From Leptolyngbya sp. NIES-2104 (lineage in GTDB: Bacteria > Cyanobacteriota > Cyanobacteriia > Leptolyngbyales > Leptolyngbyaceae): a DNA stretch of 64,000 bases. The stretch's first letter is position 1. Every line of letters starts with the position of its first letter. Of the stretch, positions 1 through 64,000 are shown piece by piece. Under the pieces are notes generated by a model, which had not been told where the DNA came from, made no database searches, and saw only the letters and a list, made by a program, of their open reading frames with translations. The position numbers were made by a program, and so were the translations under genes. The stretch is taken from assembly GCF_001485215.1 (NCBI RefSeq), contig NZ_BBWW01000001.1, positions 2,170,001 to 2,234,000 of the forward strand, written 5' to 3'.

Positions 1-1097
1 TCTGGGGACTTCAGCAGATGGGACGCGAAGATGTTTTGAACAATCTGAAGCGAATTACCTGCGATCGACAATTTCAACCGTATGTGGAATGGCTCGGTAC
101 AATGTGGAGCCATGCCGTCGTTCCCTCAACTCCAATTCCTGATCTCAAACTGCATATTCAAGCCTGGCAGCATCATTTCGCTTCGATCTTTGGAATTGAC
201 GCGCTTCAACGAGTTCGAGGATTTTCGCCGCCAGAGATGCACTTACCAAATCATCCTGATACTTTGTTCGAGTACATCAAAGCGCTGAAAGACTGTGGTT
301 ACCAATGGTTGTTAGTTCAGGAACATTCTGTAGAGCAGCTTGATGGTTCGGGATTACCGCAGGATCAAAAGTACATTCCAAATCAGTTGGTCGCTCGTAA
401 TTCTAGTGGGGAGACTATTTCAATCACCGCATTGATTAAAACTCAAGGCTCAGATACGAAATTAGTCGCGCAAATGCAACCCTATTTTGAAGCGAAGACT
501 CGATCTAAACAATTGATCAACGATCGTGCAATTCCATCACTCGTTTCTCAAATTGCAGATGGAGAAAATGGCGGCGTGATGATGAATGAGTATCCGCGTG
601 ATGTGTTCCGGGTCTATCACGAGATTCGAGACTCAGGGAATAACAATTCTGGGACTGTGGCGATCAATGGAACAGAGTATTTGGAGCTAATTGAATCAAC
701 TGGAATTCGTGCAGATGACTATCCACAGATTCAAGCCGTTCAGCAACATAAGATTTGGCAGATTGTTGATCAAGTCACACCTGAAAATGTGGAAAAAGCG
801 ATCGCACAATTGAAACAAAATGACGATCGCTTTCACATTGATGGCGCTTCCTGGACAAATGACCTCAGTTGGGTCAGAGGCTACGAAAATGTTCTAGAAC
901 CAATGACTGAACTGAGTGCATTGTTTCATCAGAAGTTTGATACGAATGATCCGACTGTGATGGAGCGATCGGATTATCAAGAAGCATTGTTGTACAACTT
1001 GCTACTACAGACCAGTTGTTTTCGGTATTGGGGTCAAGGGACTTGGACAGATTATGCTCGTGAAATTTATCGAAGAGGTAAATCGGTTTTGAGTTAA
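1..1097 (+). CDS. Glycoside hydrolase family 57-type protein, 5' end outside window
   Basis: The reading frame is open to the left window edge: codons for W-G-L-Q-Q precede the first internal ATG at 18, so the gene begins upstream and about 364 C-terminal residues are visible. Stretches such as GFSPPEMHLPNHPDT and GGVMMNEYPRDVF, and a YWGQGTWTDYAREI segment near the C-terminus, resemble cyanobacterial GH57 proteins, which act on alpha-glucans (amylase or branching-type activity). The exact substrate cannot be told from this part. The gene converges on dapL across a long palindromic repeat. The family assignment is from recognition of the sequence; a GH57-related protein of unknown activity is the alternative. 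Confidence 0.7.
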   Translation, partial: WGLQQMGREDVLNNLKRITCDRQFQPYVEWLGTMWSHAVVPSTPIPDLKLHIQAWQHHFASIFGIDALQRVRGFSPPEMHLPNHPDTLFEYIKALKDCGYQWLLVQEHSVEQLDGSGLPQDQKYIPNQLVARNSSGETISITALIKTQGSDTKLVAQMQPYFEAKTRSKQLINDRAIPSLVSQIADGENGGVMMNEYPRDVFRVYHEIRDSGNNNSGTVAINGTEYLELIESTGIRADDYPQIQAVQQHKIWQIVDQVTPENVEKAIAQLKQNDDRFHIDGASWTNDLSWVRGYENVLEPMTELSALFHQKFDTNDPTVMERSDYQEALLYNLLLQTSCFRYWGQGTWTDYAREIYRRGKSVLS

Positions 1098-1104
1098 GAA
1101 ATTG

Positions 1105-1349
1105 AATGTGATAGGCGATCGAGGTTCGGAGATGTTTTGATAATTTTTCGCGGTCGTTGCCTAACTCGCCCCGGAATGGAATTCGGGGCTAATCGAACGA
1201 AGTCCACTGAAGGGGACTAAAGAACTAGATGTAATTCTTCAGTCAGTTTCAACTGACTTCGCACTGTTAGCCCCGAATTCCATTCCGGGGCGAGCATGAA
1301 CGAAGCGCAAGACTCTGAAAATACCGTCATCGATCGCATCTATCACATT
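1105..1349. repeat. Palindromic repeat family, copy A
   Basis: A nested inverted repeat fills the gap between two convergent genes. The core arms at 1165-1192 and 1267-1294 are perfect 28-base reverse complements that begin with CTCGCCCCGG. Between them are two small hairpins, AGTCC...GGACT (about 1201-1218) and AGTCAGTTTCAACTGACT (about 1241-1258). Further out, AATGTGATAG...CGATCGA at 1105-1122 is mirrored at 1330-1349, which overlaps the dapL stop codon. The flanks match the other copies (B-F). It could act as a two-way terminator; mobility is inferred only from the copy number. Confidence 0.85.
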
Positions 1350-2577
1350 AAAACTTCGCCGTAATCCGATTCATTGCCTCAACTACATTCTCGCGGCTAT
1401 TGAACGCAGAAATGCGGAAATATCCTTCTCCCGCTGCTCCAAACCCTGATCCGGGTGTCCCCACCACATTACAAACATTCAGCAACTTATCGAAGAAATC
1501 CCAACTCGATAAACCGTCCGGAGTCTTCACCCAAACATACGGAGCATTCACGCCACCATAAACCGCAATTCCCGCCGCTGTCAGTTGTTCACGAATGATC
1601 TTGGCGTTGTCCAGATAAAAGCTCACCAGTTGTTTAATCTGCGCTTGTCCCTCTTCGGAATAAACTGCTTCGGCTCCCCGCTGAACAATGTAGGAAACCC
1701 CATTAAACTTTGTTGATTGGCGGCGATTCCACAGTTTCCACAATTCCACATCAGAGCCATCTGAAGCTTTCGCCGTCAAGGTTTTCGGAACTACAGTAAA
1801 CGCACATCGAGTTCCAGTAAATCCAGCATTTTTAGAAAACGATCGAAATTCGATCGCACAATCTCGCGCTCCTTCAATCTCATAAATCGATCGCGGCAAC
1901 GTCGGATCAGTGACATACGCTTCATACGCTGCATCAAAGAAAATGATCGTGCCATTCGCCTTCGCGTAATCCACCCAAGCCTTCAAATATTCCTTAGTTG
2001 CTGTCGCACCTGTCGGATTATTTGGAAAACAGAGATACGCTAAATCCACCTTCTGTGAAGGAATCTCAGCCGTAAAATTGTTCTCGGCTGAAATTGGCAA
2101 ATAAACTAATCCGCCGTATTCTCCTCGATCGTTGGCATCTCCAGTATTTCCCGCCATCACATTCGTATCAACGTATACGGGATAAACCGGGTCTGTAACC
2201 GCGATCGTATTGTCGTGTCCGAAAATTTCCAAAATGTTGCCGCTGTCACACTTCGAGCCATCCGACACGAAAATCTCAGAAGCATCAATCTCACAGCCTC
2301 GTGCCTGAAAATCGAACTTCGCAATTTTCTCTCTTAGCCATTCATAGCCTTGTTCGGGACCATAACCTTTGAACAAACTTCGATCGCCCATATCTTCGAT
2401 CGCTTGAATCATCGCGGTGCGACACGCTTGGGGTAGCGGTTCGGTCACATCCCCAATTCCCAAACGAATAATCGGCGCATCAGGATTCAATTGAGCAAAG
2501 GCATTCACCCGACGGGCGATTTCAGGAAACAAATACCCAGCTTTCAGCTTCAAATAATTGTCGTTAACGGTTGCCAT
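1348..2577 (-). CDS. dapL: LL-diaminopimelate aminotransferase
   Basis: A 409-residue PLP-dependent class I/II aminotransferase that converts tetrahydrodipicolinate and glutamate directly to LL-diaminopimelate. This is the short lysine and peptidoglycan precursor route found in cyanobacteria, plants and chlamydiae. The length is typical of DapL. Family segments visible are [12 protein letters not shown] near residue 40, the [14 protein letters not shown] region, [15 protein letters not shown], and the PLP-lysine motif [13 protein letters not shown]. The ATG at 2577 gives the expected N-terminus ([20 protein letters not shown]). It stands alone, divergent from the mrdA-type gene and convergent with the GH57 gene. 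Its stop codon lies inside the outer arm of repeat copy A. Confidence 0.95.
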
Positions 2578-2759
2578 GTCATTCGGTTAAATCAGATCTG
2601 ACTCACCATTATTCCTTGATTTTACGCAGTCTTCAAATCAGGATTCCGGAGCCGTTTTGATCCCGCTCGAAATTAGAAAAGGACGATCGCACACCGAATC
2701 AACTTTCTGTTACAGTAAGTGCGATGTCCTGCCCAAAAGTAACCTTCATCACGTGACGT

Positions 2760-4535
2760 ATGGCGAACTCGTCTTTCTCATCTGCCAACTCCTGGGTCAG
2801 TAAAGCGCGATCGCAGCGATCGTTTCGGGCTGTGATTCTGTTCATGCTTGCTAGTGGCTTGATGAGCGTCTGTGGATTTCGTCTCGCATACCTCCAACTC
2901 GTCGAAGGTAGCCACAATCGGCAACTCGCGGATCAAAACCGGATTCGATCGATTTCCATCGTCGCCGATCGCGGAAATTTAGTCGATCGCAAAGGTAAAA
3001 CGATCGTCGTCAATCGATTATCTCGATCGGTCTACCTCTATCCGCGTGAGCAAACTAAGGAACAATGGCAAGTTTCAGCCCAGCGTATCAGTGAGCTACT
3101 CGACATCCCCAAAGAGGACATCATTAAAAAGCTTGAAGAAGTGCAATACAAATCGGTTTCTCCGGTGCGAATTTTGCGCGGACTCGATGAGAAAAAATAC
3201 ACCGCACTCTATGAAATCGGTCAAATTCGCGGTTTAGAAGTTCAAGCCGAATCCACTCGCCAATATCCCTACGGTACTCTCGCCGCCCACGTCCTAGGTT
3301 ACATCGGAGAAGCCACCCAAGAAGACCTCAAAGCGAATCCCGAATTTCCGAACGGAATGCTAGTCGGACAAATGGGAATCGAGCGAATTCAAGATACGAC
3401 CCTACGCGGCAAATGGGGCAGTCGTTTGATCGAAGTCGATGCTGGCGGTAAAGAACTTAAAATGCTTGGTGTCAAGCCCCCCGTCGCAGGCTCACCTGTT
3501 CAATTAACGCTCGATGTCAAACTGCAACAAGCCGCCGAAAAAACCCTCGCAGGTCGTCGCGGTGCAGTCGTCGTCCTGGATGTGAAAACGGGTGCAGTTC
3601 TCGCGATGGCAAGCGGTCCGACATTTGATCCGAACATTTTTACGCGCAAAATTAGCCAAAAAACCTGGGACGCGCTCCAAAGCCAGGATCATCCTTTTCT
3701 AAATCGTGCTCTGCAAGGCTATCCACCCGGCAGCACCTTCAAAATCATCACCGCAATGGCAGCGATGAAATCGGGTAAATTCTCCGCAACCTCGATGCTA
3801 CCCACCTTCAGCGCGATCAACATTGGCGGAACCTTCTTCCACGAACACGGCGATGCCAGCTACGGTACGATCGGGTTTCGAGATGCCCTCGCGGTCAGTA
3901 GTAACACCTTCTTCTATCAGCTTGGAATGTCGATCGGTCCCGAAACAATTTCCGATTGGGGTCGTCGCTTCGGAGTCGGCACGACTTCCACAATGGGCTT
4001 AGATGGCGGCAGTCACGGCATGATTCCAACCCCGAAACAGAAAGAAGAGCAGTTCAAAGAGCCGTGGTATGTCGGGGATACGGTCAGTACCTCGATCGGT
4101 CAAGGCATGGTGCAAGTCACCCCGCTCGAAATGGCGGTGATGGTTTCGACGATCGCAAACGGCGGTAAGCGCGTCAAACCGCATCTCTTCGCCAATCAAA
4201 CCTATCAGCCCAATATGCAGCCCGAATCACTAGACTTTGACCCCGCTGCCCTCAAAGTCTTACAAGAAGGACTTACTGCCGTAGTTCAAGAAGGAACCGC
4301 CCGCAGCTTAAATGATGGCTCGATTCCCTTAACGGCTGGCAAGACCGGAACCGCGGAAGTTCAAGGACAAGAAGATAACTCGTTGTATGTCGGTTATGGT
4401 CCCGTGAACAATCCGCAAATTGCGATCGGCGTTGTCGTCGAAAACGGGGGATACGGCGCGACCGCCGCCGTTCCGATCGCGCATGAAGTCTACAAAGCCT
4501 TTTTTGGAGTCAAACCCACCCCGAAAGCAGAATAA
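2760..4535 (+). CDS. mrdA: Penicillin-binding protein 2, class B transpeptidase
   Basis: A 591-residue class B PBP that cross-links peptidoglycan during elongation. One membrane segment lies near residues 23-45, after a basic cytosolic tail. A dimerisation domain containing ADRGNLVDRKGK follows, and then the transpeptidase domain. The catalytic motifs are intact: S325-T-F-K328, S380-S-N382 and K528-T-G. The overall pattern fits PBP2 (MrdA) better than FtsI, because FtsI would normally sit in a division cluster. The ATG at 2760 places the membrane anchor correctly. It is followed after 56 bases by dnaX on the same strand. The PBP class is certain; the subtype is slightly less so. Confidence 0.9.
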   Translation: MANSSFSSANSWVSKARSQRSFRAVILFMLASGLMSVCGFRLAYLQLVEGSHNRQLADQNRIRSISIVADRGNLVDRKGKTIVVNRLSRSVYLYPREQTKEQWQVSAQRISELLDIPKEDIIKKLEEVQYKSVSPVRILRGLDEKKYTALYEIGQIRGLEVQAESTRQYPYGTLAAHVLGYIGEATQEDLKANPEFPNGMLVGQMGIERIQDTTLRGKWGSRLIEVDAGGKELKMLGVKPPVAGSPVQLTLDVKLQQAAEKTLAGRRGAVVVLDVKTGAVLAMASGPTFDPNIFTRKISQKTWDALQSQDHPFLNRALQGYPPGSTFKIITAMAAMKSGKFSATSMLPTFSAINIGGTFFHEHGDASYGTIGFRDALAVSSNTFFYQLGMSIGPETISDWGRRFGVGTTSTMGLDGGSHGMIPTPKQKEEQFKEPWYVGDTVSTSIGQGMVQVTPLEMAVMVSTIANGGKRVKPHLFANQTYQPNMQPESLDFDPAALKVLQEGLTAVVQEGTARSLNDGSIPLTAGKTGTAEVQGQEDNSLYVGYGPVNNPQIAIGVVVENGGYGATAAVPIAHEVYKAFFGVKPTPKAE

Positions 4536-4591
4536 GTCCCAAAATCGCGATCGCTTGGTAGGATCAATCAGTCGATTTGCACAAGCGCCCT

Positions 4592-6400
4592 GTGACCTAC
4601 ATTCCCCTGCATCATAAGTATCGTCCCCAAACGTTCTCACAACTGGTGGGTCAAACTGCGATCGCGACCACGCTCTCGAATGCGCTACTCCAGAACCGCA
4701 TCGCTCCCGCCTATCTCTTCACAGGCGCACGTGGCACAGGCAAAACGTCGAGTGCTCGTATCTTTGCAAAATCACTCAATTGTATTTCGGTGAATGCTCC
4801 AACCGATGAGCCTTGTGGCATTTGTCAGACCTGCCAAGAGATTACTAGAGGTAATGCTTTAGATGTCATCGAAATTGACGCTGCGAGTAATACTGGAGTA
4901 GACAGTATTAGAGAATTAATTGAACGCGCTCAATTTGCGCCTGTGCAATGCAGATACAAGGCTTATCTGATTGATGAGGTACATATGCTCAGCAATGCCG
5001 CGTTTAATTCTTTATTGAAAACTTTAGAAGAACCACCGGAACGTGTAGTTTTCATTTTAGCAACCACTGATCCGCAAAGAGTATTACCCACAATCATCTC
5101 TCGCTGTCAGCGATTCGACTTTCGCCGAATCCCGATCGACGATATGACCCAACACCTGAAACTCATCGCCGATAAAGAACAAATCCCGATCGCTGATGAT
5201 GCCACCTATCTCATCGCCCAAATCTCTCAAGGCGGACTCCGCGATGCCGAAAGTTTACTCGATCAATTGAGTCTTTTATCCGGTGACATTACGACCGAAC
5301 GAGTTTGGGATTTAGTTGGCGCAGTTCCAGAGCGAGATTTAATGGCGTTGATAGAAACGATCGCAAAAAGTCACCCCGAATCTGTGCTCGATACCACCCG
5401 CCGCTTAATGGATCGCGGACGAGAACCTTTGATCGTTCTACAAAATCTAGCGAGTTTCTATCGCGATTTATTAATTGCAAAAACGGCTCCAGCGCGTGGA
5501 GATCTCGTTGCGCTCACTTCATCAACCTGGCAACAGCTTTGTGAATTCGCGAACACAATGTCGATCGAAACAATCCTGTCCGGTCAGAAACACCTCAAAG
5601 AAAGCGAAACTCAACTAAAAAACTCCACACAGCCCCGACTCTGGTTAGAAGTAACTTTAATGGGACTGTTACCTTCTAATAGCTCACCTGCGATCGAGCA
5701 ACCTACTCGATCAATTCCCAGCTTCAAACCGACCAAATCCGTTAGTCCATCTGTGAGAGAAACACCAAAATCTACAGAAGAACCGACTCCACCAATCGAG
5801 GAACCTACTCAAGCCGAAAAACCGACTCCATCAATCGAGGAACCCATTCAAGCCGAGGAAACAGATCTCGATCGCTTATGGCAAACGATTATCAACAATA
5901 TTCAACCTTTCGGCACTCAAGCCTTATTCAAACAACACGGCAACCTGATTGCATTTGACGGTGAAGCCGCACAAATCAGTTTTCCTCAGAAGCTTTTACC
6001 AATGGCGCAAAGTCGATCAAAAAGTATCACTACAGCTTTAAGTAGAACCTTCGGAAAAGAGATCAAACTGAGCTTAGTTGCCGCCTCACTCACTACAGCA
6101 CCGACGAGCACCGATCCAGTCACTCCTCCAACCGTTGAACCCTCAGATTTAGAGCCTGAACCATTCGCACCTCGCACCCCAGACCCCGAACCTGCTCCTG
6201 AAGAACCTACGCTAGAAGCTTACAGACCAGATTGGGAAGATGACGATGAAATTACTCGTGCTGCTAGAACACTTGCAGAAGCGTTCAACGGTTCTTTAGT
6301 GAATGAGGAGGCTGAAATCGATCAAATCGAAGCTTCGGATCTTCCCTCAGACACCTTAGAAGATCCGATCGAAGAAGAGGACGACGATACTGATTTCTAA
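4592..6400 (+). CDS. dnaX: DNA polymerase III subunits gamma and tau
   Basis: Clamp-loader ATPase of the replicative polymerase. I prefer the GTG at 4592, which gives MTYIPLHHKYRPQTFSQLVG, the usual start of the family. A TTG at 4577 would add five residues. Seen in order: Walker A in GARGTGKTSSARIF, the four-cysteine zinc module (C near NSLN, then CGICQTC), Walker B region LIDEVHML, and the sensor ISRCQRFDFRRIP. The C-terminal third is rich in Pro/Glu/Thr with repeated EEPTPPIEEPTQAEKP-like units, and ends in a very acidic tail. No intein interrupts it, although dnaX inteins are common in cyanobacteria. Complete and probably functional. Confidence 0.95.
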   Translation: MTYIPLHHKYRPQTFSQLVGQTAIATTLSNALLQNRIAPAYLFTGARGTGKTSSARIFAKSLNCISVNAPTDEPCGICQTCQEITRGNALDVIEIDAASNTGVDSIRELIERAQFAPVQCRYKAYLIDEVHMLSNAAFNSLLKTLEEPPERVVFILATTDPQRVLPTIISRCQRFDFRRIPIDDMTQHLKLIADKEQIPIADDATYLIAQISQGGLRDAESLLDQLSLLSGDITTERVWDLVGAVPERDLMALIETIAKSHPESVLDTTRRLMDRGREPLIVLQNLASFYRDLLIAKTAPARGDLVALTSSTWQQLCEFANTMSIETILSGQKHLKESETQLKNSTQPRLWLEVTLMGLLPSNSSPAIEQPTRSIPSFKPTKSVSPSVRETPKSTEEPTPPIEEPTQAEKPTPSIEEPIQAEETDLDRLWQTIINNIQPFGTQALFKQHGNLIAFDGEAAQISFPQKLLPMAQSRSKSITTALSRTFGKEIKLSLVAASLTTAPTSTDPVTPPTVEPSDLEPEPFAPRTPDPEPAPEEPTLEAYRPDWEDDDEITRAARTLAEAFNGSLVNEEAEIDQIEASDLPSDTLEDPIEEEDDDTDF

Positions 6401-6404
6401 AGCA

Positions 6405-6435
6405 AACCGCGATCGCCAACTCGACGATCGCGGTT
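6405..6435. terminator. Hairpin between convergent dnaX and desC
   Basis: AACCGCGATCG at 6405-6415 is perfectly mirrored by CGATCGCGGTT at 6425-6435 around a 9-base loop, five bases after the dnaX stop and just past the desaturase stop. The stem contains the HIP1-like core CGATCG. There is no strong T-run on either side, so it may be a weak two-way terminator or simply a mirrored HIP1 pair. Confidence 0.5.
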
Positions 6436-6442
6436 CAATCTC

Positions 6443-7282
6443 TCAATTCGGCGGCATCACCACACGACGGGCAAGACCGAGCGATCGTAATACCTGAATC
6501 GCCCACCACGTCACATCAATCTCCCACCATTTCCGACCTGCTTTCGCCACATTCGGTTGAGCATGGTGATTGTTGTGCCAACCTTCTCCGTAGGTAATCA
6601 ACGCCGCCCACCAGAGATTCCGCGAATTATCTTCCGCCTCATATGTTCTATAACCAAACAAATGAGTCGCAGAGTTAATAAACCAAGTACTGTGCCACAA
6701 GAACACGGCTCTTAGCACCAAACCATAAATAATAAACGACCAGCCACCCAGCAGATAAAGCACGATCGCGACTGGAATTTGCAGCATCAAATAGTTCTCA
6801 GTTCGATCGAGCCAACGATAAAACGGATCGCGATCCAAATCCGGCGCAAACCGTCGATAAGACTCATAGTTGAAAAACTTTTCACGCGGATACAGCACCC
6901 AGCCCATGTGACTCCACCAAAATCCGCGCTTCGCCGAATACGGATCATTGTCTACATCTTCCGTATGCAAATGGTGCATCCGATGTCCCGCTACCCAAAA
7001 AATCACTCCTCCTTGCAATGCCAGCGTTCCGATTACCGCCAGCGCATACTCCACCACTTTAGGAACCTGCAAACTCCGGTGTGTCAGCAATCGGTGAAAG
7101 CCCAAACAAATCCCGATACTACCGAACAACCAATGCAGAAGAATCATCACACCCAGCGCTTTCCAGGAAAAAAACCAGGGGGCAGTCAGCGCCAGCGCGT
7201 GAAAGGCTCCGAAAAACGCAACGTTCGTCCACTCCAATTTCAGCGTTTGTTCAGAGTCCACTTGAACAGAATTAGAAGTCAT
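6443..7282 (-). CDS. desC: Delta-9 acyl-lipid fatty acid desaturase
   Basis: A 279-residue membrane di-iron desaturase that introduces the first double bond into acyl chains of membrane lipids. The three histidine boxes are intact: HRLLTH at residues 63-68, HRMHH at 100-104 and HNNHH at 236-240. Two hydrophobic pairs flank them (about 22-60 and 168-205). Length and the GVIFWVAGHRMHHLHTEDV region match the DesC class of cyanobacteria. It diverges from a TetR-type gene. The shared upstream DNA holds two identical palindromes (7386-7402 and 7432-7448), so repression by that regulator is a reasonable inference. The start ATG at 7282 gives a normal cytosolic N-terminus. Confidence 0.92.
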   Translation of the reverse strand: MTSNSVQVDSEQTLKLEWTNVAFFGAFHALALTAPWFFSWKALGVMILLHWLFGSIGICLGFHRLLTHRSLQVPKVVEYALAVIGTLALQGGVIFWVAGHRMHHLHTEDVDNDPYSAKRGFWWSHMGWVLYPREKFFNYESYRRFAPDLDRDPFYRWLDRTENYLMLQIPVAIVLYLLGGWSFIIYGLVLRAVFLWHSTWFINSATHLFGYRTYEAEDNSRNLWWAALITYGEGWHNNHHAQPNVAKAGRKWWEIDVTWWAIQVLRSLGLARRVVMPPN

Positions 7283-7385
7283 GAAAATCCCTTACTGAGT
7301 TAACTGATTGATCGACCCACAGCAGACCGACCTCGATCGCATTTCCCAACTTACGGCAAAATCCGTTACAGTTGATAAACACATT

Positions 7386-7402
7386 TGCAAGTGACACTTG
7401 CA
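7386..7402. promoter_or_regulatory. Perfect 17-bp palindrome, likely operator 1
   Basis: TGCAAGTGACACTTGCA is a perfect dyad (8+1+8) about 104 bases upstream of the desaturase ATG. The same sequence, differing only in the central base, recurs 46 bases further on. A site of this size and symmetry next to a TetR gene fits a TetR-dimer operator. Binding is inferred, not shown. Confidence 0.75.
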
Positions 7403-7431
7403 TTTGTAGCCTAACAACGAATGCGCTTTTC

Positions 7432-7448
7432 TGCAAGTGCCACTTGCA
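7432..7448. promoter_or_regulatory. Perfect 17-bp palindrome, likely operator 2
   Basis: TGCAAGTGCCACTTGCA is the second copy of the dyad and ends six bases before the ATG at 7455 of the TetR-type gene. An alternative GTG start (7437) lies inside the palindrome, which argues for the ATG. Occupancy here would block translation-start-proximal transcription, so autoregulation is likely. Confidence 0.75.
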
Positions 7449-7454
7449 TCTTCT

Positions 7455-8654
7455 ATGTCTACTCCCCGCAACACGACCCGCCAAAGGCTGATTCAAGCGG
7501 CACTGGAGCTATTTACAGCCCACGGTGTCACCGACACCACCACAAGACAAATCGCTGAATTAGCAGACGTAAATGAAGTGACGCTGTTTCGGCATTTCGG
7601 CAATAAACACGGATTACTGTTAGCCGCGATCGAAGAAGCCGCTGTGTTCATCGAACTCGGTCAAACGCTCGTGCACCAAGCCGAACAAGCCGCAGGAATG
7701 GATCAGGCACTCAAAGAATACGCCACCGCCTGCCTTGAAGCCCTTGAACGAGTTCCAGAAATGGTGCGATCGGTGGTCGGAGAAGCCGGACAATATCCCG
7801 CTGAAAATCGTAAAGCGATCGGGCGGGGTTTCACCCAAGCAAATCGCTACGTCGCTCAATACTTCGATGAAATGATCCAGCGTCGTCAAATGCAGCCCAA
7901 TCTTCCAGCAGAAACCCTTGCAAGTCTGCTTAATGGAATGCTGCTCGGATACGCTGTGATCGAATTCACCAGCGAATTTCACGAACTTTGGCAAAGTCGA
8001 GAAGAATTTCTCACCAATCTTGTCACCCTATTTTTACAGGGTGCGATTCAACCTTCTGAACCCATCTACTCTGAGGTTGAGGATCTTCCCGCTGATACTG
8101 TTCACCTGATTTTGCAACGCGCCAAGAAGCGAGGATTACAAGATTACGCGATCGCTTATGTGCTGTTTGGTGCAGGACTTAGTGCCGAGGAAGTTGTGCA
8201 ATTAACGCGATCGCACTACCATTCCACGCGACATCAACAAGCACTACACATTCCCAACGGACAAGTTCGTCCGCTCAATCAGTGGATTTTAGGAAAACGC
8301 TATGGTTCTTACGCAAAAAATCCATTAACTCAGTGGCTCAAAAGTCGAAAAGATGTTGTTCCTGCCATGTTTCTGAATTCCAGCGGTCAGCCGATCACCG
8401 AAGCTGATTTATCACAACGCTGGAATCATTTTACTGAAGACATTCAGAACGAACCTCCCCCAAAAATCGATCAAGCTTACCCGACTTGGTGCGTTGAATT
8501 GCTCATGCGTGGAATGCCGATCGCAGATTTACAAGTGCTCACGCGACAAGACCTGAAACAGTTGCAGCCCTTTGTCGATCGAGCTAGGGAAAAAGCCGCT
8601 TTAGAACAAGCGATTCGCCTAGATCAGCCGCCTCGAATCAAATCAAATACATAG
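7455..8654 (+). CDS. TetR-family regulator with extra C-terminal recombinase-like domain
   Basis: A 399-residue protein from ATG 7455, twice the usual TetR length. Residues 8-55 form a clear TetR DNA-binding domain (RLIQAALELF...TTTRQIAELADVNEVTLFRHF). Residues 60-197 look like a normal TetR ligand/dimer domain. Residues about 215-385 are additional and follow the layout of a tyrosine-recombinase catalytic domain: GLQDYAIAYVLFGAGLSAEEV like RDxALxxLLxxTGLRxSEL, then AMFLNSSGQPITEADLSQRW, then WCVELLMRGMPIADLQVL like the HxLRH...G...IQ..LGH part. The catalytic Arg, His and Tyr appear to be missing (for example Ser243 where Arg is expected). It probably controls desC and itself; the second-domain reading is inference. 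Confidence 0.85.
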   Translation: MSTPRNTTRQRLIQAALELFTAHGVTDTTTRQIAELADVNEVTLFRHFGNKHGLLLAAIEEAAVFIELGQTLVHQAEQAAGMDQALKEYATACLEALERVPEMVRSVVGEAGQYPAENRKAIGRGFTQANRYVAQYFDEMIQRRQMQPNLPAETLASLLNGMLLGYAVIEFTSEFHELWQSREEFLTNLVTLFLQGAIQPSEPIYSEVEDLPADTVHLILQRAKKRGLQDYAIAYVLFGAGLSAEEVVQLTRSHYHSTRHQQALHIPNGQVRPLNQWILGKRYGSYAKNPLTQWLKSRKDVVPAMFLNSSGQPITEADLSQRWNHFTEDIQNEPPPKIDQAYPTWCVELLMRGMPIADLQVLTRQDLKQLQPFVDRAREKAALEQAIRLDQPPRIKSNT

Positions 8655-8679
8655 AGTACGCTCAAAGAGGCGATGTCTA

Positions 8680-8888
8680 AGAGGATGCTTGAAAAGTATA
8701 AAAAGTCTTTTCGCTCTCGTTTGACTCCCGCCCTGAAATGAATTTCGGGCTAACCGTGGAAAGTCTACTGAAGTAGACTGGGAGCTAGTTTCAAGTTCTT
8801 AGTCCATTTCAATGGACTTGCGCCGATTAGCCCGAAATTCATTTCAGGGCGGGCTGCGGCAACAACGATTACTTCGCAAACATTCTCT
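8680..8888. repeat. Palindromic repeat family, copy B (most complete)
   Basis: The outer ends AGAGGATGCTTGAAAAGTA (8680-8698) and, inverted, ACTTCGCAAACATTCTCT (8871-8888) form imperfect terminal repeats. The core arms 8727-8753 and 8827-8853 are perfect 27-base complements. Inside are hairpins AGTCTACTGAAGTAGACT (8762-8779) and AGTCCATTTCAATGGACT (8801-8818). It fills the space between the convergent TetR and livG genes, and no ORF lies inside it. Copy D is the same element in the opposite orientation. Confidence 0.85.
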
Positions 8889-8920
8889 CAGACCGTAGAG
8901 ATTTTGTCAGTAAACTAAAT

Positions 8921-9691
8921 CTACTGTCCCAAGTAAGCCTCAAGCACTTTCGGATTTGATTGAATCTCAGCGGGGCTACCATCTGCCAGATTTGTGCCTT
9001 CGGCTAACACCCAAACACGATCGCATAACGACATAATCACATCCATATTGTGCTCGATAATCAAAAAGGTAAGTCCTTGACGATTCCAATACTGGATATA
9101 TTCACAGATTTGATTAATCAAAGTGGGATTCACACCCGCAGCAGGTTCATCGAGTAGAACAAGTTTCGGGCGGGTCATCAGAGCACGAGCAATTTCTAAA
9201 AGTTTGCGTTGTCCGCCGGAAAGTGCGCCTGCGTAATCGTTGGCTTTGGCGGCGAGTCCGACGGATTGGAGAATTTCGATCGCTCGATCGCGATTTTCTC
9301 GTTCTTCTTGCCGAATCCGTTTCGAGAAGAGCCAGGTGTTTAAGAAATTTTCTCCGGTTTGTCTCTGAGCCGCTAACAGCATATTGTCCATTACCGACAA
9401 GCGGGATAAGACTCGTGCCACTTGGAAGGTGCGAATCATACCGCGTTGGGCGATTTCGTGCGGTTGGAGAGACTCGATCGATTCGCCATCGAAAAAGACT
9501 TTGCCTTGGTCGGGATGAATGAAGTTCGAGAGGAGGTTGAATAACGTAGTTTTTCCGGCTCCGTTGGGACCGATTAAGCCAGTGATGCTACCGGGAGCAA
9601 CCTCGATCGCTGCCTCATTCACGGCTTTGATTCCACCAAAGCTTTTGACTAATCCTGTGGCTGAGAGAACTGCTGAAGTCTGCATCGTCAT
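8921..9691 (-). CDS. livG: LivG-type ABC transporter ATP-binding protein
   Basis: A 256-residue ATPase of the branched-chain/neutral amino acid (HAAT) importer family; the cyanobacterial counterpart is the N-I system ATPase NatA. Walker A is GPNGAGKT, the signature is LSGGQRK, Walker B is LVLLDEPAAGVNP, and the switch is IIEHNMDVIM. The 'AAGVNP' form of Walker B and an insertion before the signature (TGENFLNTWLFSKRIRQ) are typical of LivG. Its start overlaps the livM stop by four bases (ATGA), so the two are translationally coupled. No LivF, LivH or binding protein gene is nearby, so the transporter is completed from elsewhere. The exact substrate is unknown. Confidence 0.88.
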   Translation of the reverse strand: MTMQTSAVLSATGLVKSFGGIKAVNEAAIEVAPGSITGLIGPNGAGKTTLFNLLSNFIHPDQGKVFFDGESIESLQPHEIAQRGMIRTFQVARVLSRLSVMDNMLLAAQRQTGENFLNTWLFSKRIRQEERENRDRAIEILQSVGLAAKANDYAGALSGGQRKLLEIARALMTRPKLVLLDEPAAGVNPTLINQICEYIQYWNRQGLTFLIIEHNMDVIMSLCDRVWVLAEGTNLADGSPAEIQSNPKVLEAYLGQ

Positions 9692-10809
9692 TTTCCTAGT
9701 GTCAATTCGTCTTTGTTGCCTAAAATGCCTTGCGGTCTAAACAACATCAGCACCATCAGAATTAAACCGATGAGCATAATTCGCATCGCACCGATTTGAT
9801 CGGCTCCGAGTGGCAGAATCCGTTCTAAATCGCGAGTGAAGGCAGTGTAAGCCCAATAGATTCCCGCACCGAGCAGCGTTCCAGCATTGTTGCCTGCACC
9901 ACCGAGAATCATAATGATCCAGGCTTGAAAGGTGACGATCGGCTCAAAATTCGTCGGGTAGACGGTGCTCAATTGCCATGCAAAGAATGCGCCTGCAATT
10001 CCAGCAATGAATCCGCCCAACATCAAGGATTGCAACTTGTAGAGAAAGACATTTTTACCGAGCGCGATCGCAACTTGCTCATCTTCGCGAATGGCTTTGA
10101 GAACGCGACCCCAAGGAGAATGCACTAATCGTTCTAGTGCCCAGTAGACGATCGCAACTGTGATGAGTGACAGAAACAGTAACCCATTTCGAGACTGATT
10201 GCTGGAATAGTCGTAAAGCGCGATCGCGCTGACGAGCAATAACCGCAGCGTCAACAAAATCAAAATTCCAGAGAAGATTGCTCTAAGGGCTTGCCGTTTT
10301 TTAAAGCGTTCAATCAGTTGTCCAGCGAGTTTCCAAATCACAAAGCCAAAGATTGGGGCAACGATCGCAATCATGCCGATGCGTGTTCCAACCGTCGGAC
10401 GAAACTGGGACAAAGGCAGCGGAAAATCTTGAATGCCAAATGCTCCTTTCGTGAGCCAGTCTTCGTTGAGCGCAAAGAGGCGGACTAATTCAGAAACCCC
10501 GATCGTGACGATCGATAAATAATCCTCACGCAGTCGCAAGGTTGAAAATCCCATCAACAATCCTAAGAATGCTGCTAGAAACGCCCCAATTAAAACCGCA
10601 ACGAAGATCGGAGTGCCTGAAAGTGTCAATAGTGAAGTCGTATAAGCTCCGACGGTCATAAAGGCAACATGACCGAAATTGATCAGTCCGGTATAGCCCC
10701 ATTGGAGATTTAGACCCAAGCTAAAAATTCCGTAGATAGCAACAGACACAATCAGAAACACAAGGTATCCGATTAGCCCAGGATCAAACGAAAAGAGATA
10801 ATCCAACAT
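9688..10809 (-). CDS. livM: LivM-type ABC transporter permease
   Basis: A 373-residue inner-membrane permease of the HAAT amino acid importer family, with about 9-10 hydrophobic segments and the family stretch GLINFGHVAFMTVGAYT near residue 45. The cytosolic loop WGRVLKAIREDEQVAIALGKN that contacts the ATPase is present. I start it at ATG 10809 (MLDYLFSFDPGL); an in-frame ATG at 10872 would add 21 polar residues with no family counterpart. It precedes livG with a four-base overlap. A central hydrophobic insertion (around IFSGILILLTLRLLLVSAIALY) is longer than in E. coli LivM. The NatC-like role is inferred from the family. Confidence 0.87.
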   Translation of the reverse strand: MLDYLFSFDPGLIGYLVFLIVSVAIYGIFSLGLNLQWGYTGLINFGHVAFMTVGAYTTSLLTLSGTPIFVAVLIGAFLAAFLGLLMGFSTLRLREDYLSIVTIGVSELVRLFALNEDWLTKGAFGIQDFPLPLSQFRPTVGTRIGMIAIVAPIFGFVIWKLAGQLIERFKKRQALRAIFSGILILLTLRLLLVSAIALYDYSSNQSRNGLLFLSLITVAIVYWALERLVHSPWGRVLKAIREDEQVAIALGKNVFLYKLQSLMLGGFIAGIAGAFFAWQLSTVYPTNFEPIVTFQAWIIMILGGAGNNAGTLLGAGIYWAYTAFTRDLERILPLGADQIGAMRIMLIGLILMVLMLFRPQGILGNKDELTLGK

Positions 10810-10902
10810 AGAATGAGATTCACGCGCTCGGTAATGAAATCGTACCGTAAGCCGGAACACATTCTGTGGCAATTCCTACAGTAGGCGTGGGCACTCTCAA
10901 AC

Positions 10903-11145
10903 ATGACAAGATTGTTGCCTCCTGTTATGAATCTCTATCGCAGTCGCGCTCACCATTTGATCGATCGATTGTCGGATGCGGAACTTGAAACGTTCTGGGC
11001 AGTGCTGGAAACGGCATATTGTGATTTTTATGTTTTAAGAGCGATCGAGGATGCCCGTCGCACTCATAAACCAGGCGATACGCTGACTCGCGAAGAAGCG
11101 ATTCAACTCTTACCCCTAGTACAACCTGCACCCCGCACTTTATGA
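10903..11145 (+). CDS. Putative antitoxin of a RelE/ParE-like pair
   Basis: An 80-residue acidic, mainly helical protein (LIDRLSDAELETFWAVLETAYCDFYVLRAIEDARR). Its stop codon overlaps the ATG of the next gene by four bases (ATGA). I do not recognise the family. Size, charge and coupling to a RelE-like protein are typical of a type II antitoxin. An internal ATG at 10927 (MNLYRSRAHHL) is a possible alternative start. It is divergent from livM, with 93 bases between. Confidence 0.6.
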   Translation: MTRLLPPVMNLYRSRAHHLIDRLSDAELETFWAVLETAYCDFYVLRAIEDARRTHKPGDTLTREEAIQLLPLVQPAPRTL

Positions 11146-11444
11146 AAACGAATAAAACCGGGTCTGTGGGCGGGATGATTCTTCCGGCTCGCTTGGAAGT
11201 GCGATACGATCGCGCTTTTTTAATCGACCTGAAAAGCTTAGAAGCGGCAGCAATGCAGAAAATGAATCGATTCGTGTTTGAAGACTTTTTCACAACGAAT
11301 CAGCTTCAAGATTTGCCGGAGTTTCAAGCGTTGGAAAATAGCGGAATTCTGTATCGATTTACGATCGATCACTGTATTATTGCGATTGAAGTGATAGGTC
11401 AAATTATTAAGTTCTTGCGAATTTTGCCAGAGCCAACCATTTAA
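11142..11444 (+). CDS. Putative RelE/ParE-superfamily toxin
   Basis: A 100-residue basic protein with the layout of RelE-like RNA interferases: RYDRAFLIDLKSL at the first helix, then LQDLPEFQALENSGILYRFTID, and a final strand EVIGQIIKFLRIL. The usual Arg-rich core (G-x-YRIR-x-GDYR) is only partly kept (YRFTIDHCIIAIEV), so activity on mRNA is uncertain. It is translationally coupled to the preceding antitoxin-like gene. After it, 64 bases separate it from trpF, with no clear terminator. The family is inferred from pattern, not from a database match. Confidence 0.55.
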   Translation: MKTNKTGSVGGMILPARLEVRYDRAFLIDLKSLEAAAMQKMNRFVFEDFFTTNQLQDLPEFQALENSGILYRFTIDHCIIAIEVIGQIIKFLRILPEPTI

Positions 11445-11508
11445 CTTTGAGCATACAGCTTGGGTAACGACGTTTCCAGAGATTGCGATCGCGCTTACAT
11501 TCACATCA

Positions 11509-12201
11509 ATGAGTTTACAAGTCAAAATCTGCGGCATTACCAAACGCGATCAAGCGATCGCGATCGAACACTCCGGAGCAAGCGCGATCGGCTTTATTTG
11601 TGTGCCTGGAACTCCCCGCTATCTTGATGCTTATAACATCCGAGCAATCACAGATCAGCTATCCATTGATCGAGTCGGTGTGTTCCTTGATGCTTCAATC
11701 GATACGATTCGGGAAACAGTCACGATCGCAAATCTGAATGTCGTTCAACTCCACGGCAACGAATCGCCTGAATTTTGTCAGCAACTTAGAGCATTGAATA
11801 TCAAATTGATCAAAGCGCTCCGAATCCGATCGCAAACTGACTTGGAACAATCGATCGACTATCAACCGCATGTAGACGTGCTACTACTCGATGCCTATCA
11901 TCCAGAGCAAGCAGGCGGAACAGGATTAACGATCGATTGGACAATGCTGAAAGAATTTCGTCCTACTTGTGATTGGTGGTTAGCAGGTGGACTCAATCCA
12001 AACAATGTCACCGATGCTCTGCGCTTAGTTAAACCCAATGGTATTGATTTATCGAGCGGATTAGAAAACGCCCCAGGCGATAAAAACCTAGAGCGTGTAG
12101 CAGAGTTATTTGCAAAAATCGAACATCATCAGTCCACTTCAGTGACCACACCGTTAGCCCCGAATTCTATTCCGGGGCGGACTAGCAACGAAGCCAACTA
12201 A
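11509..12201 (+). CDS. trpF: Phosphoribosylanthranilate isomerase with repeat-derived C-terminus
   Basis: Isomerises N-(5-phosphoribosyl)anthranilate in tryptophan synthesis. The TIM-barrel family motifs are VKICGITK (catalytic Cys near residue 8), NVVQLHGNES, VLLLDAYHPEQAGGTG (catalytic Asp) and LAGGLNPNNV, then GIDLSSGLENAPGDK. The normal family end falls near LERVAELFAKIEHH (residue 207). The last 22-23 codons (from Gln208) are read from a half-copy of the palindromic repeat family and end in SIPGRTSNEAN. The enzyme core looks intact, so it should work with an added tail. It converges on folE with a four-base gap. Confidence 0.93.
   Translation: MSLQVKICGITKRDQAIAIEHSGASAIGFICVPGTPRYLDAYNIRAITDQLSIDRVGVFLDASIDTIRETVTIANLNVVQLHGNESPEFCQQLRALNIKLIKALRIRSQTDLEQSIDYQPHVDVLLLDAYHPEQAGGTGLTIDWTMLKEFRPTCDWWLAGGLNPNNVTDALRLVKPNGIDLSSGLENAPGDKNLERVAELFAKIEHHQSTSVTTPLAPNSIPGRTSNEAN
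12131..12195. repeat. Palindromic repeat family, copy C (right half only)
   Basis: This copy contains one inner hairpin (AGTCCACTTCAGTGAC), one core arm (TTAGCCCCGAATTCTATTCC from 12154), and the outer GCAACGAAGC seen in copies A and E. The left core arm is missing. It lies inside the 3' end of trpF and supplies its stop codon, in the convergent junction with folE. Confidence 0.75.
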
Positions 12202-12205
12202 CCCT

Positions 12206-12883
12206 TTACCAGAACGAAGGCTGATGACGAATCAAGTTCAGATACTCCTCACGAGTCTTCTGATCATCTTGAAACACCCCGACCATCGCACTTGTCACCG
12301 TCCACGATCCCGGCTTCTGCACCCCACGCATCACCATACACATGTGCGAAGCCTCCATCACCACCGCAACTCCACGCGGCTGAAGTACTTCCTGCAACGC
12401 TTCCGCCACCTGTCGAGTTAAGCGCTCCTGAACCTGCAATCGACGCGAGTACATCTCCACGATCCGCGCCAACTTACTCAAGCCCACAACCTTTTCATTC
12501 GGAATATAAGCCACATGCGCCCGCCCCATAAACGGCAGCATGTGATGCTCACACAAGCTGAAGAAATTAATGTCGCGCACCAGCACCATTTCATTGTGCC
12601 CTTCATCAAAAATCGCGCCGTTCACTAACTCTTCCAGCGATTGATTGTAGCCACTCGTAAGGAACCGCATCGCATCCGCTACCCGTTTCGGAGTCTTGAG
12701 CAATCCTTCGCGATCGGGATCTTCACCCACTCCAACCAACATCGTCCGCACCGCGTCCATCATCTGTTCGCGAGTTTCTTCACTCGGTGGAACAATTTTC
12801 GCTTCTTGACCGTTTTGCGTATTGCGATCGGGTCTTGATTCTAATTTCTTGCCGCTAAATCCATTGGGAGAAGCAATAGTCAT
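12206..12883 (-). CDS. folE: GTP cyclohydrolase I
   Basis: A 225-residue enzyme that opens GTP to dihydroneopterin triphosphate, the first step of folate and (in cyanobacteria) tetrahydrobiopterin-type pterin synthesis. The zinc ligands are present: Cys111 and His114 in [10 protein letters not shown], and Cys182 in [31 protein letters not shown] is the expected family N-terminal region. The first 35 residues are a poorly conserved extension. It is convergent with trpF; the SDR gene lies 55 bases upstream on the same strand, so both may share a transcript. Confidence 0.95.
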
Positions 12884-12938
12884 GATTGTTGCAAAATTAA
12901 GTGTGCAAAAAGGAAACCGTTTAACTGAAAAACTCGAC

Positions 12939-13664
12939 TCAGAACGTTCCGGCGTTGGGCATGAGAATCATCTCTTCGACCACTGCGCGATCGTTCATTG
13001 TGGCAGCCTGTACGATCGCGTCTGCCACAATGTCCGGGGTGAGCATTGCCGAGCGATCGAAATCTGCCTGCACCGTTTCGGTATCCCAAATGGGCGTATT
13101 CACCGACCCTGGTGAAAGGGTTACAACTCGAATCCCGTGAGCGCGTTCCTCTGCCGCTAAGGTTTTCGAGAGTGCCAGTATCCCGAACTTACTGACGCAG
13201 TACGCGCCCCAGTCGGGAAAAGCTTGATGCGCCGCGATCGAAGCGAGGTTAATGATCGTGCCGCGTTTTTGCGATCGCATTCCCGGTAAAACCGCTTGAA
13301 TGCACTGAAATACACTGGTGAGATTGAGATCTAAAACTCGCTGCCAGTCGCTTAAGGGCATTTCCGCAAGTCCGCCTGTGTATCCCATGCCTGCGTTATT
13401 CACCAGAATGTCGATCGTGCCAACTTCAGAAATCAATGCTTCAAGCTTAGATCGAACCATTTCCACTTGAGCAAGATCGATCGCGCAAGTTTGGGCATCG
13501 ACACCGAGCGATCGCGCTTCTTGGGCAACGGCATCGAGTTTCGATTGGGTACGGCTGACGAGGACGACATCGATTCCGGCTTTGGCGAATGCGATCGCGC
13601 TTGCCTGTCCGATGCCGCTACTTGCCCCAGTAATCAGGGCGCGTCGAGAAGTGGAGGAACTCAT
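12939..13664 (-). CDS. Short-chain dehydrogenase/reductase
   Basis: A 241-residue classical SDR with a Rossmann nucleotide motif TGASSGIG at residues 12-19, NNAG at 89-92, and the catalytic Ser142, Tyr155 and Lys159 (YCVSK). SRTQ after the second strand suggests NADPH preference. The C-terminal substrate loop ([19 protein letters not shown]) does not identify a substrate. It lies 55 bases upstream of folE on the same strand. A pterin reductase role (sepiapterin reductase type) is possible from that context but unproven. Confidence 0.85.
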
Positions 13665-13897
13665 GAATCCTCAAAAAACTTAGTAGGGGGCTGAAAATTT
13701 GACAAAGAATACGAGAGAACGTTTTCGGCTGTCACAACAAAGAATACGAGTGCAGAGAAAAGGTTAGGCTTGAATCGCAGAACCGAAAGACGCTTGAAAA
13801 TGAGTAAAGGTTTTACAAATCGTTACGTCAGTTACTGATTATATCTTGCCGCGGTGCAATTTTGGGAATTTTGTCGATTCGCACCGTTCAAGACTCG

Positions 13898-14097
13898 GAA
13901 GATGTACGAAAAATCTTTCCGCTCTCGTTGCGTTCCCGCCCTGAAATGAATTTCGGGCTAATCGGCGCAAGTCCATTTCAATGGACTAAGAGTATTGAAA
14001 TCAGTTCGGAGTCTACTTCAGTAGACTTTCCACGATTAGCCCGAAATTCATTTCAGGGCGGGCTGTGGCAACGATCGAAGAATTTCCAAACCTCCTC
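13898..14097. repeat. Palindromic repeat family, copy D
   Basis: The core arms at 13935-13961 and 14036-14062 are perfect 27-base complements, with the same sequence as copy B but with the two inner hairpins in reverse order. It is therefore copy B in the opposite orientation. The right outer end (TTTCCAAACCTCCTCTTA, read inverted as TAAGAGGAGGTTTGG) ends exactly at the accA stop codon. It occupies half of the 433-base gap between accA and the SDR gene. The rest of the gap (13665-13897) holds no gene I can support; it includes the likely SDR promoter region. Confidence 0.85.
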
Positions 14098-15093
14098 TTA
14101 ACCATGAGGAGATAGTCCAGCCTCGGTAAAGACCCCAATGTTACGGAATTTTTGATAACGGAGTTCTCTTCGCTGTGTGGGAGTGATCTGATCTAACGCT
14201 GCCAAGTTCCGCAAGATTGCAGCTTTCAAGATTTCTGCTGCTTCTAATGGATGGTTATGTGCGCCCCCGATCGGTTCGATCAACACTTCATCCGCAATTC
14301 CCAACTCTTTCAAATCAGGAGCCGTAATTTTCAGAGCTTCTGCCGCTTGAGCCGCTTTCGTCGCATCGCGCCAAAGAATCGTGGCGCAAGTTTCGGGAGG
14401 CGCAACACTATAAACCGCATGTTCAAACATCAACAACCGTTCCCCGACTCCGATCGCTAATGCTCCCCCTGATCCGCCTTCTCCGATCACGCTACAGATA
14501 ATCGGCACTTCAAACCCAAACATTTCGCGCAGATTATATGCGATCGCTTCCCCTTGTCCGAACTGCTCTGCCTCTAAACCTGCCCACGCTGCCGGGGTAT
14601 CAATAAAAGTCAGAATCGGCATTCCAAAGCGATCGGCATGTTCCATTAGTCGAATCGCTTTTCGATAGCCGCTTGGAGATGCCTGCCCGAAATTGCGCTG
14701 AATATTATCTTTTGTGTTGCGTCCTTTTTGCTGACCCAACATCACAACCGGACGACCATTAATCCGCCCGACTCCACCCACAACCGCCGGATCATCGTGT
14801 CCTCCTCGATCGCCATGTAGCTCCATCCATTCATCGCTAATTGCCTGAATGTAATCGAGCGTACTGGGGCGACGGGGATGGCGTGCCACTTGAAGCCGCT
14901 GTCCGGGAGTCAGACCGCTAAAAATCTCTTTGCGAAGCTCGATCGCACGTTGTTCGAGCAGTGCAATTTGGTCAGACAAATCCACCTCATTTTCTTCAGC
15001 TAACTCGCGCACCTGAATAATTCGGGCTTCGAGTTCAGCCAGAGGCTTTTCAAAATCGAGCAAAATCGGACGACGATCGACGGAATTCGGCAT
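14098..15093 (-). CDS. accA: Acetyl-CoA carboxylase carboxyltransferase subunit alpha
   Basis: A 331-residue alpha subunit of the ACC carboxyltransferase, which with AccD moves CO2 from biotin-AccB to acetyl-CoA to start fatty acid synthesis. Family features are the N-terminal helical region ([14 protein letters not shown]), [38 protein letters not shown], the oxyanion-type glycines in [14 protein letters not shown], and [19 protein letters not shown]. Length is normal for cyanobacteria. accD is not nearby, as usual in this group. The stop codon forms the edge of repeat copy D. Confidence 0.96.
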
Positions 15094-15187
15094 GAAGCAC
15101 CACTCCTAAAAGTGAGGAGATGTGATTTTTTCCTTGGTCTTCTAGATTAGCGGATTGTTGCCGTCAACCACTAGCAAAATTGCAAAA

Positions 15188-17251
15188 CTAGCGAATAATT
15201 TCCACAGGGACAGTCAAGGGTTTTGCGCCGCGATCGACAAACCAACTGATATTTTCTTGTAGAAGCGTCAAGCTTAATCGATACTGTCCTGGAAGGGTTG
15301 GGGCATTGACGATCGCGTTGAGTGCTACGGTTTCTCCTGGTCTGAGCACATCGGGTAGATTCGTTCGTGGACCTTCTGAAACCGCTATCGTTCCGTCCGG
15401 TTTTAACCAGCGGTAAGAGAGTCGAATCGGTGCTTCTTCAGGTTGAAACCAAGTATAAAGGCTCGTATTGCTGACAAAGAGCGGCACAGTGATCGCTTGG
15501 TTCGATCGCATTGTGCGCGGAACTTTGCCCTCGATCGCTTGAGCGAATCCTGGAAGCGGCACATTCGGCGGAATTGGAATCACAGAAGTCGTGAAGTTTT
15601 GGGATTGAAATTGAACAGCGCGATCAATAGATTTTAGTGAGATCTCAGGCGCAATCTGCTGACTCTGTCCAGGCTGAATCCAACAGAGTCGTCCCTGCAT
15701 TTTGCCACTTAACCAACGAACGATCGTGGTGAAGTTGGCGCTGTCCGCGATCGTCGTTGGAATTCCGGGCGGGGTAGAGCCTGAATACCCATTGACCACC
15801 GGAACACCCGCTTTTAATCCTGCCCACATGATCGGGAGCTGCTGCAAATAAAAGATAGGCTGGCGCGGATCAGCGACCAAGTAAGCAACTTCACATCGAG
15901 ACGCAATCGCAGCTTGTAGCTCAGCTTCAAGCTTAAGGATCGGGGCTTTCTCATATGTTATCGGCTGAAAGATGATCAGTTCTGGAAGACTGATGAGAAG
16001 TAGGAAAAGTGCGATCGCGCTCCGAAACTTTGGCTTTACGACTATGCTTTTAAGCATTGAATCAACGCACAGCAAGCCCGCAATCAAAACGTAGACTTCA
16101 ATGATGTAGACAATCCGTCCCGTTGCCCGAATTGCTGTTGCACCCGGCACGATCGTATAGATAATTCTCCACAGCGAAACTCCAAATACATCGAGCGACA
16201 ACACAAACAAAATTAGCGCTGTGATCAAGCAAGCCTTAACCAGCGTTGAGCGTTCTGGCGGTAAAATTTCCGGTTTCGATCGCACAACATAAACCGCAAA
16301 TCCAACCAGCGCGAACACGACAAATCCCGGAAATAGTAAATGCTGATTGGGATCAAGAATGTCCTTTGAAAATCGAGAAAGCAGCGGAAACCATAAACTA
16401 TTAGGCGGCGGCAGAAACCAAGAAGATAACCTTGGGATCATTGTCGCGACTTGAGAAAATGGAAATCCTCCCACAATTTTGACCATCTGAACATACGGCA
16501 AAAATAGCCAAATTAGCGCACCGCTCCAGATCAAAATCGCAACGATCGTCGATCGCCACTTCACTTTCAAAAATTGCAAAAGCTGTTTCCAATACTCTCG
16601 TTCTAACCAAAGCACGATCGGAACAAAGATCAATAAGCTAAATAAGAGAAACCAGCCGTGATAATACGCTGCCAGAATTTGCAAAAAAATAAAAAGTAGA
16701 GCAAAGCAAAGCTGATTAAGTTTCGGTTGTTGTAGAAAGGTCCAGATGAAAATAAATGCGATCGGCGTGTAAAACTGACACAATAATTGACTATGAAAAA
16801 GCTGCGCCATCCGTGGAATTCCAAACGCGAAAACGAATCCTCCAAATGCAGCTAATGAATGACTAACTCGTAAATTTCGCAGCAGAATAACAAAGCTAAC
16901 AAAACAGAGTAACGCTGCCAAAATCATCCAGCATTGATAAGCGAGATCAGCGGGTAAAACTCCGCGTAGCAACCAGTAGAACGGAGCCGCACCAAATAAA
17001 TTCTCAGATAACGCTAACGTGTTCTTAAACGGAAAAAAAAAGGCAGGCGACCACAATTGAGCGTGATAATTTCGATTAAAAACCACCTGAAATGAATGTT
17101 CTAGAAAATAGTGAACCAACCGGGTATCTCCCGTTTCTGCTTGTGCTTTAGAAAATCCGCTGAGCAGCGTGGGATGAAACCCAACAAAAACGCCCATGAT
17201 TCCAACGACACAGTACAGCAGCAGTGAATTCAATCGTTTAGACCGAGCCAT
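15188..17251 (-). CDS. Polytopic membrane protein, GT-C glycosyltransferase-like
   Basis: A 687-residue protein with about 11-12 hydrophobic segments in residues 10-420 and a soluble C-terminal part of about 230 residues. The first external loop carries ETGDTRLVHYFLEH, an acidic D-x-R motif at the place where GT-C enzymes keep their catalytic aspartate. The C-terminal half includes a beta-rich stretch (PLFVSNTSLYTWFQPEEAPIR...) like a carbohydrate-binding module. It is preceded by a methyltransferase and a GT2 gene on the same strand (18 bases to the former), suggesting a lipid-linked sugar pathway. I do not recognise a specific family; function is inferred from topology and neighbours. Confidence 0.7.
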   Translation of the reverse strand: MARSKRLNSLLLYCVVGIMGVFVGFHPTLLSGFSKAQAETGDTRLVHYFLEHSFQVVFNRNYHAQLWSPAFFFPFKNTLALSENLFGAAPFYWLLRGVLPADLAYQCWMILAALLCFVSFVILLRNLRVSHSLAAFGGFVFAFGIPRMAQLFHSQLLCQFYTPIAFIFIWTFLQQPKLNQLCFALLFIFLQILAAYYHGWFLLFSLLIFVPIVLWLEREYWKQLLQFLKVKWRSTIVAILIWSGALIWLFLPYVQMVKIVGGFPFSQVATMIPRLSSWFLPPPNSLWFPLLSRFSKDILDPNQHLLFPGFVVFALVGFAVYVVRSKPEILPPERSTLVKACLITALILFVLSLDVFGVSLWRIIYTIVPGATAIRATGRIVYIIEVYVLIAGLLCVDSMLKSIVVKPKFRSAIALFLLLISLPELIIFQPITYEKAPILKLEAELQAAIASRCEVAYLVADPRQPIFYLQQLPIMWAGLKAGVPVVNGYSGSTPPGIPTTIADSANFTTIVRWLSGKMQGRLCWIQPGQSQQIAPEISLKSIDRAVQFQSQNFTTSVIPIPPNVPLPGFAQAIEGKVPRTMRSNQAITVPLFVSNTSLYTWFQPEEAPIRLSYRWLKPDGTIAVSEGPRTNLPDVLRPGETVALNAIVNAPTLPGQYRLSLTLLQENISWFVDRGAKPLTVPVEIIR

Positions 17252-17269
17252 CCTGAATTCTGTTCTCCG

Positions 17270-17839
17270 TTAGCCTTTCATTACCGTACAGAAGTTATTC
17301 ATCCACATCTGAAAATACTGATGTCGAAACCGCTCAAATCCCGCGACCTGAATTAATGCTTGTCTAAGCTTTTGGCGATCGTAGTACCGCTTATGATCCC
17401 GAATTTCCGCTTCATCGACAATCCTTAATCGATAGGAAAGGAACTCTAAAACAGGTTGCGCCCAAACCGAAGGAACCGTCAACACGAGCTTTCCACTTGG
17501 TTTGAGTACGCGATAAATCTCTTTCAAGATGGCTTGCTCATGCTCGATGTGTTCCAGCACTGCCAACATCGTCACCACCTCGAAACTCGCATCCGCAAAC
17601 GGCAGTTTCTCACCTAAATGCACCTGAATCGCTTTCAATTTGTTAGTTTGAAACTCCGCTACTTTGAAATCGACTCCGTAACCCGACTGAATTTGTGGCT
17701 CGATCGCTCTTAAAAATGCTGCCGAACGTCCACAACCAACATCGAGCACGATCGCATTTTCTGGAATTTCAGCAATCACACGTCGCAATCGTAGCCATCG
17801 TAATAGCGGTTCTAGAAGCGGTTCACGGGGTCTTTCCAA
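17270..17839 (-). CDS. Class I SAM-dependent methyltransferase
   Basis: A 189-residue methyltransferase of the Methyltransf_11/UbiE type. Motif I is [13 protein letters not shown], the acidic residue ending strand 2 is in GVDFKVAEF, motif post-I is [19 protein letters not shown], and motif III is [13 protein letters not shown]. Its start lies 28 bases inside the end of the upstream GT2 gene, so translation is probably coupled. The substrate may be a glycolipid or sugar intermediate made by the neighbours, but nothing in the sequence identifies it. Confidence 0.85.
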
Positions 17840-18621
17840 CGCTCTGACTCCTGCGGCTCACTCAATTCAGCTTCGCGGTTTACCGTCTTGTATTTTGGTG
17901 CGAAAAGATTGTATTTCACAATGCAATAGATCGCTCGAAAGCCATCTCTCCAGCCGATTTTTTTCCCTTCTTTGTAAGTTCTGCCATAGTAGGAAATTCC
18001 AACTTCATAAATTCGACAATTCATCCTGGCAACCTTCGCCGTAATCTCTGGCTCAAATCCAAATCGGTCTTCTTCGATTCGGATTGCCTGAATTACCTCG
18101 CATCGAAAGGCTTTATAGCAGGTTTCCATATCGGTTAGGTTGATATTCGTCATCATGTTCGATAACGTCGTCAGCAGCTTGTTACCCACCATGTGCCAGT
18201 AATAAACGACCCGATGCGGTTGATTTCCGGCAAAACGGGAGCCAAAGACCACATCCGCTCGACCCTCGACAATCGGCTTCATCATCAGCGGAAATTCTCG
18301 CGGGTCATACTCTAAATCCGCATCTTGTACGATCGCAATATCGCCCGTAATTGCTGCAAATCCCGTTCGCAATGCAGCCCCTTTGCCCCGATTCGTCGCG
18401 TGATACAACACCCGATCGACTTGTGCTTCAAGCTTCGATTTCAACAGATTGGTTGTGCCATCGGTCGAGCAATCATCGACGACAATAATCTCAAGATTTG
18501 CGATCGGAGCCGCTTTAACGGTGCGAATCACAGTTTCGATCGTGCCGACCTCGTTGTAGCAAGGAATCACAACCGACAGTTTGAATTTTGAGAATTGATC
18601 GAGGTTTGCGCCCTGCATCAT
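17812..18621 (-). CDS. GT2 glycosyltransferase, dolichol-phosphate mannosyltransferase-like
   Basis: A 269-residue family 2 glycosyltransferase without membrane segments. [26 protein letters not shown] and the catalytic-type [14 protein letters not shown] are all present. [13 protein letters not shown] and the METCYKAFR region are typical of polyprenyl-phosphate glycosyltransferases (DPM1-like), which make sugar donors for GT-C enzymes. This fits the GT-C-like membrane protein two genes downstream. It opens the three-gene minus-strand cluster. The ATG at 18621 and the next codon (also ATG) are equally possible starts. Confidence 0.88.
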
Positions 18622-18688
18622 GGCTTAAGAGTAAGAATGCTCAAACAGCGACAGTATACCGTGATTCACTGGACAAAGATGATCAAAC

Positions 18689-18720
18689 GAAAACCTCCCA
18701 GAATGCTCCAGGAGGTTTTC
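18689..18720 (-). terminator. Terminator after rpoC2
   Basis: On the minus strand, AAAACCTCC-TGG...-GGAGGTTTTC folds into a stem of about 8 bp with a T-rich 3' side, 20 bases past the rpoC2 stop. It separates the rpo operon from the GT2 gene. Confidence 0.75.
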
Positions 18721-18740
18721 AACCTTATCGTTGATTCAGT

Positions 18741-21700
18741 TTACAGATCATCATCCATATCATCTGCAATCAAATCATCGTCATCATCCAAAATTGGCGA
18801 GAAGATCGCATCAGGATCACTGTCGTCGGTGCTACCAAAGCTCTCAAAACTGAAGCTTGGACGCTCCTCCAGCGTTTCTAAGCCGTAAGAACGGGCAGTA
18901 CGATCGTCAAGCACCATTTCCGAGAAGTCCGTATCTTCATCAAAGATCGTCGGGTCGTAAACCGGATCGACATCCGGACTACCCACTTCTTCGTAGGCAT
19001 TGAAGCCCGTACCCGCAGGAATCAGACGACCGATGATCACGTTTTCTTTCAGACCACGCAACCAGTCGGATTTTCCTTCGATCGCGGCTTCTGTCAGTAC
19101 CCGCGTCGTTTCTTGGAAACTTGCGGCTGAAATGAAGCTATCAGTGTTCAACGATGCCTTAGTAATACCGAGCAACACAGGTTCGTATTGAGCAGGTGCA
19201 CCCCCCGTGATCGACATGGCATCATTTACCTGTTCGATCTGGTAGATTTCTACCAACTCACCCGGCAGCATAGTAGTATCGCCACCATCTTCGACCCGCG
19301 CTTTCGAGGTCATCTGGCGCACGACCACTTCGATGTGCTTGTCAGAAATATCAATCCCTTGAGACTGATACACCGATTGCACTTCGTTCACTAAGAAGGT
19401 TTGCACTTCCCGCAGACTAAAGAGAGACGCATCGTGTAATGCACCTTCCTCTAGCTTCGCTTTGAACATGACTTCAAGCAGTTCGTGAGGATTTGCAGGA
19501 CCATCCGTGAGCCGTTCTCCGGCTGCCACTTCTTGACCATCTGAGATGATCACGTTTTGTCCAGGACCGATCGGGTATTCCGTGATCAAACCTTCTCGAT
19601 CGACGACTTTCACCTCAACCGAATCGTCTTCGCCGTAAACGACTTGAGCCGTTCCCGCCCGACGTGCCAGAATACAGCCTTCTTTCGGTTTCCGTGCTTC
19701 AAGCAGTTCCTCAATTCTCGGTAGACCTTGAATGATGTCTCCGGTCTTGGTGCGCTCGAAAATCAGCAGCACAAGGTTGTCACCCCGTTGTACCAAGTCA
19801 CCATCATCGACGTGCAGCACTGCACCTGGAGACACCCGATACGGACGGGCAACTCGCAGCGTGACTTGATTTCCAGCGACGTTGAGAACTTGACCGGAAT
19901 CTTCTAGCGTCACACCTGAAGCGATTTCAGTGCCAGCAATCAGCAGATCGCCTTTCTTCACGGTTGGGTTATTGGCTTCGATCGTCACGGTATCGGCTTC
20001 ACGCACCACTAGAATGCGTCGAATCGATTCCGCTCCTTGGCGAATCCCTTGAACTTCACCCGCTTCCTTACACTGAATCTTCGTCCGAGCGACCACAGCA
20101 CCCGCCGCAATCTGGTCGCCATCTTTGACCATGATTTCGGTTTGGGTTCTGCCCTGAGTGACATCTGCCGAAATATCCCGACGAATCACCAGCGCTTCGA
20201 GAATCACAAGCTGTAAGCGCATGACCTCTGGATCGGTTTCATCTTGAACTAATTCAATGTCCGCTGCTAGTTGAGCATCTTGATCGACTTCGAGAACAAG
20301 CTGAGTTCTGAGCAGTTCCAGACCTTCAACCGATTTGACGCGCTCCCCATCTTTATAGGGCAAGCGTTGCACGGCTCTGAGTCGAATTGCCCGTCCAGAA
20401 TCTTCTTTGGTCGAATCTTGGCTCGGTACTGACGGCTCATCGGGCACGGTGAATTCCGTCACCGGACGCAGCAGAATTGCCGGACCTTCAGGCGTTTCAA
20501 CGTACTCAGCGTACCGCAGTTCATCGGCAACTAATCCCGGCATCACCTGTTGTCCAGGATTGACCAAGGTTGCTTCCCGTGTAATCACATCATCGAGACT
20601 ATCGATCATGTGCAGATCGCCCGGTTTGACCACGACTTCGCGCAGAATGTCATTTTTCTGAGTGACTTCAATCACCCCGTTGCTTTGACAGAAGATATCT
20701 TTGACAACTTCTGTACCTGCTTCCACATACTGACCGTCTTCGACCATCAGCAGTGAAATGTCTTTGTTGACTTCATGCGCTTCTTCGGGAATCCAAAGCA
20801 GCGTTCCACCTTTGACCACTTCATAACCAAGTTTCGCTTTACCCTTCTTACCGACTTCCACGCCAGAGTATTTAATAATGCCTCCAGTCTGGGTGTGATA
20901 GCGATCGTCTCTCAGTTCTGCCACGACTTGTCCATTTGTGACCTGAGTTCCCGGAGTCGCTTTCAGTAAGAAAGTCTGATTCGCTGTGGTTTCGAGCAGG
21001 TACTGATCACGCCCTTGAGAGTTCTCAGCTCGAACTTTTGCTTGATCCAACATGACCGATGCGGTAATGATCTGAATCTCGCGTCCACCTTTGCTGTTTT
21101 CCGCAGGCGTGTCTGACAGTCGAACCACACCGCCGTTTTCGGTGATCAGTTTGGTTTCTGCGATCGTTCCAGCCGCTTCGACTTGATCGCCGTTCTTAAC
21201 CACAGGTTCAGCACCCGGCGGCAAGTTGTAGACTTCACCAGATAGCACCCACATCAAACCGCCTCTTTGTGCCGTTCGAGTGGTGTTTCCTTGACGGTCT
21301 TTCTTTTCTTCCGGGACGACATCCGCAAATCGAACTTCACCCGCGAGGTCAGATGCCACGTCTTTCGAGGCTTTCTCAGTAGTCTTGCGTCCACGTCCGG
21401 TTAAAGGCACTTCTGCGAGAATTTGCCCCGCTTTCACCTTCATACCGTCTCTAATTAGCAAGGTTGTTCCTTGAGATACGGTAAACGGTTGCTTCTGTCC
21501 GTCGCCGCCATCGATTTCGATCTTGATGTCCGACCCAGCCGATTCTACGATCAGGGCATCTTCCCCGTGACGAGTCCGGTAGGGGCGAGTTCTGAGGCGT
21601 TTCGGCAGTCGAACGGTGCCATCAAAGTTCGCTTTTTCTTGTCGCGCCATTTCTCCGGTGAAGACCCCGCCCGTGTGGAATGTCCGCATCGTAAGCTGCG

Positions 21701-22706
21701 TTCCCGGTTCCCCGATCGATTGAGCCGCGATAATGCCCACCGCTTCTCCGATATCGACCATGTGAGCGTGTGCCAAGCTCCAACCGTAGCAGTGCTGACA
21801 CACCGATCGAGCGGATTCACAAGTGAGCGGCGATCGTGCAACGACTTGTTGAACCTTCGCTTTTCCGATCAGTTGAGCAATGTCATCAGAAATCGCTTCA
21901 TTCCGAGCGATGATCACTTCTCCGGTTTCGGGATGCTTCACATCTTGTGCGGCAACGCGACCGAGAAGGCGATTTTTCAGAGGAATGAGAACGCGATCGC
22001 CGTCCATCATTGGACGAACCGGAATTCCGCGCTCTGTACCGCAGTCGAGTTCACGGATAATTACGTCTTGCGAGACATCCACTAATCGACGGGTTAAGTA
22101 TCCAGAGTCAGCGGTTCTAAGTGCAGTGTCTACAAGACCTTTCCGAGCACCGTAAGAGGAAATAATGTACTCGGTTACGGTTAAACCTTCTCGGAAGTTG
22201 GTTTTGATTGGCAAGTCAATGATTTCCCCTTGGGGGTTTGCCATCAAGCCGCGCATTCCGACCAACTGACGAACCTGGGAGATGTTCCCCCGCGCTCCGG
22301 AGAACGCCATCATGTAGACCGAGTTTAAGGGGTTGTTCGATCGAAAATGTCGAACCACTTCATCTTTGAGTTCTTCACTCGCTCCGTTCCAGGTATCAAT
22401 GACCTTTTGGAACCGTTCAACTTCAGTGATTTCGCCCCGTGTGTATTTTTCTTCGGTATCGCGAATCGTCTCAGTTGCGGCATCGAGAAGCGCCTTCTTA
22501 GTGGGTGGAATTTGCAGGTCATCCACACTGATCGAGACTCCTGCTCGTGTTGCATAACGGAAGCCCAGATCTTTGATCAAGTCTGCCATTTGTGCGGTGC
22601 GAGCGGTGCCGTAATGGGTGAATGCCCACGAAATCAAGTTAGTGAGTTCTTTTTTGTTGATAACCTGATTGCGAAAAACTTGCTTTTCTGAGTTCTGCTC
22701 TGTCAT
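18741..22706 (-). CDS. rpoC2: RNA polymerase subunit beta' C-terminal part (beta'')
   Basis: A 1321-residue subunit that in cyanobacteria and plastids carries the C-terminal half of beta', including the trigger loop and a large SI3 insertion. The ATG at 22706 ([20 protein letters not shown]) matches the family start. An in-frame ATG at 22793 would be read from a repeat and is rejected. [20 protein letters not shown], the trigger-loop region, lies near residue 320 and is followed by the long beta-rich insertion. The [14 protein letters not shown] cysteines form the family zinc site. It ends with an acidic tail. It is the last gene of rpoB-rpoC1-rpoC2, with a terminator after it. Confidence 0.96.
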
Positions 22707-22729
22707 GCTGTGCCCCATTTTTGCCATGA

Positions 22730-22806
22730 GTTGTGTGGTGCGGGGTGTGAGGTGTGAGGTGCGGGGTTGGTTTCCCCATACCTCACACCTCACACCTCAC
22801 ACCTCT
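22730..22806. repeat. Fold-back heptamer repeat between rpoC1 and rpoC2
   Basis: In the mRNA sense (minus strand) the spacer reads as repeated GGTGTGA units, then a short loop with GGGGAAACCAACCCC, then the complementary ACCTCACACC units. It starts three bases after the rpoC1 stop and can form one long hairpin. The units resemble the short tandemly repeated repetitive (STRR) heptamers known in cyanobacteria. Similar arrays lie at 24708-24787 and 52023-52103. Confidence 0.8.
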
Positions 22807-22808
22807 TT

Positions 22809-24674
22809 CTAGCCCGCTAACGCATCAATCACCGTCTTGTTATAGATAATCCGCCCTGGTGTCGTCTTGATGTATTGAGAAATCAATCTGCCGTCTGCAT
22901 CTTCGCGCCGCCGAGCGGATTCGTAGAGTTTGGTAACGATGCCTTCTACTTCTTGCTGTTCGATCAAGTCGCCCAATCCGCCTTCTACTTCACCATCGAA
23001 TCGCACCCAAACATAAGAGTGCAAATCGACTTGCTGCTGTTCGTATGCTGTGATTGCATCATCCAAGCTAGAGAAGTAGCGTCCTTCGACCTGGCTCGCA
23101 TCGGGATTGTCTGCGGTCAGGTAGTAGCACCCTAGAACCATATCTTGGCTCGGTGTGATGATCGGGCGACCCGTTGCAGGCGAAAGAATGTTGTTCGATG
23201 CCAGCATGAGGAGTCGCGCTTCTGCCTGAGCTTCAAGCGAGAGGGGAACGTGAACCGCCATTTGGTCACCGTCAAAGTCGGCGTTAAAGGCGGGACAGAC
23301 GAGCGGGTGCAGTTGAATCGCACGACCGTCTACCAGAATCGGCTCGAATGCTTGAATTCCCAAGCGGTGCAGTGTCGGGGCGCGGTTGAGGAATACAGGG
23401 TGTCCTTCGATCACCTCTTCGAGCACGTCCCAGACGGTTGGATCATTGCGCTGAATGAGTTTCTTCGCGGCTTTGATGTTGTTGACTAAGCCTTGACGAA
23501 TCAAGCGGTGAATCACGAACGGTTGGAAAAGCTCGATCGCCATTTCACGCGGCAGTCCGCACTGATGAATCTTCAGTTTTGGACCTACAACGATTACCGA
23601 TCGTCCAGAGTAGTCAACCCGCTTACCGAGCAAGTTCTGACGGAATCGACCCTGTTTCCCTTCAATGATGTCAGAGAGGGATTTCAACGGACGATTATTC
23701 GCACCGACCACAGTTCGACCGCGACGACCGTTATCGATTAGCGCATCAACCGCTTCTTGCAGCATCCGCTTTTCGTTCCGCACGATGATTTCCGGTGCGA
23801 GAATTTCTTGCAGACGAGCGAGACGATTATTCCGGTTGATCACGCGACGATAAAGATCGTTCAAGTCCGAAGTCGCGAATCGTCCACCGTCTAACTGCAC
23901 CATCGGACGCAAATCGGGCGGGATTACTGGAATGACATCCAGTACCATCCAGTCAGGAAGCGATCCGGTTGCGATGAAGTTATCCAACACTCGCAGACGC
24001 TTGATCAACTTGGCGCGTTTTTGCCCTTTAGAAACTGCGATTTCTTCACGCAGTCTTTCCGCTTCTTCGTCCAAGTTGATGTCTTGTAAAAGTTGCTTCA
24101 ATGCTTCCGCACCGATGCCGACTTCGACTCCGACAAGCTGCGAATCTTCGCTGTAGAGTTCATCTTCGATTTCAATCCACTGATCTTCGGTCAGCAATTG
24201 CTTGTAAGTCAGGTTCTCAGCGTTTCCAGCATTGAGAACCACATAAGCGTTGAAGTAAACAATCTGCTCTACATCGCGCAGAGGCATATCGAGCAAAATC
24301 GCCATATAGCTCGGAATCCCTTTGAGATACCAAACGTGAGCTACTGGAGCCGCGAGTTTGATGTATCCCATCCGGTGACGGCGAACCCGCGATTCGGTCA
24401 CTTCCACACCGCAGCGTTCACACACAATTCCCCGGTGACGAACGCGCTTATATTTCCCGCAGTGACATTCCCAATCCTTTGCAGGTCCAAAAATCCGCTC
24501 ACAAAACAAGCCATCCATTTCGGGCTTGAGTGTACGGTAGTTGATCGTTTCTGGCTTGGTGACTTCTCCAACGACTTGCCCATTTGGTAAAGTCCGCTCT
24601 CCCCATTGGCGAATGCGCTCCGGAGATGCCAGACCAATTTTCACATAGTCAAACCGCTGTTCTAGCTTTGGCAT
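22809..24674 (-). CDS. rpoC1: RNA polymerase subunit gamma (N-terminal part of beta')
   Basis: A 621-residue subunit carrying the zinc-binding domain ([20 protein letters not shown], about residues 70-90), the lid/rudder region and the catalytic loop [13 protein letters not shown], whose three aspartates hold the active-site Mg2+. The ATG at 24674 ([19 protein letters not shown]) matches the family. An upstream in-frame ATG at 24752 would translate the repeat as THTPHPTP and is rejected. It lies between rpoB and rpoC2 and is separated from both by fold-back repeats. Essential and intact. Confidence 0.96.
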
Positions 24675-24707
24675 CGTGTTGTCCTTGAGTTTGATGTAGC
24701 GATAAAT

Positions 24708-24787
24708 GAGGGGTGTGGGGTGTGGGGTATGAGGTGTGAGGTCTAAATCCATGACGACTCACACCTCACACCTCATACCTCGCACCT
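24708..24787. repeat. Fold-back heptamer repeat between rpoB and rpoC1
   Basis: In the mRNA sense the array begins inside the rpoB stop codon (TAGGTGCGAGG) and runs as AGGTGTG units. After a loop around CATGGATTTAGA it returns as complementary CACACCTCATACCCCACACC. The two arms can pair over about 18-25 bases. It has the same repeat type as 22730-22806. Confidence 0.8.
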
Positions 24788-27700
24788 AATCTTCGTCGTC
24801 TTCGAGCGATTCACGCGAAATCGATTCGTAAGTCGGACGAGACGGAGCGCGACGGCTGTTCACATCTGCCATCAAATCGACTTCCATATCGCGGCTGCTG
24901 CCGTCATCTTTGGTTTCGACTTTGTGAACGGCGACATCGAGACAAAGGGACTGCAACTCGCGCATCAACACCTTGAATGATTCAGGTGTTCCCGGTCGCG
25001 GAATCGCTTTTCCTTTGACGATCGCATTAAGCGCTTCGTTTCGTCCCTGCATATCGTCGGATTTCACGGTCAGCAATTCTTGAAGTGTATAAGCGGCTCC
25101 GAAAGCTTCGAGCGCCCACACTTCCATTTCTCCGAATCGCTGTCCGCCTTGCTGCGCTTTTCCACCCAACGGCTGCTGAGTGACGAGCGAGTAAGGTCCG
25201 GTCGATCGTGCGTGGATCTTGTCATCGACCAAGTGAACCAGTTTCAGCATGTAGGCTTTACCGATCGTGATGGGTCGATCGAAGGCTTCTCCTGTCCGTC
25301 CGTCGTAAACCTGAATCTTGCCCGGATCGTCTGGGTTATACAGCCAGTAACCATCTGCGGCAGTTTTGATTCGGGTTTCTTGAGCTTCTTGCAGTTTGCC
25401 ATGCACCGATTCACGCGATTTCTCTTCACCGTGCATTTCATCGAACGGCACGATCTTGAATCGAGCATTGAGACATTCAGCCGCCCAGCCTAAGAGACAT
25501 TCGTAGACTTGACCGACGTTCATCCGGCTCGGTACACCCAGCGGATTCAAGACGATATCAACGGGAGTGCCATCAGGAAGGTAGGGCATATCTTCGATCG
25601 GTAAAATCCGCGAGATAATTCCCTTGTTTCCATGTCGTCCCGCCATTTTGTCGCCGACTTGGATCTTCCGTTTCTGAGCAACATAGACGCGAACGACCAT
25701 ATTTGCACCCGGTGGCAATTCATCGCCTTGCTCACGAGTGAACACTCGGACATCAACGATCCGCCCTTTTTCACCGTTCGGAACGCGCAGCGAGTTATCG
25801 CGCACATCACGAGCCTTTTCACCGAAGATTGCTCTCAAGAGTTTTTCTTCAGGCGGCTGATCTGATTCACCTTTCGGCGTGACTTTACCGACGAGAATAT
25901 CGCCTGCTTCGACATACGCACCGATGCGAATGATGCCGTTTTCATCCAATTGACGGAGAGAATCTTCCCCGACGTTCGGAATTTCGCGAGTGATTTCTTC
26001 AGGTCCAAGCTTCGTTTGACGCGCTTCGATCTCGTATTTCTCAATGTGGATCGAGGTGTAAACGTCGTCATACACGAGGCGTTCACTGATTAGAATCGCG
26101 TCCTCGTAGTTGTAACCTTCCCACGGCATATACGCCACGAGAATGTTTTGACCAAGAGCCAATTCACCGCGCTCAGTAGCAGAACCATCCGCGAGAATTT
26201 CACCTGCGACCACCTTATCGCCCACAAATACGATCGGGCGTTGGTTCAAACAAGTGTCTTGGTTCGATCGCTGATATTTCTGAACCTGATATTCGATCTC
26301 TTTGTTGGTCTGCGCGTCACGAACCCGAATCGAATTCGCATCGACGTAGCTCACTTCGCCATCACAACGGCTAACGATCACCATCCCAGAGTCACGTGCT
26401 GCCTGCGCTTCCAAGCCCGTACCAACTAAAGGACGTTCTGGACGTAACAAGGGAACCGCTTGACGCTGCATATTCGATCCCATCAGCGCTCGGTTCGCGT
26501 CATCGTGTTCGAGGAACGGAATCAGCGAAGTCGCAACTGAGATGATCTGAACTGGAGAAACGGCTACATAGTCTACTTCTTCAGGGGTTGCAGTCGTAAA
26601 GTCTTGACGGTAACGAACCGCGATTTGATCCCCAATGATGTTGTTGTCTTCATCGGTATTGATGTCACCCGCTGCCACCCGCAGATCGTCTTCTTCGTCT
26701 GCGGTCATGTAAACGGCTGGCAAATCCTTCCGAACGCGACCGTTTTCCACCTTGTAGTAAGGTGTCGCGATAAAGCCGTAAGGATTAACTCGTGCGTGAG
26801 TTGCCAATGAGCCGATCAAACCCGCATTCGGACCTTCAGGAGTTTCGATCGGACAAATCCGTCCATAGTGCGACGGGTGAATGTCACGAACTGCGAAGCC
26901 TGCCCGTTCACGAGTTAGACCACCCGGACCGAGTGCGCTAATCCGGCGTTTGTGGGTCAATTCAGCCAACGGATTCGTTTGATCCATAAACTGCGACAAC
27001 TGCGACGATCCAAAGAATTCTTTGATCGCAGCGACCAACGGTTTCGGGTTCACGAGCGATGCAGGTGTGAGCGAATCCGCATCAGAAACCGTCATTCGTT
27101 CCCGAATGATTCTTTCTAAACGGTTTAAGCCCACACGAACTTGGTTTTGGAGCAGTTCACCAACTGATCGAACACGACGATTACCTAAGTGATCAATGTC
27201 GTCGATCATGCCGATATCGAATTCGAGATTGATCAGATAGTCGATCGCGCTCAGAATGTCTTGCGGCGTGAGAACACGAGTCGTTTCGGGTACATTCAAG
27301 CGGAGTTTCTTGTTCAGCTTGTAGCGTCCCACTTTGCCCAAGTCGTAGCGTTTGGGATCAAAGAAACGAGACTCTAGAAGTTGTGCCCCACCAGAAACAG
27401 TCGGAGGCTCACCCGGACGCAATTTCCGGTAAAGCTCCATTAGCGCTTCTTCTTCGCCGTACTGACCTTCTTTCTCGATCGTTTTCTGGAAGTACTCCGG
27501 ATGGCGCAACGAATCAAAAATCTCGTTATCGGTCAGACCCAATGCTTTGAGGAGCACTTGAGCCGACAGTTTCCGAGTTTTATCGATCCGCACCCAAACC
27601 AAGTCGTTCTTATCAGTTTCAAACTTCAGCCATGCGCCTCGGTTCGGAATCAAACTCGCGTTGTAAGTTCGACGACCGTTCTTATCGGTTTCCGATTTGT

Positions 27701-28109
27701 AGTACACGCCAGGGCTACGGACGATCTGATTGACGATCACCCGTTCTGCACCGTTGATGATGAACGTACCGCGATCGGTCATCAGCGGCAAGTCACCGAT
27801 AAACACTTCTTGCTCTTTGATTTCCCCAGTCTCTTTGTTGATGAGGCGCGTGGGAACATACATCTGAACGGCGTAAGTACTATCCCGGCGTTTTGCTTCA
27901 TCGACATCGTACTTCGGGCGCTTCAGCTTGAAGTTTTTCCCGATAAAATGAAGTTCTAACTTCCCGGTATAGTCAGTAATAGGCGAAAAACTATCGAGTT
28001 CTTCGATCAAGCCTTCTTCGAGGAACCAGCGGAAGCTTGCCCGCTGAATCTCGACTAGATCCGGTAACACGAAGGCGGGAGTGTTGTAGGTCGTCAGCTG
28101 CTCAGTCAT
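24786..28109 (-). CDS. rpoB: RNA polymerase subunit beta
   Basis: A 1107-residue beta subunit of RNA polymerase with no intein or gap. The ATG at 28109 ([22 protein letters not shown]) is preceded by a good ribosome site, AGAGGAG, four bases upstream; the in-frame ATG at 28178 lies in the -35 element and is rejected. Family landmarks include the rifampicin region [32 protein letters not shown], and the [14 protein letters not shown] and [20 protein letters not shown] segments. It heads rpoB-rpoC1-rpoC2. A near-consensus promoter lies at 28150-28178. Confidence 0.97.
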
Positions 28110-28149
28110 GCGTCTCCTCTGAAGGGTCGCGGGCGATCGCGAATCCCAG

Positions 28150-28178
28150 ATTTTACGGTAATTGCAAAAATATGTCAA
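28150..28178 (-). promoter_or_regulatory. Sigma-70-type promoter of rpoB
   Basis: On the minus strand TTGACA (28178-28173) is followed by exactly 17 bases and then TAAAAT (28155-28150). Start of transcription would fall near 28143, giving a leader of about 34 bases before the rpoB ATG. A weak TTGGG...CCCAA stem lies just upstream and may end read-through from tatD. The 28110-28563 gap holds this promoter and repeat copy E. I see no gene in it; a possible 69-codon ORF at 28275-28484 has no recognisable features. Confidence 0.75.
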
Positions 28179-28504
28179 TGCAAAAAGTTTGGGCTTCTTA
28201 GGAATCCCAAAACTAACGAAATATTCAATTAAGTGAACGGGTAGTAGCCAGTTGAGCCTCCAAGATGTCTGAAGATGGGAACGAAAAAGGTGAGCCGCGA
28301 AGCCTTGATTCGTTTAAATCAACGTCTTCTAAATGAAACGTTGAGGAGTCAACAGGTCGAGGGTGATCAATTTTTTAGCCTGGTAATTTTCGCACTCCTC
28401 TCATTATGGCGCAAGTTTTTCATTTTGTGTCTTGACGATTCGAGAAATTTGTGTGATCAATTCTTGGGTTTTGAAGGCAAATGAAACGCGATCGTAAATT
28501 TGCG

Positions 28505-28561
28505 CTGCCCCGGAATAGAATTCAGGGCGGACAAGCAACGAAGCGAGGAAATCCCCAACCT
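28505..28561. repeat. Palindromic repeat family, copy E (solo arm)
   Basis: A single core arm (GCCCCGGAATAGAATTCAGG from 28507) is joined directly to the outer flank GCAACGAAGC and AAATCCCCAACCTTCTCAAA seen, in variant form, in the longer copies. The inner hairpins and the second arm are missing. Its end runs into the tatD stop codon at 28564. Confidence 0.65.
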
Positions 28562-28563
28562 TC

Positions 28564-29367
28564 TCAAACTGTCACAAGTTCAGAAACCGTCAACCCAAAT
28601 AATTGACAAGCATTTCGAGTCGTTTCAGCCGCTAATTGCTCCACCGAAACTTCTCGCAAATCTGCCACCTGACGCGCCACATACTGAACGTAGGAAGGCT
28701 CATTCCGCCGTTCACCGCGCTTGGGAACCGGAGCCAGAAACGGGCAATCGGTTTCGATGAGAACACGATCGCTTGGCACAATTCGCGCTGATTCGTGAAT
28801 TTGCTTCGCATTCTTAAACGTCACCGTTCCACTAAAACTGATGTAAAACCCCAAATCGAGAAACCATCCAGTTTCTTCAGGAGTTCCACCCCAGCAGTGC
28901 ATCACGCCTTTCACTTGTCCGTGTTCTTGGCAAAACTGCCTCAAGACTTGCGCCATCGTTTCAGCAGCATCGCGACAGTGAATGATCACAGGCAAATCTA
29001 ATTGTTTCGCGATCGCTAACTGCGCCCGAAACGCTTCGATTTGCTGATCCCGATTCTCTGCCTTGAAAAAATCCAAGCCCATTTCCCCGATCGCGACCAC
29101 TCGTTGATCGGATTGCGCGAGTTTCAGAATTTCCGAAACCGAATCATTCGACCACTTTTCCTCGACATCTAACGGATGGAGTCCCACCGCGAAAAAGAGT
29201 TCGGGAAAGCGATCGGCAAGCGATCGAATTTCATCAAATTCTGACGGCTCTACGCAGGAATGAACGAGACGAACAACCCCTGCTTCACGCCAGCGCAGTG
29301 CGATCGCATCCAAGTCAGGCTTGAATGCATCGAAATTGATATGAACATGGGTATCGATCAGTTGCAT
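28564..29367 (-). CDS. tatD: TatD-family metal-dependent hydrolase
   Basis: A 267-residue TIM-barrel hydrolase of the TatD/YcfH family (DNase-type, two divalent metals). Metal ligands are seen in DTHVHINF (residues 5-12), [22 protein letters not shown] and [22 protein letters not shown] is a family signature. The ATG follows the rpsT TAA with no spacing, so it is probably co-translated with rpsT. The order rpsT-tatD-rpoB on one strand with hisD divergent is, to my knowledge, common in cyanobacteria. The cellular role may be DNA or tRNA-fragment turnover. Confidence 0.92.
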
Positions 29368-29856
<489 letters not shown>

Positions 29857-29879
29857 TCACGACTGACACTTCTAACTCC

Positions 29880-31190
29880 ATGCTGCGAATTATTACTCAG
29901 TGGGCTGAGGCAAGATCTGAACTGCGACGCATTTGCGATCGCACTCACGACGATCAAGTTGTTCATAAGGAAGCGACAGTCCGGGAGGTACTGCAAAGCG
30001 TCAAACGACAAGGCGATCGGGCATTGTTGGCGTATACGCTAGAGTTTGATCAACAAGAATTAACGCCTGAAGAATTAAAAGTGAGTGCGCGTGAACTCGA
30101 AGATGCGTACCATCAGGTTTCGGGTGAACTCCTTTCGGCGATTCGTCTGGCGCGTCAGCAAATTGAAGCGTTTCACCGTCAGCGTGTCCCGAAAAGTTGG
30201 GTGCATTTTGGCGATGATGAAGTTGTGCTTGGAAAACGGTATACGCCTGTCGATCGTGCGGGCTTATATGTTCCGGGTGGAAAAGCTTGCTATCCGAGTA
30301 CGGTTTTGATGAATGCGGTTCCCGCGATCGTGGCTCAAGTGCCCAGAATCGCAATGGTGACACCGCCCGGAAAAGATAAGTCCATCAATCCAGCAGTGCT
30401 GGTTGCAGCTCAGGAAGCAGGCGTGACGGAGATTTACCGGGTTGGGGGAGCGCAAGCGATCGGCGCATTGGCTTACGGAACTGAAACGGTTCCTAAGGTT
30501 GATGTCATCACGGGACCTGGCAATATTTATGTCACGTTGGCGAAAAAACTCGTTTATGGAACGGTTGGGATTGATTCGCTGGCGGGACCTTCAGAAGTTT
30601 TGGTAATCGCAGACCATACGGCGAATCCGACTCATGTGGCTGCGGATATGTTGGCGCAAGCAGAACACGATGCAATGGCGGCTTCGATTCTGATCACTAC
30701 CGATTCGACCTTAGCGCGGAAGGTCGTAGATGAAGTAGAACAGCAGTTGATTGATCATCCGCGTCGGATTTTGACCGAGAAAGCGATCGCGCATTACGGA
30801 ATCGTGATTGTCGTCGAATCTTTGGAAGCGGCGGCGGAACTTTCAAACGAATTCGCTCCCGAACACTTAGAACTCGAAGTCACTGATCCGTGGGAATTGC
30901 TGCAAAACATTCGACACGCAGGCGCGATCTTCTTGGGTGATTCGACTCCTGAAGCGGTCGGTGATTATTTGGCTGGACCAAATCACACGCTTCCGACTTC
31001 TGGATCGGCTCGGTATGCCTCACCGCTTGGCGTTGAGACGTTTTTGAAGCACTCTAGCTTGATTCAATATTCGCCGATCGCACTTCAAAAAGTCGCGAGT
31101 GCCGTTGATACCCTTGCCACTGCTGAAGGACTACATTCTCACGCGAATTCGGTGCGCGTTCGGATGAAGGATTTAGAAGGCGAAGCGTAA
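29880..31190 (+). CDS. hisD: Histidinol dehydrogenase
   Basis: A 436-residue zinc enzyme that makes the last two oxidations of histidine synthesis (histidinol to histidine, NAD+). Family segments seen are VPGGKACYPSTVLMNAVPA, GGAQAIGALAYGTETVPKVD, ITGPGNIYVTLAKK, LAGPSEVLVIAD, and the zinc and catalytic stretch ADMLAQAEHDAMAAS with later EFAPEHLEL. Length and order are standard. The ATG at 29880 gives MLRIITQWAEARSELRR. Other his genes are not adjacent, apart from the separate hisZ at 42.6 kb, as expected for cyanobacteria, where his genes are scattered. Confidence 0.96.
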   Translation: MLRIITQWAEARSELRRICDRTHDDQVVHKEATVREVLQSVKRQGDRALLAYTLEFDQQELTPEELKVSARELEDAYHQVSGELLSAIRLARQQIEAFHRQRVPKSWVHFGDDEVVLGKRYTPVDRAGLYVPGGKACYPSTVLMNAVPAIVAQVPRIAMVTPPGKDKSINPAVLVAAQEAGVTEIYRVGGAQAIGALAYGTETVPKVDVITGPGNIYVTLAKKLVYGTVGIDSLAGPSEVLVIADHTANPTHVAADMLAQAEHDAMAASILITTDSTLARKVVDEVEQQLIDHPRRILTEKAIAHYGIVIVVESLEAAAELSNEFAPEHLELEVTDPWELLQNIRHAGAIFLGDSTPEAVGDYLAGPNHTLPTSGSARYASPLGVETFLKHSSLIQYSPIALQKVASAVDTLATAEGLHSHANSVRVRMKDLEGEA

Positions 31191-31256
31191 GTCTTTAGCC
31201 GAATCAAGAACCCTGATCTAAGCTGAGATTAGCTCTTAGGTTTGGCAGGAGGAACG

Positions 31257-31916
31257 ATGTCTTCGCCGCAATTGTCTCCGGATGCCATTTTGTTTGACGA
31301 TCGAGCCGATGCCGCTCGTCAACTTGCCGAACTTGTTCTAAAAGAATCCCAATCTGTTGAAGCGTCCTTTGTGGTTTACGCTTTGCCGCGTGGGGGCATT
31401 GGGATTGGGGCTGAAATTGCTCAGGCGCTTGGTTGTCCTTTAGATATTCTCGTTGCTAAGAAAATTACTCGTCCGCACGATCCAGAATTAGCGATCGGAG
31501 CCGTCACTGCGGATGGGCATATTTTGCGATCGCTCAACTCCAAACTTCCCGGTTGGCAGGAAGCAGTCGAACGCGCTCAAAGTAAAGCGAAACAACAACT
31601 TGAGCAATTTCACGATCGTCCAAACGTCACCGCAGCAGGAAAGATTGCCTTACTGGTCGATGATGGAATAGCGACTGGAATGACGATTTCTGTGGCAGCG
31701 CAAGCCCTTCGAGAACAGCAACCTAAAGAAATTTGGATTTGTGCGCCTGTGGCTCCGGCGGTCTTGGTCAAACGCTTGTATGATTATTGCGATCGCGTTT
31801 TAGTGTTGGCGGCTCCCGATCCTTTCTTAAGCGTCAGTCGATTTTATCGAGCGTTTCCGCAAGTGGAGACCGAAAGTGCGATCGCGGACTTGAAAAAAAC
31901 TTTACCAAACTGCTAA
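31257..31916 (+). CDS. Phosphoribosyltransferase-family protein
   Basis: A 219-residue type I PRTase fold protein. The PRPP loop is KIALLVDDGIATGMTIS, with two aspartates and the T-G-x-T turn; the hood region VVYALPRGGIGIGAEIAQALGCPLDILVAKKI is typical of stand-alone PRTases of unknown substrate. The ATG at 31257 has a strong ribosome site (AGGAGGAA); a TTG at 31242 is the weaker alternative. It follows hisD by 66 bases and may be cotranscribed, but a role in histidine synthesis is not implied. A purine or pyrimidine base is the likely substrate. Confidence 0.82.
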   Translation: MSSPQLSPDAILFDDRADAARQLAELVLKESQSVEASFVVYALPRGGIGIGAEIAQALGCPLDILVAKKITRPHDPELAIGAVTADGHILRSLNSKLPGWQEAVERAQSKAKQQLEQFHDRPNVTAAGKIALLVDDGIATGMTISVAAQALREQQPKEIWICAPVAPAVLVKRLYDYCDRVLVLAAPDPFLSVSRFYRAFPQVETESAIADLKKTLPNC

Positions 31917-31925
31917 AGATAAGTC

Positions 31926-32252
31926 ATGACAAGTTTTTTGGCGTGGGGAAGATCTATGCAGCAGTGGCGGAGTTTTTGGCACACGATCGAGTTTATGAGC
32001 CTGGAGAATCCTCCCCAGTTGATTGAGACGCTGATGCTGGCACTGTCGATGGTGCTGTTTAGCGTGTGGATTGCTCAATCAGAGTTGGCGTATTTGCTGT
32101 TGGGATTGGTGTTAACGGTTGGGGCTTGCGCGTCGATTTTGGTGCGCGAGGCGTTGATTCCGGCAATTCGTCCGCGTCCGACTCAGGTGATGGCAACGTT
32201 GCTATTGTTGGTGAGCCTTTACGGGTTTGCGGATCTATTGTTGGCGCGTTGA
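31926..32252 (+). CDS. Small membrane protein of unknown function
   Basis: A 108-residue protein with three hydrophobic stretches (about residues 36-52, 54-72 and 88-105). It begins nine bases after the phosphoribosyltransferase stop. The last 34 bases overlap, antisense, the 3' end of the hpsP-like gene. I recognise no family or motif. Hydrophobicity and tight spacing favour a real gene, but a chance ORF is possible. Confidence 0.5.
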   Translation: MTSFLAWGRSMQQWRSFWHTIEFMSLENPPQLIETLMLALSMVLFSVWIAQSELAYLLLGLVLTVGACASILVREALIPAIRPRPTQVMATLLLLVSLYGFADLLLAR

Positions 32253-33400
32253 ATGTTTTCGTAAGCGGTGATCATTTGTTGGGCGATCGCGTTCCAACTG
32301 TAGTTTTCTTTGGCGTGGATTTGCGCGTTTTTGCCGCGTCGGAGTTGCTCGGATCGATCGTGCATCGCTGCGTTTAGAGTTTGAGTCAGGCTTTCGACAG
32401 TGCAAGAACAGATCCAGCCGGAGTGCGATCGCTCAATTTCATTCCAAATGTGTACTTGATCAGAAATTACGACAGGCGTTCCGACACTCATCGCTTCTGC
32501 GACAGCAATTCCAAAGTTTTCGTAGTAGGAAGGGAGAACGAATAGATCAGCGGTTTCAAGTAAAGCGGTTTTTTCGGCTCCAGTGATGAAACCGACGATC
32601 GAGGTTTTGTCTTTGAGCGAAGAGGATTGAATGCGATCACGGATTGCTAATTCGTATATCGGATCTTGAGGGTTGCCGCCCGCGAGAACGAAATGGAAAT
32701 TTCGATCGAGTTTCTCTAAAGCAGGAATCAACAAGTCTAAGCCTTTTTTCGGCTCGACTCGCGACATGAAGAGCAAAATTGGCTTGTTGCTTGGAATGCC
32801 GAACTTTTCACGAATTGAACTGGAGTTAGAAGGTGGCAGACTGACACCGAGCGGAATCACTAAATCACGAGTGACGGTATTAAACCGCTCTGAAATTTTC
32901 GCTTCTTGGTCGCTAGTGAAATGAACGGCGGCAGCTTTTGACAGATTTGGGCGTTCTAGAAGCGCAGCGTATAGGCGTTTGAGATGGCGTTTTTTCTGAA
33001 GGTCAGCGGGATCGAGGGTTCCGAGTGGGCGGAGAATGTAGGGGAGTTGACGCGATCGAGCGATCGCAGCCGCGCAAGAACTCACCGGGGAAAATAGCGC
33101 GTGAATGTGAGCCACATCGTAAGTGTGAGCGCTTTTAGAAAGCCACTGGAGAAGGTCGATCGAGAATTTATAACGGCGGAACGGCGAACAGCGAAAGTAG
33201 AGAATTTCGTAGCCGTTTTGAGCAATGGGAACGCCTAGAGGAACATCAAGCGGGGCTTGTCCGACATCGCCGTTTGAATCGGTAGTTGCGATCGTCACTT
33301 CGATCCCTGCTTCTGATAACGCGCTTGATAGTCCTAAAACCATCTGACTTGGACCACCATAAACAAGAGAGACTGACGGCACGATCTGTAGGATTTTCAT
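32219..33400 (-). CDS. hpsP: GT4 glycosyltransferase, HpsP-like
   Basis: A 393-residue GT-B fold enzyme of family 4. N-terminal VYGGPSQMVLGLSSAL binds acceptor or donor as in other GT4 enzymes; the C-terminal donor site is present as FMSRVEPKKGLDLLIPAL, FVLAGG and the E-x7-E motif PSYYENFGIAVAEAMSVGTPVV. It is the last of three consecutive glycosyltransferase genes and probably works in one polysaccharide pathway. The HpsP name rests on its place in an L-M-N-O-P-like block known from filamentous cyanobacteria, so the symbol is less certain than the family. Confidence 0.8.
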   Translation of the reverse strand: MKILQIVPSVSLVYGGPSQMVLGLSSALSEAGIEVTIATTDSNGDVGQAPLDVPLGVPIAQNGYEILYFRCSPFRRYKFSIDLLQWLSKSAHTYDVAHIHALFSPVSSCAAAIARSRQLPYILRPLGTLDPADLQKKRHLKRLYAALLERPNLSKAAAVHFTSDQEAKISERFNTVTRDLVIPLGVSLPPSNSSSIREKFGIPSNKPILLFMSRVEPKKGLDLLIPALEKLDRNFHFVLAGGNPQDPIYELAIRDRIQSSSLKDKTSIVGFITGAEKTALLETADLFVLPSYYENFGIAVAEAMSVGTPVVISDQVHIWNEIERSHSGWICSCTVESLTQTLNAAMHDRSEQLRRGKNAQIHAKENYSWNAIAQQMITAYENIQRANNRSANP

Positions 33401-33403
33401 AGG

Positions 33404-34567
33404 TTAAAGCGATCGGTAAAATTCCAATAATTCCTTTGCCAAAGCCCGATTCGCATATTTCGCGATCGCTCTTTGATATCCACGCTGACCTAACTCCTCA
33501 GCGAAATTCCTGTCGTCGATGAGCTGCTTGAGTCGATTGCTTAGTTCCTCGGCATTCCCTTCAGGAAACACCAATCCTGCTTGTTCAATCACATTCGGAA
33601 TCTCACCCGAATCAGAACCAATGACCGGAACTTGACATGCCATTGCTTCGATCAAAACGTGTCCAAATTGTTCTTTCCAACCCGCGGAAGTCAAGGTTTT
33701 AAATTGATACGTTGTTTCAGAAGGTAACACCAACGTATTCATCAAATTGATATAGCGATAGACGTCAGCATGAGGAACGCTTTCGACCCAGATTAAACGA
33801 TCGACAAATCTAAATCGTTCCGCTTGCTGTTGAATTTCTGACTTGAGTTCACCACGTCCGAGTAAGAGCAGTTTCCAAGTGCGATCGCGCAATCTTTCCA
33901 GCGCTTTCACTAACGTCAGAATTCCTTTTTCTGGCACAAATCGCCCAACAAATCCCACAACGAAATCATTGGCTTGAATTCCTAACTTTGCGGCAAGTTC
34001 TGTCTGGGGTTGCGGACAAAAAAGCGAATCATCCACACCTAATTGCGGCATGATGCTCATTTTTTTGAGAAAACCGCGATCGCGTAAAATTTTTGCTCCG
34101 TCCTGATTTCCAGCAATAATTCCATCTGTATTTTTCAGGTTGTAAGCTTCAAGCAATGAAACCGGAAATCTCAACGTATAAGGCAAATTCCACCAAGTAA
34201 AAAAGACGTTCTTCGCCTTGAGGTTTAATACCTTATTGAACGTGATGAATTGCGCGTATGCAAGGGATTTTGCACCTTGTTCGACTTGAATAATGTCCGG
34301 TTTGAAAGATTTAAGTAATGGAATTAACTCGGCTCCGAAGGTGAGTAAGCCTTGATTGTTTTGGCTGAAGTTAGAAACGGGGACAACTCGGAAAGAGCCT
34401 TCTTCTCGGTAGCGAGTCTCGATCGTATCTTTCATCACGCCGCCCGGTTTCCATCGCTTCGGAATCACGATCGTGACTTCGATTCCTGATTCTAGATTCG
34501 CCAAAGCTTTGAGCTTTTCGCAGTTCAAATCAACAATATACGAATGACTGACAACGAGAATTTTCAT
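33404..34567 (-). CDS. hpsO: GT4 glycosyltransferase, HpsO-like
   Basis: A 387-residue GT-B glycosyltransferase. The donor-binding half carries GFVGRFVPEKGILTLVKAL, LLLGRGELK and FGHVLIEAMACQVPVIGSD. The N-terminal half has VVSHSYIVDLNCEKLKAL, like secreted-polysaccharide transferases. Its ATG overlaps the stop of the upstream GT2 gene by four bases, and the next gene starts three bases after its stop, so the three form one transcription unit. HpsO is my reading of order and sequence; the sugar transferred is unknown. Confidence 0.8.
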   Translation of the reverse strand: MKILVVSHSYIVDLNCEKLKALANLESGIEVTIVIPKRWKPGGVMKDTIETRYREEGSFRVVPVSNFSQNNQGLLTFGAELIPLLKSFKPDIIQVEQGAKSLAYAQFITFNKVLNLKAKNVFFTWWNLPYTLRFPVSLLEAYNLKNTDGIIAGNQDGAKILRDRGFLKKMSIMPQLGVDDSLFCPQPQTELAAKLGIQANDFVVGFVGRFVPEKGILTLVKALERLRDRTWKLLLLGRGELKSEIQQQAERFRFVDRLIWVESVPHADVYRYINLMNTLVLPSETTYQFKTLTSAGWKEQFGHVLIEAMACQVPVIGSDSGEIPNVIEQAGLVFPEGNAEELSNRLKQLIDDRNFAEELGQRGYQRAIAKYANRALAKELLEFYRSL

Positions 34568-35541
34568 CGTTTCACCTCATCTTGACGGGTGTAAACTTGT
34601 CCGTTATCCCAGAAAGAGCAAATGACGGTTGCGATCGCACTCAAAAAGCCCAATGTGTAGAATCCAAATCGCGTGATGATCTTGATCGGCGAACCGCTCT
34701 TATGACAGGGCGGACGACCTAATACATGACAATCAAATAAGCGGAAAAAGAATCGTGCGGCTTGTGAAACGGTGAGATTGTTCAAGCCCATTAAAAAGTG
34801 ATTGTGATAAAACGTCATTTGATATTTCAGTGATTTAGTACTGATATCGTGACAGCCGCCTGTTTCTTCTCCTAAATGCACTAATGAGGCTTCCGGGTCG
34901 TACCAAATCATCAATCCAGTTTTTTGTAACTTGAGACAGAAATCGGATTCTTCGCGAACTGCACTCCCCCGGAATCGTTCATCAAACCAGATGTTATGCT
35001 TCTCAAAAACTTCACGACGGTAAGACATATTGCAGCCACGAGCGCTTAAAACTTGCTGCGGTTTTACGGTGTGAACTAAGTTCAAGTGATACCAAGCAAT
35101 TCCCGGATCGTGTGCTTCGGGCGGCAAGTCTTGAATTTCTAATCCCGGCTCAAAGTCGGCTAACTTCATACGATCGAACACTCGTCCCGCAACCGCGCCA
35201 ATCTCAGATCGCTGATAATTTCTCGCATGTGCGGTTAAATAACCGGGTTCAAGCTGCACATCGTCATCGATAAACACGAGAATTTCACCCTTCGATCGAC
35301 GCACCGCATAGTTTCTCGCCCCCGGCAAACTCGCCCAATCGAGCCTGAACCACTGAATCTTTCCCACTTGGGCAAGTTCTTCTAGAAACTGTTGAATATC
35401 TGGTTCGTGTACAGGCGTTTGATCCACGACTAGCACTTCGTAGTTCGGATAATCCTGCTTCAAAACATCAATTAGCGTTTCGCGTAGCGGCTCTTCCCGC
35501 CCATACGTGGGAATGACAACAGAAATAAAGGGCTGAGTCAT
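34564..35541 (-). CDS. hpsN: GT2 glycosyltransferase, HpsN-like
   Basis: A 325-residue inverting GT-A enzyme. VVIPTYGREEPLRETL, EVLVVDQTP and the DxD motif in ILVFIDDDVQLEPGY are clear. The acceptor-side SDFCLKLQKTGLMIWYDPEA follows, and a single hydrophobic segment near the C-terminus (FYTLGFLSAIATVIC) probably anchors it. I start it at ATG 35541; one at 35559 would add six residues. It opens the minus-strand N-O-P operon and is divergent from the hpsM-like gene across a repeat-rich gap. It resembles HpsN of the hormogonium polysaccharide system. Confidence 0.8.
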   Translation of the reverse strand: MTQPFISVVIPTYGREEPLRETLIDVLKQDYPNYEVLVVDQTPVHEPDIQQFLEELAQVGKIQWFRLDWASLPGARNYAVRRSKGEILVFIDDDVQLEPGYLTAHARNYQRSEIGAVAGRVFDRMKLADFEPGLEIQDLPPEAHDPGIAWYHLNLVHTVKPQQVLSARGCNMSYRREVFEKHNIWFDERFRGSAVREESDFCLKLQKTGLMIWYDPEASLVHLGEETGGCHDISTKSLKYQMTFYHNHFLMGLNNLTVSQAARFFFRLFDCHVLGRPPCHKSGSPIKIITRFGFYTLGFLSAIATVICSFWDNGQVYTRQDEVKR

Positions 35542-35602
35542 AACGCGGCTCGGAAACAACGCCGTTAGTGTTCCCAGACAAGCAAACTTTAACCCTTAGC
35601 TG

Positions 35603-35830
35603 CAAAAATCGCGCTGTTCCTAACGACAAGCACGACGTTCCTAACGACAAGCGCGACGTTTCTAACGACAGGCGCGATTTGTAACAAAAAATCGTAACGT
35701 TCCTAACGACAGGCGCGATTTGTAACAAAAAATCGTAACGTTCCTAACGACAGGCGCGATTTGTAACGAAAAATCGTAACGTTTCTAACGACAAGCGCGA
35801 TTTGTAACAAAAAAACGCGATTTTCATTAC
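35603..35830. repeat. Tandem array: two 21-bp then four 41-bp units
   Basis: The element CTAACGACARGCGCGA starts at 35620, 35641, 35662, 35703, 35744 and 35785, that is, twice at 21-base spacing and then at exact 41-base spacing. Each 41-base unit also contains CGATTT-GTAACA-AAAAATCG, a small stem-loop. Units differ at only a few positions; the last is partial. It lies in the 433-base gap between hpsN and hpsM, upstream of both. No gene is supported in this gap apart from the hpsL remnant at 35865-35939. Confidence 0.85.
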
Positions 35831-35864
35831 AAACAACACGAAATTGGTGATTAAAAGCGCAATT

Positions 35865-35939
35865 TTATCGCTTTCGTTTCTTTTTTTTCTTGTGATCTCC
35901 GACGGGTATCGGTTCTAATCGATCGAGTTTTAGCAACTC
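35865..35939 (-). pseudogene. Remnant of the hpsL 3' end
   Basis: Read on the minus strand this gives ELLKLDRLEPIPVGDHKKKK, then KRKR and a TAA. The intact HpsL C-terminus is KLPELDRLEPIPIEDPKKKK, then KRRR and a stop. DNA identity is high over GGTTCTAATCGATCGAG and the following T-rich run. There is no start or upstream homology. It therefore looks like a leftover of hpsL from before the hpsM segment was inverted or inserted. Confidence 0.75.
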
Positions 35940-35974
35940 AACAATCTGGGAACGATGAAAGGAACCGATTACTG

Positions 35975-37030
35975 ATGAGGCTTCCTATCATGTCATCTCG
36001 TGGAATTTATACCCTAGCCAACGATGCTGTCTACGATCAATTCATCGGTTTAATCAATAGCATTGAGGCAAATGTCAGCCCTGAAATTCCCATCTACGTC
36101 ATTCCTTACAATCAGCACTGCGATCGCGTAAAGCGAGAAATTGACACGAGGAAGAATGTAATCTTCTACGAAAACAAAGAGTCAATCGATCGATGGGATG
36201 CTTTTACAGAAGAAGTTTGGGCAGCCCATCCGATTACAAAACAAGCATCCTTTAAGCGCCCTAAATGGTACAAAAGCCCGTTAATGAGAAAGATGACCGC
36301 ATTCGATGGTCCGGCTGAGGAGTTTGTGTTTTACGATGCCGACAGTTTAGCGATGCAGCCTTTAGACAAAGTGTTTGCAAAACTGCGTGAATACGATTTT
36401 GTTTTCGACGACTGGGAACACGCAAAAGCAACGCCAGTTGCCGCTTTTGATTTTTCGCTTGTCCAGCAAGACCTTGGACTACTCGAATCAGAAGCCCGGA
36501 CGAAAATCCATTGCTCTAGCTTCTTTGGTTCTAAACGTGGACTACTAAACGCACAAGATCAAGTCGTACTCAAGCAACATCTTATTCAGAATCAAGAGAT
36601 TGCCTGGATTAACGAGAAATCCTGGTGGTGTGATGCCGATCTATTCAGCTACCTGACCTTGCGACTCGATCGACCCACGTTTAACTTCACCCTTAGCACT
36701 GACGGACAAGACCGCACCGGAAACTGTGCCAATATCGATCCGTTTGTGGTGCGTGACCATCTGCTGTACAACAAAGACGGATTAAAGCCGATTCATCGCC
36801 TTCACTATATGGGGTATTCTTCGATCGAGTTCGCTCGCCTTTCCCAAGGAGAAGCAGTACAGATCCCTTATGCAGAAGTTTTTCTTCATTACCGTTTTCT
36901 CAAAAATCCTGTCGAAAAACCGCGATCGCTCAAATCTCCTAGCCCGGTCGTGAGATTCAATCGATTCATGAATAAAGCAGCTACCAAAGTTAGTGCTACC
37001 CTCGAAAACTTGGTCAGTCAGCAAAACTAG
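35975..37030 (+). CDS. hpsM: HpsM-like protein of the hormogonium polysaccharide block
   Basis: A 351-residue soluble protein with a GT-A-like nucleotide-sugar layout: GIYTLANDAVYDQFIGLINS at the start and EFVFYDADSLAMQPL, a D-x-D motif in the position of a glycosyltransferase metal site. It may be a GT8-like transferase. The ATG at 35990 (MSSRGIYTLAND) is an equally good start. It is the only plus-strand gene in the L-M-N-O-P block, stops three bases from the hpsL stop, and has an hpsL remnant and a tandem array upstream, all signs of local inversion. The name is based on neighbourhood and recognition; the function is not established here. Confidence 0.7.
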   Translation: MRLPIMSSRGIYTLANDAVYDQFIGLINSIEANVSPEIPIYVIPYNQHCDRVKREIDTRKNVIFYENKESIDRWDAFTEEVWAAHPITKQASFKRPKWYKSPLMRKMTAFDGPAEEFVFYDADSLAMQPLDKVFAKLREYDFVFDDWEHAKATPVAAFDFSLVQQDLGLLESEARTKIHCSSFFGSKRGLLNAQDQVVLKQHLIQNQEIAWINEKSWWCDADLFSYLTLRLDRPTFNFTLSTDGQDRTGNCANIDPFVVRDHLLYNKDGLKPIHRLHYMGYSSIEFARLSQGEAVQIPYAEVFLHYRFLKNPVEKPRSLKSPSPVVRFNRFMNKAATKVSATLENLVSQQN

Positions 37031-37033
37031 CCC

Positions 37034-38629
37034 TTATCGCCGCCGTTTCTTCTTTTTCTTCGGATCTTCAATCGGAATCGGTTCTAATCGATCGAGTTCT
37101 GGTAACTTCAGCGCAACTCCGGCAAAAAACCAGTAATACACTGCAACTGGATCGACATCCAATGGATAGTAATAGGTGTTGTAGCTAATCACCAAAACGA
37201 ACGTCCAGAAAACTGCTCCGTATCCTCGGAGATTCTTGTCTTTGACCGATCGATACGCTCTAAAACAAGCGATCGTTAACGCCGTTACCAGTACCAAGAA
37301 CAGAATCACCCCGATCGGACCAATCTCATACATCACTTTTGGATAATACGTCTCGATCAGTTGCGTGTCTCCCATTGCTCGTGCGGAATTCGTAGCGCGT
37401 CCCAATCCATTTCCGAGCAGCGTCGCGCCACGAACCACCATATTGAACTGTTCAGTGATAAACGCATCCGGCGGCGAAGCATTCCACCGACTCACCGCAC
37501 TATCAAGACGCTCCTGAACAACAGCGGGATTTGATGCCATTGCAACCACGATCGCGCCTGCGAGTCCAACCCCGATCGGTAAAAATCGCTTCAGGTTTGC
37601 GATCTGCCCGGTCGTGAATAGCTGAATCACAATCATCACAGGTACCAGCATCAACGCAATCCGCTGTCCGCAAATCACCGCCATCACGATCGTCAGCAGC
37701 ATTCCAATGCCGCCGATGATCTTCCAAACGAAATTGCGATCGAAAAACGTCACCGCAAACGTCGTAAACGCACTCGAAATCAAGTACCAGCCCCACTGCC
37801 ACGGTGCAACGAATGTTCCTGGAAGCCGGATCACACCTTGTTCTGGGGTGTACAGCAGTGAGCCACCGACAAAGCAACGGGCATCGAGTGACGCTTTGAA
37901 GAGGTCTGCGCCTTCACCCACCGTTCCTTTGCAGCGTCCCGTTTTCAGCATCATGTACTGGACAAACGCCAACCCGCAGCAGATGATCACAACCACAACG
38001 GTAATTCGCATCAAATTGTAGACATCCTGCTTTTTCTTCATCAAATAGTAGGCGCAGGGAATCAAAGGTACATATCCCAGTAAAACTTTCAAGCCCAAAA
38101 TTCCCATGAAAATCGGCTTTTCAGAAGGTTTACCTGTGAACTGTTGTGCTCCATTCACAAACAACAGCACCAAAATACAATAGACAAACAGCAGCAGCAG
38201 CGGCGTTTTAAGCGATTTGGGAACGATCATCGCGAGCTTATGCTGCTTACAGTACTGATAAATTGCAATTAAGGCAGGAATATACATCCCATCTTTCGCC
38301 AACTGCATCAAGGGATTGTTTCCGACCGTTGCATAAGTGATCGTGCCGCCGAACGGCATGTAAATCATAAAGGCGTGGAGTGCGTGCCACGGAAACTTAA
38401 ACGACAGCATCAATGTGAGAATGCCTGCAAATCCGCCGCCTGCTCCTTTGACTCCTGCGATCGCAAAGAGCGCCATTCCCACCACGAGCGAAATCATCGT
38501 CGCCATCGAAATGAAGTTCACCGCTGCTTTACGTGCCTGAATCGCTTTACGCTTTTCGGCTAAACGCTCCTTCAACGTCAGCGTTGCATCCGTTTCGATC
38601 GAGGATTTACCTTTGCGCTTTTTTGCCAT
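37034..38629 (-). CDS. hpsL: HpsL-like O-antigen ligase/polymerase-type membrane protein
   Basis: A 531-residue protein with a basic coiled N-terminal tail (about 1-40), 11-12 membrane segments and a basic C-terminal tail ending KKKKKRRR. The large external loop before the last helices (MASNPAVVQERLDSAVSRWN...) and GNGLGRATNSARAMGDTQ are typical of Wzy/WaaL-type ligases. It probably polymerises or ligates the polysaccharide made by the adjacent glycosyltransferases. It is convergent with the hpsM-like gene. A second copy of its last 24 codons is found at 35865-35939. The HpsL assignment is from recognition and context. Confidence 0.8.
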   Translation of the reverse strand: MAKKRKGKSSIETDATLTLKERLAEKRKAIQARKAAVNFISMATMISLVVGMALFAIAGVKGAGGGFAGILTLMLSFKFPWHALHAFMIYMPFGGTITYATVGNNPLMQLAKDGMYIPALIAIYQYCKQHKLAMIVPKSLKTPLLLLFVYCILVLLFVNGAQQFTGKPSEKPIFMGILGLKVLLGYVPLIPCAYYLMKKKQDVYNLMRITVVVVIICCGLAFVQYMMLKTGRCKGTVGEGADLFKASLDARCFVGGSLLYTPEQGVIRLPGTFVAPWQWGWYLISSAFTTFAVTFFDRNFVWKIIGGIGMLLTIVMAVICGQRIALMLVPVMIVIQLFTTGQIANLKRFLPIGVGLAGAIVVAMASNPAVVQERLDSAVSRWNASPPDAFITEQFNMVVRGATLLGNGLGRATNSARAMGDTQLIETYYPKVMYEIGPIGVILFLVLVTALTIACFRAYRSVKDKNLRGYGAVFWTFVLVISYNTYYYPLDVDPVAVYYWFFAGVALKLPELDRLEPIPIEDPKKKKKRRR

Positions 38630-38733
38630 AGAAACCGGACAACTCTAAGTATTGCTGTCAAATTAAGCACTTGAATCATAGCCGAGAACCCTAAATCGGG
38701 AAGACTAATTGCAGCCCTCTACCGCCTCGAACT

Positions 38734-40356
38734 ATGATTCATCGATCGGTTCTGCTCTACTGGCGAAAAAGTTTAACGTTAGAAATATTACTCAGTTGTG
38801 CGATCGCGCTCGGTCTTGTTTTCCGTCTCTTGAATCTCGGCACTCGCGAGTTCTGGTATGACGAAGTTCTCTCGCTTCTGCTTTCCACGGGTCAGAAAAT
38901 CAAGTACTCACTTCCCGAAGAAAGTTCGATCGCACTGTCTCAGTTAACCGCTCTCTTAAGTTTGCCGTCTGAAGGTTCGATTAGTGCGATCGCGAAAACG
39001 CTCCAGGGTTTGGTTCGTGGTCTTTATAGCGGAGAACCCCATCCCCCAATCTTTTTCTTGACGCAACACTTTTGGCTTCGGTTGTTTGGCAATAGCGAAA
39101 TCGCGATGAGGAGTTTACCCACGCTTTGGAGTGTGGGCGCGATCACGGCAGCATACGGACTAGGGCAGAAATTGATCGATCGTCGGGGCGGTCTTTTATT
39201 TGCGGCACTGTTGGCTACAAATCCTTTTTATTTATTTCATTCGCTGAATGTCCGAATGTATACGCCGCTCGTCTTGTGGGCGATCCTCAGCGTATGGGCA
39301 TTGCTTGAGATCGTTTCTCGTCCGCGTTGGAAGTGGCAAATTACATTTATTGTGTCGATCGTATTCGGCTTGCTGACGTTCTATCTATTTGCCTACTGGG
39401 TTGTGGTCTTGGCAGGATTGATTCTGGTATTGGATCGCAAACATTGGATTCAGCATGGACTGAGAATGACGATCGCGGGAATGCTCACACTTCCTTGGGC
39501 GATTTCCGGCACGTTGAAACAGTTACGAAATGCTGACCTTGATCGATTTGGAGTGCGAGAAGGCAACCCTGCCTTTTTACACCTTCAAGATCTCCTCCAA
39601 ACGGTAGGGGCGCAGTTAGTTATCGGCGATTGGGCAACGAACTTATCGACGGGGATCATCGCACTAGTCGGGCTTTTTGCCAGTGTCGGACTAGGAGCGG
39701 CTGTGATCTACCTTTGGAAGTCTGGTCAAAAATGGCGCTTGACGGTAGCGTTGGGGATGAGTATATTTCCCCTGCTCCTAGCGTTTTGTGTCGATGTTTT
39801 GACGCGAAAGTACACGCTGGGATTCGGTTGGGGTCGGGCGCTGATTTTTGTGCTACCAGGATGTTTATTGCTGATGACGATTGCAATTCGACAACTTAAG
39901 GCGCATCAAGGCATCGTAGCCCTTTTGCTACTGTTGCTCTATCTCGCGATCGACACGGGAGATTTGACTTTAAGAACGCGATCGGTGTTTCATCAAGTGG
40001 CAGAGATGGTACAACTCGATTCGGCTCCGGTGCTGATTGCAATGGATTCAAAAGCTTGGGGACACGTCAATCGTCTGGCGTATTACATTCCGTCCACCAG
40101 CCGCGTCGATCTGTTGGCTCAGCCTGCGAGTGAACTCGCGACCCGTCTCAAAGCCGCACTCAACCAATCTAGTTATCAACGAGTGATTTGGCTTGAAAGT
40201 GCTGATCCGGTTTGGTCTTTGCCTGCTACGACCGCAGAACGTCAACGCATTCAGCAAGTTTTAGAGGAACGATTCTCGATCGCTAAGACTCAATCCCTTA
40301 AGGGAACGATGAGCCTAGATGAGTTTCAACTCAACCTGTATCAAACTGCCCGCTAA
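38734..40356 (+). CDS. GT39-like membrane glycosyltransferase
   Basis: A 540-residue GT-C protein with about 11 hydrophobic segments. FRLLNLGTREFWYDEVLSLL near residue 35 carries the Asp-Glu catalytic pair in the first external loop, and EPHPPIFFLTQHFWLRLFGNSE is the usual next conserved part of ArnT/PMT-type enzymes (PMT_2 family). It would use a polyprenyl-phosphate sugar on the outer face of the membrane. The next gene, a GT2-GtrA protein, could make that donor. The acceptor is unknown. The soluble C-terminal 100 residues are variable. Confidence 0.83.
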   Translation: MIHRSVLLYWRKSLTLEILLSCAIALGLVFRLLNLGTREFWYDEVLSLLLSTGQKIKYSLPEESSIALSQLTALLSLPSEGSISAIAKTLQGLVRGLYSGEPHPPIFFLTQHFWLRLFGNSEIAMRSLPTLWSVGAITAAYGLGQKLIDRRGGLLFAALLATNPFYLFHSLNVRMYTPLVLWAILSVWALLEIVSRPRWKWQITFIVSIVFGLLTFYLFAYWVVVLAGLILVLDRKHWIQHGLRMTIAGMLTLPWAISGTLKQLRNADLDRFGVREGNPAFLHLQDLLQTVGAQLVIGDWATNLSTGIIALVGLFASVGLGAAVIYLWKSGQKWRLTVALGMSIFPLLLAFCVDVLTRKYTLGFGWGRALIFVLPGCLLLMTIAIRQLKAHQGIVALLLLLLYLAIDTGDLTLRTRSVFHQVAEMVQLDSAPVLIAMDSKAWGHVNRLAYYIPSTSRVDLLAQPASELATRLKAALNQSSYQRVIWLESADPVWSLPATTAERQRIQQVLEERFSIAKTQSLKGTMSLDEFQLNLYQTAR

Positions 40357-40383
40357 CCTCTGTCGTCCTACTCAAATTGCCGC

Positions 40384-41613
40384 ATGATTGTCCCTCCTTC
40401 CTTGCTTCTGCCGCCCTCCGGTGCATTACGAATCCCTTACACGTCGGAAATCGAGTCATCGACAAAGCCGATCGCTTTCTCGCTCGTGGTTCCGACTTAC
40501 AACGAAGGGCGGAACGTTGAACAGGTAGTGCGAGTATTGTCGAGTCTGCTCGATCATGCGTTGCCGAACGATTATGAGTTGATCATTGTCGATGATGATA
40601 GTCCCGATCGCACCTGGGAAATCGCGCAGCAAATGACCGCTGAGTTTCCAAATTTGCGCGTAATGCGGCGACAGGATGAACGTGGATTATCGACTGCTGT
40701 GATTCGAGGATGGCAAGCCGCACGGGGAGAAATCCTCGGTGTGATCGACGGTGATTTGCAGCATCCTCCAGAAGTGCTCTTGAAACTGGTTCAATCGGTG
40801 CAAAATGGTGCCGATCTTGCCGTCGCTAGTCGTCACGTTGAGGGAGGCGGCACGAGCGATTGGGGCTTGATTCGCCGGATGCTGTCTCGTGGAGCGCAAT
40901 TGATCGGACTCGTTATTTTACCGAGCGTCGTCGGGCGGGTGTCTGATCCGATGAGTGGGTACTTCATGGTGAGACGCAGCGCAATCGCGGATTGTCTCAT
41001 GAGTCCATTGGGCTACAAGATTCTCTTAGAAGTCCTCGGTCGGGGTCGCGTCGATCGCCTCACCGAAGTGGGCTATGTCTTCCAAGAACGTCAAGAAGGC
41101 GAAAGTAAAGTCACTTGGAAGCAGTACGTCGAATATTTGATGCACTTAGGCAAACTGCGATCGCGCGGACGCATCGGACGACTGCGCGAGAAATTCCAGT
41201 TGGGACGCTTCTTACGATTCGGCTTGGTCGGATTTAGCGGTGTCTTCGTCGATATGATCGTGCTTTATCTGCTCAGCGATCCAACGACTTTGGCTTGGAA
41301 CTTGACGCGGAGTAAAATCATCGCTTCGGAATTGGCGATCGTCAATAACTTCCTTTGGAACGATCTCTGGACGTTCGGAGACATTTCGCGCAGTCAGCGA
41401 GGCAATCGGACGCGATTCAAGCGCTTTATCAAGTTCAACGTCATTTGCTTGATGGGCTTGATTCTGAATGTCTTGATTTTGAATCTGCTCTACAATGCGT
41501 TCGGAATCAATCGCTATGTCGCGAACCTGATTGCGATCGTGTTAGTGACGTTCTGGAATTTCTGGATTAATCTCAAGCTCAGTTGGCGTGTAACCGATGT
41601 GCCGCGGAAATAG
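40384..41613 (+). CDS. GT2 polyprenyl-phosphate glycosyltransferase fused to GtrA-like domain
   Basis: A 409-residue, two-domain protein. Residues about 30-250 are a GT2 domain: VVPTYNEGRNVEQVV, LIIVDDDSPDRT, VIDGDLQHPPEVL and DPMSGYFMVRR are typical of dolichyl/undecaprenyl-phosphate sugar synthases. Residues about 275-405 are a GtrA-like four-helix membrane domain (RFGLVGFSGVFVDMIVLYLL ... NNFLWNDLWTFGD ... LILNVLILNLLYN). It follows the GT39-like gene by 27 bases, giving a likely donor-synthase/transferase pair. The sugar is unknown. Confidence 0.88.
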   Translation: MIVPPSLLLPPSGALRIPYTSEIESSTKPIAFSLVVPTYNEGRNVEQVVRVLSSLLDHALPNDYELIIVDDDSPDRTWEIAQQMTAEFPNLRVMRRQDERGLSTAVIRGWQAARGEILGVIDGDLQHPPEVLLKLVQSVQNGADLAVASRHVEGGGTSDWGLIRRMLSRGAQLIGLVILPSVVGRVSDPMSGYFMVRRSAIADCLMSPLGYKILLEVLGRGRVDRLTEVGYVFQERQEGESKVTWKQYVEYLMHLGKLRSRGRIGRLREKFQLGRFLRFGLVGFSGVFVDMIVLYLLSDPTTLAWNLTRSKIIASELAIVNNFLWNDLWTFGDISRSQRGNRTRFKRFIKFNVICLMGLILNVLILNLLYNAFGINRYVANLIAIVLVTFWNFWINLKLSWRVTDVPRK

Positions 41614-41708
41614 ATTCCTTTCTGACTGTCGCGCTTTGGAGATTTGAAGGAACTATAAAGACGGTGGCACGTTCACCCCATTGTTCCTTGAAATCACAGG
41701 TTAACCCA

Positions 41709-42623
41709 ATGAGTTTTCAGATTGATCGCGGCTTATTTCTGCTTGACTTCTCCGACTATCATGCGATTTTAGGAGTCTCGATCGAAGCAGAAGTGAAAGA
41801 AATCCGCAAACAATACCTGAAGATTGCCCGTTGCCTTCATCCTGATAGCTGTTCAGCCGGAACCGAGAGCGATAAACAGCTTGCCGAACAACTGTTATCA
41901 AAACTCGTTAATCCGGCATGGCAACATCTTTCGCAGGACAAAACCCGGACTGATCACCTGCTAGTGCTCAAAATGAAAGGACAAGGAGCCGCCCAAAAAC
42001 GGCGCGATCTAGACTTCGGTAGCAGTCTTGCCAAGCAGCTCTTGTCCTCAAGCAATCCCGACTATTACTATCGAACCGCGCTGAAAGATTTATCCGATCG
42101 TCAATACGAACAATTGGATCAAGCGATCGAACTCACCAGCCAGATTAGTGAACTCAATCTGGCATATTTAATCTCAAGAGAAGGCAACTCGGACAATAGC
42201 CAAGCCAAGAGCCAAATCTACACCACGAGTTCGACCCAAACCGCGACCAAAGCGCCCACACAACCGAGTCAGCCCAAGGTCGAATCGCTCAACGATCAGT
42301 TTTATCGTCGGGCAGAAGGATTTATGGCGAAGGGAAATTATGCTCAAGCAACGATAGAATTGCGAGATGCCTTAAAAATTGAGCCAAACAGTAGCCGCTG
42401 TCACAGTTTAATGGGCATGGTATATTTGCGGCAAAATCAACCGACGATGGCGAAGATTCATTTCACCAAAGCGATCGCGATCGACCCGCAAGATCCGATC
42501 GCGCTGGAGGGCAAACAAAAACTCGACCCTCCCGCCGCGAAACCTGCCCTCAAAGCCTCGACATCTTCAACGACAAAACCGAGCGGCGGTCTGTTTGGCG
42601 GTCTTTTCGGCAAGAAAAAGTAA
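41709..42623 (+). CDS. J-domain protein with C-terminal TPR
   Basis: A 304-residue protein from ATG 41709; the frame is open upstream but that part overlaps the previous gene and looks non-coding. Residues 17-75 form a DnaJ-type J domain (DYHAILGVSIEAEVKEIRKQ, HPD in CLHPDS). A low-complexity Thr/Ser/Pro linker near 165-195 follows, then two TPR motifs (FYRRAEGFMAKGNYAQATIE, MGMVYLRQNQPTMAKIHFTK) and a GGLFGGLFGKKK tail. It should recruit DnaK to TPR-bound partners. Partners are unknown. It is 20 bases upstream of hisZ. Confidence 0.85.
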   Translation: MSFQIDRGLFLLDFSDYHAILGVSIEAEVKEIRKQYLKIARCLHPDSCSAGTESDKQLAEQLLSKLVNPAWQHLSQDKTRTDHLLVLKMKGQGAAQKRRDLDFGSSLAKQLLSSSNPDYYYRTALKDLSDRQYEQLDQAIELTSQISELNLAYLISREGNSDNSQAKSQIYTTSSTQTATKAPTQPSQPKVESLNDQFYRRAEGFMAKGNYAQATIELRDALKIEPNSSRCHSLMGMVYLRQNQPTMAKIHFTKAIAIDPQDPIALEGKQKLDPPAAKPALKASTSSTTKPSGGLFGGLFGKKK

Positions 42624-42643
42624 CCTCGCATAGTACAGAATCA

Positions 42644-43825
42644 ATGGTTTACCAGCCCCCCGCAGGGAGTCGCGACCTCCTGCCCCTGGATGTCGCCCAA
42701 AAACGTTGGATAGAAGATCGGCTTCAGCAGGTATTTCACGGTTGGGGCTATCACCGCATTATTACTTCGACGCTAGAACGATTGGATACGCTAATGGCAG
42801 GTGGTGCGATCGAGCGTTCCACGGTGATCCAACTACACCAACTCGAAGAAGACCCGCTCGGTCTGCGTCCCGAACTCACAGCCTCAATCGCTCGTACCGT
42901 TGCTACTCGTCTTGCAAGCAGTAGTTTTCCTCAAAGGCTCTACTACAACGCGAATATTTTTCGTCGCGCTCAAGAAGGCAGTCACAGTCGCCAGCAGGAA
43001 TTTTATCAAGCGGGTGTAGAACTCCTCGGAGGCGGAGGACTGCGATCGGATGCCGAAATTCTGCTACTTCTGCTTGATTGTTTGAAGAGTGTAGAACTGT
43101 CTGGGCAGTTAATTCTCGGAGAAGCGGGATTAACACGATCGCTCCTGTCTGCCTTCCCCGAAGCGATTCGCCCGAAAGTTCGGAGTGCGATCGCACATCT
43201 CGATCGATTAGCACTGGAATCTCTGCCTTTATCGGATACCGATCGCGATCGAGCGTTACTCCTGCTCGATCTCCGTGGCAAACCTGCGGACGTGCTCCAG
43301 AAAGTTAGCAGCTTAGAGTTAAACGAAACTGAGCGAGAAAGCGTTAACAACCTCAAATCGTTGATCGAACTTCTGCAAGCCAGCGTTGATGTGCGAATTG
43401 TTCTAGATTTGAGTTTGATTCGGACGTTCGACTACTACACCGGGATTGTCTTTGAGGTGGTGACACAATCCGGTCAAGTTGTACTTGGACAAGGGGGGAG
43501 ATACGATCGCTTACTCGGTCAATTTCATCCTCAAGGCGAATCGATTCCGGGGATCGGGTTTTCCCTCCAGCTTGAGAACTTGCATCAAGTCTTACTGACG
43601 ACAGGACAATTACCGAAACAAACGCGATCGTGTGATTGGCTCGTGGTGTCAGATGATCCGCAATTGGCGTTTGCTCATGCTCGGAAGTTGAGGAAAATGG
43701 GCGATCGCGTTGAGGTTGATCTCAGTTGTGGAACGCCTGACGAAATTCGAGAATATGCACACCAGCGGCGGATTTCTCAGATTGCCTGGGTGAAGCCAGA
43801 CGGGGAAATTGCAATCGAACGGTAG
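42644..43825 (+). CDS. hisZ: ATP phosphoribosyltransferase regulatory subunit
   Basis: A 393-residue HisRS-like protein that forms an octamer with short-form HisG and gives it histidine feedback control. The class II synthetase core is visible (PAGSRDLLPLDVAQKRWIED, LRPELTASIARTVATRL, FRRAQEGSHSRQQEFYQAGV, RTFDYYTGIVFEVV), but the tRNA-binding C-terminus is altered. This is the pattern that separates HisZ from HisS. Presence implies that HisG elsewhere is the short form. The ATG at 42644 gives the usual MVYQPPAGSRDLLPLD. Confidence 0.92.
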   Translation: MVYQPPAGSRDLLPLDVAQKRWIEDRLQQVFHGWGYHRIITSTLERLDTLMAGGAIERSTVIQLHQLEEDPLGLRPELTASIARTVATRLASSSFPQRLYYNANIFRRAQEGSHSRQQEFYQAGVELLGGGGLRSDAEILLLLLDCLKSVELSGQLILGEAGLTRSLLSAFPEAIRPKVRSAIAHLDRLALESLPLSDTDRDRALLLLDLRGKPADVLQKVSSLELNETERESVNNLKSLIELLQASVDVRIVLDLSLIRTFDYYTGIVFEVVTQSGQVVLGQGGRYDRLLGQFHPQGESIPGIGFSLQLENLHQVLLTTGQLPKQTRSCDWLVVSDDPQLAFAHARKLRKMGDRVEVDLSCGTPDEIREYAHQRRISQIAWVKPDGEIAIER

Positions 43826-43843
43826 TTCAAAAATCTTTGCTCA

Positions 43844-44173
43844 TCATCCGATCGCATATCCACTGAACTGACGCTTAAACGGCGAGTGAAACCCGATAAC
43901 AATATCAGAGCGTGGCACTCCTAACTCGACCAGTCGTTCTGAAATCGAATCTTCTGTGCCATTGTATTGAATCCAAATCTTTCCGTTCTGAATATCCAAA
44001 TGCAAAATCGGACCAAACACCCGTCGACTTCCCTGCCAACCGACGTAGTTAAGCTGATAATGATCGTGCGTCGTATCAAAGATTAACTGAGGCTGTACAG
44101 TCTCAGTTGGCGTATCTGCATGATCGGTGAGAATCTGCTGAACTAGGTTGCGGTAATGTTCTAATTGATCCAT
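43844..44173 (-). CDS. xisI: XisI-family protein
   Basis: A 109-residue protein of the XisI family, first known as a controlling factor for fdxN-element excision in Anabaena heterocysts and now seen widely in cyanobacteria without the element. The typical segments are YRNLVQQILTDHA, FDTTHDHYQLNYVGWQGSRR, HLDIQNGKIWIQYNGTED and VPRSDIVIGFHSP. It overlaps the 3' end of xisH by 13 bases. No xisF recombinase or fdxN-type target is in the window, so the job here is probably not excision. Pairing with a nuclease-fold XisH suggests an antitoxin-like or inhibitor role, which is inference. Confidence 0.9.
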   Translation of the reverse strand: MDQLEHYRNLVQQILTDHADTPTETVQPQLIFDTTHDHYQLNYVGWQGSRRVFGPILHLDIQNGKIWIQYNGTEDSISERLVELGVPRSDIVIGFHSPFKRQFSGYAIG

Positions 44174-44577
44174 TGCTGAATAACCTCCTGTACTGGATCA
44201 TAGACAATTAACTTAATCTGATAGCGTTTGATCGTTCGCTGTACAAATGCAAGTTGAAAGAAGTCTTGATAAGTATCATTAGGAACAGCAAGATACAAGA
44301 TACGATTCGGCTCCTGTTCTTCTAAAGCTTGACAGTAGTTCAGATATTGCCCCAGCGCAGTATGAAAGGTATGAACTTCAGAATCGCTTACAAAACTTTT
44401 GATTTCGACTGCGATCGCTTCTTGCTCTCGTTCTGCCGCGATCGTACTTTCTGCACCAAGATCGATCTGAATTTTGACCGCTTCCGCAATTTTTAACGTA
44501 AATGGATCGTGCGTTATTTTCCAGCCGTCTTTGATTAAAGCTGTTTTGACCTGCTGATGAAAAACGTCTCGTGCCAT
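44161..44577 (-). CDS. xisH: XisH-family protein with nuclease-like fold
   Basis: A 138-residue XisH-family protein. Asp39, then Glu58-x-Lys60 in the stretch AIAVEIKSF, with a following strand and helix (HTALGQYLNYCQALEEQEPN), match the PD-(D/E)XK nuclease core. RILYLAVPNDTYQDFF closes the fold. It is translated before and overlaps xisI. The fdxN role does not apply here, as no element is present. A defence or toxin-antitoxin-type function is possible. There is no close homologue of either gene elsewhere in the window. Confidence 0.9.
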   Translation of the reverse strand: MARDVFHQQVKTALIKDGWKITHDPFTLKIAEAVKIQIDLGAESTIAAEREQEAIAVEIKSFVSDSEVHTFHTALGQYLNYCQALEEQEPNRILYLAVPNDTYQDFFQLAFVQRTIKRYQIKLIVYDPVQEVIQQWIN

Positions 44578-44668
44578 GACTAAGAAACAAATCTGTCTTG
44601 TTTTAGCTTATCGCAATCAGCAAGTAGACTAATTTACGTCTCAACTCAACTGAGCCGACAAACCAAAA

Positions 44669-44700
44669 ATCGGGAGATCGAATTCGATCTCCCGATTTAG
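44669..44700 (-). terminator. Terminator after typA
   Basis: A perfect 32-base palindrome with half-site AAATCGGGAGATCGAA, nine bases past the typA stop. It has a T-run on both sides of the stem, so it may work in both directions and also shield xisH-xisI from typA read-through. Confidence 0.8.
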
Positions 44701-44709
44701 TTTTCTGAT

Positions 44710-46506
44710 TTACTTCTTGGCTAACTTCTTCGCCTTCGCCACTTTCCGCAATCGAATCGATTCGGGGGTGACTTCTAGCAGTTCATCGGGTCCGATGTAC
44801 TCAAGAGCGCGTTCCAAACTCATATCGATCGGTTCTTTCAACTGCACCAATTCCTCGCCGCCTGATGCGCGGTGGTTGGTCAATTGCTTCGTCTTACAGA
44901 CATTGAGTTCGAGATCTTGAGGACGATTGTGCTCACCCAAAATCATGCCTCTGTAAACCTTCGTACCCGGACGGATAAAGAACACACCGCGATCTTCAGC
45001 GTTCTGCATCGAGTAGAAGGTAGCGACCCCTTCTTCAAACGAGATGAGAACACCGTTACGACGCGCTTCGATCGCGCCACTGATCGGACGGTATTCTAGG
45101 AAACTGTGGTTCACAATCCCTGCGCCGCGTGTCAATCGCATACACTCGCCCCGGAAGCCGATCAGACCGCGCGCCGGAATCACAAATTCTAGATTCGTGC
45201 GTCCATTAGTTCCGACCTGCATATCCTGCATTTCGCCCTTGCGCTGTCCAAGGCGTTCGATACAGCCGCCGACTGATTCTTCTGGAACATCTAGAATCAA
45301 GGTTTCAAACGGCTCACAAGGTTGACCGTTGATCTCGCGAAAAATTACTTGCGGCTGAGACACTTGGAACTCGTAGCCTTCCCGACGCATCGTTTCGATC
45401 AAAATGCCTAAGTGCAATTCACCCCGACCCGAAACCGAGAGTTTATCCGGCGAATCGGTGTCTTCGATCCGGAGTGCGACGTTGGTTTCGAGTTCGCGGT
45501 ACAAGCGATCGCGCAATTGTCTTGAGGTCACAAACGTGCCTTCTTGACCCGCAAACGGCGAATCGTTGACTGAGAAGGTCATTTGCAAAGTCGGCTCGTC
45601 CACTTTGATCAGCGGTAAAGCTTGCGGATCGTTGGGATCGGTAATCGTTTCTCCGATGTTGGCATTGGCGAATCCTGCCACTGCGACCAGATTTCCTGCT
45701 GTTGCTTCTTCAATATCGACGCGCTTGAGTCCTTCAAAACCCATCAGCTTCGAGATCTTAGATTTAACGATCGCGCCTGTTTCCGTCACGATCGCGGCTT
45801 GTTGCCCCATCTTGATCGTGCCGTTGTGAATCTTACCGATTACAATCCGACCGAGATAATCTGAATAGTCGAGCGTTGTGACTTGAAGTTGAAGCGGCTT
45901 CGAGGCATCTCCAACGGGCGGCGGTACATGGTGCAGAATCGCATTAAACAGCGGCTGCATATCGCTCGATTCTTCTTCTAAAGCGTCCTTTGCAAATCCC
46001 GCCAAGCCAGAACCGAACAAGTAAGGGAATTCGCACTGGTCATCATCTGCACCGAGTTCGATGAACAGATCCAGCACTTTATCGACTGCAATCATCGGAT
46101 TCGCACGAGGACGATCGATCTTATTCACAAATACGATCGGTCTGAGTCCTTTCTCCAAGGCTTTCTTCAAGACGAACCGAGTTTGCGGCATCGGACCTTC
46201 ATTCGCATCGACGATCAGCAGACAGCCATCGACCATGCCTAAAACTCGCTCCACTTCACCGCCAAAATCGGCGTGTCCAGGAGTATCGACGATATTAATC
46301 AGCGTCTCTTTGTAGCGAACCGCGGTATTTTTTGACAGAATCGTAATGCCGCGCTCACGTTCTAGATCGTTCGAGTCCATCACGCAGTCCGGGACTTCCT
46401 CTCCTTCGCGGAACGTTCCCGCCTGCTTGAGTAGGGCATCGACGAGTGTAGTTTTACCGTGGTCAACGTGAGCAATGATCGCAACGTTCCGAATGGGAAG
46501 AGTCAT
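44710..46506 (-). CDS. typA: Ribosome-associated GTPase TypA/BipA
   Basis: A 598-residue translational GTPase involved in stress and cold response and late 50S assembly. The G1 loop is [15 protein letters not shown], the switch region [14 protein letters not shown]3 [16 protein letters not shown], and G4 NKIDRP. The C-terminal TypA-specific region ([20 protein letters not shown] and [20 protein letters not shown]) separates it from LepA and EF-G. Full length. It has its own terminator downstream (44669-44700). Confidence 0.96.
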
Positions 46507-46574
46507 AAATTCGACCGTTAGGGTGGAAAGAAATCGTAAAAACGCTTAACAATTCTATCCTAGCGGCTTCATCT

Positions 46575-47042
46575 TTAGTTGGGAATTTCTTGAGAACTTA
46601 GCGCCAAAATTCGATCGACAATCTCTACGGCGACAGGAAGCACCGATAACCGATTGCCTTGACGCACAACGGCTAATTCTTCAGGGGTAAAAGTTTCACG
46701 CAGACGATTTAATGAAATCAACGGCAATGTTTTCCAAAATTCAACGCGAACCGTTTGCCATCGGGGAGAATCAGGGGTCGATTTTGCGTCGTAGTATTTG
46801 CTATCAGGATCAAACTGAGTCGGGTCTACGAGATCAGATTCCACAATCTTCATTAAGCCAGCAATACCAGGAGGGTTTGTATTGGAATGATAAAAAAAGG
46901 CAACATCTCCCGATTTCATCGATCGCAGGTAGTTTCTGGCTTGGTAATTGCGAATCCCATCCCATAGGGTCACGCGATCGCGCTCTAAGTCGGTGATCGA
47001 GTAAACGTCTGGCTCGGATTTCATCAACCAATACTGCATCAT
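46575..47042 (-). CDS. EVE-domain protein
   Basis: A 155-residue PUA-like EVE domain. YWLMKSEPDVYSITDLERDR, LWDGIRNYQARNYLRSMKSGDVAFFYHS and PGIAGLMKIVESDLVDPTQF are the family core. EVE domains bind modified bases in RNA or DNA and often accompany restriction systems, but none is visible nearby. The first two codons are both ATG; the second (47039) is an equal choice. A GAGG ribosome site precedes them. Confidence 0.9.
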   Translation of the reverse strand: MMQYWLMKSEPDVYSITDLERDRVTLWDGIRNYQARNYLRSMKSGDVAFFYHSNTNPPGIAGLMKIVESDLVDPTQFDPDSKYYDAKSTPDSPRWQTVRVEFWKTLPLISLNRLRETFTPEELAVVRQGNRLSVLPVAVEIVDRILALSSQEIPN

Positions 47043-47200
47043 ATCGTCCTCATGCTGCGGGCAGTCTACCGCATCGGTGTAGTCTGTCTACACTGTTGCG
47101 GAACCGCAATTTGTTCTAAGTTAGCCGCATCGAATCTGGCAAAACAGTTTTTCGAGAACGCAACCTGTTATAAAAGTTTCGAGAGAGGAGTGAATATCAC

Positions 47201-48022
47201 ATGAACCTAAAAAGAACCGCGTTGGATTTGCTGAAGGAGACGAGTCGAACGTTTTATATTCCGATCAGTCGGCTACCTGATGGATTACAGGAAGCGGTTG
47301 CATCGGCGTATCTCTGTATGAGAGCGATCGACCAAATCGAAGACCATCCCACGCTGGATAACGCTGTGAAGGCTCGAATGCTGCGGCAAATTAGTCTGGT
47401 GCTACAGGCGGGAGAACACGGATTTACAGCAGAAGATTTTCGTCCGATTTTTGAACCGCAGGTGTCCGACCTTGAAGAAGTGACGCTGCGGTTGGATGAA
47501 TGGCTTTCATATGCTCCCTCAGACATTGCGCCGCGAATCTGGGAAGCGATTTCAACCATGAGCGATCGGATGGCGTACTGGGCGGACTGTAACTGGTCGA
47601 TCGAGACTGAAGCTGAACTAAATCAATATACGTTCAGCGTGGCGGCATCGGTTGGCTTGATGCTATCGGATTTGTGGGCTTGGTATGACGGCACGAAGAC
47701 CGATCGGATTCAAGCGGTGGGATTTGGGCGCGGTTTGCAGTCGGTGAACATTCTCCGCAACCATGGCGAAGACAAAACACGCGGAGTCACCTTTTATCCA
47801 AAGGATTGGACAAATGACCAAATGCAAGCTTATTCGCGTCGTCAGCTTGAACTTGCGAATGCTTATGTCGCTTCTCTGCCGGAAACCAGTCCAGCTTTAG
47901 ATTTCTGTCAAATTATTTTGATGCTGGCTCATGCAACTTTAGAAGCGATGGAGCAGGGAGCGGAGAAATTAACGCGATCGGAAGTGATGCAGTTAGTTCT
48001 ACAAGTGACGAAAGCAAGTTGA
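47201..48022 (+). CDS. Phytoene/squalene synthase-family protein
   Basis: A 273-residue all-helical prenyl synthase fold. SRTFYIPISRLP and the first Asp motif DQIED (residues 44-48) are normal. The second reads NILRNHGEDKTRG (184-196), where the first Asp of the usual D-x-x-x-D is Asn187 while Asp191 is kept. FGRGLQSVN and TFYPKD resemble squalene-synthase-type members. It is shorter and less like CrtB than a typical phytoene synthase. It probably makes or binds a C30/C40 prenyl product, or has lost catalysis. It stands alone, without carotenoid genes nearby. Confidence 0.82.
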   Translation: MNLKRTALDLLKETSRTFYIPISRLPDGLQEAVASAYLCMRAIDQIEDHPTLDNAVKARMLRQISLVLQAGEHGFTAEDFRPIFEPQVSDLEEVTLRLDEWLSYAPSDIAPRIWEAISTMSDRMAYWADCNWSIETEAELNQYTFSVAASVGLMLSDLWAWYDGTKTDRIQAVGFGRGLQSVNILRNHGEDKTRGVTFYPKDWTNDQMQAYSRRQLELANAYVASLPETSPALDFCQIILMLAHATLEAMEQGAEKLTRSEVMQLVLQVTKAS

Positions 48023-48037
48023 TTGTTGGATGCCCCT

Positions 48038-48217
48038 AGAGGGTGTTTGAAGAGTAGCCATCGATCGCATTTACCCGCCCGGAGCTGAACCTCCGGGCTA
48101 ACAGAGGCAAGTCCCCTGAACGGCACTGAGCGCCACGAAAATTGTGATTTAGCCTGCTTTAAGTAGGGTTGCGCCGATTAGCCCAGAGGTTTAGCTCCGG
48201 GCGGGATCGAACCGTAG
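48038..48217. repeat. Palindromic repeat family, copy F (divergent)
   Basis: The core arms 48074-48101 and 48178-48205 match over 28 bases with two mismatches (CCCGCCCGGAGCTGAACC...). The left outer end AGAGGGTGTTTGAAGAGTA at 48038 matches copy B. The inner hairpins are degraded. It fills the convergent gap between the phytoene/squalene-synthase-like gene and the coiled-coil gene, reaching the latter's stop codon. Confidence 0.8.
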
Positions 48218-49675
48218 CTACTGACCCGATCGCGGAAAGCTCGGCAATTCAACTGCCGCTAAAGACTCCCGTTTTTTCTGCGATCGCTCTGGATAGACGA
48301 CAGGCGAAGGACTGCTTTCTGAAGTCGGCGCGACATACGGTTCAGTCGAACGATCGCGATCGCTCAACGTAATAAACGGTGAGGGTGCTGCGATCGTCGG
48401 CTCAACCGCAGGCGGCAATGCCAAATTAAACGGATTTGCCGCGATTTCCTCGATTGCTGCTGCGCTTTCTAAAGGACTTGACTCTTCGACTGAGATAGAC
48501 TGAATCACAGTGATTTCAGGTTCTAGAATAGGCTCTTGAACTGCTGGAGGTTCTACAGACTGACTCGCGCTCGGAACAAACAAATCGATATTGTGGCGAA
48601 CCGTTGGAGCTTCTTCAGTTGAGCGAGCAATCATATAGCTCAACGGCGGGTGAATCACGATCGGTTCGGGTTGGGGAATTTGAAATTCCTCGATCACTTC
48701 TTCCGGTAACTCAAACGTTTCTGCTGCGATCGATTCTTCCTCAAACAAACTGTCATCATCGGGAGCTGTCGCCCAAACGCTATCAGCGGGTACAGCAATG
48801 TTTGTCGAAACAGGTTCTAGGTTCCAAGGATCAGAATCAAGCGTTGTAGACCAGGGTTGAACAGGTTGCGCTCTCACAAATCCAATCGATTCAGAGCGCG
48901 ATTCATCTTCAGAAATCGCTTGATCAACTGATTCTTCGATTTTCTGAGTCGCAGTCACATCGAGACATTTTTCGAGCGCGGCTTTGAATTGCAGCGTGTA
49001 TTGTTGCTGACGATGGAGACGCGATCGCAAATCCCGACACGCATTTTCAGATTGACGTAAATCCTGAATTTGCTGATCGTATTTCTGTTTCGTTAAGGCA
49101 CAATCGCGCTCTAGTTGAGCGACTTGAGCTTGACTGGTTTCAAGCTGTGCAGTCAAGGTTTCAATCAAGATCTGCTGTTTTTGTTGAGCTTGATGCGCTT
49201 GCTCTAAGGTTTGATTCAACTGAGCCACTTCTGCTTGAGTGGTCGCGATCGCCTCTAAATGCTGTGCAATTTGCGCCTCTTGATCCTGCAATCTTTGACG
49301 AGACGCATCGAGAGCTTGACGCTGTTTGGCGATCATTGCCGCTTGTTGTTGCGTCAGGTGCGTTTCTCGCATCGATCGCTGTTCGGCTTCGGCTTGTTGG
49401 GTACTGAGTTGCGTTTCTAACCGTTTCGTTTCGGCTCTGAGAGTCGCATGAGCTTCACCGAGTGAGAATTCGAGTTCTGAAACCCGCGATCGCAATCGTT
49501 GATTTTGTTGTTCTAAATCTTGGATGCGGAGTCCGACTTGCGAGGGTTCCGGTTCAGCTTCGGGAATCGTGTTGATGTCGATCGCATTTGGAAAGTTCAC
49601 GGTCGTCCAGCCCTCTTCGGGTGGGTTTGCTTCGACGGATTCGGAAGGGAGATTGGGGTTTTCAGCTTCACTCAT
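48218..49675 (-). CDS. Coiled-coil protein of unknown function
   Basis: A 485-residue acidic protein with no membrane segment. Residues 45-235 are a long Gln/Glu/Ala-rich coiled coil (LRIQDLEQQNQRLRSRVSEL ... RSRLHRQQQYTLQFKAALEK). The rest is Pro/Glu-rich and probably disordered, ending in a short basic KKRESLAAVELPSFPRSGQ tail. I recognise no enzymatic motif. Similar coiled-coil proteins of unknown role occur in filamentous cyanobacteria. Both flanks are non-coding; the 160-base 5' gap shows no clear promoter. Confidence 0.75.
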   Translation of the reverse strand: MSEAENPNLPSESVEANPPEEGWTTVNFPNAIDINTIPEAEPEPSQVGLRIQDLEQQNQRLRSRVSELEFSLGEAHATLRAETKRLETQLSTQQAEAEQRSMRETHLTQQQAAMIAKQRQALDASRQRLQDQEAQIAQHLEAIATTQAEVAQLNQTLEQAHQAQQKQQILIETLTAQLETSQAQVAQLERDCALTKQKYDQQIQDLRQSENACRDLRSRLHRQQQYTLQFKAALEKCLDVTATQKIEESVDQAISEDESRSESIGFVRAQPVQPWSTTLDSDPWNLEPVSTNIAVPADSVWATAPDDDSLFEEESIAAETFELPEEVIEEFQIPQPEPIVIHPPLSYMIARSTEEAPTVRHNIDLFVPSASQSVEPPAVQEPILEPEITVIQSISVEESSPLESAAAIEEIAANPFNLALPPAVEPTIAAPSPFITLSDRDRSTEPYVAPTSESSPSPVVYPERSQKKRESLAAVELPSFPRSGQ

Positions 49676-49835
49676 GGGATAACCTGCAAGACGGGATCAA
49701 CTCAGCACAGCAGCGTTTCTAAAATCAGAAACATTGAACGATATTTAGTTATAGCTAGACTTCTGAAGAATTGAACGTTTTCCTCTAATTTTTTTGACAC
49801 AGCCTACCACGATTTACCGCATTTAGAGAAATTGC

Positions 49836-50051
49836 TCAACTCAGTTCGGATTTGAGTGACTCCCAAGAAATGGTTCCTTCTTGCTCAATTTCTTCAAGCA
49901 CAGCACGAGCTTCTTCTAGATCGAGTTGATTTTCTAATGCTTGTTGTTGCTGTTTTGCCTTCAAGAATCTCAGAAAATCTAGTACCTCATCCAAAATTGG
50001 ATCGGGAGCTTGATTAATTTCTTGAAGCAATAATTCTTTCGTATTCATCAT
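49836..50051 (-). CDS. DUF2281-like antitoxin-type small protein
   Basis: A 71-residue acidic helical protein. LLLQEINQAPDPILDEVLDFLRFLK resembles the DUF2281 family, small antitoxin-like proteins common in cyanobacteria. The Glu/Gln-rich second half would be the partner-binding part. No toxin gene lies next to it: downstream (24 bases) is MoxR on the same strand, upstream the coiled-coil gene. It is either an orphan antitoxin or has a distant partner. The second ATG at 50048 is an alternative start. Confidence 0.7.
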   Translation of the reverse strand: MMNTKELLLQEINQAPDPILDEVLDFLRFLKAKQQQQALENQLDLEEARAVLEEIEQEGTISWESLKSELS

Positions 50052-50075
50052 TTGCCCGATCGCGATAAAGATATT

Positions 50076-50984
50076 CTACGGAATCGCGATCGTTCTCAAC
50101 AGTCGATCGACAACCATCCGCGCTCGATTTCCACTTGCTGCGATCATTCGGTGCGAGAGAACATAAGGCGAGATCGCTTTAACATCATCCGGAGTCGCAT
50201 AGTCTCGCCCTTGTAAAAAGGCGAAAGCTTGAACCGCTTTTTGAAGTGCAACCGTTCCACGGGGACTGACTCCGAGCAAGATTTCTTCATCTTGGCGAGT
50301 AGCGCGGACAAGGTTCAAAATGTATTGCTGAAGCGAGGATTCGACCCGCACTTGAGCACAGAGCACTTGCAGTTCGCGAATCTCTTCAATACTGATGCAG
50401 GGCGGTAACTCAGAAGCGCGATCGCCCGATTGCAATCGTTCTAACATCTGAAGTTCTTCAGATTCGGTCGGATAGCCCAAGGACAGCGACAAAGCAAATC
50501 GATCCATCTGGGCTTCGGGTAGCGGGAATGTGCCTTGATATTCCGCTGGGTTTTGAGTAGCGATCACAAAAAAGGGAGTGGGAACTTTGCGAGACACTCC
50601 ATCGATCGTGACTTGCTGTTCTTCCATCACTTCGAGCAGTGCCGATTGCGTTCTTGGTGTGGCGCGATTGATTTCATCCGCCAACAGAACATTCGCGAAA
50701 ATTGGACCCGCCATGAATTCAAATTCACCCGACCGAGGGTTCCAAATATTCGTTCCAGTCACATCGGTTGGCAGTAGATCCGGAGTGCATTGAAGCCGCT
50801 GAAATCTGCCATTAATCGATCGAGCTAACGATTTCGCCAATAGCGTTTTACCGACTCCCGGAACGTCTTCTAAAAGAGCATGACCACCCGACAAGAGCGC
50901 GACCAAAACAAGTTGGATGGCTTCTTGTTTACCAACGATCGCTAAACTCAAATGCTGTGTTAATTGCTCAATCCGCTCTCTCAT
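50076..50984 (-). CDS. MoxR-family AAA+ ATPase
   Basis: A 302-residue AAA+ chaperone-like ATPase. Walker A is EDVPGVGKTLLAKSLA, Walker B/sensor LLADEINRATPRTQSALLEVM, and the arginine region ATQNPAEYQGTFPLPEAQMDRF. The lid domain GVSPRGTVALQKAVQAFAFL is typical of MoxR. Such ATPases usually mature a partner encoded nearby (often VWA-domain proteins), but no such gene is adjacent. The ribosome site AGGAG lies before the ATG at 50984. Confidence 0.92.
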   Translation of the reverse strand: MRERIEQLTQHLSLAIVGKQEAIQLVLVALLSGGHALLEDVPGVGKTLLAKSLARSINGRFQRLQCTPDLLPTDVTGTNIWNPRSGEFEFMAGPIFANVLLADEINRATPRTQSALLEVMEEQQVTIDGVSRKVPTPFFVIATQNPAEYQGTFPLPEAQMDRFALSLSLGYPTESEELQMLERLQSGDRASELPPCISIEEIRELQVLCAQVRVESSLQQYILNLVRATRQDEEILLGVSPRGTVALQKAVQAFAFLQGRDYATPDDVKAISPYVLSHRMIAASGNRARMVVDRLLRTIAIP

Positions 50985-51049
50985 AAAATGCTCCTACCGG
51001 GTTAAGACCCGTTGATCATACCCACGGTTTCTCAGAGTGGCGAAAAAAC

Positions 51050-51967
51050 TCAAGAAATTGCGGTCAGTGCTGTTCTTGCCGTTTCACAATCTGCGTGAAT
51101 TTGAGCTTTGAGATCTTCTAAAGAAGCAAATTTCTGTTCTGGTCGAATGAATTCTTCGAGTTCAACCGTGAGCGTTTTCCCGTACAAATCACCCGACCAA
51201 TCGAGCAAATGAACCTCGATCGTTTGACTCAATCCATTCACGGTTGGACGGTTGCCGATGTTCATCACTCCCAAAATTGGCTCTGTCCCAACCCCTGAAA
51301 CCCTGACTCCATACACACCACGGCAAGGAACTAACTTATCTGCAAGGAGTTGTAAGTTTGCGGTTGGAAACTCGATCGTTCGTCCGATTTGTTGTCCGGT
51401 CACCACTTGCCCGATCAAGCGATAGGGTCGTCCTAACATTCGATTTGCAGTGTGCAACTGTCCCGATAGCAATGCTTCTCGAATTGCAGTACTACTAATT
51501 CTTGTGCCGTGGAATTTCAATAAAGGCACGATCGTCACCCCAATCCCGAAAGTTGCAGCGATCGCTTTTAGAACCTCAGCATTTCCAGTTCGCTTATATC
51601 CAAAGCAAAAATCAGCCCCGACGCTTACTTGTCGCGCCTGAAGTTGATTCACCAAAATTTCTTCGACAAATTGCTGCGGGGTGAAGCTCGCTAACTCTCG
51701 ATTAAACGGCAGTAAAACGAGTTGCTCTACGCCAATTTCTTCAAGATAGAGAACTTTTTCTTCTTGAGGCGTGATCAGCGATCGTGGTTCTCCACTAAAA
51801 AATTCTTTTGGATGCGGACTGAATGTAACCACCGTTGCACGAGATTGCCCATCATTGTCTAAGACGGGCGTGATGACTTGTCGATGCCCTAGATGAATGC
51901 CGTCAAAGTTTCCTAAGGCAACGGCGGTCGGAGTTAAAGCAGTAGTCGGAGAAGAAGTAATCCACAC
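51050..51967 (-). CDS. ribF: Bifunctional riboflavin kinase/FAD synthetase
   Basis: A 305-residue enzyme that makes FMN and FAD. The N-terminal nucleotidyltransferase domain has ALGNFDGIHLGHRQVI and VTFSPHPKEFF, then VGADFCFGYKRTGNAEVL and TRISSTAIREALLSG. The C-terminal kinase domain begins with RPYRLIGQVVTGQQIGRTIE and contains FPTANLQ. Length is standard. The start ATG at 51967 gives MWITSSPTTALTPTAVALGN. It follows the GHL10-type gene on the same strand, separated from it by a fold-back repeat. Confidence 0.95.
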   Translation of the reverse strand: MWITSSPTTALTPTAVALGNFDGIHLGHRQVITPVLDNDGQSRATVVTFSPHPKEFFSGEPRSLITPQEEKVLYLEEIGVEQLVLLPFNRELASFTPQQFVEEILVNQLQARQVSVGADFCFGYKRTGNAEVLKAIAATFGIGVTIVPLLKFHGTRISSTAIREALLSGQLHTANRMLGRPYRLIGQVVTGQQIGRTIEFPTANLQLLADKLVPCRGVYGVRVSGVGTEPILGVMNIGNRPTVNGLSQTIEVHLLDWSGDLYGKTLTVELEEFIRPEQKFASLEDLKAQIHADCETARTALTAIS

Positions 51968-52022
51968 GCTTCACATTTTGACACATATCCATTACATAAT
52001 TCAGAAGACACCCTAAAGAAAA

Positions 52023-52103
52023 GTAGGGAGTGGGGAGTAGGGAGATGATTGTCTTGTCACACCCCACACCCCACACCCCACACCCCACACCCTCTACTCC
52101 CTA
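52023..52103. repeat. Fold-back heptamer repeat between GHL10 gene and ribF
   Basis: In the mRNA sense the repeat starts in the stop codon of the upstream gene (TAGGGAGTAGAGGG), continues as four or five GGTGTGG units, and returns as CTCCCTACTCCCCACTCCC followed by TACTTTTCTTT. The arms can pair and the T-rich end makes it terminator-like. It has the same heptamer style as the two arrays in the rpo operon. Confidence 0.8.
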
Positions 52104-53345
52104 CCGACTCGACGATCGATAAGCAGGTTCTGGAAATAACGCCTGAAATCCTGCCTGCCGATAACTCGCGGGTTCGGGTGCGATATCCCAGAGACTTTCG
52201 TAGTAGAAATAGGCAACTCCTAAACCGCGATCGCGTGCTGCCTGAGTTTGCTCCTGAATTTGGCGAATCGAAACCGGATTCGTTCTTTGTCCAGTAAAGA
52301 TGCCGATTCCGGTCGGAACTCGCTGCAAGGCGATTTGAATTTCTGGGCGAGTGAGTTTTTGAATGAAGCTTTGCAAGTCCGATCGATACACCTGCACGAT
52401 CAATTCATCCGCGATTCCTTGTCGTATCCAGGCGATCCAATCTTGCAGATGGAACTTGTAGGCGAAGTCATAGTAGTTCGGAGAGATAGAAATGATCGCG
52501 TTAGGTTTACGATCGCGAACTGCCTTTTTCAATTGCACCATGAACGCCGTGATCTTGTTCGCTCTCCATCGCATCCAAGCTTGGTCGGCTGGATTGTTCG
52601 GGACATCTTTCTTGGTTTCTCTTTTATATAGAGCGCGAGTGTACGGATCGTAACCAAACTCACGCGGCAGGCTCATATTGTCATCGAACTGAATCCCGTC
52701 CACATTATATTGAGTCATCACTTCGACCACGAGCGAAGTAATAAACTGCTGCACTTGAGGATGGAAGGGATTGAGCCAAGCCACTTCGCCCGCGCCACTG
52801 ATCGAAGTTTGGTCGCCGTTGCGCTGTTGAGTGAGCCACTCCGGATGATTCACAGCGAGTTCAGAAGTCTGCGGAGTCATAAAGCCGAACTCGAACCAAG
52901 GCAAAACGAGCAAGCCTTGACGATGAGCACGATCGACAACATCCGCGAGAATGTCATGCCCATCTGAGCCGCGATAAACAAACGGCTGAATCCCTTGCTG
53001 TTGAGCAACAGCACTCGAATAAGTCACATACCCCGAATTCCAAATTACCGGGTAAATCGTATTGAAATTCAAGCGCCCTAATTGATTCATCGCGTCTTGA
53101 ACTTTTGTGCGGTCTTTCATCACATCGAGATCGTTTAACGTCAGCCACACCCCACGAATTTCTGGGCGAACGGCTGGAGGAGAAACGATCGGAGAAGTTA
53201 CGCTGGGTGTCTCAATTTGCGGCACTTCAATTTGAGCCATTCCAGGAGTTCCAGTGAGGAGCACTGTGAACAAAGACACCAAAAAGAGCGGAATCAGAAC
53301 CGCTTTTTTCCAATGCTGGAACCGAATGCGAAATTGAATCGGCAT
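52101..53345 (-). CDS. GHL10-type (DUF187) family hydrolase, exported
   Basis: A 414-residue protein from ATG 53345, with a basic N-terminus and one hydrophobic segment ending in GTPGMAQIE, a likely signal peptide or anchor. The family core is RGVWLTLNDLDVMKDRTKVQ, then NFNTIYPVIWNSGYVTYSS and LVLPWFEFGF, and WLNPFHPQVQQFITSLVVEV with GIQFDDNMSLP, the glycosyl-hydrolase-like-10 (TIM barrel) layout. The substrate is probably a cell-wall or extracellular glycan. The stop codon is inside a fold-back repeat. The ATG at 53375 is less likely. Confidence 0.85.
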   Translation of the reverse strand: MPIQFRIRFQHWKKAVLIPLFLVSLFTVLLTGTPGMAQIEVPQIETPSVTSPIVSPPAVRPEIRGVWLTLNDLDVMKDRTKVQDAMNQLGRLNFNTIYPVIWNSGYVTYSSAVAQQQGIQPFVYRGSDGHDILADVVDRAHRQGLLVLPWFEFGFMTPQTSELAVNHPEWLTQQRNGDQTSISGAGEVAWLNPFHPQVQQFITSLVVEVMTQYNVDGIQFDDNMSLPREFGYDPYTRALYKRETKKDVPNNPADQAWMRWRANKITAFMVQLKKAVRDRKPNAIISISPNYYDFAYKFHLQDWIAWIRQGIADELIVQVYRSDLQSFIQKLTRPEIQIALQRVPTGIGIFTGQRTNPVSIRQIQEQTQAARDRGLGVAYFYYESLWDIAPEPASYRQAGFQALFPEPAYRSSSR

Positions 53346-53788
53346 GAGAAACTCTATCAACCTCAAAACGTACAAGCGGTCTACAATGCACTAGCCCTAC
53401 AGTGTACAAGCATTGCATCACCGCTTCGGGACAGGTAAAAAAGACAAGTCAAAACTTTATCTGAAATTACGACATCGCATCGTCACAAGTGTGAAATACG
53501 ATCGCTATCTTGACCGACGTAAAATCTGGCTGTTCGGTGCCCGATCGCCCAATTCCATATTGCTCTTGGAATTCAGAATCTATGCTTGCATGAGTTCCAC
53601 GTTTTATGGTTTGTTAAGAAATGAAATGTTTCGTTAAAGTCTAGAGAAAAAGTTCCATCTGTCCTGATGCGATCGCGCTTTGGGGAAATCTAACTTTAGT
53701 TAAGTCAAATATGCACCATTACGGGTATGAAATGTTAGAGCCGAATCGATCACACTGAAGTCTAATCGCCGGAATTCTTTATGGAGCA
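53346..53788. other. Divergent intergenic region without a supported gene
   Basis: These 443 bases lie between the GHL10-type gene and the SGNH hydrolase. They hold the upstream regions of both genes. A short ORF at 53413-53637 has no recognisable protein features. GTACAAGC occurs twice and CAATGC/GCATTG are mirrored near 53360-53420, but I cannot assign a function. Confidence 0.4.
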
Positions 53789-54508
53789 ATGTTCGACATG
53801 AAGCGCTATTTCAAACTCAGTGTACTGCTTGGATTCGCGCTGCTTGTCAGTTCTCCGTCTGTGCTTCCAGCCATTTCTTCCCCCAAAGTTGATAAGCTTC
53901 CAACAGTTGACTGGTGGCGCTCTAAAGTGAAGTCTCAAGTCACGGCAAGCAGTGGAAAGCGCTACAGCGGCTGTATCTTCGGTGATTCGATTTCGTCCGG
54001 GTTGGGCAATACACTCGGACAGTCGAACTATAACTTTGCAATGGGCGGCATGAGTTCAGTTTCCCTGCTCGAACAAGTGAAGCAGTTGAAAGCGGGAAAC
54101 GTGCAATGTCAAAAAGCCGTGATTGCGATCGGCACCAATGACGCGATGTTTTCGATTAGTAATGGCAGTTTCAAAAACAATCTCCGCCAAATTGTTACGA
54201 TCACGCGCACGTTAGGCGCTTCTGAAATTACTTTAATTCCTGCGTTCTATTCCACAGTGGAAGCGAGTTACAACCCAAATGTTGCTGGAACCCTCGATCG
54301 TGTCGATGAGATTAGCGAATTAATTCGGCAAGTCGCAGCGGAACAAGATGTGAAATTAATCGCGAATGAAATTCAACCGCTATTTCGCGATCGTGCTCTC
54401 AAACAAGAAGTGACCTTTGATGGGGTTCACCTCAATGACAGCGGCAAAGCCATTTATCGCCAAGTGCTTCTAAATTTGTTGAATAATTCCGCTGTGAGTT
54501 CGCGTTAA
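53789..54508 (+). CDS. SGNH/GDSL-type esterase, exported
   Basis: A 239-residue exported hydrolase. A basic start and hydrophobic core (KLSVLLGFALLVSSPSVLPA) form a signal peptide. Block I is IFGDSISSGLGN (catalytic Ser), block III AIGTNDAMFS (Asn), block V FDGVHLNDSG (Asp-x-x-His). The ATG at 53798 (MKRYFKLSV) may be the true start, as GGAG lies 11 bases before it. It may remove acyl groups from extracellular glycan or lipid. Its stop overlaps by four bases the stop of the convergent uraH gene. Confidence 0.87.
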   Translation: MFDMKRYFKLSVLLGFALLVSSPSVLPAISSPKVDKLPTVDWWRSKVKSQVTASSGKRYSGCIFGDSISSGLGNTLGQSNYNFAMGGMSSVSLLEQVKQLKAGNVQCQKAVIAIGTNDAMFSISNGSFKNNLRQIVTITRTLGASEITLIPAFYSTVEASYNPNVAGTLDRVDEISELIRQVAAEQDVKLIANEIQPLFRDRALKQEVTFDGVHLNDSGKAIYRQVLLNLLNNSAVSSR

Positions 54509-54858
54509 CTGCCTCGATAGGTACTGTACGACCACGGAGAAGCCAACAGCGGCACATGATAATGAGCATCCGCATCCGAAATGCCAAATCGAATCGGAAC
54601 TCGATCGAAAAATCGCGGCTCAGTCGAATTCGTGGATTTTGCAGCGAAATAATCTCCGATCGCAAACACTAACTCATACGTTCCGACTTTGATTTCTGAC
54701 TCGCTCAACATCGGGCTATCGGTTCGACCATCAGAATTCGTCGTCACCGTTTTCAAATGGGTTCGCTGATCGGCATCGATCGACCAAAGTTCAATCTTCA
54801 AATTCGCTGCTGGACAGCCGTGAGCCGTATCGAGAACGTGAGTTGTCAGCTTACCCAT
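54505..54858 (-). CDS. uraH: 5-hydroxyisourate hydrolase
   Basis: A 117-residue transthyretin-like enzyme that hydrolyses 5-hydroxyisourate, a step in uric acid breakdown. The N-terminal LTTHVLDTAHGCPA (His, substrate site), the middle WSIDADQRT and TNSDGRTD, and the C-terminal HYHVPLLASPWSYSTYRGS signature are all present. I prefer ATG 54858 (MGKLTTHVL) over 54867. No other purine-catabolism gene is near. It is convergent with the SGNH gene and divergent from the nuclease-fold gene. Confidence 0.93.
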   Translation of the reverse strand: MGKLTTHVLDTAHGCPAANLKIELWSIDADQRTHLKTVTTNSDGRTDSPMLSESEIKVGTYELVFAIGDYFAAKSTNSTEPRFFDRVPIRFGISDADAHYHVPLLASPWSYSTYRGS

Positions 54859-54899
54859 GAGTGCCACACAAATCTACAGGTCAGCGGCACAATAGAAGC

Positions 54900-55574
54900 A
54901 TGGAGAAATTGCCCACGATCCTATTTCCAAGCAATCCCCGATCGCCGTTGCCGCCAGTCGGAACTCATCATAAAGCACGACGCGGACGATCGGAAAACCA
55001 ATTTGAACGCGACTTATGGCGATACTTTCCCGGCAAGATTCACACCGAATTACTCGTGAAACGTCCCGAATTGAATCAGCCTTATGTTCCGGATTTTGCT
55101 TATCTCGATCGAGATCTCGCGATCGATATCGAAGTCGATGAACCGTATACGATCGACACTCGTAAACCGCTACATTTTCTAGACTGTCCGAAAGATCGAT
55201 CGCGCAATCAATTCTTCACCGATCACGGCTGGATTGTGATTCGATTCAGCGAAGCTCAAGTGATCAAAACCCCAGCCAGTTGTTGTAAAACGATCGCATC
55301 GACGATCGCCAAAGTTTCCGGCGACAACACGATCATGAATGCCTTTCGTGACATTCCGACCTTAAAACCCGATCGACGGTGGACGATCGAACAAGCCGAA
55401 AAACTCGCCGCTCAGAATTACCGAGAACAGCTACAACTCAAAGCAGAACCCTCAAAACCGAATTTGATGAACGGCGACTTAAGCTTTCACTGTCCAGCCT
55501 GTGGGGAATTAGTTCGATGGCGAGGACACTATGTAAGCTGTACAAACTGCGGATATGACCAATTCGTTCTTTAA
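54900..55574 (+). CDS. DUF559/Vsr-like nuclease fold with C-terminal zinc ribbon
   Basis: A 224-residue protein from ATG 54900 (a longer start at 54861 overlaps the uraH promoter region). SENQFERDLWRYFP, VPDFAYLDRDLAIDIEVDEP (Pro-Asp64-65, Glu78, Asp80) and the following RNQFFTDHGWIVIRFSEAQV match the DUF559/Vsr (EDxHD) variant of the PD-(D/E)XK fold. The C-terminus has CPAC-x14-CTNC, a zinc ribbon. A DNA- or RNA-directed nuclease is likely but not shown. No partner methylase or helicase is beside it. Confidence 0.75.
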   Translation: MEKLPTILFPSNPRSPLPPVGTHHKARRGRSENQFERDLWRYFPGKIHTELLVKRPELNQPYVPDFAYLDRDLAIDIEVDEPYTIDTRKPLHFLDCPKDRSRNQFFTDHGWIVIRFSEAQVIKTPASCCKTIASTIAKVSGDNTIMNAFRDIPTLKPDRRWTIEQAEKLAAQNYREQLQLKAEPSKPNLMNGDLSFHCPACGELVRWRGHYVSCTNCGYDQFVL

Positions 55575-55896
55575 TTTTGTCCGGTTTTTTCTGGTGACTT
55601 CTGAATACACCCAACACAGATGCGACCTGGCAAAAGATTGCAGAATAGACGAAAGTTCTAGCCTGCAAATATCCGCAAAATCAAGGAACTGTGTATAATC
55701 AGTCCCAACCGCTCGGATAAGTTCGATTCGGCTGATGGATAAAGGCTTCTGATGGGAAGATTTGAAAAATTAGCCGCGATCGCAAATTGCAACGAACACG
55801 CCAATTTTTAGCAATCTTCGCTAACATTAGTGTTCGCTTTGGATTTGGTCAGTTCGGTTTTTGCAACTCGCTCCGTTCTTTTACTCCCTAGTTTGA
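55575..55896. other. Intergenic region upstream of the PP2C gene
   Basis: These 322 bases hold no supported gene. TATAAT at 55694-55699 is a good -10 sequence, but no clear -35 stands 16-18 bases before it. It could start a leader of about 190 bases for the phosphatase gene. I see no riboswitch or palindrome. Confidence 0.35.
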
Positions 55897-57336
55897 ATGA
55901 CTGCTGTGCCCCTTCCCCGTCCCTCTTCTCAACCACCTGAGCGCAGCAACTCAGGTTCCCCAGATGTGACTCCAGTTTTCGCCTTGAAGGAACTGGTGGC
56001 ACGTCTCAATCGGGAGCAGCATAAAATCCAAGATTTACTGAGTTCACTGGGTTTTGCCCTTCGCAGTTTCAGCAATCTCAATCAATTTCTGGAACTTATC
56101 CCCCTGATGGCAAGTCGTGTTACTGATGCTGACGGCGGCGCATTAATTTTGTTCCGCCCGAATGGTCAGGTGAAATTAGAACGCCTTCATTGTCAGGACG
56201 CAAAATGGGGTCAGGAACTCCGAAAAGGGCTAGAAATTGCGACTCGTCAAATTACAGCATCATTAACCGGACTGCCACCGGGAGAGGCTTTAGCGCGATC
56301 GTCTCAAGTCGTCGCCATGCTCGATCACCAGATCACCCGGCATCTAGGCGGAGAAATTCAAATCTTCGGCACTGGAATTCTTGTTAAAAATAACGAACGC
56401 GGTCGGCTTTACGTCTTTAGTCGAGAGTCCGATTACACCTGGACAGAAACGCGCCAAAAACTGGTTCGACTGGTGGCGGATCAGACGGCAGTGGCGATCG
56501 AGAATGATGAACTAACAGTCGAACTGAAGAAAAAAGAACGGCTCGATCGCGAACTCGAAATTGGAGCCGATATTCAATTGCGCTTGTTACCGCGTCAATG
56601 CCCCGCGATCGATGGCATTGAACTTGCCGCACTCTGTAAAACGGCGAACCGAGTTGGGGGCGATTATTACGACTTTATTCCCGCAGATTATGGACAGACG
56701 CGAAAAGCGAATCCGAGTAATTCAGATGGGAAATGGAGTTTAGCGATCGGGGATGTGATGGGAAAAGGCGTTCCCGCAGGTCTAATCATGACGATGACTC
56801 GCGGAATGCTTCGGGCTGAAGTTTTAAACGGTCACTCTCCCGCCCGAATTCTTCAGCATCTGAATCAAGTCATGTATGCTGATTTAGAAAACTCGAATCG
56901 GTTTGTGACGCTGTTTTACTCCGAGTACGATCCGAAAACTCGTCTTTTGTCCTACAGCAATGCGGCACACAATCCGCCGTTACTCTGGCACGCTGCGACG
57001 AATACAATCAAACGGTTGGATACTCATGGAATGCTGATCGGTTTAGACATCGAAACTCAGTTCCAAGATGCTCAGGCGCAATTGGAACCCGGAGATACGC
57101 TGATCTATTACACCGACGGTTTCACCGATGCCGCAAATCAGTACGGACAGCGATTTGATGAGGAAAATCTAATCAGCGCGTTCCGGTGGGCATGTCAGCA
57201 TTTTGATGATCCGCAGCAGATTTTGAAGTACTTATTCGACTGTGTGCAGCAGTTTATCGGGGTCGGTAATCCGAATTCGGATGATATGACGCTGGTCGTG
57301 CTGCGGGTCAAGCCGATGCCTGATCAAACATCATGA
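55897..57336 (+). CDS. GAF-domain PP2C (SpoIIE/RsbU-type) phosphatase
   Basis: A 479-residue regulator. Residues about 50-215 form a GAF-like sensor (SLGFALRSFSNLNQFLELIP ... VRLVADQTAVAIENDELTVE), followed by a coiled linker (LKKKERLDRELEIGADIQLR). The PP2C/SpoIIE domain then has the metal Asp motifs NRVGGDYYDF, IGDVMGKGVPAG, YYTDGFTDAA and NSDDMTLVVLRVK. It should dephosphorylate an anti-sigma antagonist in a partner-switching pathway. The last 29 bases overlap, antisense, a small minus-strand ORF. No anti-sigma gene is nearby. Confidence 0.9.
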   Translation: MTAVPLPRPSSQPPERSNSGSPDVTPVFALKELVARLNREQHKIQDLLSSLGFALRSFSNLNQFLELIPLMASRVTDADGGALILFRPNGQVKLERLHCQDAKWGQELRKGLEIATRQITASLTGLPPGEALARSSQVVAMLDHQITRHLGGEIQIFGTGILVKNNERGRLYVFSRESDYTWTETRQKLVRLVADQTAVAIENDELTVELKKKERLDRELEIGADIQLRLLPRQCPAIDGIELAALCKTANRVGGDYYDFIPADYGQTRKANPSNSDGKWSLAIGDVMGKGVPAGLIMTMTRGMLRAEVLNGHSPARILQHLNQVMYADLENSNRFVTLFYSEYDPKTRLLSYSNAAHNPPLLWHAATNTIKRLDTHGMLIGLDIETQFQDAQAQLEPGDTLIYYTDGFTDAANQYGQRFDEENLISAFRWACQHFDDPQQILKYLFDCVQQFIGVGNPNSDDMTLVVLRVKPMPDQTS

Positions 57337-57502
57337 CAAATTCGTAGTACGGCAACTGTCGTCGCAATACGGTTAAATGTCCTTCAGCATCCGATCGATT
57401 CCGGTACCTTCCGCGCACAACTCGCTGCATTTTTGGCAAAAGTTGCACAACAATCCAAGGCGCAAGCCGCTCCTGATAAGGCATAATCATACCTGTCTCC
57501 AT
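57308..57502 (-). CDS. Small basic protein of unknown function
   Basis: A possible 64-residue protein from ATG 57502 (an ATG at 57490 gives MIMPYQERLAPWIVVQLLPK). The body RLAPWIVVQLLPKMQRVVRG, followed by RYRNRSDAEGHLTVLRRQLP, reads like a folded small domain (beta-alpha-beta) and not like random sequence. I know of no named family. It overlaps the 3' end of the PP2C gene by 29 bases and diverges from an XRE regulator across two inverted repeats. A longer in-frame start at 57586 would run through those repeats and is rejected. Confidence 0.6.
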   Translation of the reverse strand: METGMIMPYQERLAPWIVVQLLPKMQRVVRGRYRNRSDAEGHLTVLRRQLPYYEFVMMFDQASA

Positions 57503-57519
57503 CTTTGTATGGTGATTGT

Positions 57520-57620
57520 GAGCCAGTGCTGGAAGTTGGTCGCTGCTAAGCACTGGCTCTACTGTGTTTCCGATTGGCAACATCATATCGAAGCATTAGT
57601 TTTGTTGTCAATCGGAAACA
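57520..57620. promoter_or_regulatory. Two inverted repeats between divergent small genes
   Basis: IR1: GAGCCAGTGCT (57520-57530) and AGCACTGGCTC (57549-57559) are perfect over 11 bp. IR2: TGTTTCCGATTGGCAAC (57565-57581) and GTTGTCAATCGGAAACA (57604-57620) match with one mismatch. They lie between the small minus-strand ORF and the XRE gene. They could be operators for the XRE protein or a terminator-like structure; IR1 has no T-run. Confidence 0.6.
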
Positions 57621-57654
57621 TCTTCAATTTATGAAACGTTGACACAAACTAAAG

Positions 57655-57891
57655 ATGGGACGGGCAGGAAAAGCACTAGGACTAATTTTGAAGAATTACG
57701 GTATTAACCAAAATCAACTCGCGATCGCCATGAGTATCGATCGTTCTAGTATCAGTCGCTGGATCGCTGAAACTCGTGAACCTTCTGCGGAGTCTGTTCT
57801 AGAAATTCGAGATGCACTAGAAACGCTCGATACAGCCGCAGCAGCAGAATTTACTCGATTGTACTGGGGAAAAGATGAGTTGAGTGAGTAA
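57655..57891 (+). CDS. XRE-family helix-turn-helix regulator
   Basis: A 78-residue protein made mostly of one Cro/C1-type HTH: GLILKNYGINQNQLAIAMSI, DRSSISRWIAETREPSAESV, then LEIRDALETLDTAAAAEFTR. It would bind DNA as a dimer and has no sensor domain. The ATG at 57655 is preceded by GACACAAACTAAAG. It probably acts on the inverted repeats at 57520-57620 next to it. Antitoxin-type or autoregulator roles are open. Confidence 0.8.
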   Translation: MGRAGKALGLILKNYGINQNQLAIAMSIDRSSISRWIAETREPSAESVLEIRDALETLDTAAAAEFTRLYWGKDELSE

Positions 57892-57916
57892 TCAGATGTT
57901 TTTGCGATCGTCTTGT

Positions 57917-58003
57917 TTAACGATTTTGCAGAACTAGCGATCGCGCAAATTCTAAAACTTGCTTGCGTCGATCGTCTGGAAGTTGTTCAACGATCGCAGC
58001 GCC
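57917..58003 (-). pseudogene. Fragment of a DUF2281-like antitoxin gene
   Basis: On the minus strand the codons read AAIVEQLPDDRRKQVLEFAR, then SLVLQNR and a stop. This resembles the N-terminal half of small cyanobacterial antitoxins (compare QEINQAPDPILDEVLDFLRF at 49836-50051). A stop codon lies just upstream and no start is present, so it is not expressed as an intact protein. It could be chance, but the helical pattern argues for decay. Confidence 0.35.
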
Positions 58004-58036
58004 TTAATCAGACACCAGAAGCCAATGTTACATCGA

Positions 58037-59599
58037 CTAGCCTAAAGAGCGTGATTCTTGAGGTAAATGCAATGTAAAACAACTACCTTCACCGATCGTT
58101 GATTTCACCGTAATCTCACCGCCCTGAAGTTGAGCTAACTTCTGAGACAGAGCTAACCCTAAACCCGTTCCTTGATATTTGCGAGCTAAGCCTTGATCAA
58201 GCTGTTGAAAGGGTTGAAACAGCTTTTCTCGATCGATTGGCGCAATTCCAATTCCCGTATCGCAAATCTCAAACTCGATCGAGCTTTCAACCTGTCGAAC
58301 ACTGAGCGTTACAGAACCCACTTCAGTGAACTTAATCGCATTCGCGAGCAGATTGAGCAAAATTTGAGTCACACGACGTTCATCGGCAGTGCAGGTTGTA
58401 ATTCCAGCCTCGATCGCATACGAAAACGCTAACCCTCGATGTTCTGCTTGTCCCTGAAGCGTGTCAAAACAAGCTTGACACACCGCTTCTACCGAAACAG
58501 AACCAATCTCAACTACTTCACGCCCAGACTCAGCTTTAGCTAAATCTAACAAATCATTGATCAAAGCTAGAAGTTGATAACCCGCATCAGAAATTTGCTG
58601 AACATACTGAAGCTGACGAGGGGTCAAGGCTCCAAACACTTGCTCTAACAACACACTCGAAAAGCCAATGATTGCGGTTAATGGCGTTCGCAACTCATGA
58701 CTGGTATTCGAGAGAAAAGCGCTTTTGGCTTGACTTGCCGCTTCAGAGGCGAATTTTTCCTGTTCTAATTCTTTTGTCCGCTGCCGCACCAGTTCTTCTA
58801 ACTGAGCTTCTGTGATTTGTAAGGCTTCGATTCTTGCCCGTTCAGCAGTCAACTGCCGTCCAAAAAACGATGCCAAAAGTGCCCCGGTCAAAATCAGTAA
58901 TGCTGCAACACCAATGACGATCGCTAAAACTCGACTACTAATCGGTTCAATCTGAGGCGATTGGGTCGTAGCCGCTCGAATGTGCGTTGCAATCATCGCG
59001 CCATAGTGCATTCCAGAGATTGCAATGCCCATCGATCCAGCACTGCCAATGACTTGCCGCCATCGAGAAAAAATCGCATTGTTTTCTCGAAATCGTAAGA
59101 GCCAAAACCCTCCGAGTGAACCCGCGATCGCAATCACTCCCGACACCAACACCAGCGGCAGATCGTAAACTTGGCGGGCTGCCATTTGCAACGCTGCCAT
59201 TGAAATATAGTGCATCGCAATGATCGTGCTGCCGATCATGACTGCACCGAGAATCCACCACACTTCAAACTGATTTGCAATCCAGACTCCGATGATCGAT
59301 CCATTGATCGCAATCGCCACCGATAGCAGGAGCAGCAGAAAATTATAGCCAACGGGAATTGGCAATGTGTGTGCCAAAATTCCAGTAAAGTGCATTGCCC
59401 AGATGGTCAGCCCCAGCACAATTCCACTACCAATCAGCCAAAATTGACGCGATCGAGCAGAGTCGATCGGGATCTGTTCTGCAATGTCGATCGCGGTGTA
59501 AGAACCGATAAAAGAAATCAGCACTGACAGAACAATTAAGCGAAAGTCAGAGGTCGCAACGAGGTCTTCGACAGAGTGAAGCATTGCAGATGGATTCAA
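58037..59599 (-). CDS. MHYT-domain sensor histidine kinase
   Basis: A 520-residue membrane kinase. Seven hydrophobic segments within residues 20-250 carry the three MHYT-type motifs MHFTG, MHYIS and MHYGA, proposed to bind copper and sense gas or redox. A coiled linker (about 265-295) leads to the H box SHELRTPLTAIIGFSSVLL, then N box LLNLLANAIKFT, G1 DTGIGIAP and G2 GTGLGLALSQKLAQ. There is no receiver domain and no response-regulator gene nearby. The signal and partner are unknown. An internal ATG at 59584 is an alternative start. Confidence 0.9.
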   Translation of the reverse strand: MNPSAMLHSVEDLVATSDFRLIVLSVLISFIGSYTAIDIAEQIPIDSARSRQFWLIGSGIVLGLTIWAMHFTGILAHTLPIPVGYNFLLLLLSVAIAINGSIIGVWIANQFEVWWILGAVMIGSTIIAMHYISMAALQMAARQVYDLPLVLVSGVIAIAGSLGGFWLLRFRENNAIFSRWRQVIGSAGSMGIAISGMHYGAMIATHIRAATTQSPQIEPISSRVLAIVIGVAALLILTGALLASFFGRQLTAERARIEALQITEAQLEELVRQRTKELEQEKFASEAASQAKSAFLSNTSHELRTPLTAIIGFSSVLLEQVFGALTPRQLQYVQQISDAGYQLLALINDLLDLAKAESGREVVEIGSVSVEAVCQACFDTLQGQAEHRGLAFSYAIEAGITTCTADERRVTQILLNLLANAIKFTEVGSVTLSVRQVESSIEFEICDTGIGIAPIDREKLFQPFQQLDQGLARKYQGTGLGLALSQKLAQLQGGEITVKSTIGEGSCFTLHLPQESRSLG

Positions 59600-59667
59600 T
59601 GGCAGATCCTATTGAGCGCGAAATCGCAGCGATCGACATCGTTCCTAAGAGGGTCATTTCCCAACAC

Positions 59668-59697
59668 AAAAAAGCCCACGACTTAAAGCCGTGGGAG
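59668..59697 (-). terminator. Terminator of the Pro/Ser-rich membrane protein gene
   Basis: On the minus strand CCCACGGC-TTTAA-GTCGTGGGC is followed by TTTTTTG, a standard intrinsic terminator, 20 bases beyond the stop at 59717. Confidence 0.85.
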
Positions 59698-59716
59698 CAC
59701 ATCAATTAACAGAACA

Positions 59717-60277
59717 TTATTGACCTGAACTGCTAGGACTTGGGCTTGCGGTTGCTTCAGGTGAAGGAGAAGGCTGTGTAGACGGCGATTGCTCAGTTCT
59801 TGGAGCTTCTGTTTGCTGATTGCTGGGTGTCGTTGGTGCAGTTTGGGGAGCCGGAGAAGCGGGAGCTTTAGGCGCTTCAATTCTGACTTCTGGAGCCGGA
59901 ATCACTGTCGGCGAAGATTGCTGGGGTTGTGGAACAGGAACAATACGATCGCGCTCAATCACTCGTTCTCTGACTTCCGGTGAGGGTGACGGAGACGGGG
60001 ACGCACTCGGAACAACGATTCGTTGAACTTCTGGAGTGCTACTCCGTTGTGTCGCAAAATATGCCAGTGCAGCACCACCCAGTACTAAGCCTGTTAGTAG
60101 AATTCCAATCAAGAAGCCGTTTGCGGTATTGTTCTCATCTCTAACCTGCTGGGCAGTTTCGTACCGTTGCCGTTCGACGGCGCGATCGTCTACATAACCG
60201 CTACTGTAGCTATCGGGTTGATTTTCGGCAGGATGATTTGTGCGATCGTAGCGATCGCCTTGATTCGGATTTGTCAT
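59717..60277 (-). CDS. Single-pass membrane protein with Pro/Ser-rich tail
   Basis: A 186-residue protein. The polar N-terminus (about 1-52, with an Asp/Arg-rich DDRAVERQRYETAQQVRDEN) is followed by one membrane helix at about 53-75 (GFLIGILLTGLVLGGAALAY). The rest is a low-complexity tail of Pro, Ser, Ala and Thr with SPSPSPSPE repeats, like a cell-wall spacer. There is no recognised domain. The tail would reach the periplasm or cell wall. It has its own terminator. Confidence 0.75.
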   Translation of the reverse strand: MTNPNQGDRYDRTNHPAENQPDSYSSGYVDDRAVERQRYETAQQVRDENNTANGFLIGILLTGLVLGGAALAYFATQRSSTPEVQRIVVPSASPSPSPSPEVRERVIERDRIVPVPQPQQSSPTVIPAPEVRIEAPKAPASPAPQTAPTTPSNQQTEAPRTEQSPSTQPSPSPEATASPSPSSSGQ

Positions 60278-60447
60278 GTTGAATTTCTCAATAATTTGAT
60301 TGCTCTAGAGTGCTGTAATAAAAATGTCAGCCTTGCTACTGTAGATGCTCTAATGCAATCAAATTAACCGAGGTAAATCGCGATCTCACTCTGTCCAGAG
60401 AAGGGAACATGGGGAAGAAATTAAACACGCAGCCTCTATCAATAGAC

Positions 60448-62202
60448 TTATTGCAAAGCTTCTTCTAATTTGTTTTGATCCCACAGCGATCGGTAAAGTC
60501 CCGCGTGATCGAGTAATTCACCATGCGTTCCCATCTGCACAATTCGTCCTTGATCCATTACAAAGATGCGATCCGCCATTGCTGCCGCTGAGAGTTGATG
60601 TGAGATAAACACAACTGTTTTGCGAACCGTTCCTTCTGATAGATTCTTCAAAATCCGCGTTGCCGTCTGATTGTCCACGCTCGATAACGCATCATCCAAA
60701 ATCAGAATCGGACTATCGACTAATAAAGCTCGTGCGAGTGCAGTTCGCTGGCGTTGTCCACCGGATAGGGTAATGCCGCGCTCACCAACGATCGTGTCAT
60801 AGTGCTGCGGAAAGTTGAGAATTTCGCCATGAATCTGAGCAATCTTCGCAGCAAGTTCCACTTCGTCTTGTTCAGCCATTGGCTTACCGTAGCGAATGTT
60901 GTTACGGATTGTAGTGCTAAATAGAAAGCTTTCTTGAGGGACGTATGCGATCGCACCTCGCAAATCTTCTAATCGCAAATCGGTAATGTCGTACCCATCC
61001 AGCAATAACTGATTCGGATCGATATCTAACAATCGGGGTAATGCGTTCGCTAACGTTGATTTACCGGAACCGATCGCACCGACGATCGCCACTGTTTCAC
61101 CCGGAGAAATGGCAAAGTTAATGCGATCGAGATTCGGTTGCGAACTACCCGGATAGCGAAACGTTAAATCCTTCGCGCTTAACTTTCCTTGCACTTGCGC
61201 GACAGGTAACGGAATCGCATCTTTCGCATCTTGAATCTTTGGTTCAACTGATAAAATTGCTTCGATTCGATCGATACTCACTTCCCCTCGCTGATATGCC
61301 GTAATCGTGAATCCAAGTAATGCCGTCGGAAACGCTAATCGTTCGACAAAAATCAGCAGTGCAATGAAATCTCCAACCGTGATTTCTCCACGAGCGATCG
61401 AACCGCCTCCGAACCACAGCAAAATCAACGCGCTTCCATAAGCAATTCCTTGCAAAATTGGAAACAGAATATTTCGAGTCAGCGCGAGTTTAAGATTGGC
61501 ATTCAACAGCGATCGATTATATTCTCGAAAAGCGCGTCGCTCGTTTTCTTCCTGACCGTAAATCTTAATCAGTGCAATCCCACTCATATCTTCTTGCACT
61601 AATTCACTCACAGTCGAGAGTTCTTCTTGAACGGTTAACTGCTGCGATCGCAATCGGTTACTAAATAAACTCACCAAAATCAGCATGAACGGATACACCG
61701 AAAGCGCCATTAAGCTCAATCGGGCATCGATCGCAACCATTGCAGGAAGTGTTAACGCATACGCGAATATCGTATTTGCTAAACTGAGAACCGCAAACCC
61801 TAACAATCTGCGAATATTATCAACATCACTTGTAGCGCGGTTAATTAAATCACCAACGGTATTAGCAGCAAAATAGGCAGGTTCTAACTTAAGCAAATGG
61901 TTAAAGATCTTCTGCTTTAAATCAAATTCAACCTGACGACCGACACCAAAAAGCAAAATTCTGGATGTCATTCGCATCACCCACATTACCGATGCCAGCA
62001 CCAGAATCAGAAGCGCATAAAATAAGATTTCGTTAACGCTAAACGTAACACTCAGTTTATCAACCGCATCCCGAATCTGTAGCGGAATGTAAATCCCGAT
62101 CGAGTTCACAACCAGCAACGCCAAAACGCCTAAAGTTGCATCTCGCCAATGTGGACGAAGATAAGCCCCTAGTTTTTGAAGTTGCCCCCGCGATCGCGCC
62201 AT
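60448..62202 (-). CDS. ABC exporter, fused permease-ATPase
   Basis: A 584-residue half-transporter of the MsbA/multidrug-lipid type. Six membrane helices lie in residues 20-310; the ATPase domain has Walker A GAIGSGKST (Ala-Ile in place of the more usual Pro-x-Gly), Q-loop YVPQESFLFS, signature LSGGQRQR, Walker B ILILDDALSSVD and switch His in VFISHQLS. It should work as a homodimer. The substrate is unknown. Divergent from rarD. Confidence 0.92.
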   Translation of the reverse strand: MARSRGQLQKLGAYLRPHWRDATLGVLALLVVNSIGIYIPLQIRDAVDKLSVTFSVNEILFYALLILVLASVMWVMRMTSRILLFGVGRQVEFDLKQKIFNHLLKLEPAYFAANTVGDLINRATSDVDNIRRLLGFAVLSLANTIFAYALTLPAMVAIDARLSLMALSVYPFMLILVSLFSNRLRSQQLTVQEELSTVSELVQEDMSGIALIKIYGQEENERRAFREYNRSLLNANLKLALTRNILFPILQGIAYGSALILLWFGGGSIARGEITVGDFIALLIFVERLAFPTALLGFTITAYQRGEVSIDRIEAILSVEPKIQDAKDAIPLPVAQVQGKLSAKDLTFRYPGSSQPNLDRINFAISPGETVAIVGAIGSGKSTLANALPRLLDIDPNQLLLDGYDITDLRLEDLRGAIAYVPQESFLFSTTIRNNIRYGKPMAEQDEVELAAKIAQIHGEILNFPQHYDTIVGERGITLSGGQRQRTALARALLVDSPILILDDALSSVDNQTATRILKNLSEGTVRKTVVFISHQLSAAAMADRIFVMDQGRIVQMGTHGELLDHAGLYRSLWDQNKLEEALQ

Positions 62203-62330
62203 GATTGATGCCTATTATCAAAACTTCTTTATGTTAGCGCGAATACAAAATCGATCGACATGTCGCCCGCTAGAATTCACTGTGCTGTCAGATTTCAACC
62301 GATCTGTATCTGGATGTTGCCTGAAATCAA

Positions 62331-63257
62331 TTGTTAGAATTTCAGCTTGTTCATTGCGTCACTGTTTTGAAAGTTCATTCTGCCTCGAAATCTGGAGCGA
62401 TTTACGCGATTCTGGCTTACTCAGCTTGGGGACTGTTTCCCTTGTACTGGAAGTTTCTTACGCAAGTTCCCGCTGTGGAGTTAGTCTGTCATCGGATTGT
62501 TTGGTCGATGGTGTTGTTGATCGGATTGCTCGTTGCACAACATCGAATCGCTGAATTTCGCCAGCTTTGGAAATCCCCGAAAGCGATCGCGTCTCTGCTC
62601 CTCACCACAACACTGATCGCTGGAAATTGGTGCATTTATATCTATGGCGTAAACTCTGGTCAGATTGTTGAAACCAGTTTGGGCTACTACATCAATCCAT
62701 TGGTGACAGTTTCGCTCGGCTCCGTGATTCTGAAAGAGAAGCTGAACGGTGCGAAAAAGGTTGCAGTTTTACTAGCCGCGATCGCGGTTTTCAATTTCAT
62801 CTGGCATTTTGGACAAGTTCCCTGGATTGCGATCGCGCTTGCGTTCTCATTCGCCTTGTATGGACTGTTCCGTAAGCTGATCACAGTAACACCGATCGTT
62901 GGATTGACGGTAGAAACCTTGTTAGCAACTCCGATCGCGATTGCCTACATCAGTTATGTAGGAGCAACCGGAACTGGAAGTTTTGGAACCAGTTGGCGTG
63001 TTAGTGCATTATTAATCGGCTGTGGAGTTGTCACCGCACTTCCTTTACTTTGGTTTAACAATGCCGCAAAGCGATTACAGCTTTCGACTCTGGGATTCTT
63101 TCAGTATCTTGCTCCGACTCTTCAGCTTTTAATTGGAGTTGCTGTGTATCGAGAGCCGTTTACTGGAATTCATGCGGTGACGTTTTTATTGATTTGGAGT
63201 GCGATCGCGATCTACTCGATCGCATCTTTACAAACCAGAAGAACCTCACAAACCTAA
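62331..63257 (+). CDS. rarD: RarD-like EamA-family transporter
   Basis: A 308-residue drug/metabolite transporter with ten hydrophobic segments in two EamA repeats. AILAYSAWGLFPLYWKFLTQ, AGNWCIYIYGVNSGQIVETS and LGYYINPLVTVSLGSVILKE identify the RarD subgroup (chloramphenicol-sensitive protein family). No ATG is available near the start: the TTG at 62331 gives this length, but a TTG at 62367 (KVHSASKSGAIYAILAY) fits the family better. The substrate is not established. Confidence 0.88.
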   Translation: MLEFQLVHCVTVLKVHSASKSGAIYAILAYSAWGLFPLYWKFLTQVPAVELVCHRIVWSMVLLIGLLVAQHRIAEFRQLWKSPKAIASLLLTTTLIAGNWCIYIYGVNSGQIVETSLGYYINPLVTVSLGSVILKEKLNGAKKVAVLLAAIAVFNFIWHFGQVPWIAIALAFSFALYGLFRKLITVTPIVGLTVETLLATPIAIAYISYVGATGTGSFGTSWRVSALLIGCGVVTALPLLWFNNAAKRLQLSTLGFFQYLAPTLQLLIGVAVYREPFTGIHAVTFLLIWSAIAIYSIASLQTRRTSQT

Positions 63258-63261
63258 AAAA

Positions 63262-63286
63262 GAACCTCCAGGATGACTGGAGGTTC
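63262..63286 (-). terminator. Terminator of yajQ
   Basis: GAACCTCCAG-GATGA-CTGGAGGTTC has a perfect 10-bp stem. On the minus strand it is followed by TTTTTTAGG, so it ends the yajQ transcript; it may also stop rarD from the other side. Confidence 0.8.
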
Positions 63287-63292
63287 ATCAAT

Positions 63293-63784
63293 CTATCGAT
63301 AATTTGTAAACTGCAACGCCACTGGGAAATCTTCCTGCTTCATTCGCTGCATGACGACCTGTAAATCATCTTTCGATTTCGCAGAAACCCGAACCACATC
63401 GCCTTGAATCGAACCCTGAACCTTTTTGAACTCATCGCGAATAATTTTCGTAATCTGCTTCGCGATATCCTGACTAATTCCCTTTCTCAGCTTAATTTCT
63501 TGCCGAACGCGGCTTCCACTTGCTGACTCTACTTTGCCATAGTCAAAAATCTTCAGAGATAACTCCCGTTTCGCCGCCCGTTGTTGCATCAAAGTGTGCA
63601 CCGCATCGAGCGTAAATTCGCTGTCGGTATTAATCACGATCGAATCCGCACCCAGTTCGATCTCTGTTTTCGTATCTTTGAGATCGTAGCGGCTCTGGAC
63701 ATCGCGCTTTGTAGTGTCGATCGCGTTGACGAGTTCTTGGCGATCGAAGTCGCTGACAATATCAAACGAAAATGTAGAAGCCAT
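63293..63784 (-). CDS. yajQ: YajQ-family nucleotide-binding protein
   Basis: A 163-residue UPF0234/YajQ protein with two ferredoxin-like domains. [36 protein letters not shown], the middle [15 protein letters not shown] and the final [11 protein letters not shown] are conserved. Family members bind c-di-GMP or nucleotides and some act with transcription regulators. I use ATG 63784; the ATG at 63790 adds two residues. It is followed by its own terminator. Confidence 0.92.
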
Positions 63785-63797
63785 AAACAAAAAGCTG

Positions 63798-64000
63798 TTA
63801 GAGCGTGCTGATCAAGCTTAGTCCGATTAGCGTAAAGCTGCAAAGTGACCCGACCGCAAACATCAGCGATCGCCCAATGGGAATGTTCAAAATGTAAAAT
63901 ATCGGAAATAAAAATCGCGCAACAATCCACAGAATCGCTGCCCATCCTGCGACTTCCGAAGTTTGATTCGTGATATATGCCATCAGTGCCGCCGCTGCAA
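63798..64000 (-). CDS. MAPEG-family membrane protein, 5' end outside window
   Basis: The minus-strand frame is open to the right window edge ([17 protein letters not shown]...). The 66 residues seen contain [20 protein letters not shown] and [20 protein letters not shown], the last two membrane helices of MAPEG proteins (glutathione S-transferase-like, microsomal type). It stops just upstream of yajQ on the same strand. Too little is visible to predict its activity. Confidence 0.65.

Follow-up and report, generated by a model that had tools for sequence, protein, structure and literature searches.

Transcriptional regulators of the TetR family are usually about 200 residues long; in general, they bind palindromes as dimers, repress transcription by overlapping promoters, and regulate their own genes. 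The catalytic domains of tyrosine recombinases clamp DNA and join their partners via a C-terminal helix. Delta-9 desaturases make the first double bond of membrane fatty acids and help set membrane fluidity. Recombinase domains that have been domesticated are described for eukaryotes, namely the Crypton-derived DUF3504 genes, Gcr1, and Cbf2 (PMC3212892). Here, we analyzed a window (i.e., a stretch of 64,000 nucleotides from Leptolyngbya sp. NIES-2104; contig NZ_BBWW01000001.1, positions 2,170,001 to 2,234,000) in which a TetR regulator of double the usual size, with a recombinase-derived second half, lies beside a desC-type desaturase gene and two putative operators (Table 1).

TABLE 1 Features of the regulator locus, in coordinates of the window
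Feature	Residues	Position	Strand	Evidence
desC-type fatty-acid desaturase, presumed target		6443..7282	-	PF00487 E 1.7e-21; adjacent orthologue in 110/110 loci
Putative operator 1, perfect palindrome GCAAGTGACACTTGC, desC side		7387..7401	.	
31-bp inter-operator spacer with conserved TAACA/TAGCA element		7402..7432	.	Consensus; dereplicated spacers
Putative operator 2, perfect palindrome GCAAGTGCCACTTGC, 7 bp before regulator ATG		7433..7447	.	
TetR head, helix-turn-helix and TetR core	1-198	7455..8048	+	PF00440 E 1.3e-13; conservation
Variable linker	199-206	8049..8072	+	Conservation 0.36; length differs across alignment
Degenerate tyrosine-recombinase catalytic domain	207-391	8073..8627	+	PF00589, XerA profile match, hhalign
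Ser243 codon, catalytic Arg-I column		8181..8183	+	Column composition, 88 rows
Family signature NQWI-GKRYGSY--N (consensus)	274-289	8274..8321	+	Conservation 0.89, 49 rows
Phe373 codon, nucleophile Tyr column		8571..8573	+	Y in 83/88 rows; alignment

The regulator gene (7455 to 8654, plus strand) translates as a single uninterrupted frame of 399 amino acids with no internal stop, and an alternative GTG start at 7437 falls within operator 2. The N-terminal half carries the features of the TetR family: the TetR_N helix-turn-helix was matched over residues 12 to 58 (51 bits; curated Pfam cut-off, 24). Beside the gene, two perfect 15-bp palindromes (i.e., putative sites) begin at 7387 and 7433. 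A reading made from the sequence alone, without database searches (the sequence-only reading), had proposed a TetR head of about 200 residues, and the first 198 residues do belong to this family. Just downstream of the regulator, a 127-bp element (8727 to 8853) resembles small repeats of the REP or MITE type, its inverted arms of 60 nt being 82% complementary; its end motifs recur at 13939 and 14036 (second copy, about 13939 to 14058).

The fusion and an upstream divergent desaturase gene were present in all 110 of the orthologous loci fetched first (sets of 30 and 80, some from the same genomes). The sequence-only reading had asked whether the fusion stands beside desC in other cyanobacteria, which it does, and whether two separate frames had been joined by a sequencing error, which the 110 fused loci contradict. 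A sequencing or frameshift artefact as the origin of the fusion is ruled out by the same one-frame build in many genomes. The fusion is split between frames in a few relatives (L138, L172, L174, L180, and L191), and the pieces of these were searched separately. In a wider set (151 unique loci), the desaturase gene is divergent at 148 and, at one (Gloeobacter), lies downstream of the regulator on the same strand; at the remaining two (L183, whose upstream end is cut, and L201), no desaturase gene was found within the available DNA. The second-half domain occurred in 36 of 58 relatives, at one place per genome (in G044, a single frame in two pieces). When 292 genomes were drawn evenly from the phylum, 32 contained the TetR orthologue (E <=6.1e-49; paralogues start at 1.5e-35, leaving a clear gap), and 30 of these carry the domain. 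At the level of the class, 193 of 388 genomes have a TetR orthologue at E 1e-38, and about half are without one.

Gloeobacter also carries the fusion. The genome concerned is very probably that of Gloeobacter violaceus PCC 7421, because the end of the desaturase frame coincides with the coordinate given for gvip390 (3057506 to 3058357), a gene marked delta-9 in PMC2593844. The same paper describes this species as one of the earliest organisms to diverge; since such a lineage carries the fusion, the fusion may be very old, the rival explanation being a transfer of the fusion into Gloeobacter. In Gloeothece citriformis, a plasmid has kept the regulator, the divergent desaturase gene, and both sites, 47 bp apart. 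This plasmid (pP742403; locus L143) is typed as mobilizable, and genes annotated as an orange-carotenoid-protein N-terminal domain protein and a light-harvesting-like protein lie near the regulator-desaturase pair.

We compared the second half with recombinase profiles. Taken alone, that of the window protein matched Phage_integrase (PF00589) with E 3.8e-5 and 24.0 bits, just below the curated Pfam cut-off of 27.1; its match to XerC was weak (E 0.002), those to XerD and to archaeal XerA were weaker still, and a PHROGs search assigned it no family. When second halves of relatives were scanned singly, 45 of 49 matched PF00589 at E <=0.01 (best, 2.9e-11), so that the search with phage integrase models suggested by the sequence-only reading came out positive for the family and just under the cut-off for the window protein. 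Four more divergent fusions were scanned whole: L025 and L029 exceeded the cut-off (31.5 and 37.5 bits), and L026 and the Gloeobacter fusion (L141) had no PF00589 match at E 0.01. A profile built from 49 second halves matched archaeal XerA (PDB 4a8e) with E 3.6e-6. In profile-profile comparisons (hhalign), nearly the whole domain was aligned both with nine recombinases of the same genome (89.9% probability; E 1.7e-6) and with a second recombinase set (86.6%; E 4.5e-6), two tests that overlap because the second set consists of 2 of the 20 XerC-type loci fetched plus own-genome recombinases. The controls remained far lower (all 20 column-shuffled profiles, <=0.55%; the TetR half, 0.2%). About nine residues within the stretch from 274 to 289 are unmatched in the recombinase profile (a gap of 9). 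As far as sequence can tell, the second half is homologous to the catalytic domain of tyrosine recombinases.

No close active parent recombinase was found among the relative genomes, the own genome, and the phage and plasmid records. With the second-half profile, the own-genome recombinases gave weak matches only (best other E, 0.0015), phage records gave no match, and plasmid records gave one, which is itself a full fusion. In G310, a distant member of the phylum, a frame of 338 residues (contig 39, 2707 to 3138) gave a weak match to the profile (E 3.5e-6); this frame may encode an ordinary recombinase.

At the Arg-I, HxxR histidine, Arg-II, His/Trp-III, and tyrosine columns, the window protein has S243, D339, Y342, Q365, and F373, i.e., every catalytic residue checked is replaced. 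In 88 aligned rows (the window protein, 80 loci of one fetched set, and 7 of the 30 loci of another), the Arg-I column reads S77, T4, L3, R1, D1, K1, and E1; histidine is found in no row at the HxxR position, and the other columns contain mainly Q76 and R7 (Arg-II), C46 and W30 (His/Trp-III), and Y83 and F5 (Tyr). The motif assignment relies on these alignments and on general knowledge of tyrosine recombinases. Loss of Arg-I (87/88) and of the HxxR histidine (88/88) is general, while loss of the tyrosine is limited to a few members. L025 has both residual arginines (Arg-I and Arg-II), and, judged from the alignment, the residual arginines stand at positions expected of an active ancestor. The sequence-only reading was right to place Ser243 at the catalytic arginine; the changed histidine and tyrosine that it named are present in the window protein (D339 and F373), but the tyrosine change does not extend to the family. 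The core-binding domain of tyrosine recombinases is also missing: the TetR head fills residues 1 to 198, and the XerC and XerA matches start beyond the N-terminal part of those proteins. What the regulator shares with tyrosine recombinases is homology of the catalytic domain, with the window protein alone staying below the Pfam cut-off; it is a TetR protein by membership and a recombinase by descent, not by membership.

The second half is under purifying selection. Within the genus, its dN/dS was 0.089, 0.098, 0.109, 0.114, and 0.131 (five comparisons; dS was undefined in a sixth), and that of the TetR half was 0.038 to 0.059 (six comparisons); these ratios are rough, as dS ranged from 0.7 to 1.9 and was near or above 1 in several comparisons. 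The second half changes at about twice the rate of the TetR half. Over 49 rows, from relatives picked by similarity as for the selection figures, conservation was 0.85 in the helix-turn-helix, 0.79 in the TetR core, and 0.36 in the linker; the best-conserved parts of the second half were residues 274 to 289 (0.89), 290 to 300 (0.91), 340 to 353 (0.90), and 370 to 390 (0.86), and 47 columns have one residue in >=95% of the rows. The pI of the second half varied from 6.2 to 9.7 in seven rows, and its charge is not consistently positive. Thus, the idea of a TetR regulator with a dead tyrosine-recombinase-like domain, put forward in the sequence-only reading, gains support from the profiles, the conservation of the fusion, and dN/dS. 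Two marks of Crypton-like domestication (i.e., the dN/dS values and the loss of catalytic residues) are observed, and a role in transcription regulation would follow from the TetR head and the sites.

The promoter region contains two perfect palindromes (GCAAGTGNCACTTGC) 46 bp apart, and the 6.39-Mb genome has no other exact copy; at <=2 mismatches, there are 17 further places, all with two mismatches (reversed control pattern, 27 places). Upstream of the fusion, the pair was found in 108 of 110 loci at <=4 mismatches, a limit that lets up to 4 of the 14 fixed positions differ and on which many site matches depend. The exceptions are L092, where the pair lies farther out from the regulator and is still 47 bp apart, and L023, where the sites are 85 bp apart. 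At <=3 mismatches, we observed 1.98 site matches per locus versus 0.012 in shuffled upstream DNA. Of the 139 usable loci with the domain in the wider set, 138 carry two or more sites at <=4 mismatches (136, plus L092 and L209; exception, L179); under stricter settings (<=3 mismatches and 20 to 90 bp apart), 128 of 139 do, or 130 when L092 and L209 are counted, the latter with its pair far from the regulator and 52 bp apart. Searched genome-wide in the even draw of 292, a degenerate paired pattern turned up in 27 genomes, with a single occurrence per genome, and the genomes listed had no control match. The 32 regulator-bearing genomes of the draw include all 27 with the pattern, which is absent from the remaining 260. 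Where present, the pattern lies upstream of the regulator (farthest, about 530 bp, in G222). The regulator genomes without it are G038, G046, G094, G121, and G172. These pairs in relatives and this specificity support and extend the earlier proposal of two operators beside desC. Paralogous TetR proteins bearing the same sites were ruled out, as none of 8 paralogue loci, examined over 4.5 to 5.5 kb, has a site (<=3 mismatches) or a desaturase gene.

The operators lie 46 to 48 bp apart in 110 of the 134 divergent loci that bear the domain (51 of 71 once dereplicated); other spacings (42, 52, 58, 60, 70, 72, 83, and 85 bp) occur in single loci or small groups. The median deviation of the spacing is 1 bp, versus 19 bp (31 bp dereplicated) for the distance to desC, and the start codon of the regulator likewise keeps a near-constant distance from operator 2 (median deviation, 2 bp). 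Because dereplicated spacers are on average 54% (46-bp class) and 48% (47-bp class) alike versus 83% and 86% for the operators, the length of the spacer seems more constrained than its sequence, the TAACA-like element apart. This element (TAACA or TAGCA) occupies a nearly fixed place and is conserved while the remaining spacer varies. There is a hint of half-turn steps in the helical phasing (42, 47, 52, and 58 bp; few loci). Inspection of the spacer consensus by eye for -35 and -10 boxes around the operators yielded no convincing promoter. In Gloeobacter violaceus, both perfect palindromes are found 48 bp apart before the desaturase gene rather than before the regulator, an indication that desC is the primary target. 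Three loci of one genus (L023, L207, and L212; genus g31, family f13) have operators 72 to 85 bp apart and an extra palindrome (<=1 mismatch) 561 to 564 bp from the outer operator, apparently inside the desaturase gene; DNA looping might be involved there.

Nine orthologues lack the domain (L137, L184 to L189, family f5, seven genomes; L190; and L136), and seven of them have one site; two sites are present in L136 (47 bp) and L188 (49 bp). Conversely, L179 bears the domain and has a single site. Three loci were excluded from these counts: L173, whose frame runs into the contig end; L183, whose upstream DNA is missing; and L177, whose contig breaks off shortly after the TetR head, the start of the domain being seen in another frame. 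A tree built from 85 TetR heads by a quick method puts the absence of the domain at three separate points, and domain and pair change together in at most two of these: the absence in L136 keeps the pair, and six of the seven members of the f5 group have one site. A tree-corrected sign test on independent pairs gave a median p of 0.5, so that the link between domain and pair was not significant. The association is suggestive and no more. A strict rule by which the domain requires two operators is ruled out by L136, L188, and L179. The earlier proposal that the domain links the operators is thus compatible with the near-constant spacing and the single-site orthologues, and weakened by those three loci and by the sign test.

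The regulator very probably controls desC, a prediction with strong comparative support. We infer that TetR dimers bind the two near-identical palindromes in the shared promoter region; because operator 1 is on the desC side and operator 2 directly precedes the regulator start, binding would most likely repress both genes. The recombinase catalytic domain appears to have been domesticated, with catalysis lost, the core-binding domain gone, and the TetR head in its place. Since recombinase catalytic domains clamp DNA and join partners, the present use of the fossil domain would most likely be to tie together two dimers bound at the operators or to grip the approximately 30 bp between them, leading to cooperative binding. 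To this overall picture (i.e., an old, autoregulated, local controller of desC whose dead recombinase domain bridges two dimers or grips the DNA between them), we give about an even chance. More tentatively, and with a probability clearly short of even, a TetR protein may have captured the recombinase domain near the base of the cyanobacteria, its clamp measuring and bridging operators about 47 bp apart, and the synapse having been reused for cooperative repression of the first membrane-lipid desaturation. The pair stays paired where it is far from the regulator (L092 and L209), which counts for bridging. Against bridging, the near-constant distance from operator 2 to the start codon could mean that the spacing is set by promoter geometry, and 46 to 48 bp (about 4.4 to 4.6 helical turns) would place the dimers on opposite faces of the DNA; the deviating spacings of some loci and the charge of the domain, which is not consistently positive, also count against it. 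The Xer core site is close in size to the spacer of about 30 bp, and this may be a coincidence.

The other explanations concern what the second half is and what it does. A chance resemblance to recombinases, with a fold of some other kind, is very improbable: the subthreshold score of the window protein, the PHROGs result, and the unmatched L026 and Gloeobacter proteins would fit it, but most relatives (45 of 49) match PF00589, two of the four divergent fusions score above the cut-off, the family profile finds XerA where shuffled controls fail, and the arginines kept by some members fall exactly in the Arg-I and Arg-II columns. If the domain were a recombinase still at work (e.g., inverting the promoter segment between the palindromes), the tyrosine kept in 83 of 88 rows and the Arg-II kept in 7, including L025 with its Arg-I, would be expected; this reading is barely credible, given that no row has the HxxR histidine, one has Arg-I, the window protein is devoid of every catalytic residue checked, and the relative orientation of regulator and desaturase is constant in 110 of 110 loci. 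Rather better, though still improbable, is a structural remnant without specific function, tolerated through its fusion to a useful TetR head. Its absence at three places in the tree while the regulator-desaturase pair persists speaks for such a remnant; the low dN/dS (0.089 to 0.131), the 47 near-invariant columns, and the presence of the domain in 30 of 32 orthologues of the even draw speak against it.

A further alternative, somewhat doubtful if far from negligible, makes the fossil domain a sensor or a partner-binding module, unrelated to the spacing, that signals to the TetR head (candidate signals being acyl carrier protein, a lipid, or a redox- or cold-linked partner); the two sites would then serve the two promoters. 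Such a role would account for the conservation maxima in the family-specific stretch, the helix that follows it, and the two later segments including the tail (370 to 390), for the nearly fixed position of operator 2 relative to the regulator start codon, and for the two sites that L136 and L188 keep without the domain. It fits less well with the single site in seven of nine domain-less orthologues and with the TetR core, the normal ligand binder, being itself well conserved (0.79).

Both halves of the protein belong to known families; we did not find the TetR-recombinase union, its spread, and its paired site described. Within the open-access literature searched, judged by titles and the beginnings of abstracts, neither a TetR-recombinase regulator nor a dedicated desC repressor in cyanobacteria was described. 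With its wide conservation and its precise, near-unique paired site, this candidate would offer a direct handle on desC control. The architecture of a recombination complex may here have been reused for cooperative repression. Like other TetR/AcrR regulators, the protein has an N-terminal helix-turn-helix, a TetR core, palindromes beside its gene, a divergent target, and probable autoregulation; unlike them, it has about 400 residues, an extra recombinase-derived domain, and two sites at a near-fixed spacing. The second half of Mce3R is a second TetR unit (a double-TetR build), not a recombinase domain. In chain length, this TetR-type repressor (PDB 9b7y; 406 residues) resembles the present regulator. 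With XerA, XerC, and XerD (PF00589), the similarity in sequence order covers nearly the whole catalytic domain, whereas the loss of catalytic residues, the TetR head in place of the core-binding domain, the family-specific insertion, and the fixed genomic neighbor set the regulator apart. By analogy, the closest precedent is the domesticated Crypton recombinases of eukaryotes, which, according to PMC3212892, also combine a recombinase domain with a broken catalytic site and are in many cases found in transcription regulators; they differ in being eukaryotic, in deriving from Crypton transposons, in having other DNA-binding partners, and in having no paired bacterial operator. The cyanobacterial regulator would parallel, in bacteria and probably at great age, the eukaryotic domestication of tyrosine recombinases in regulators.
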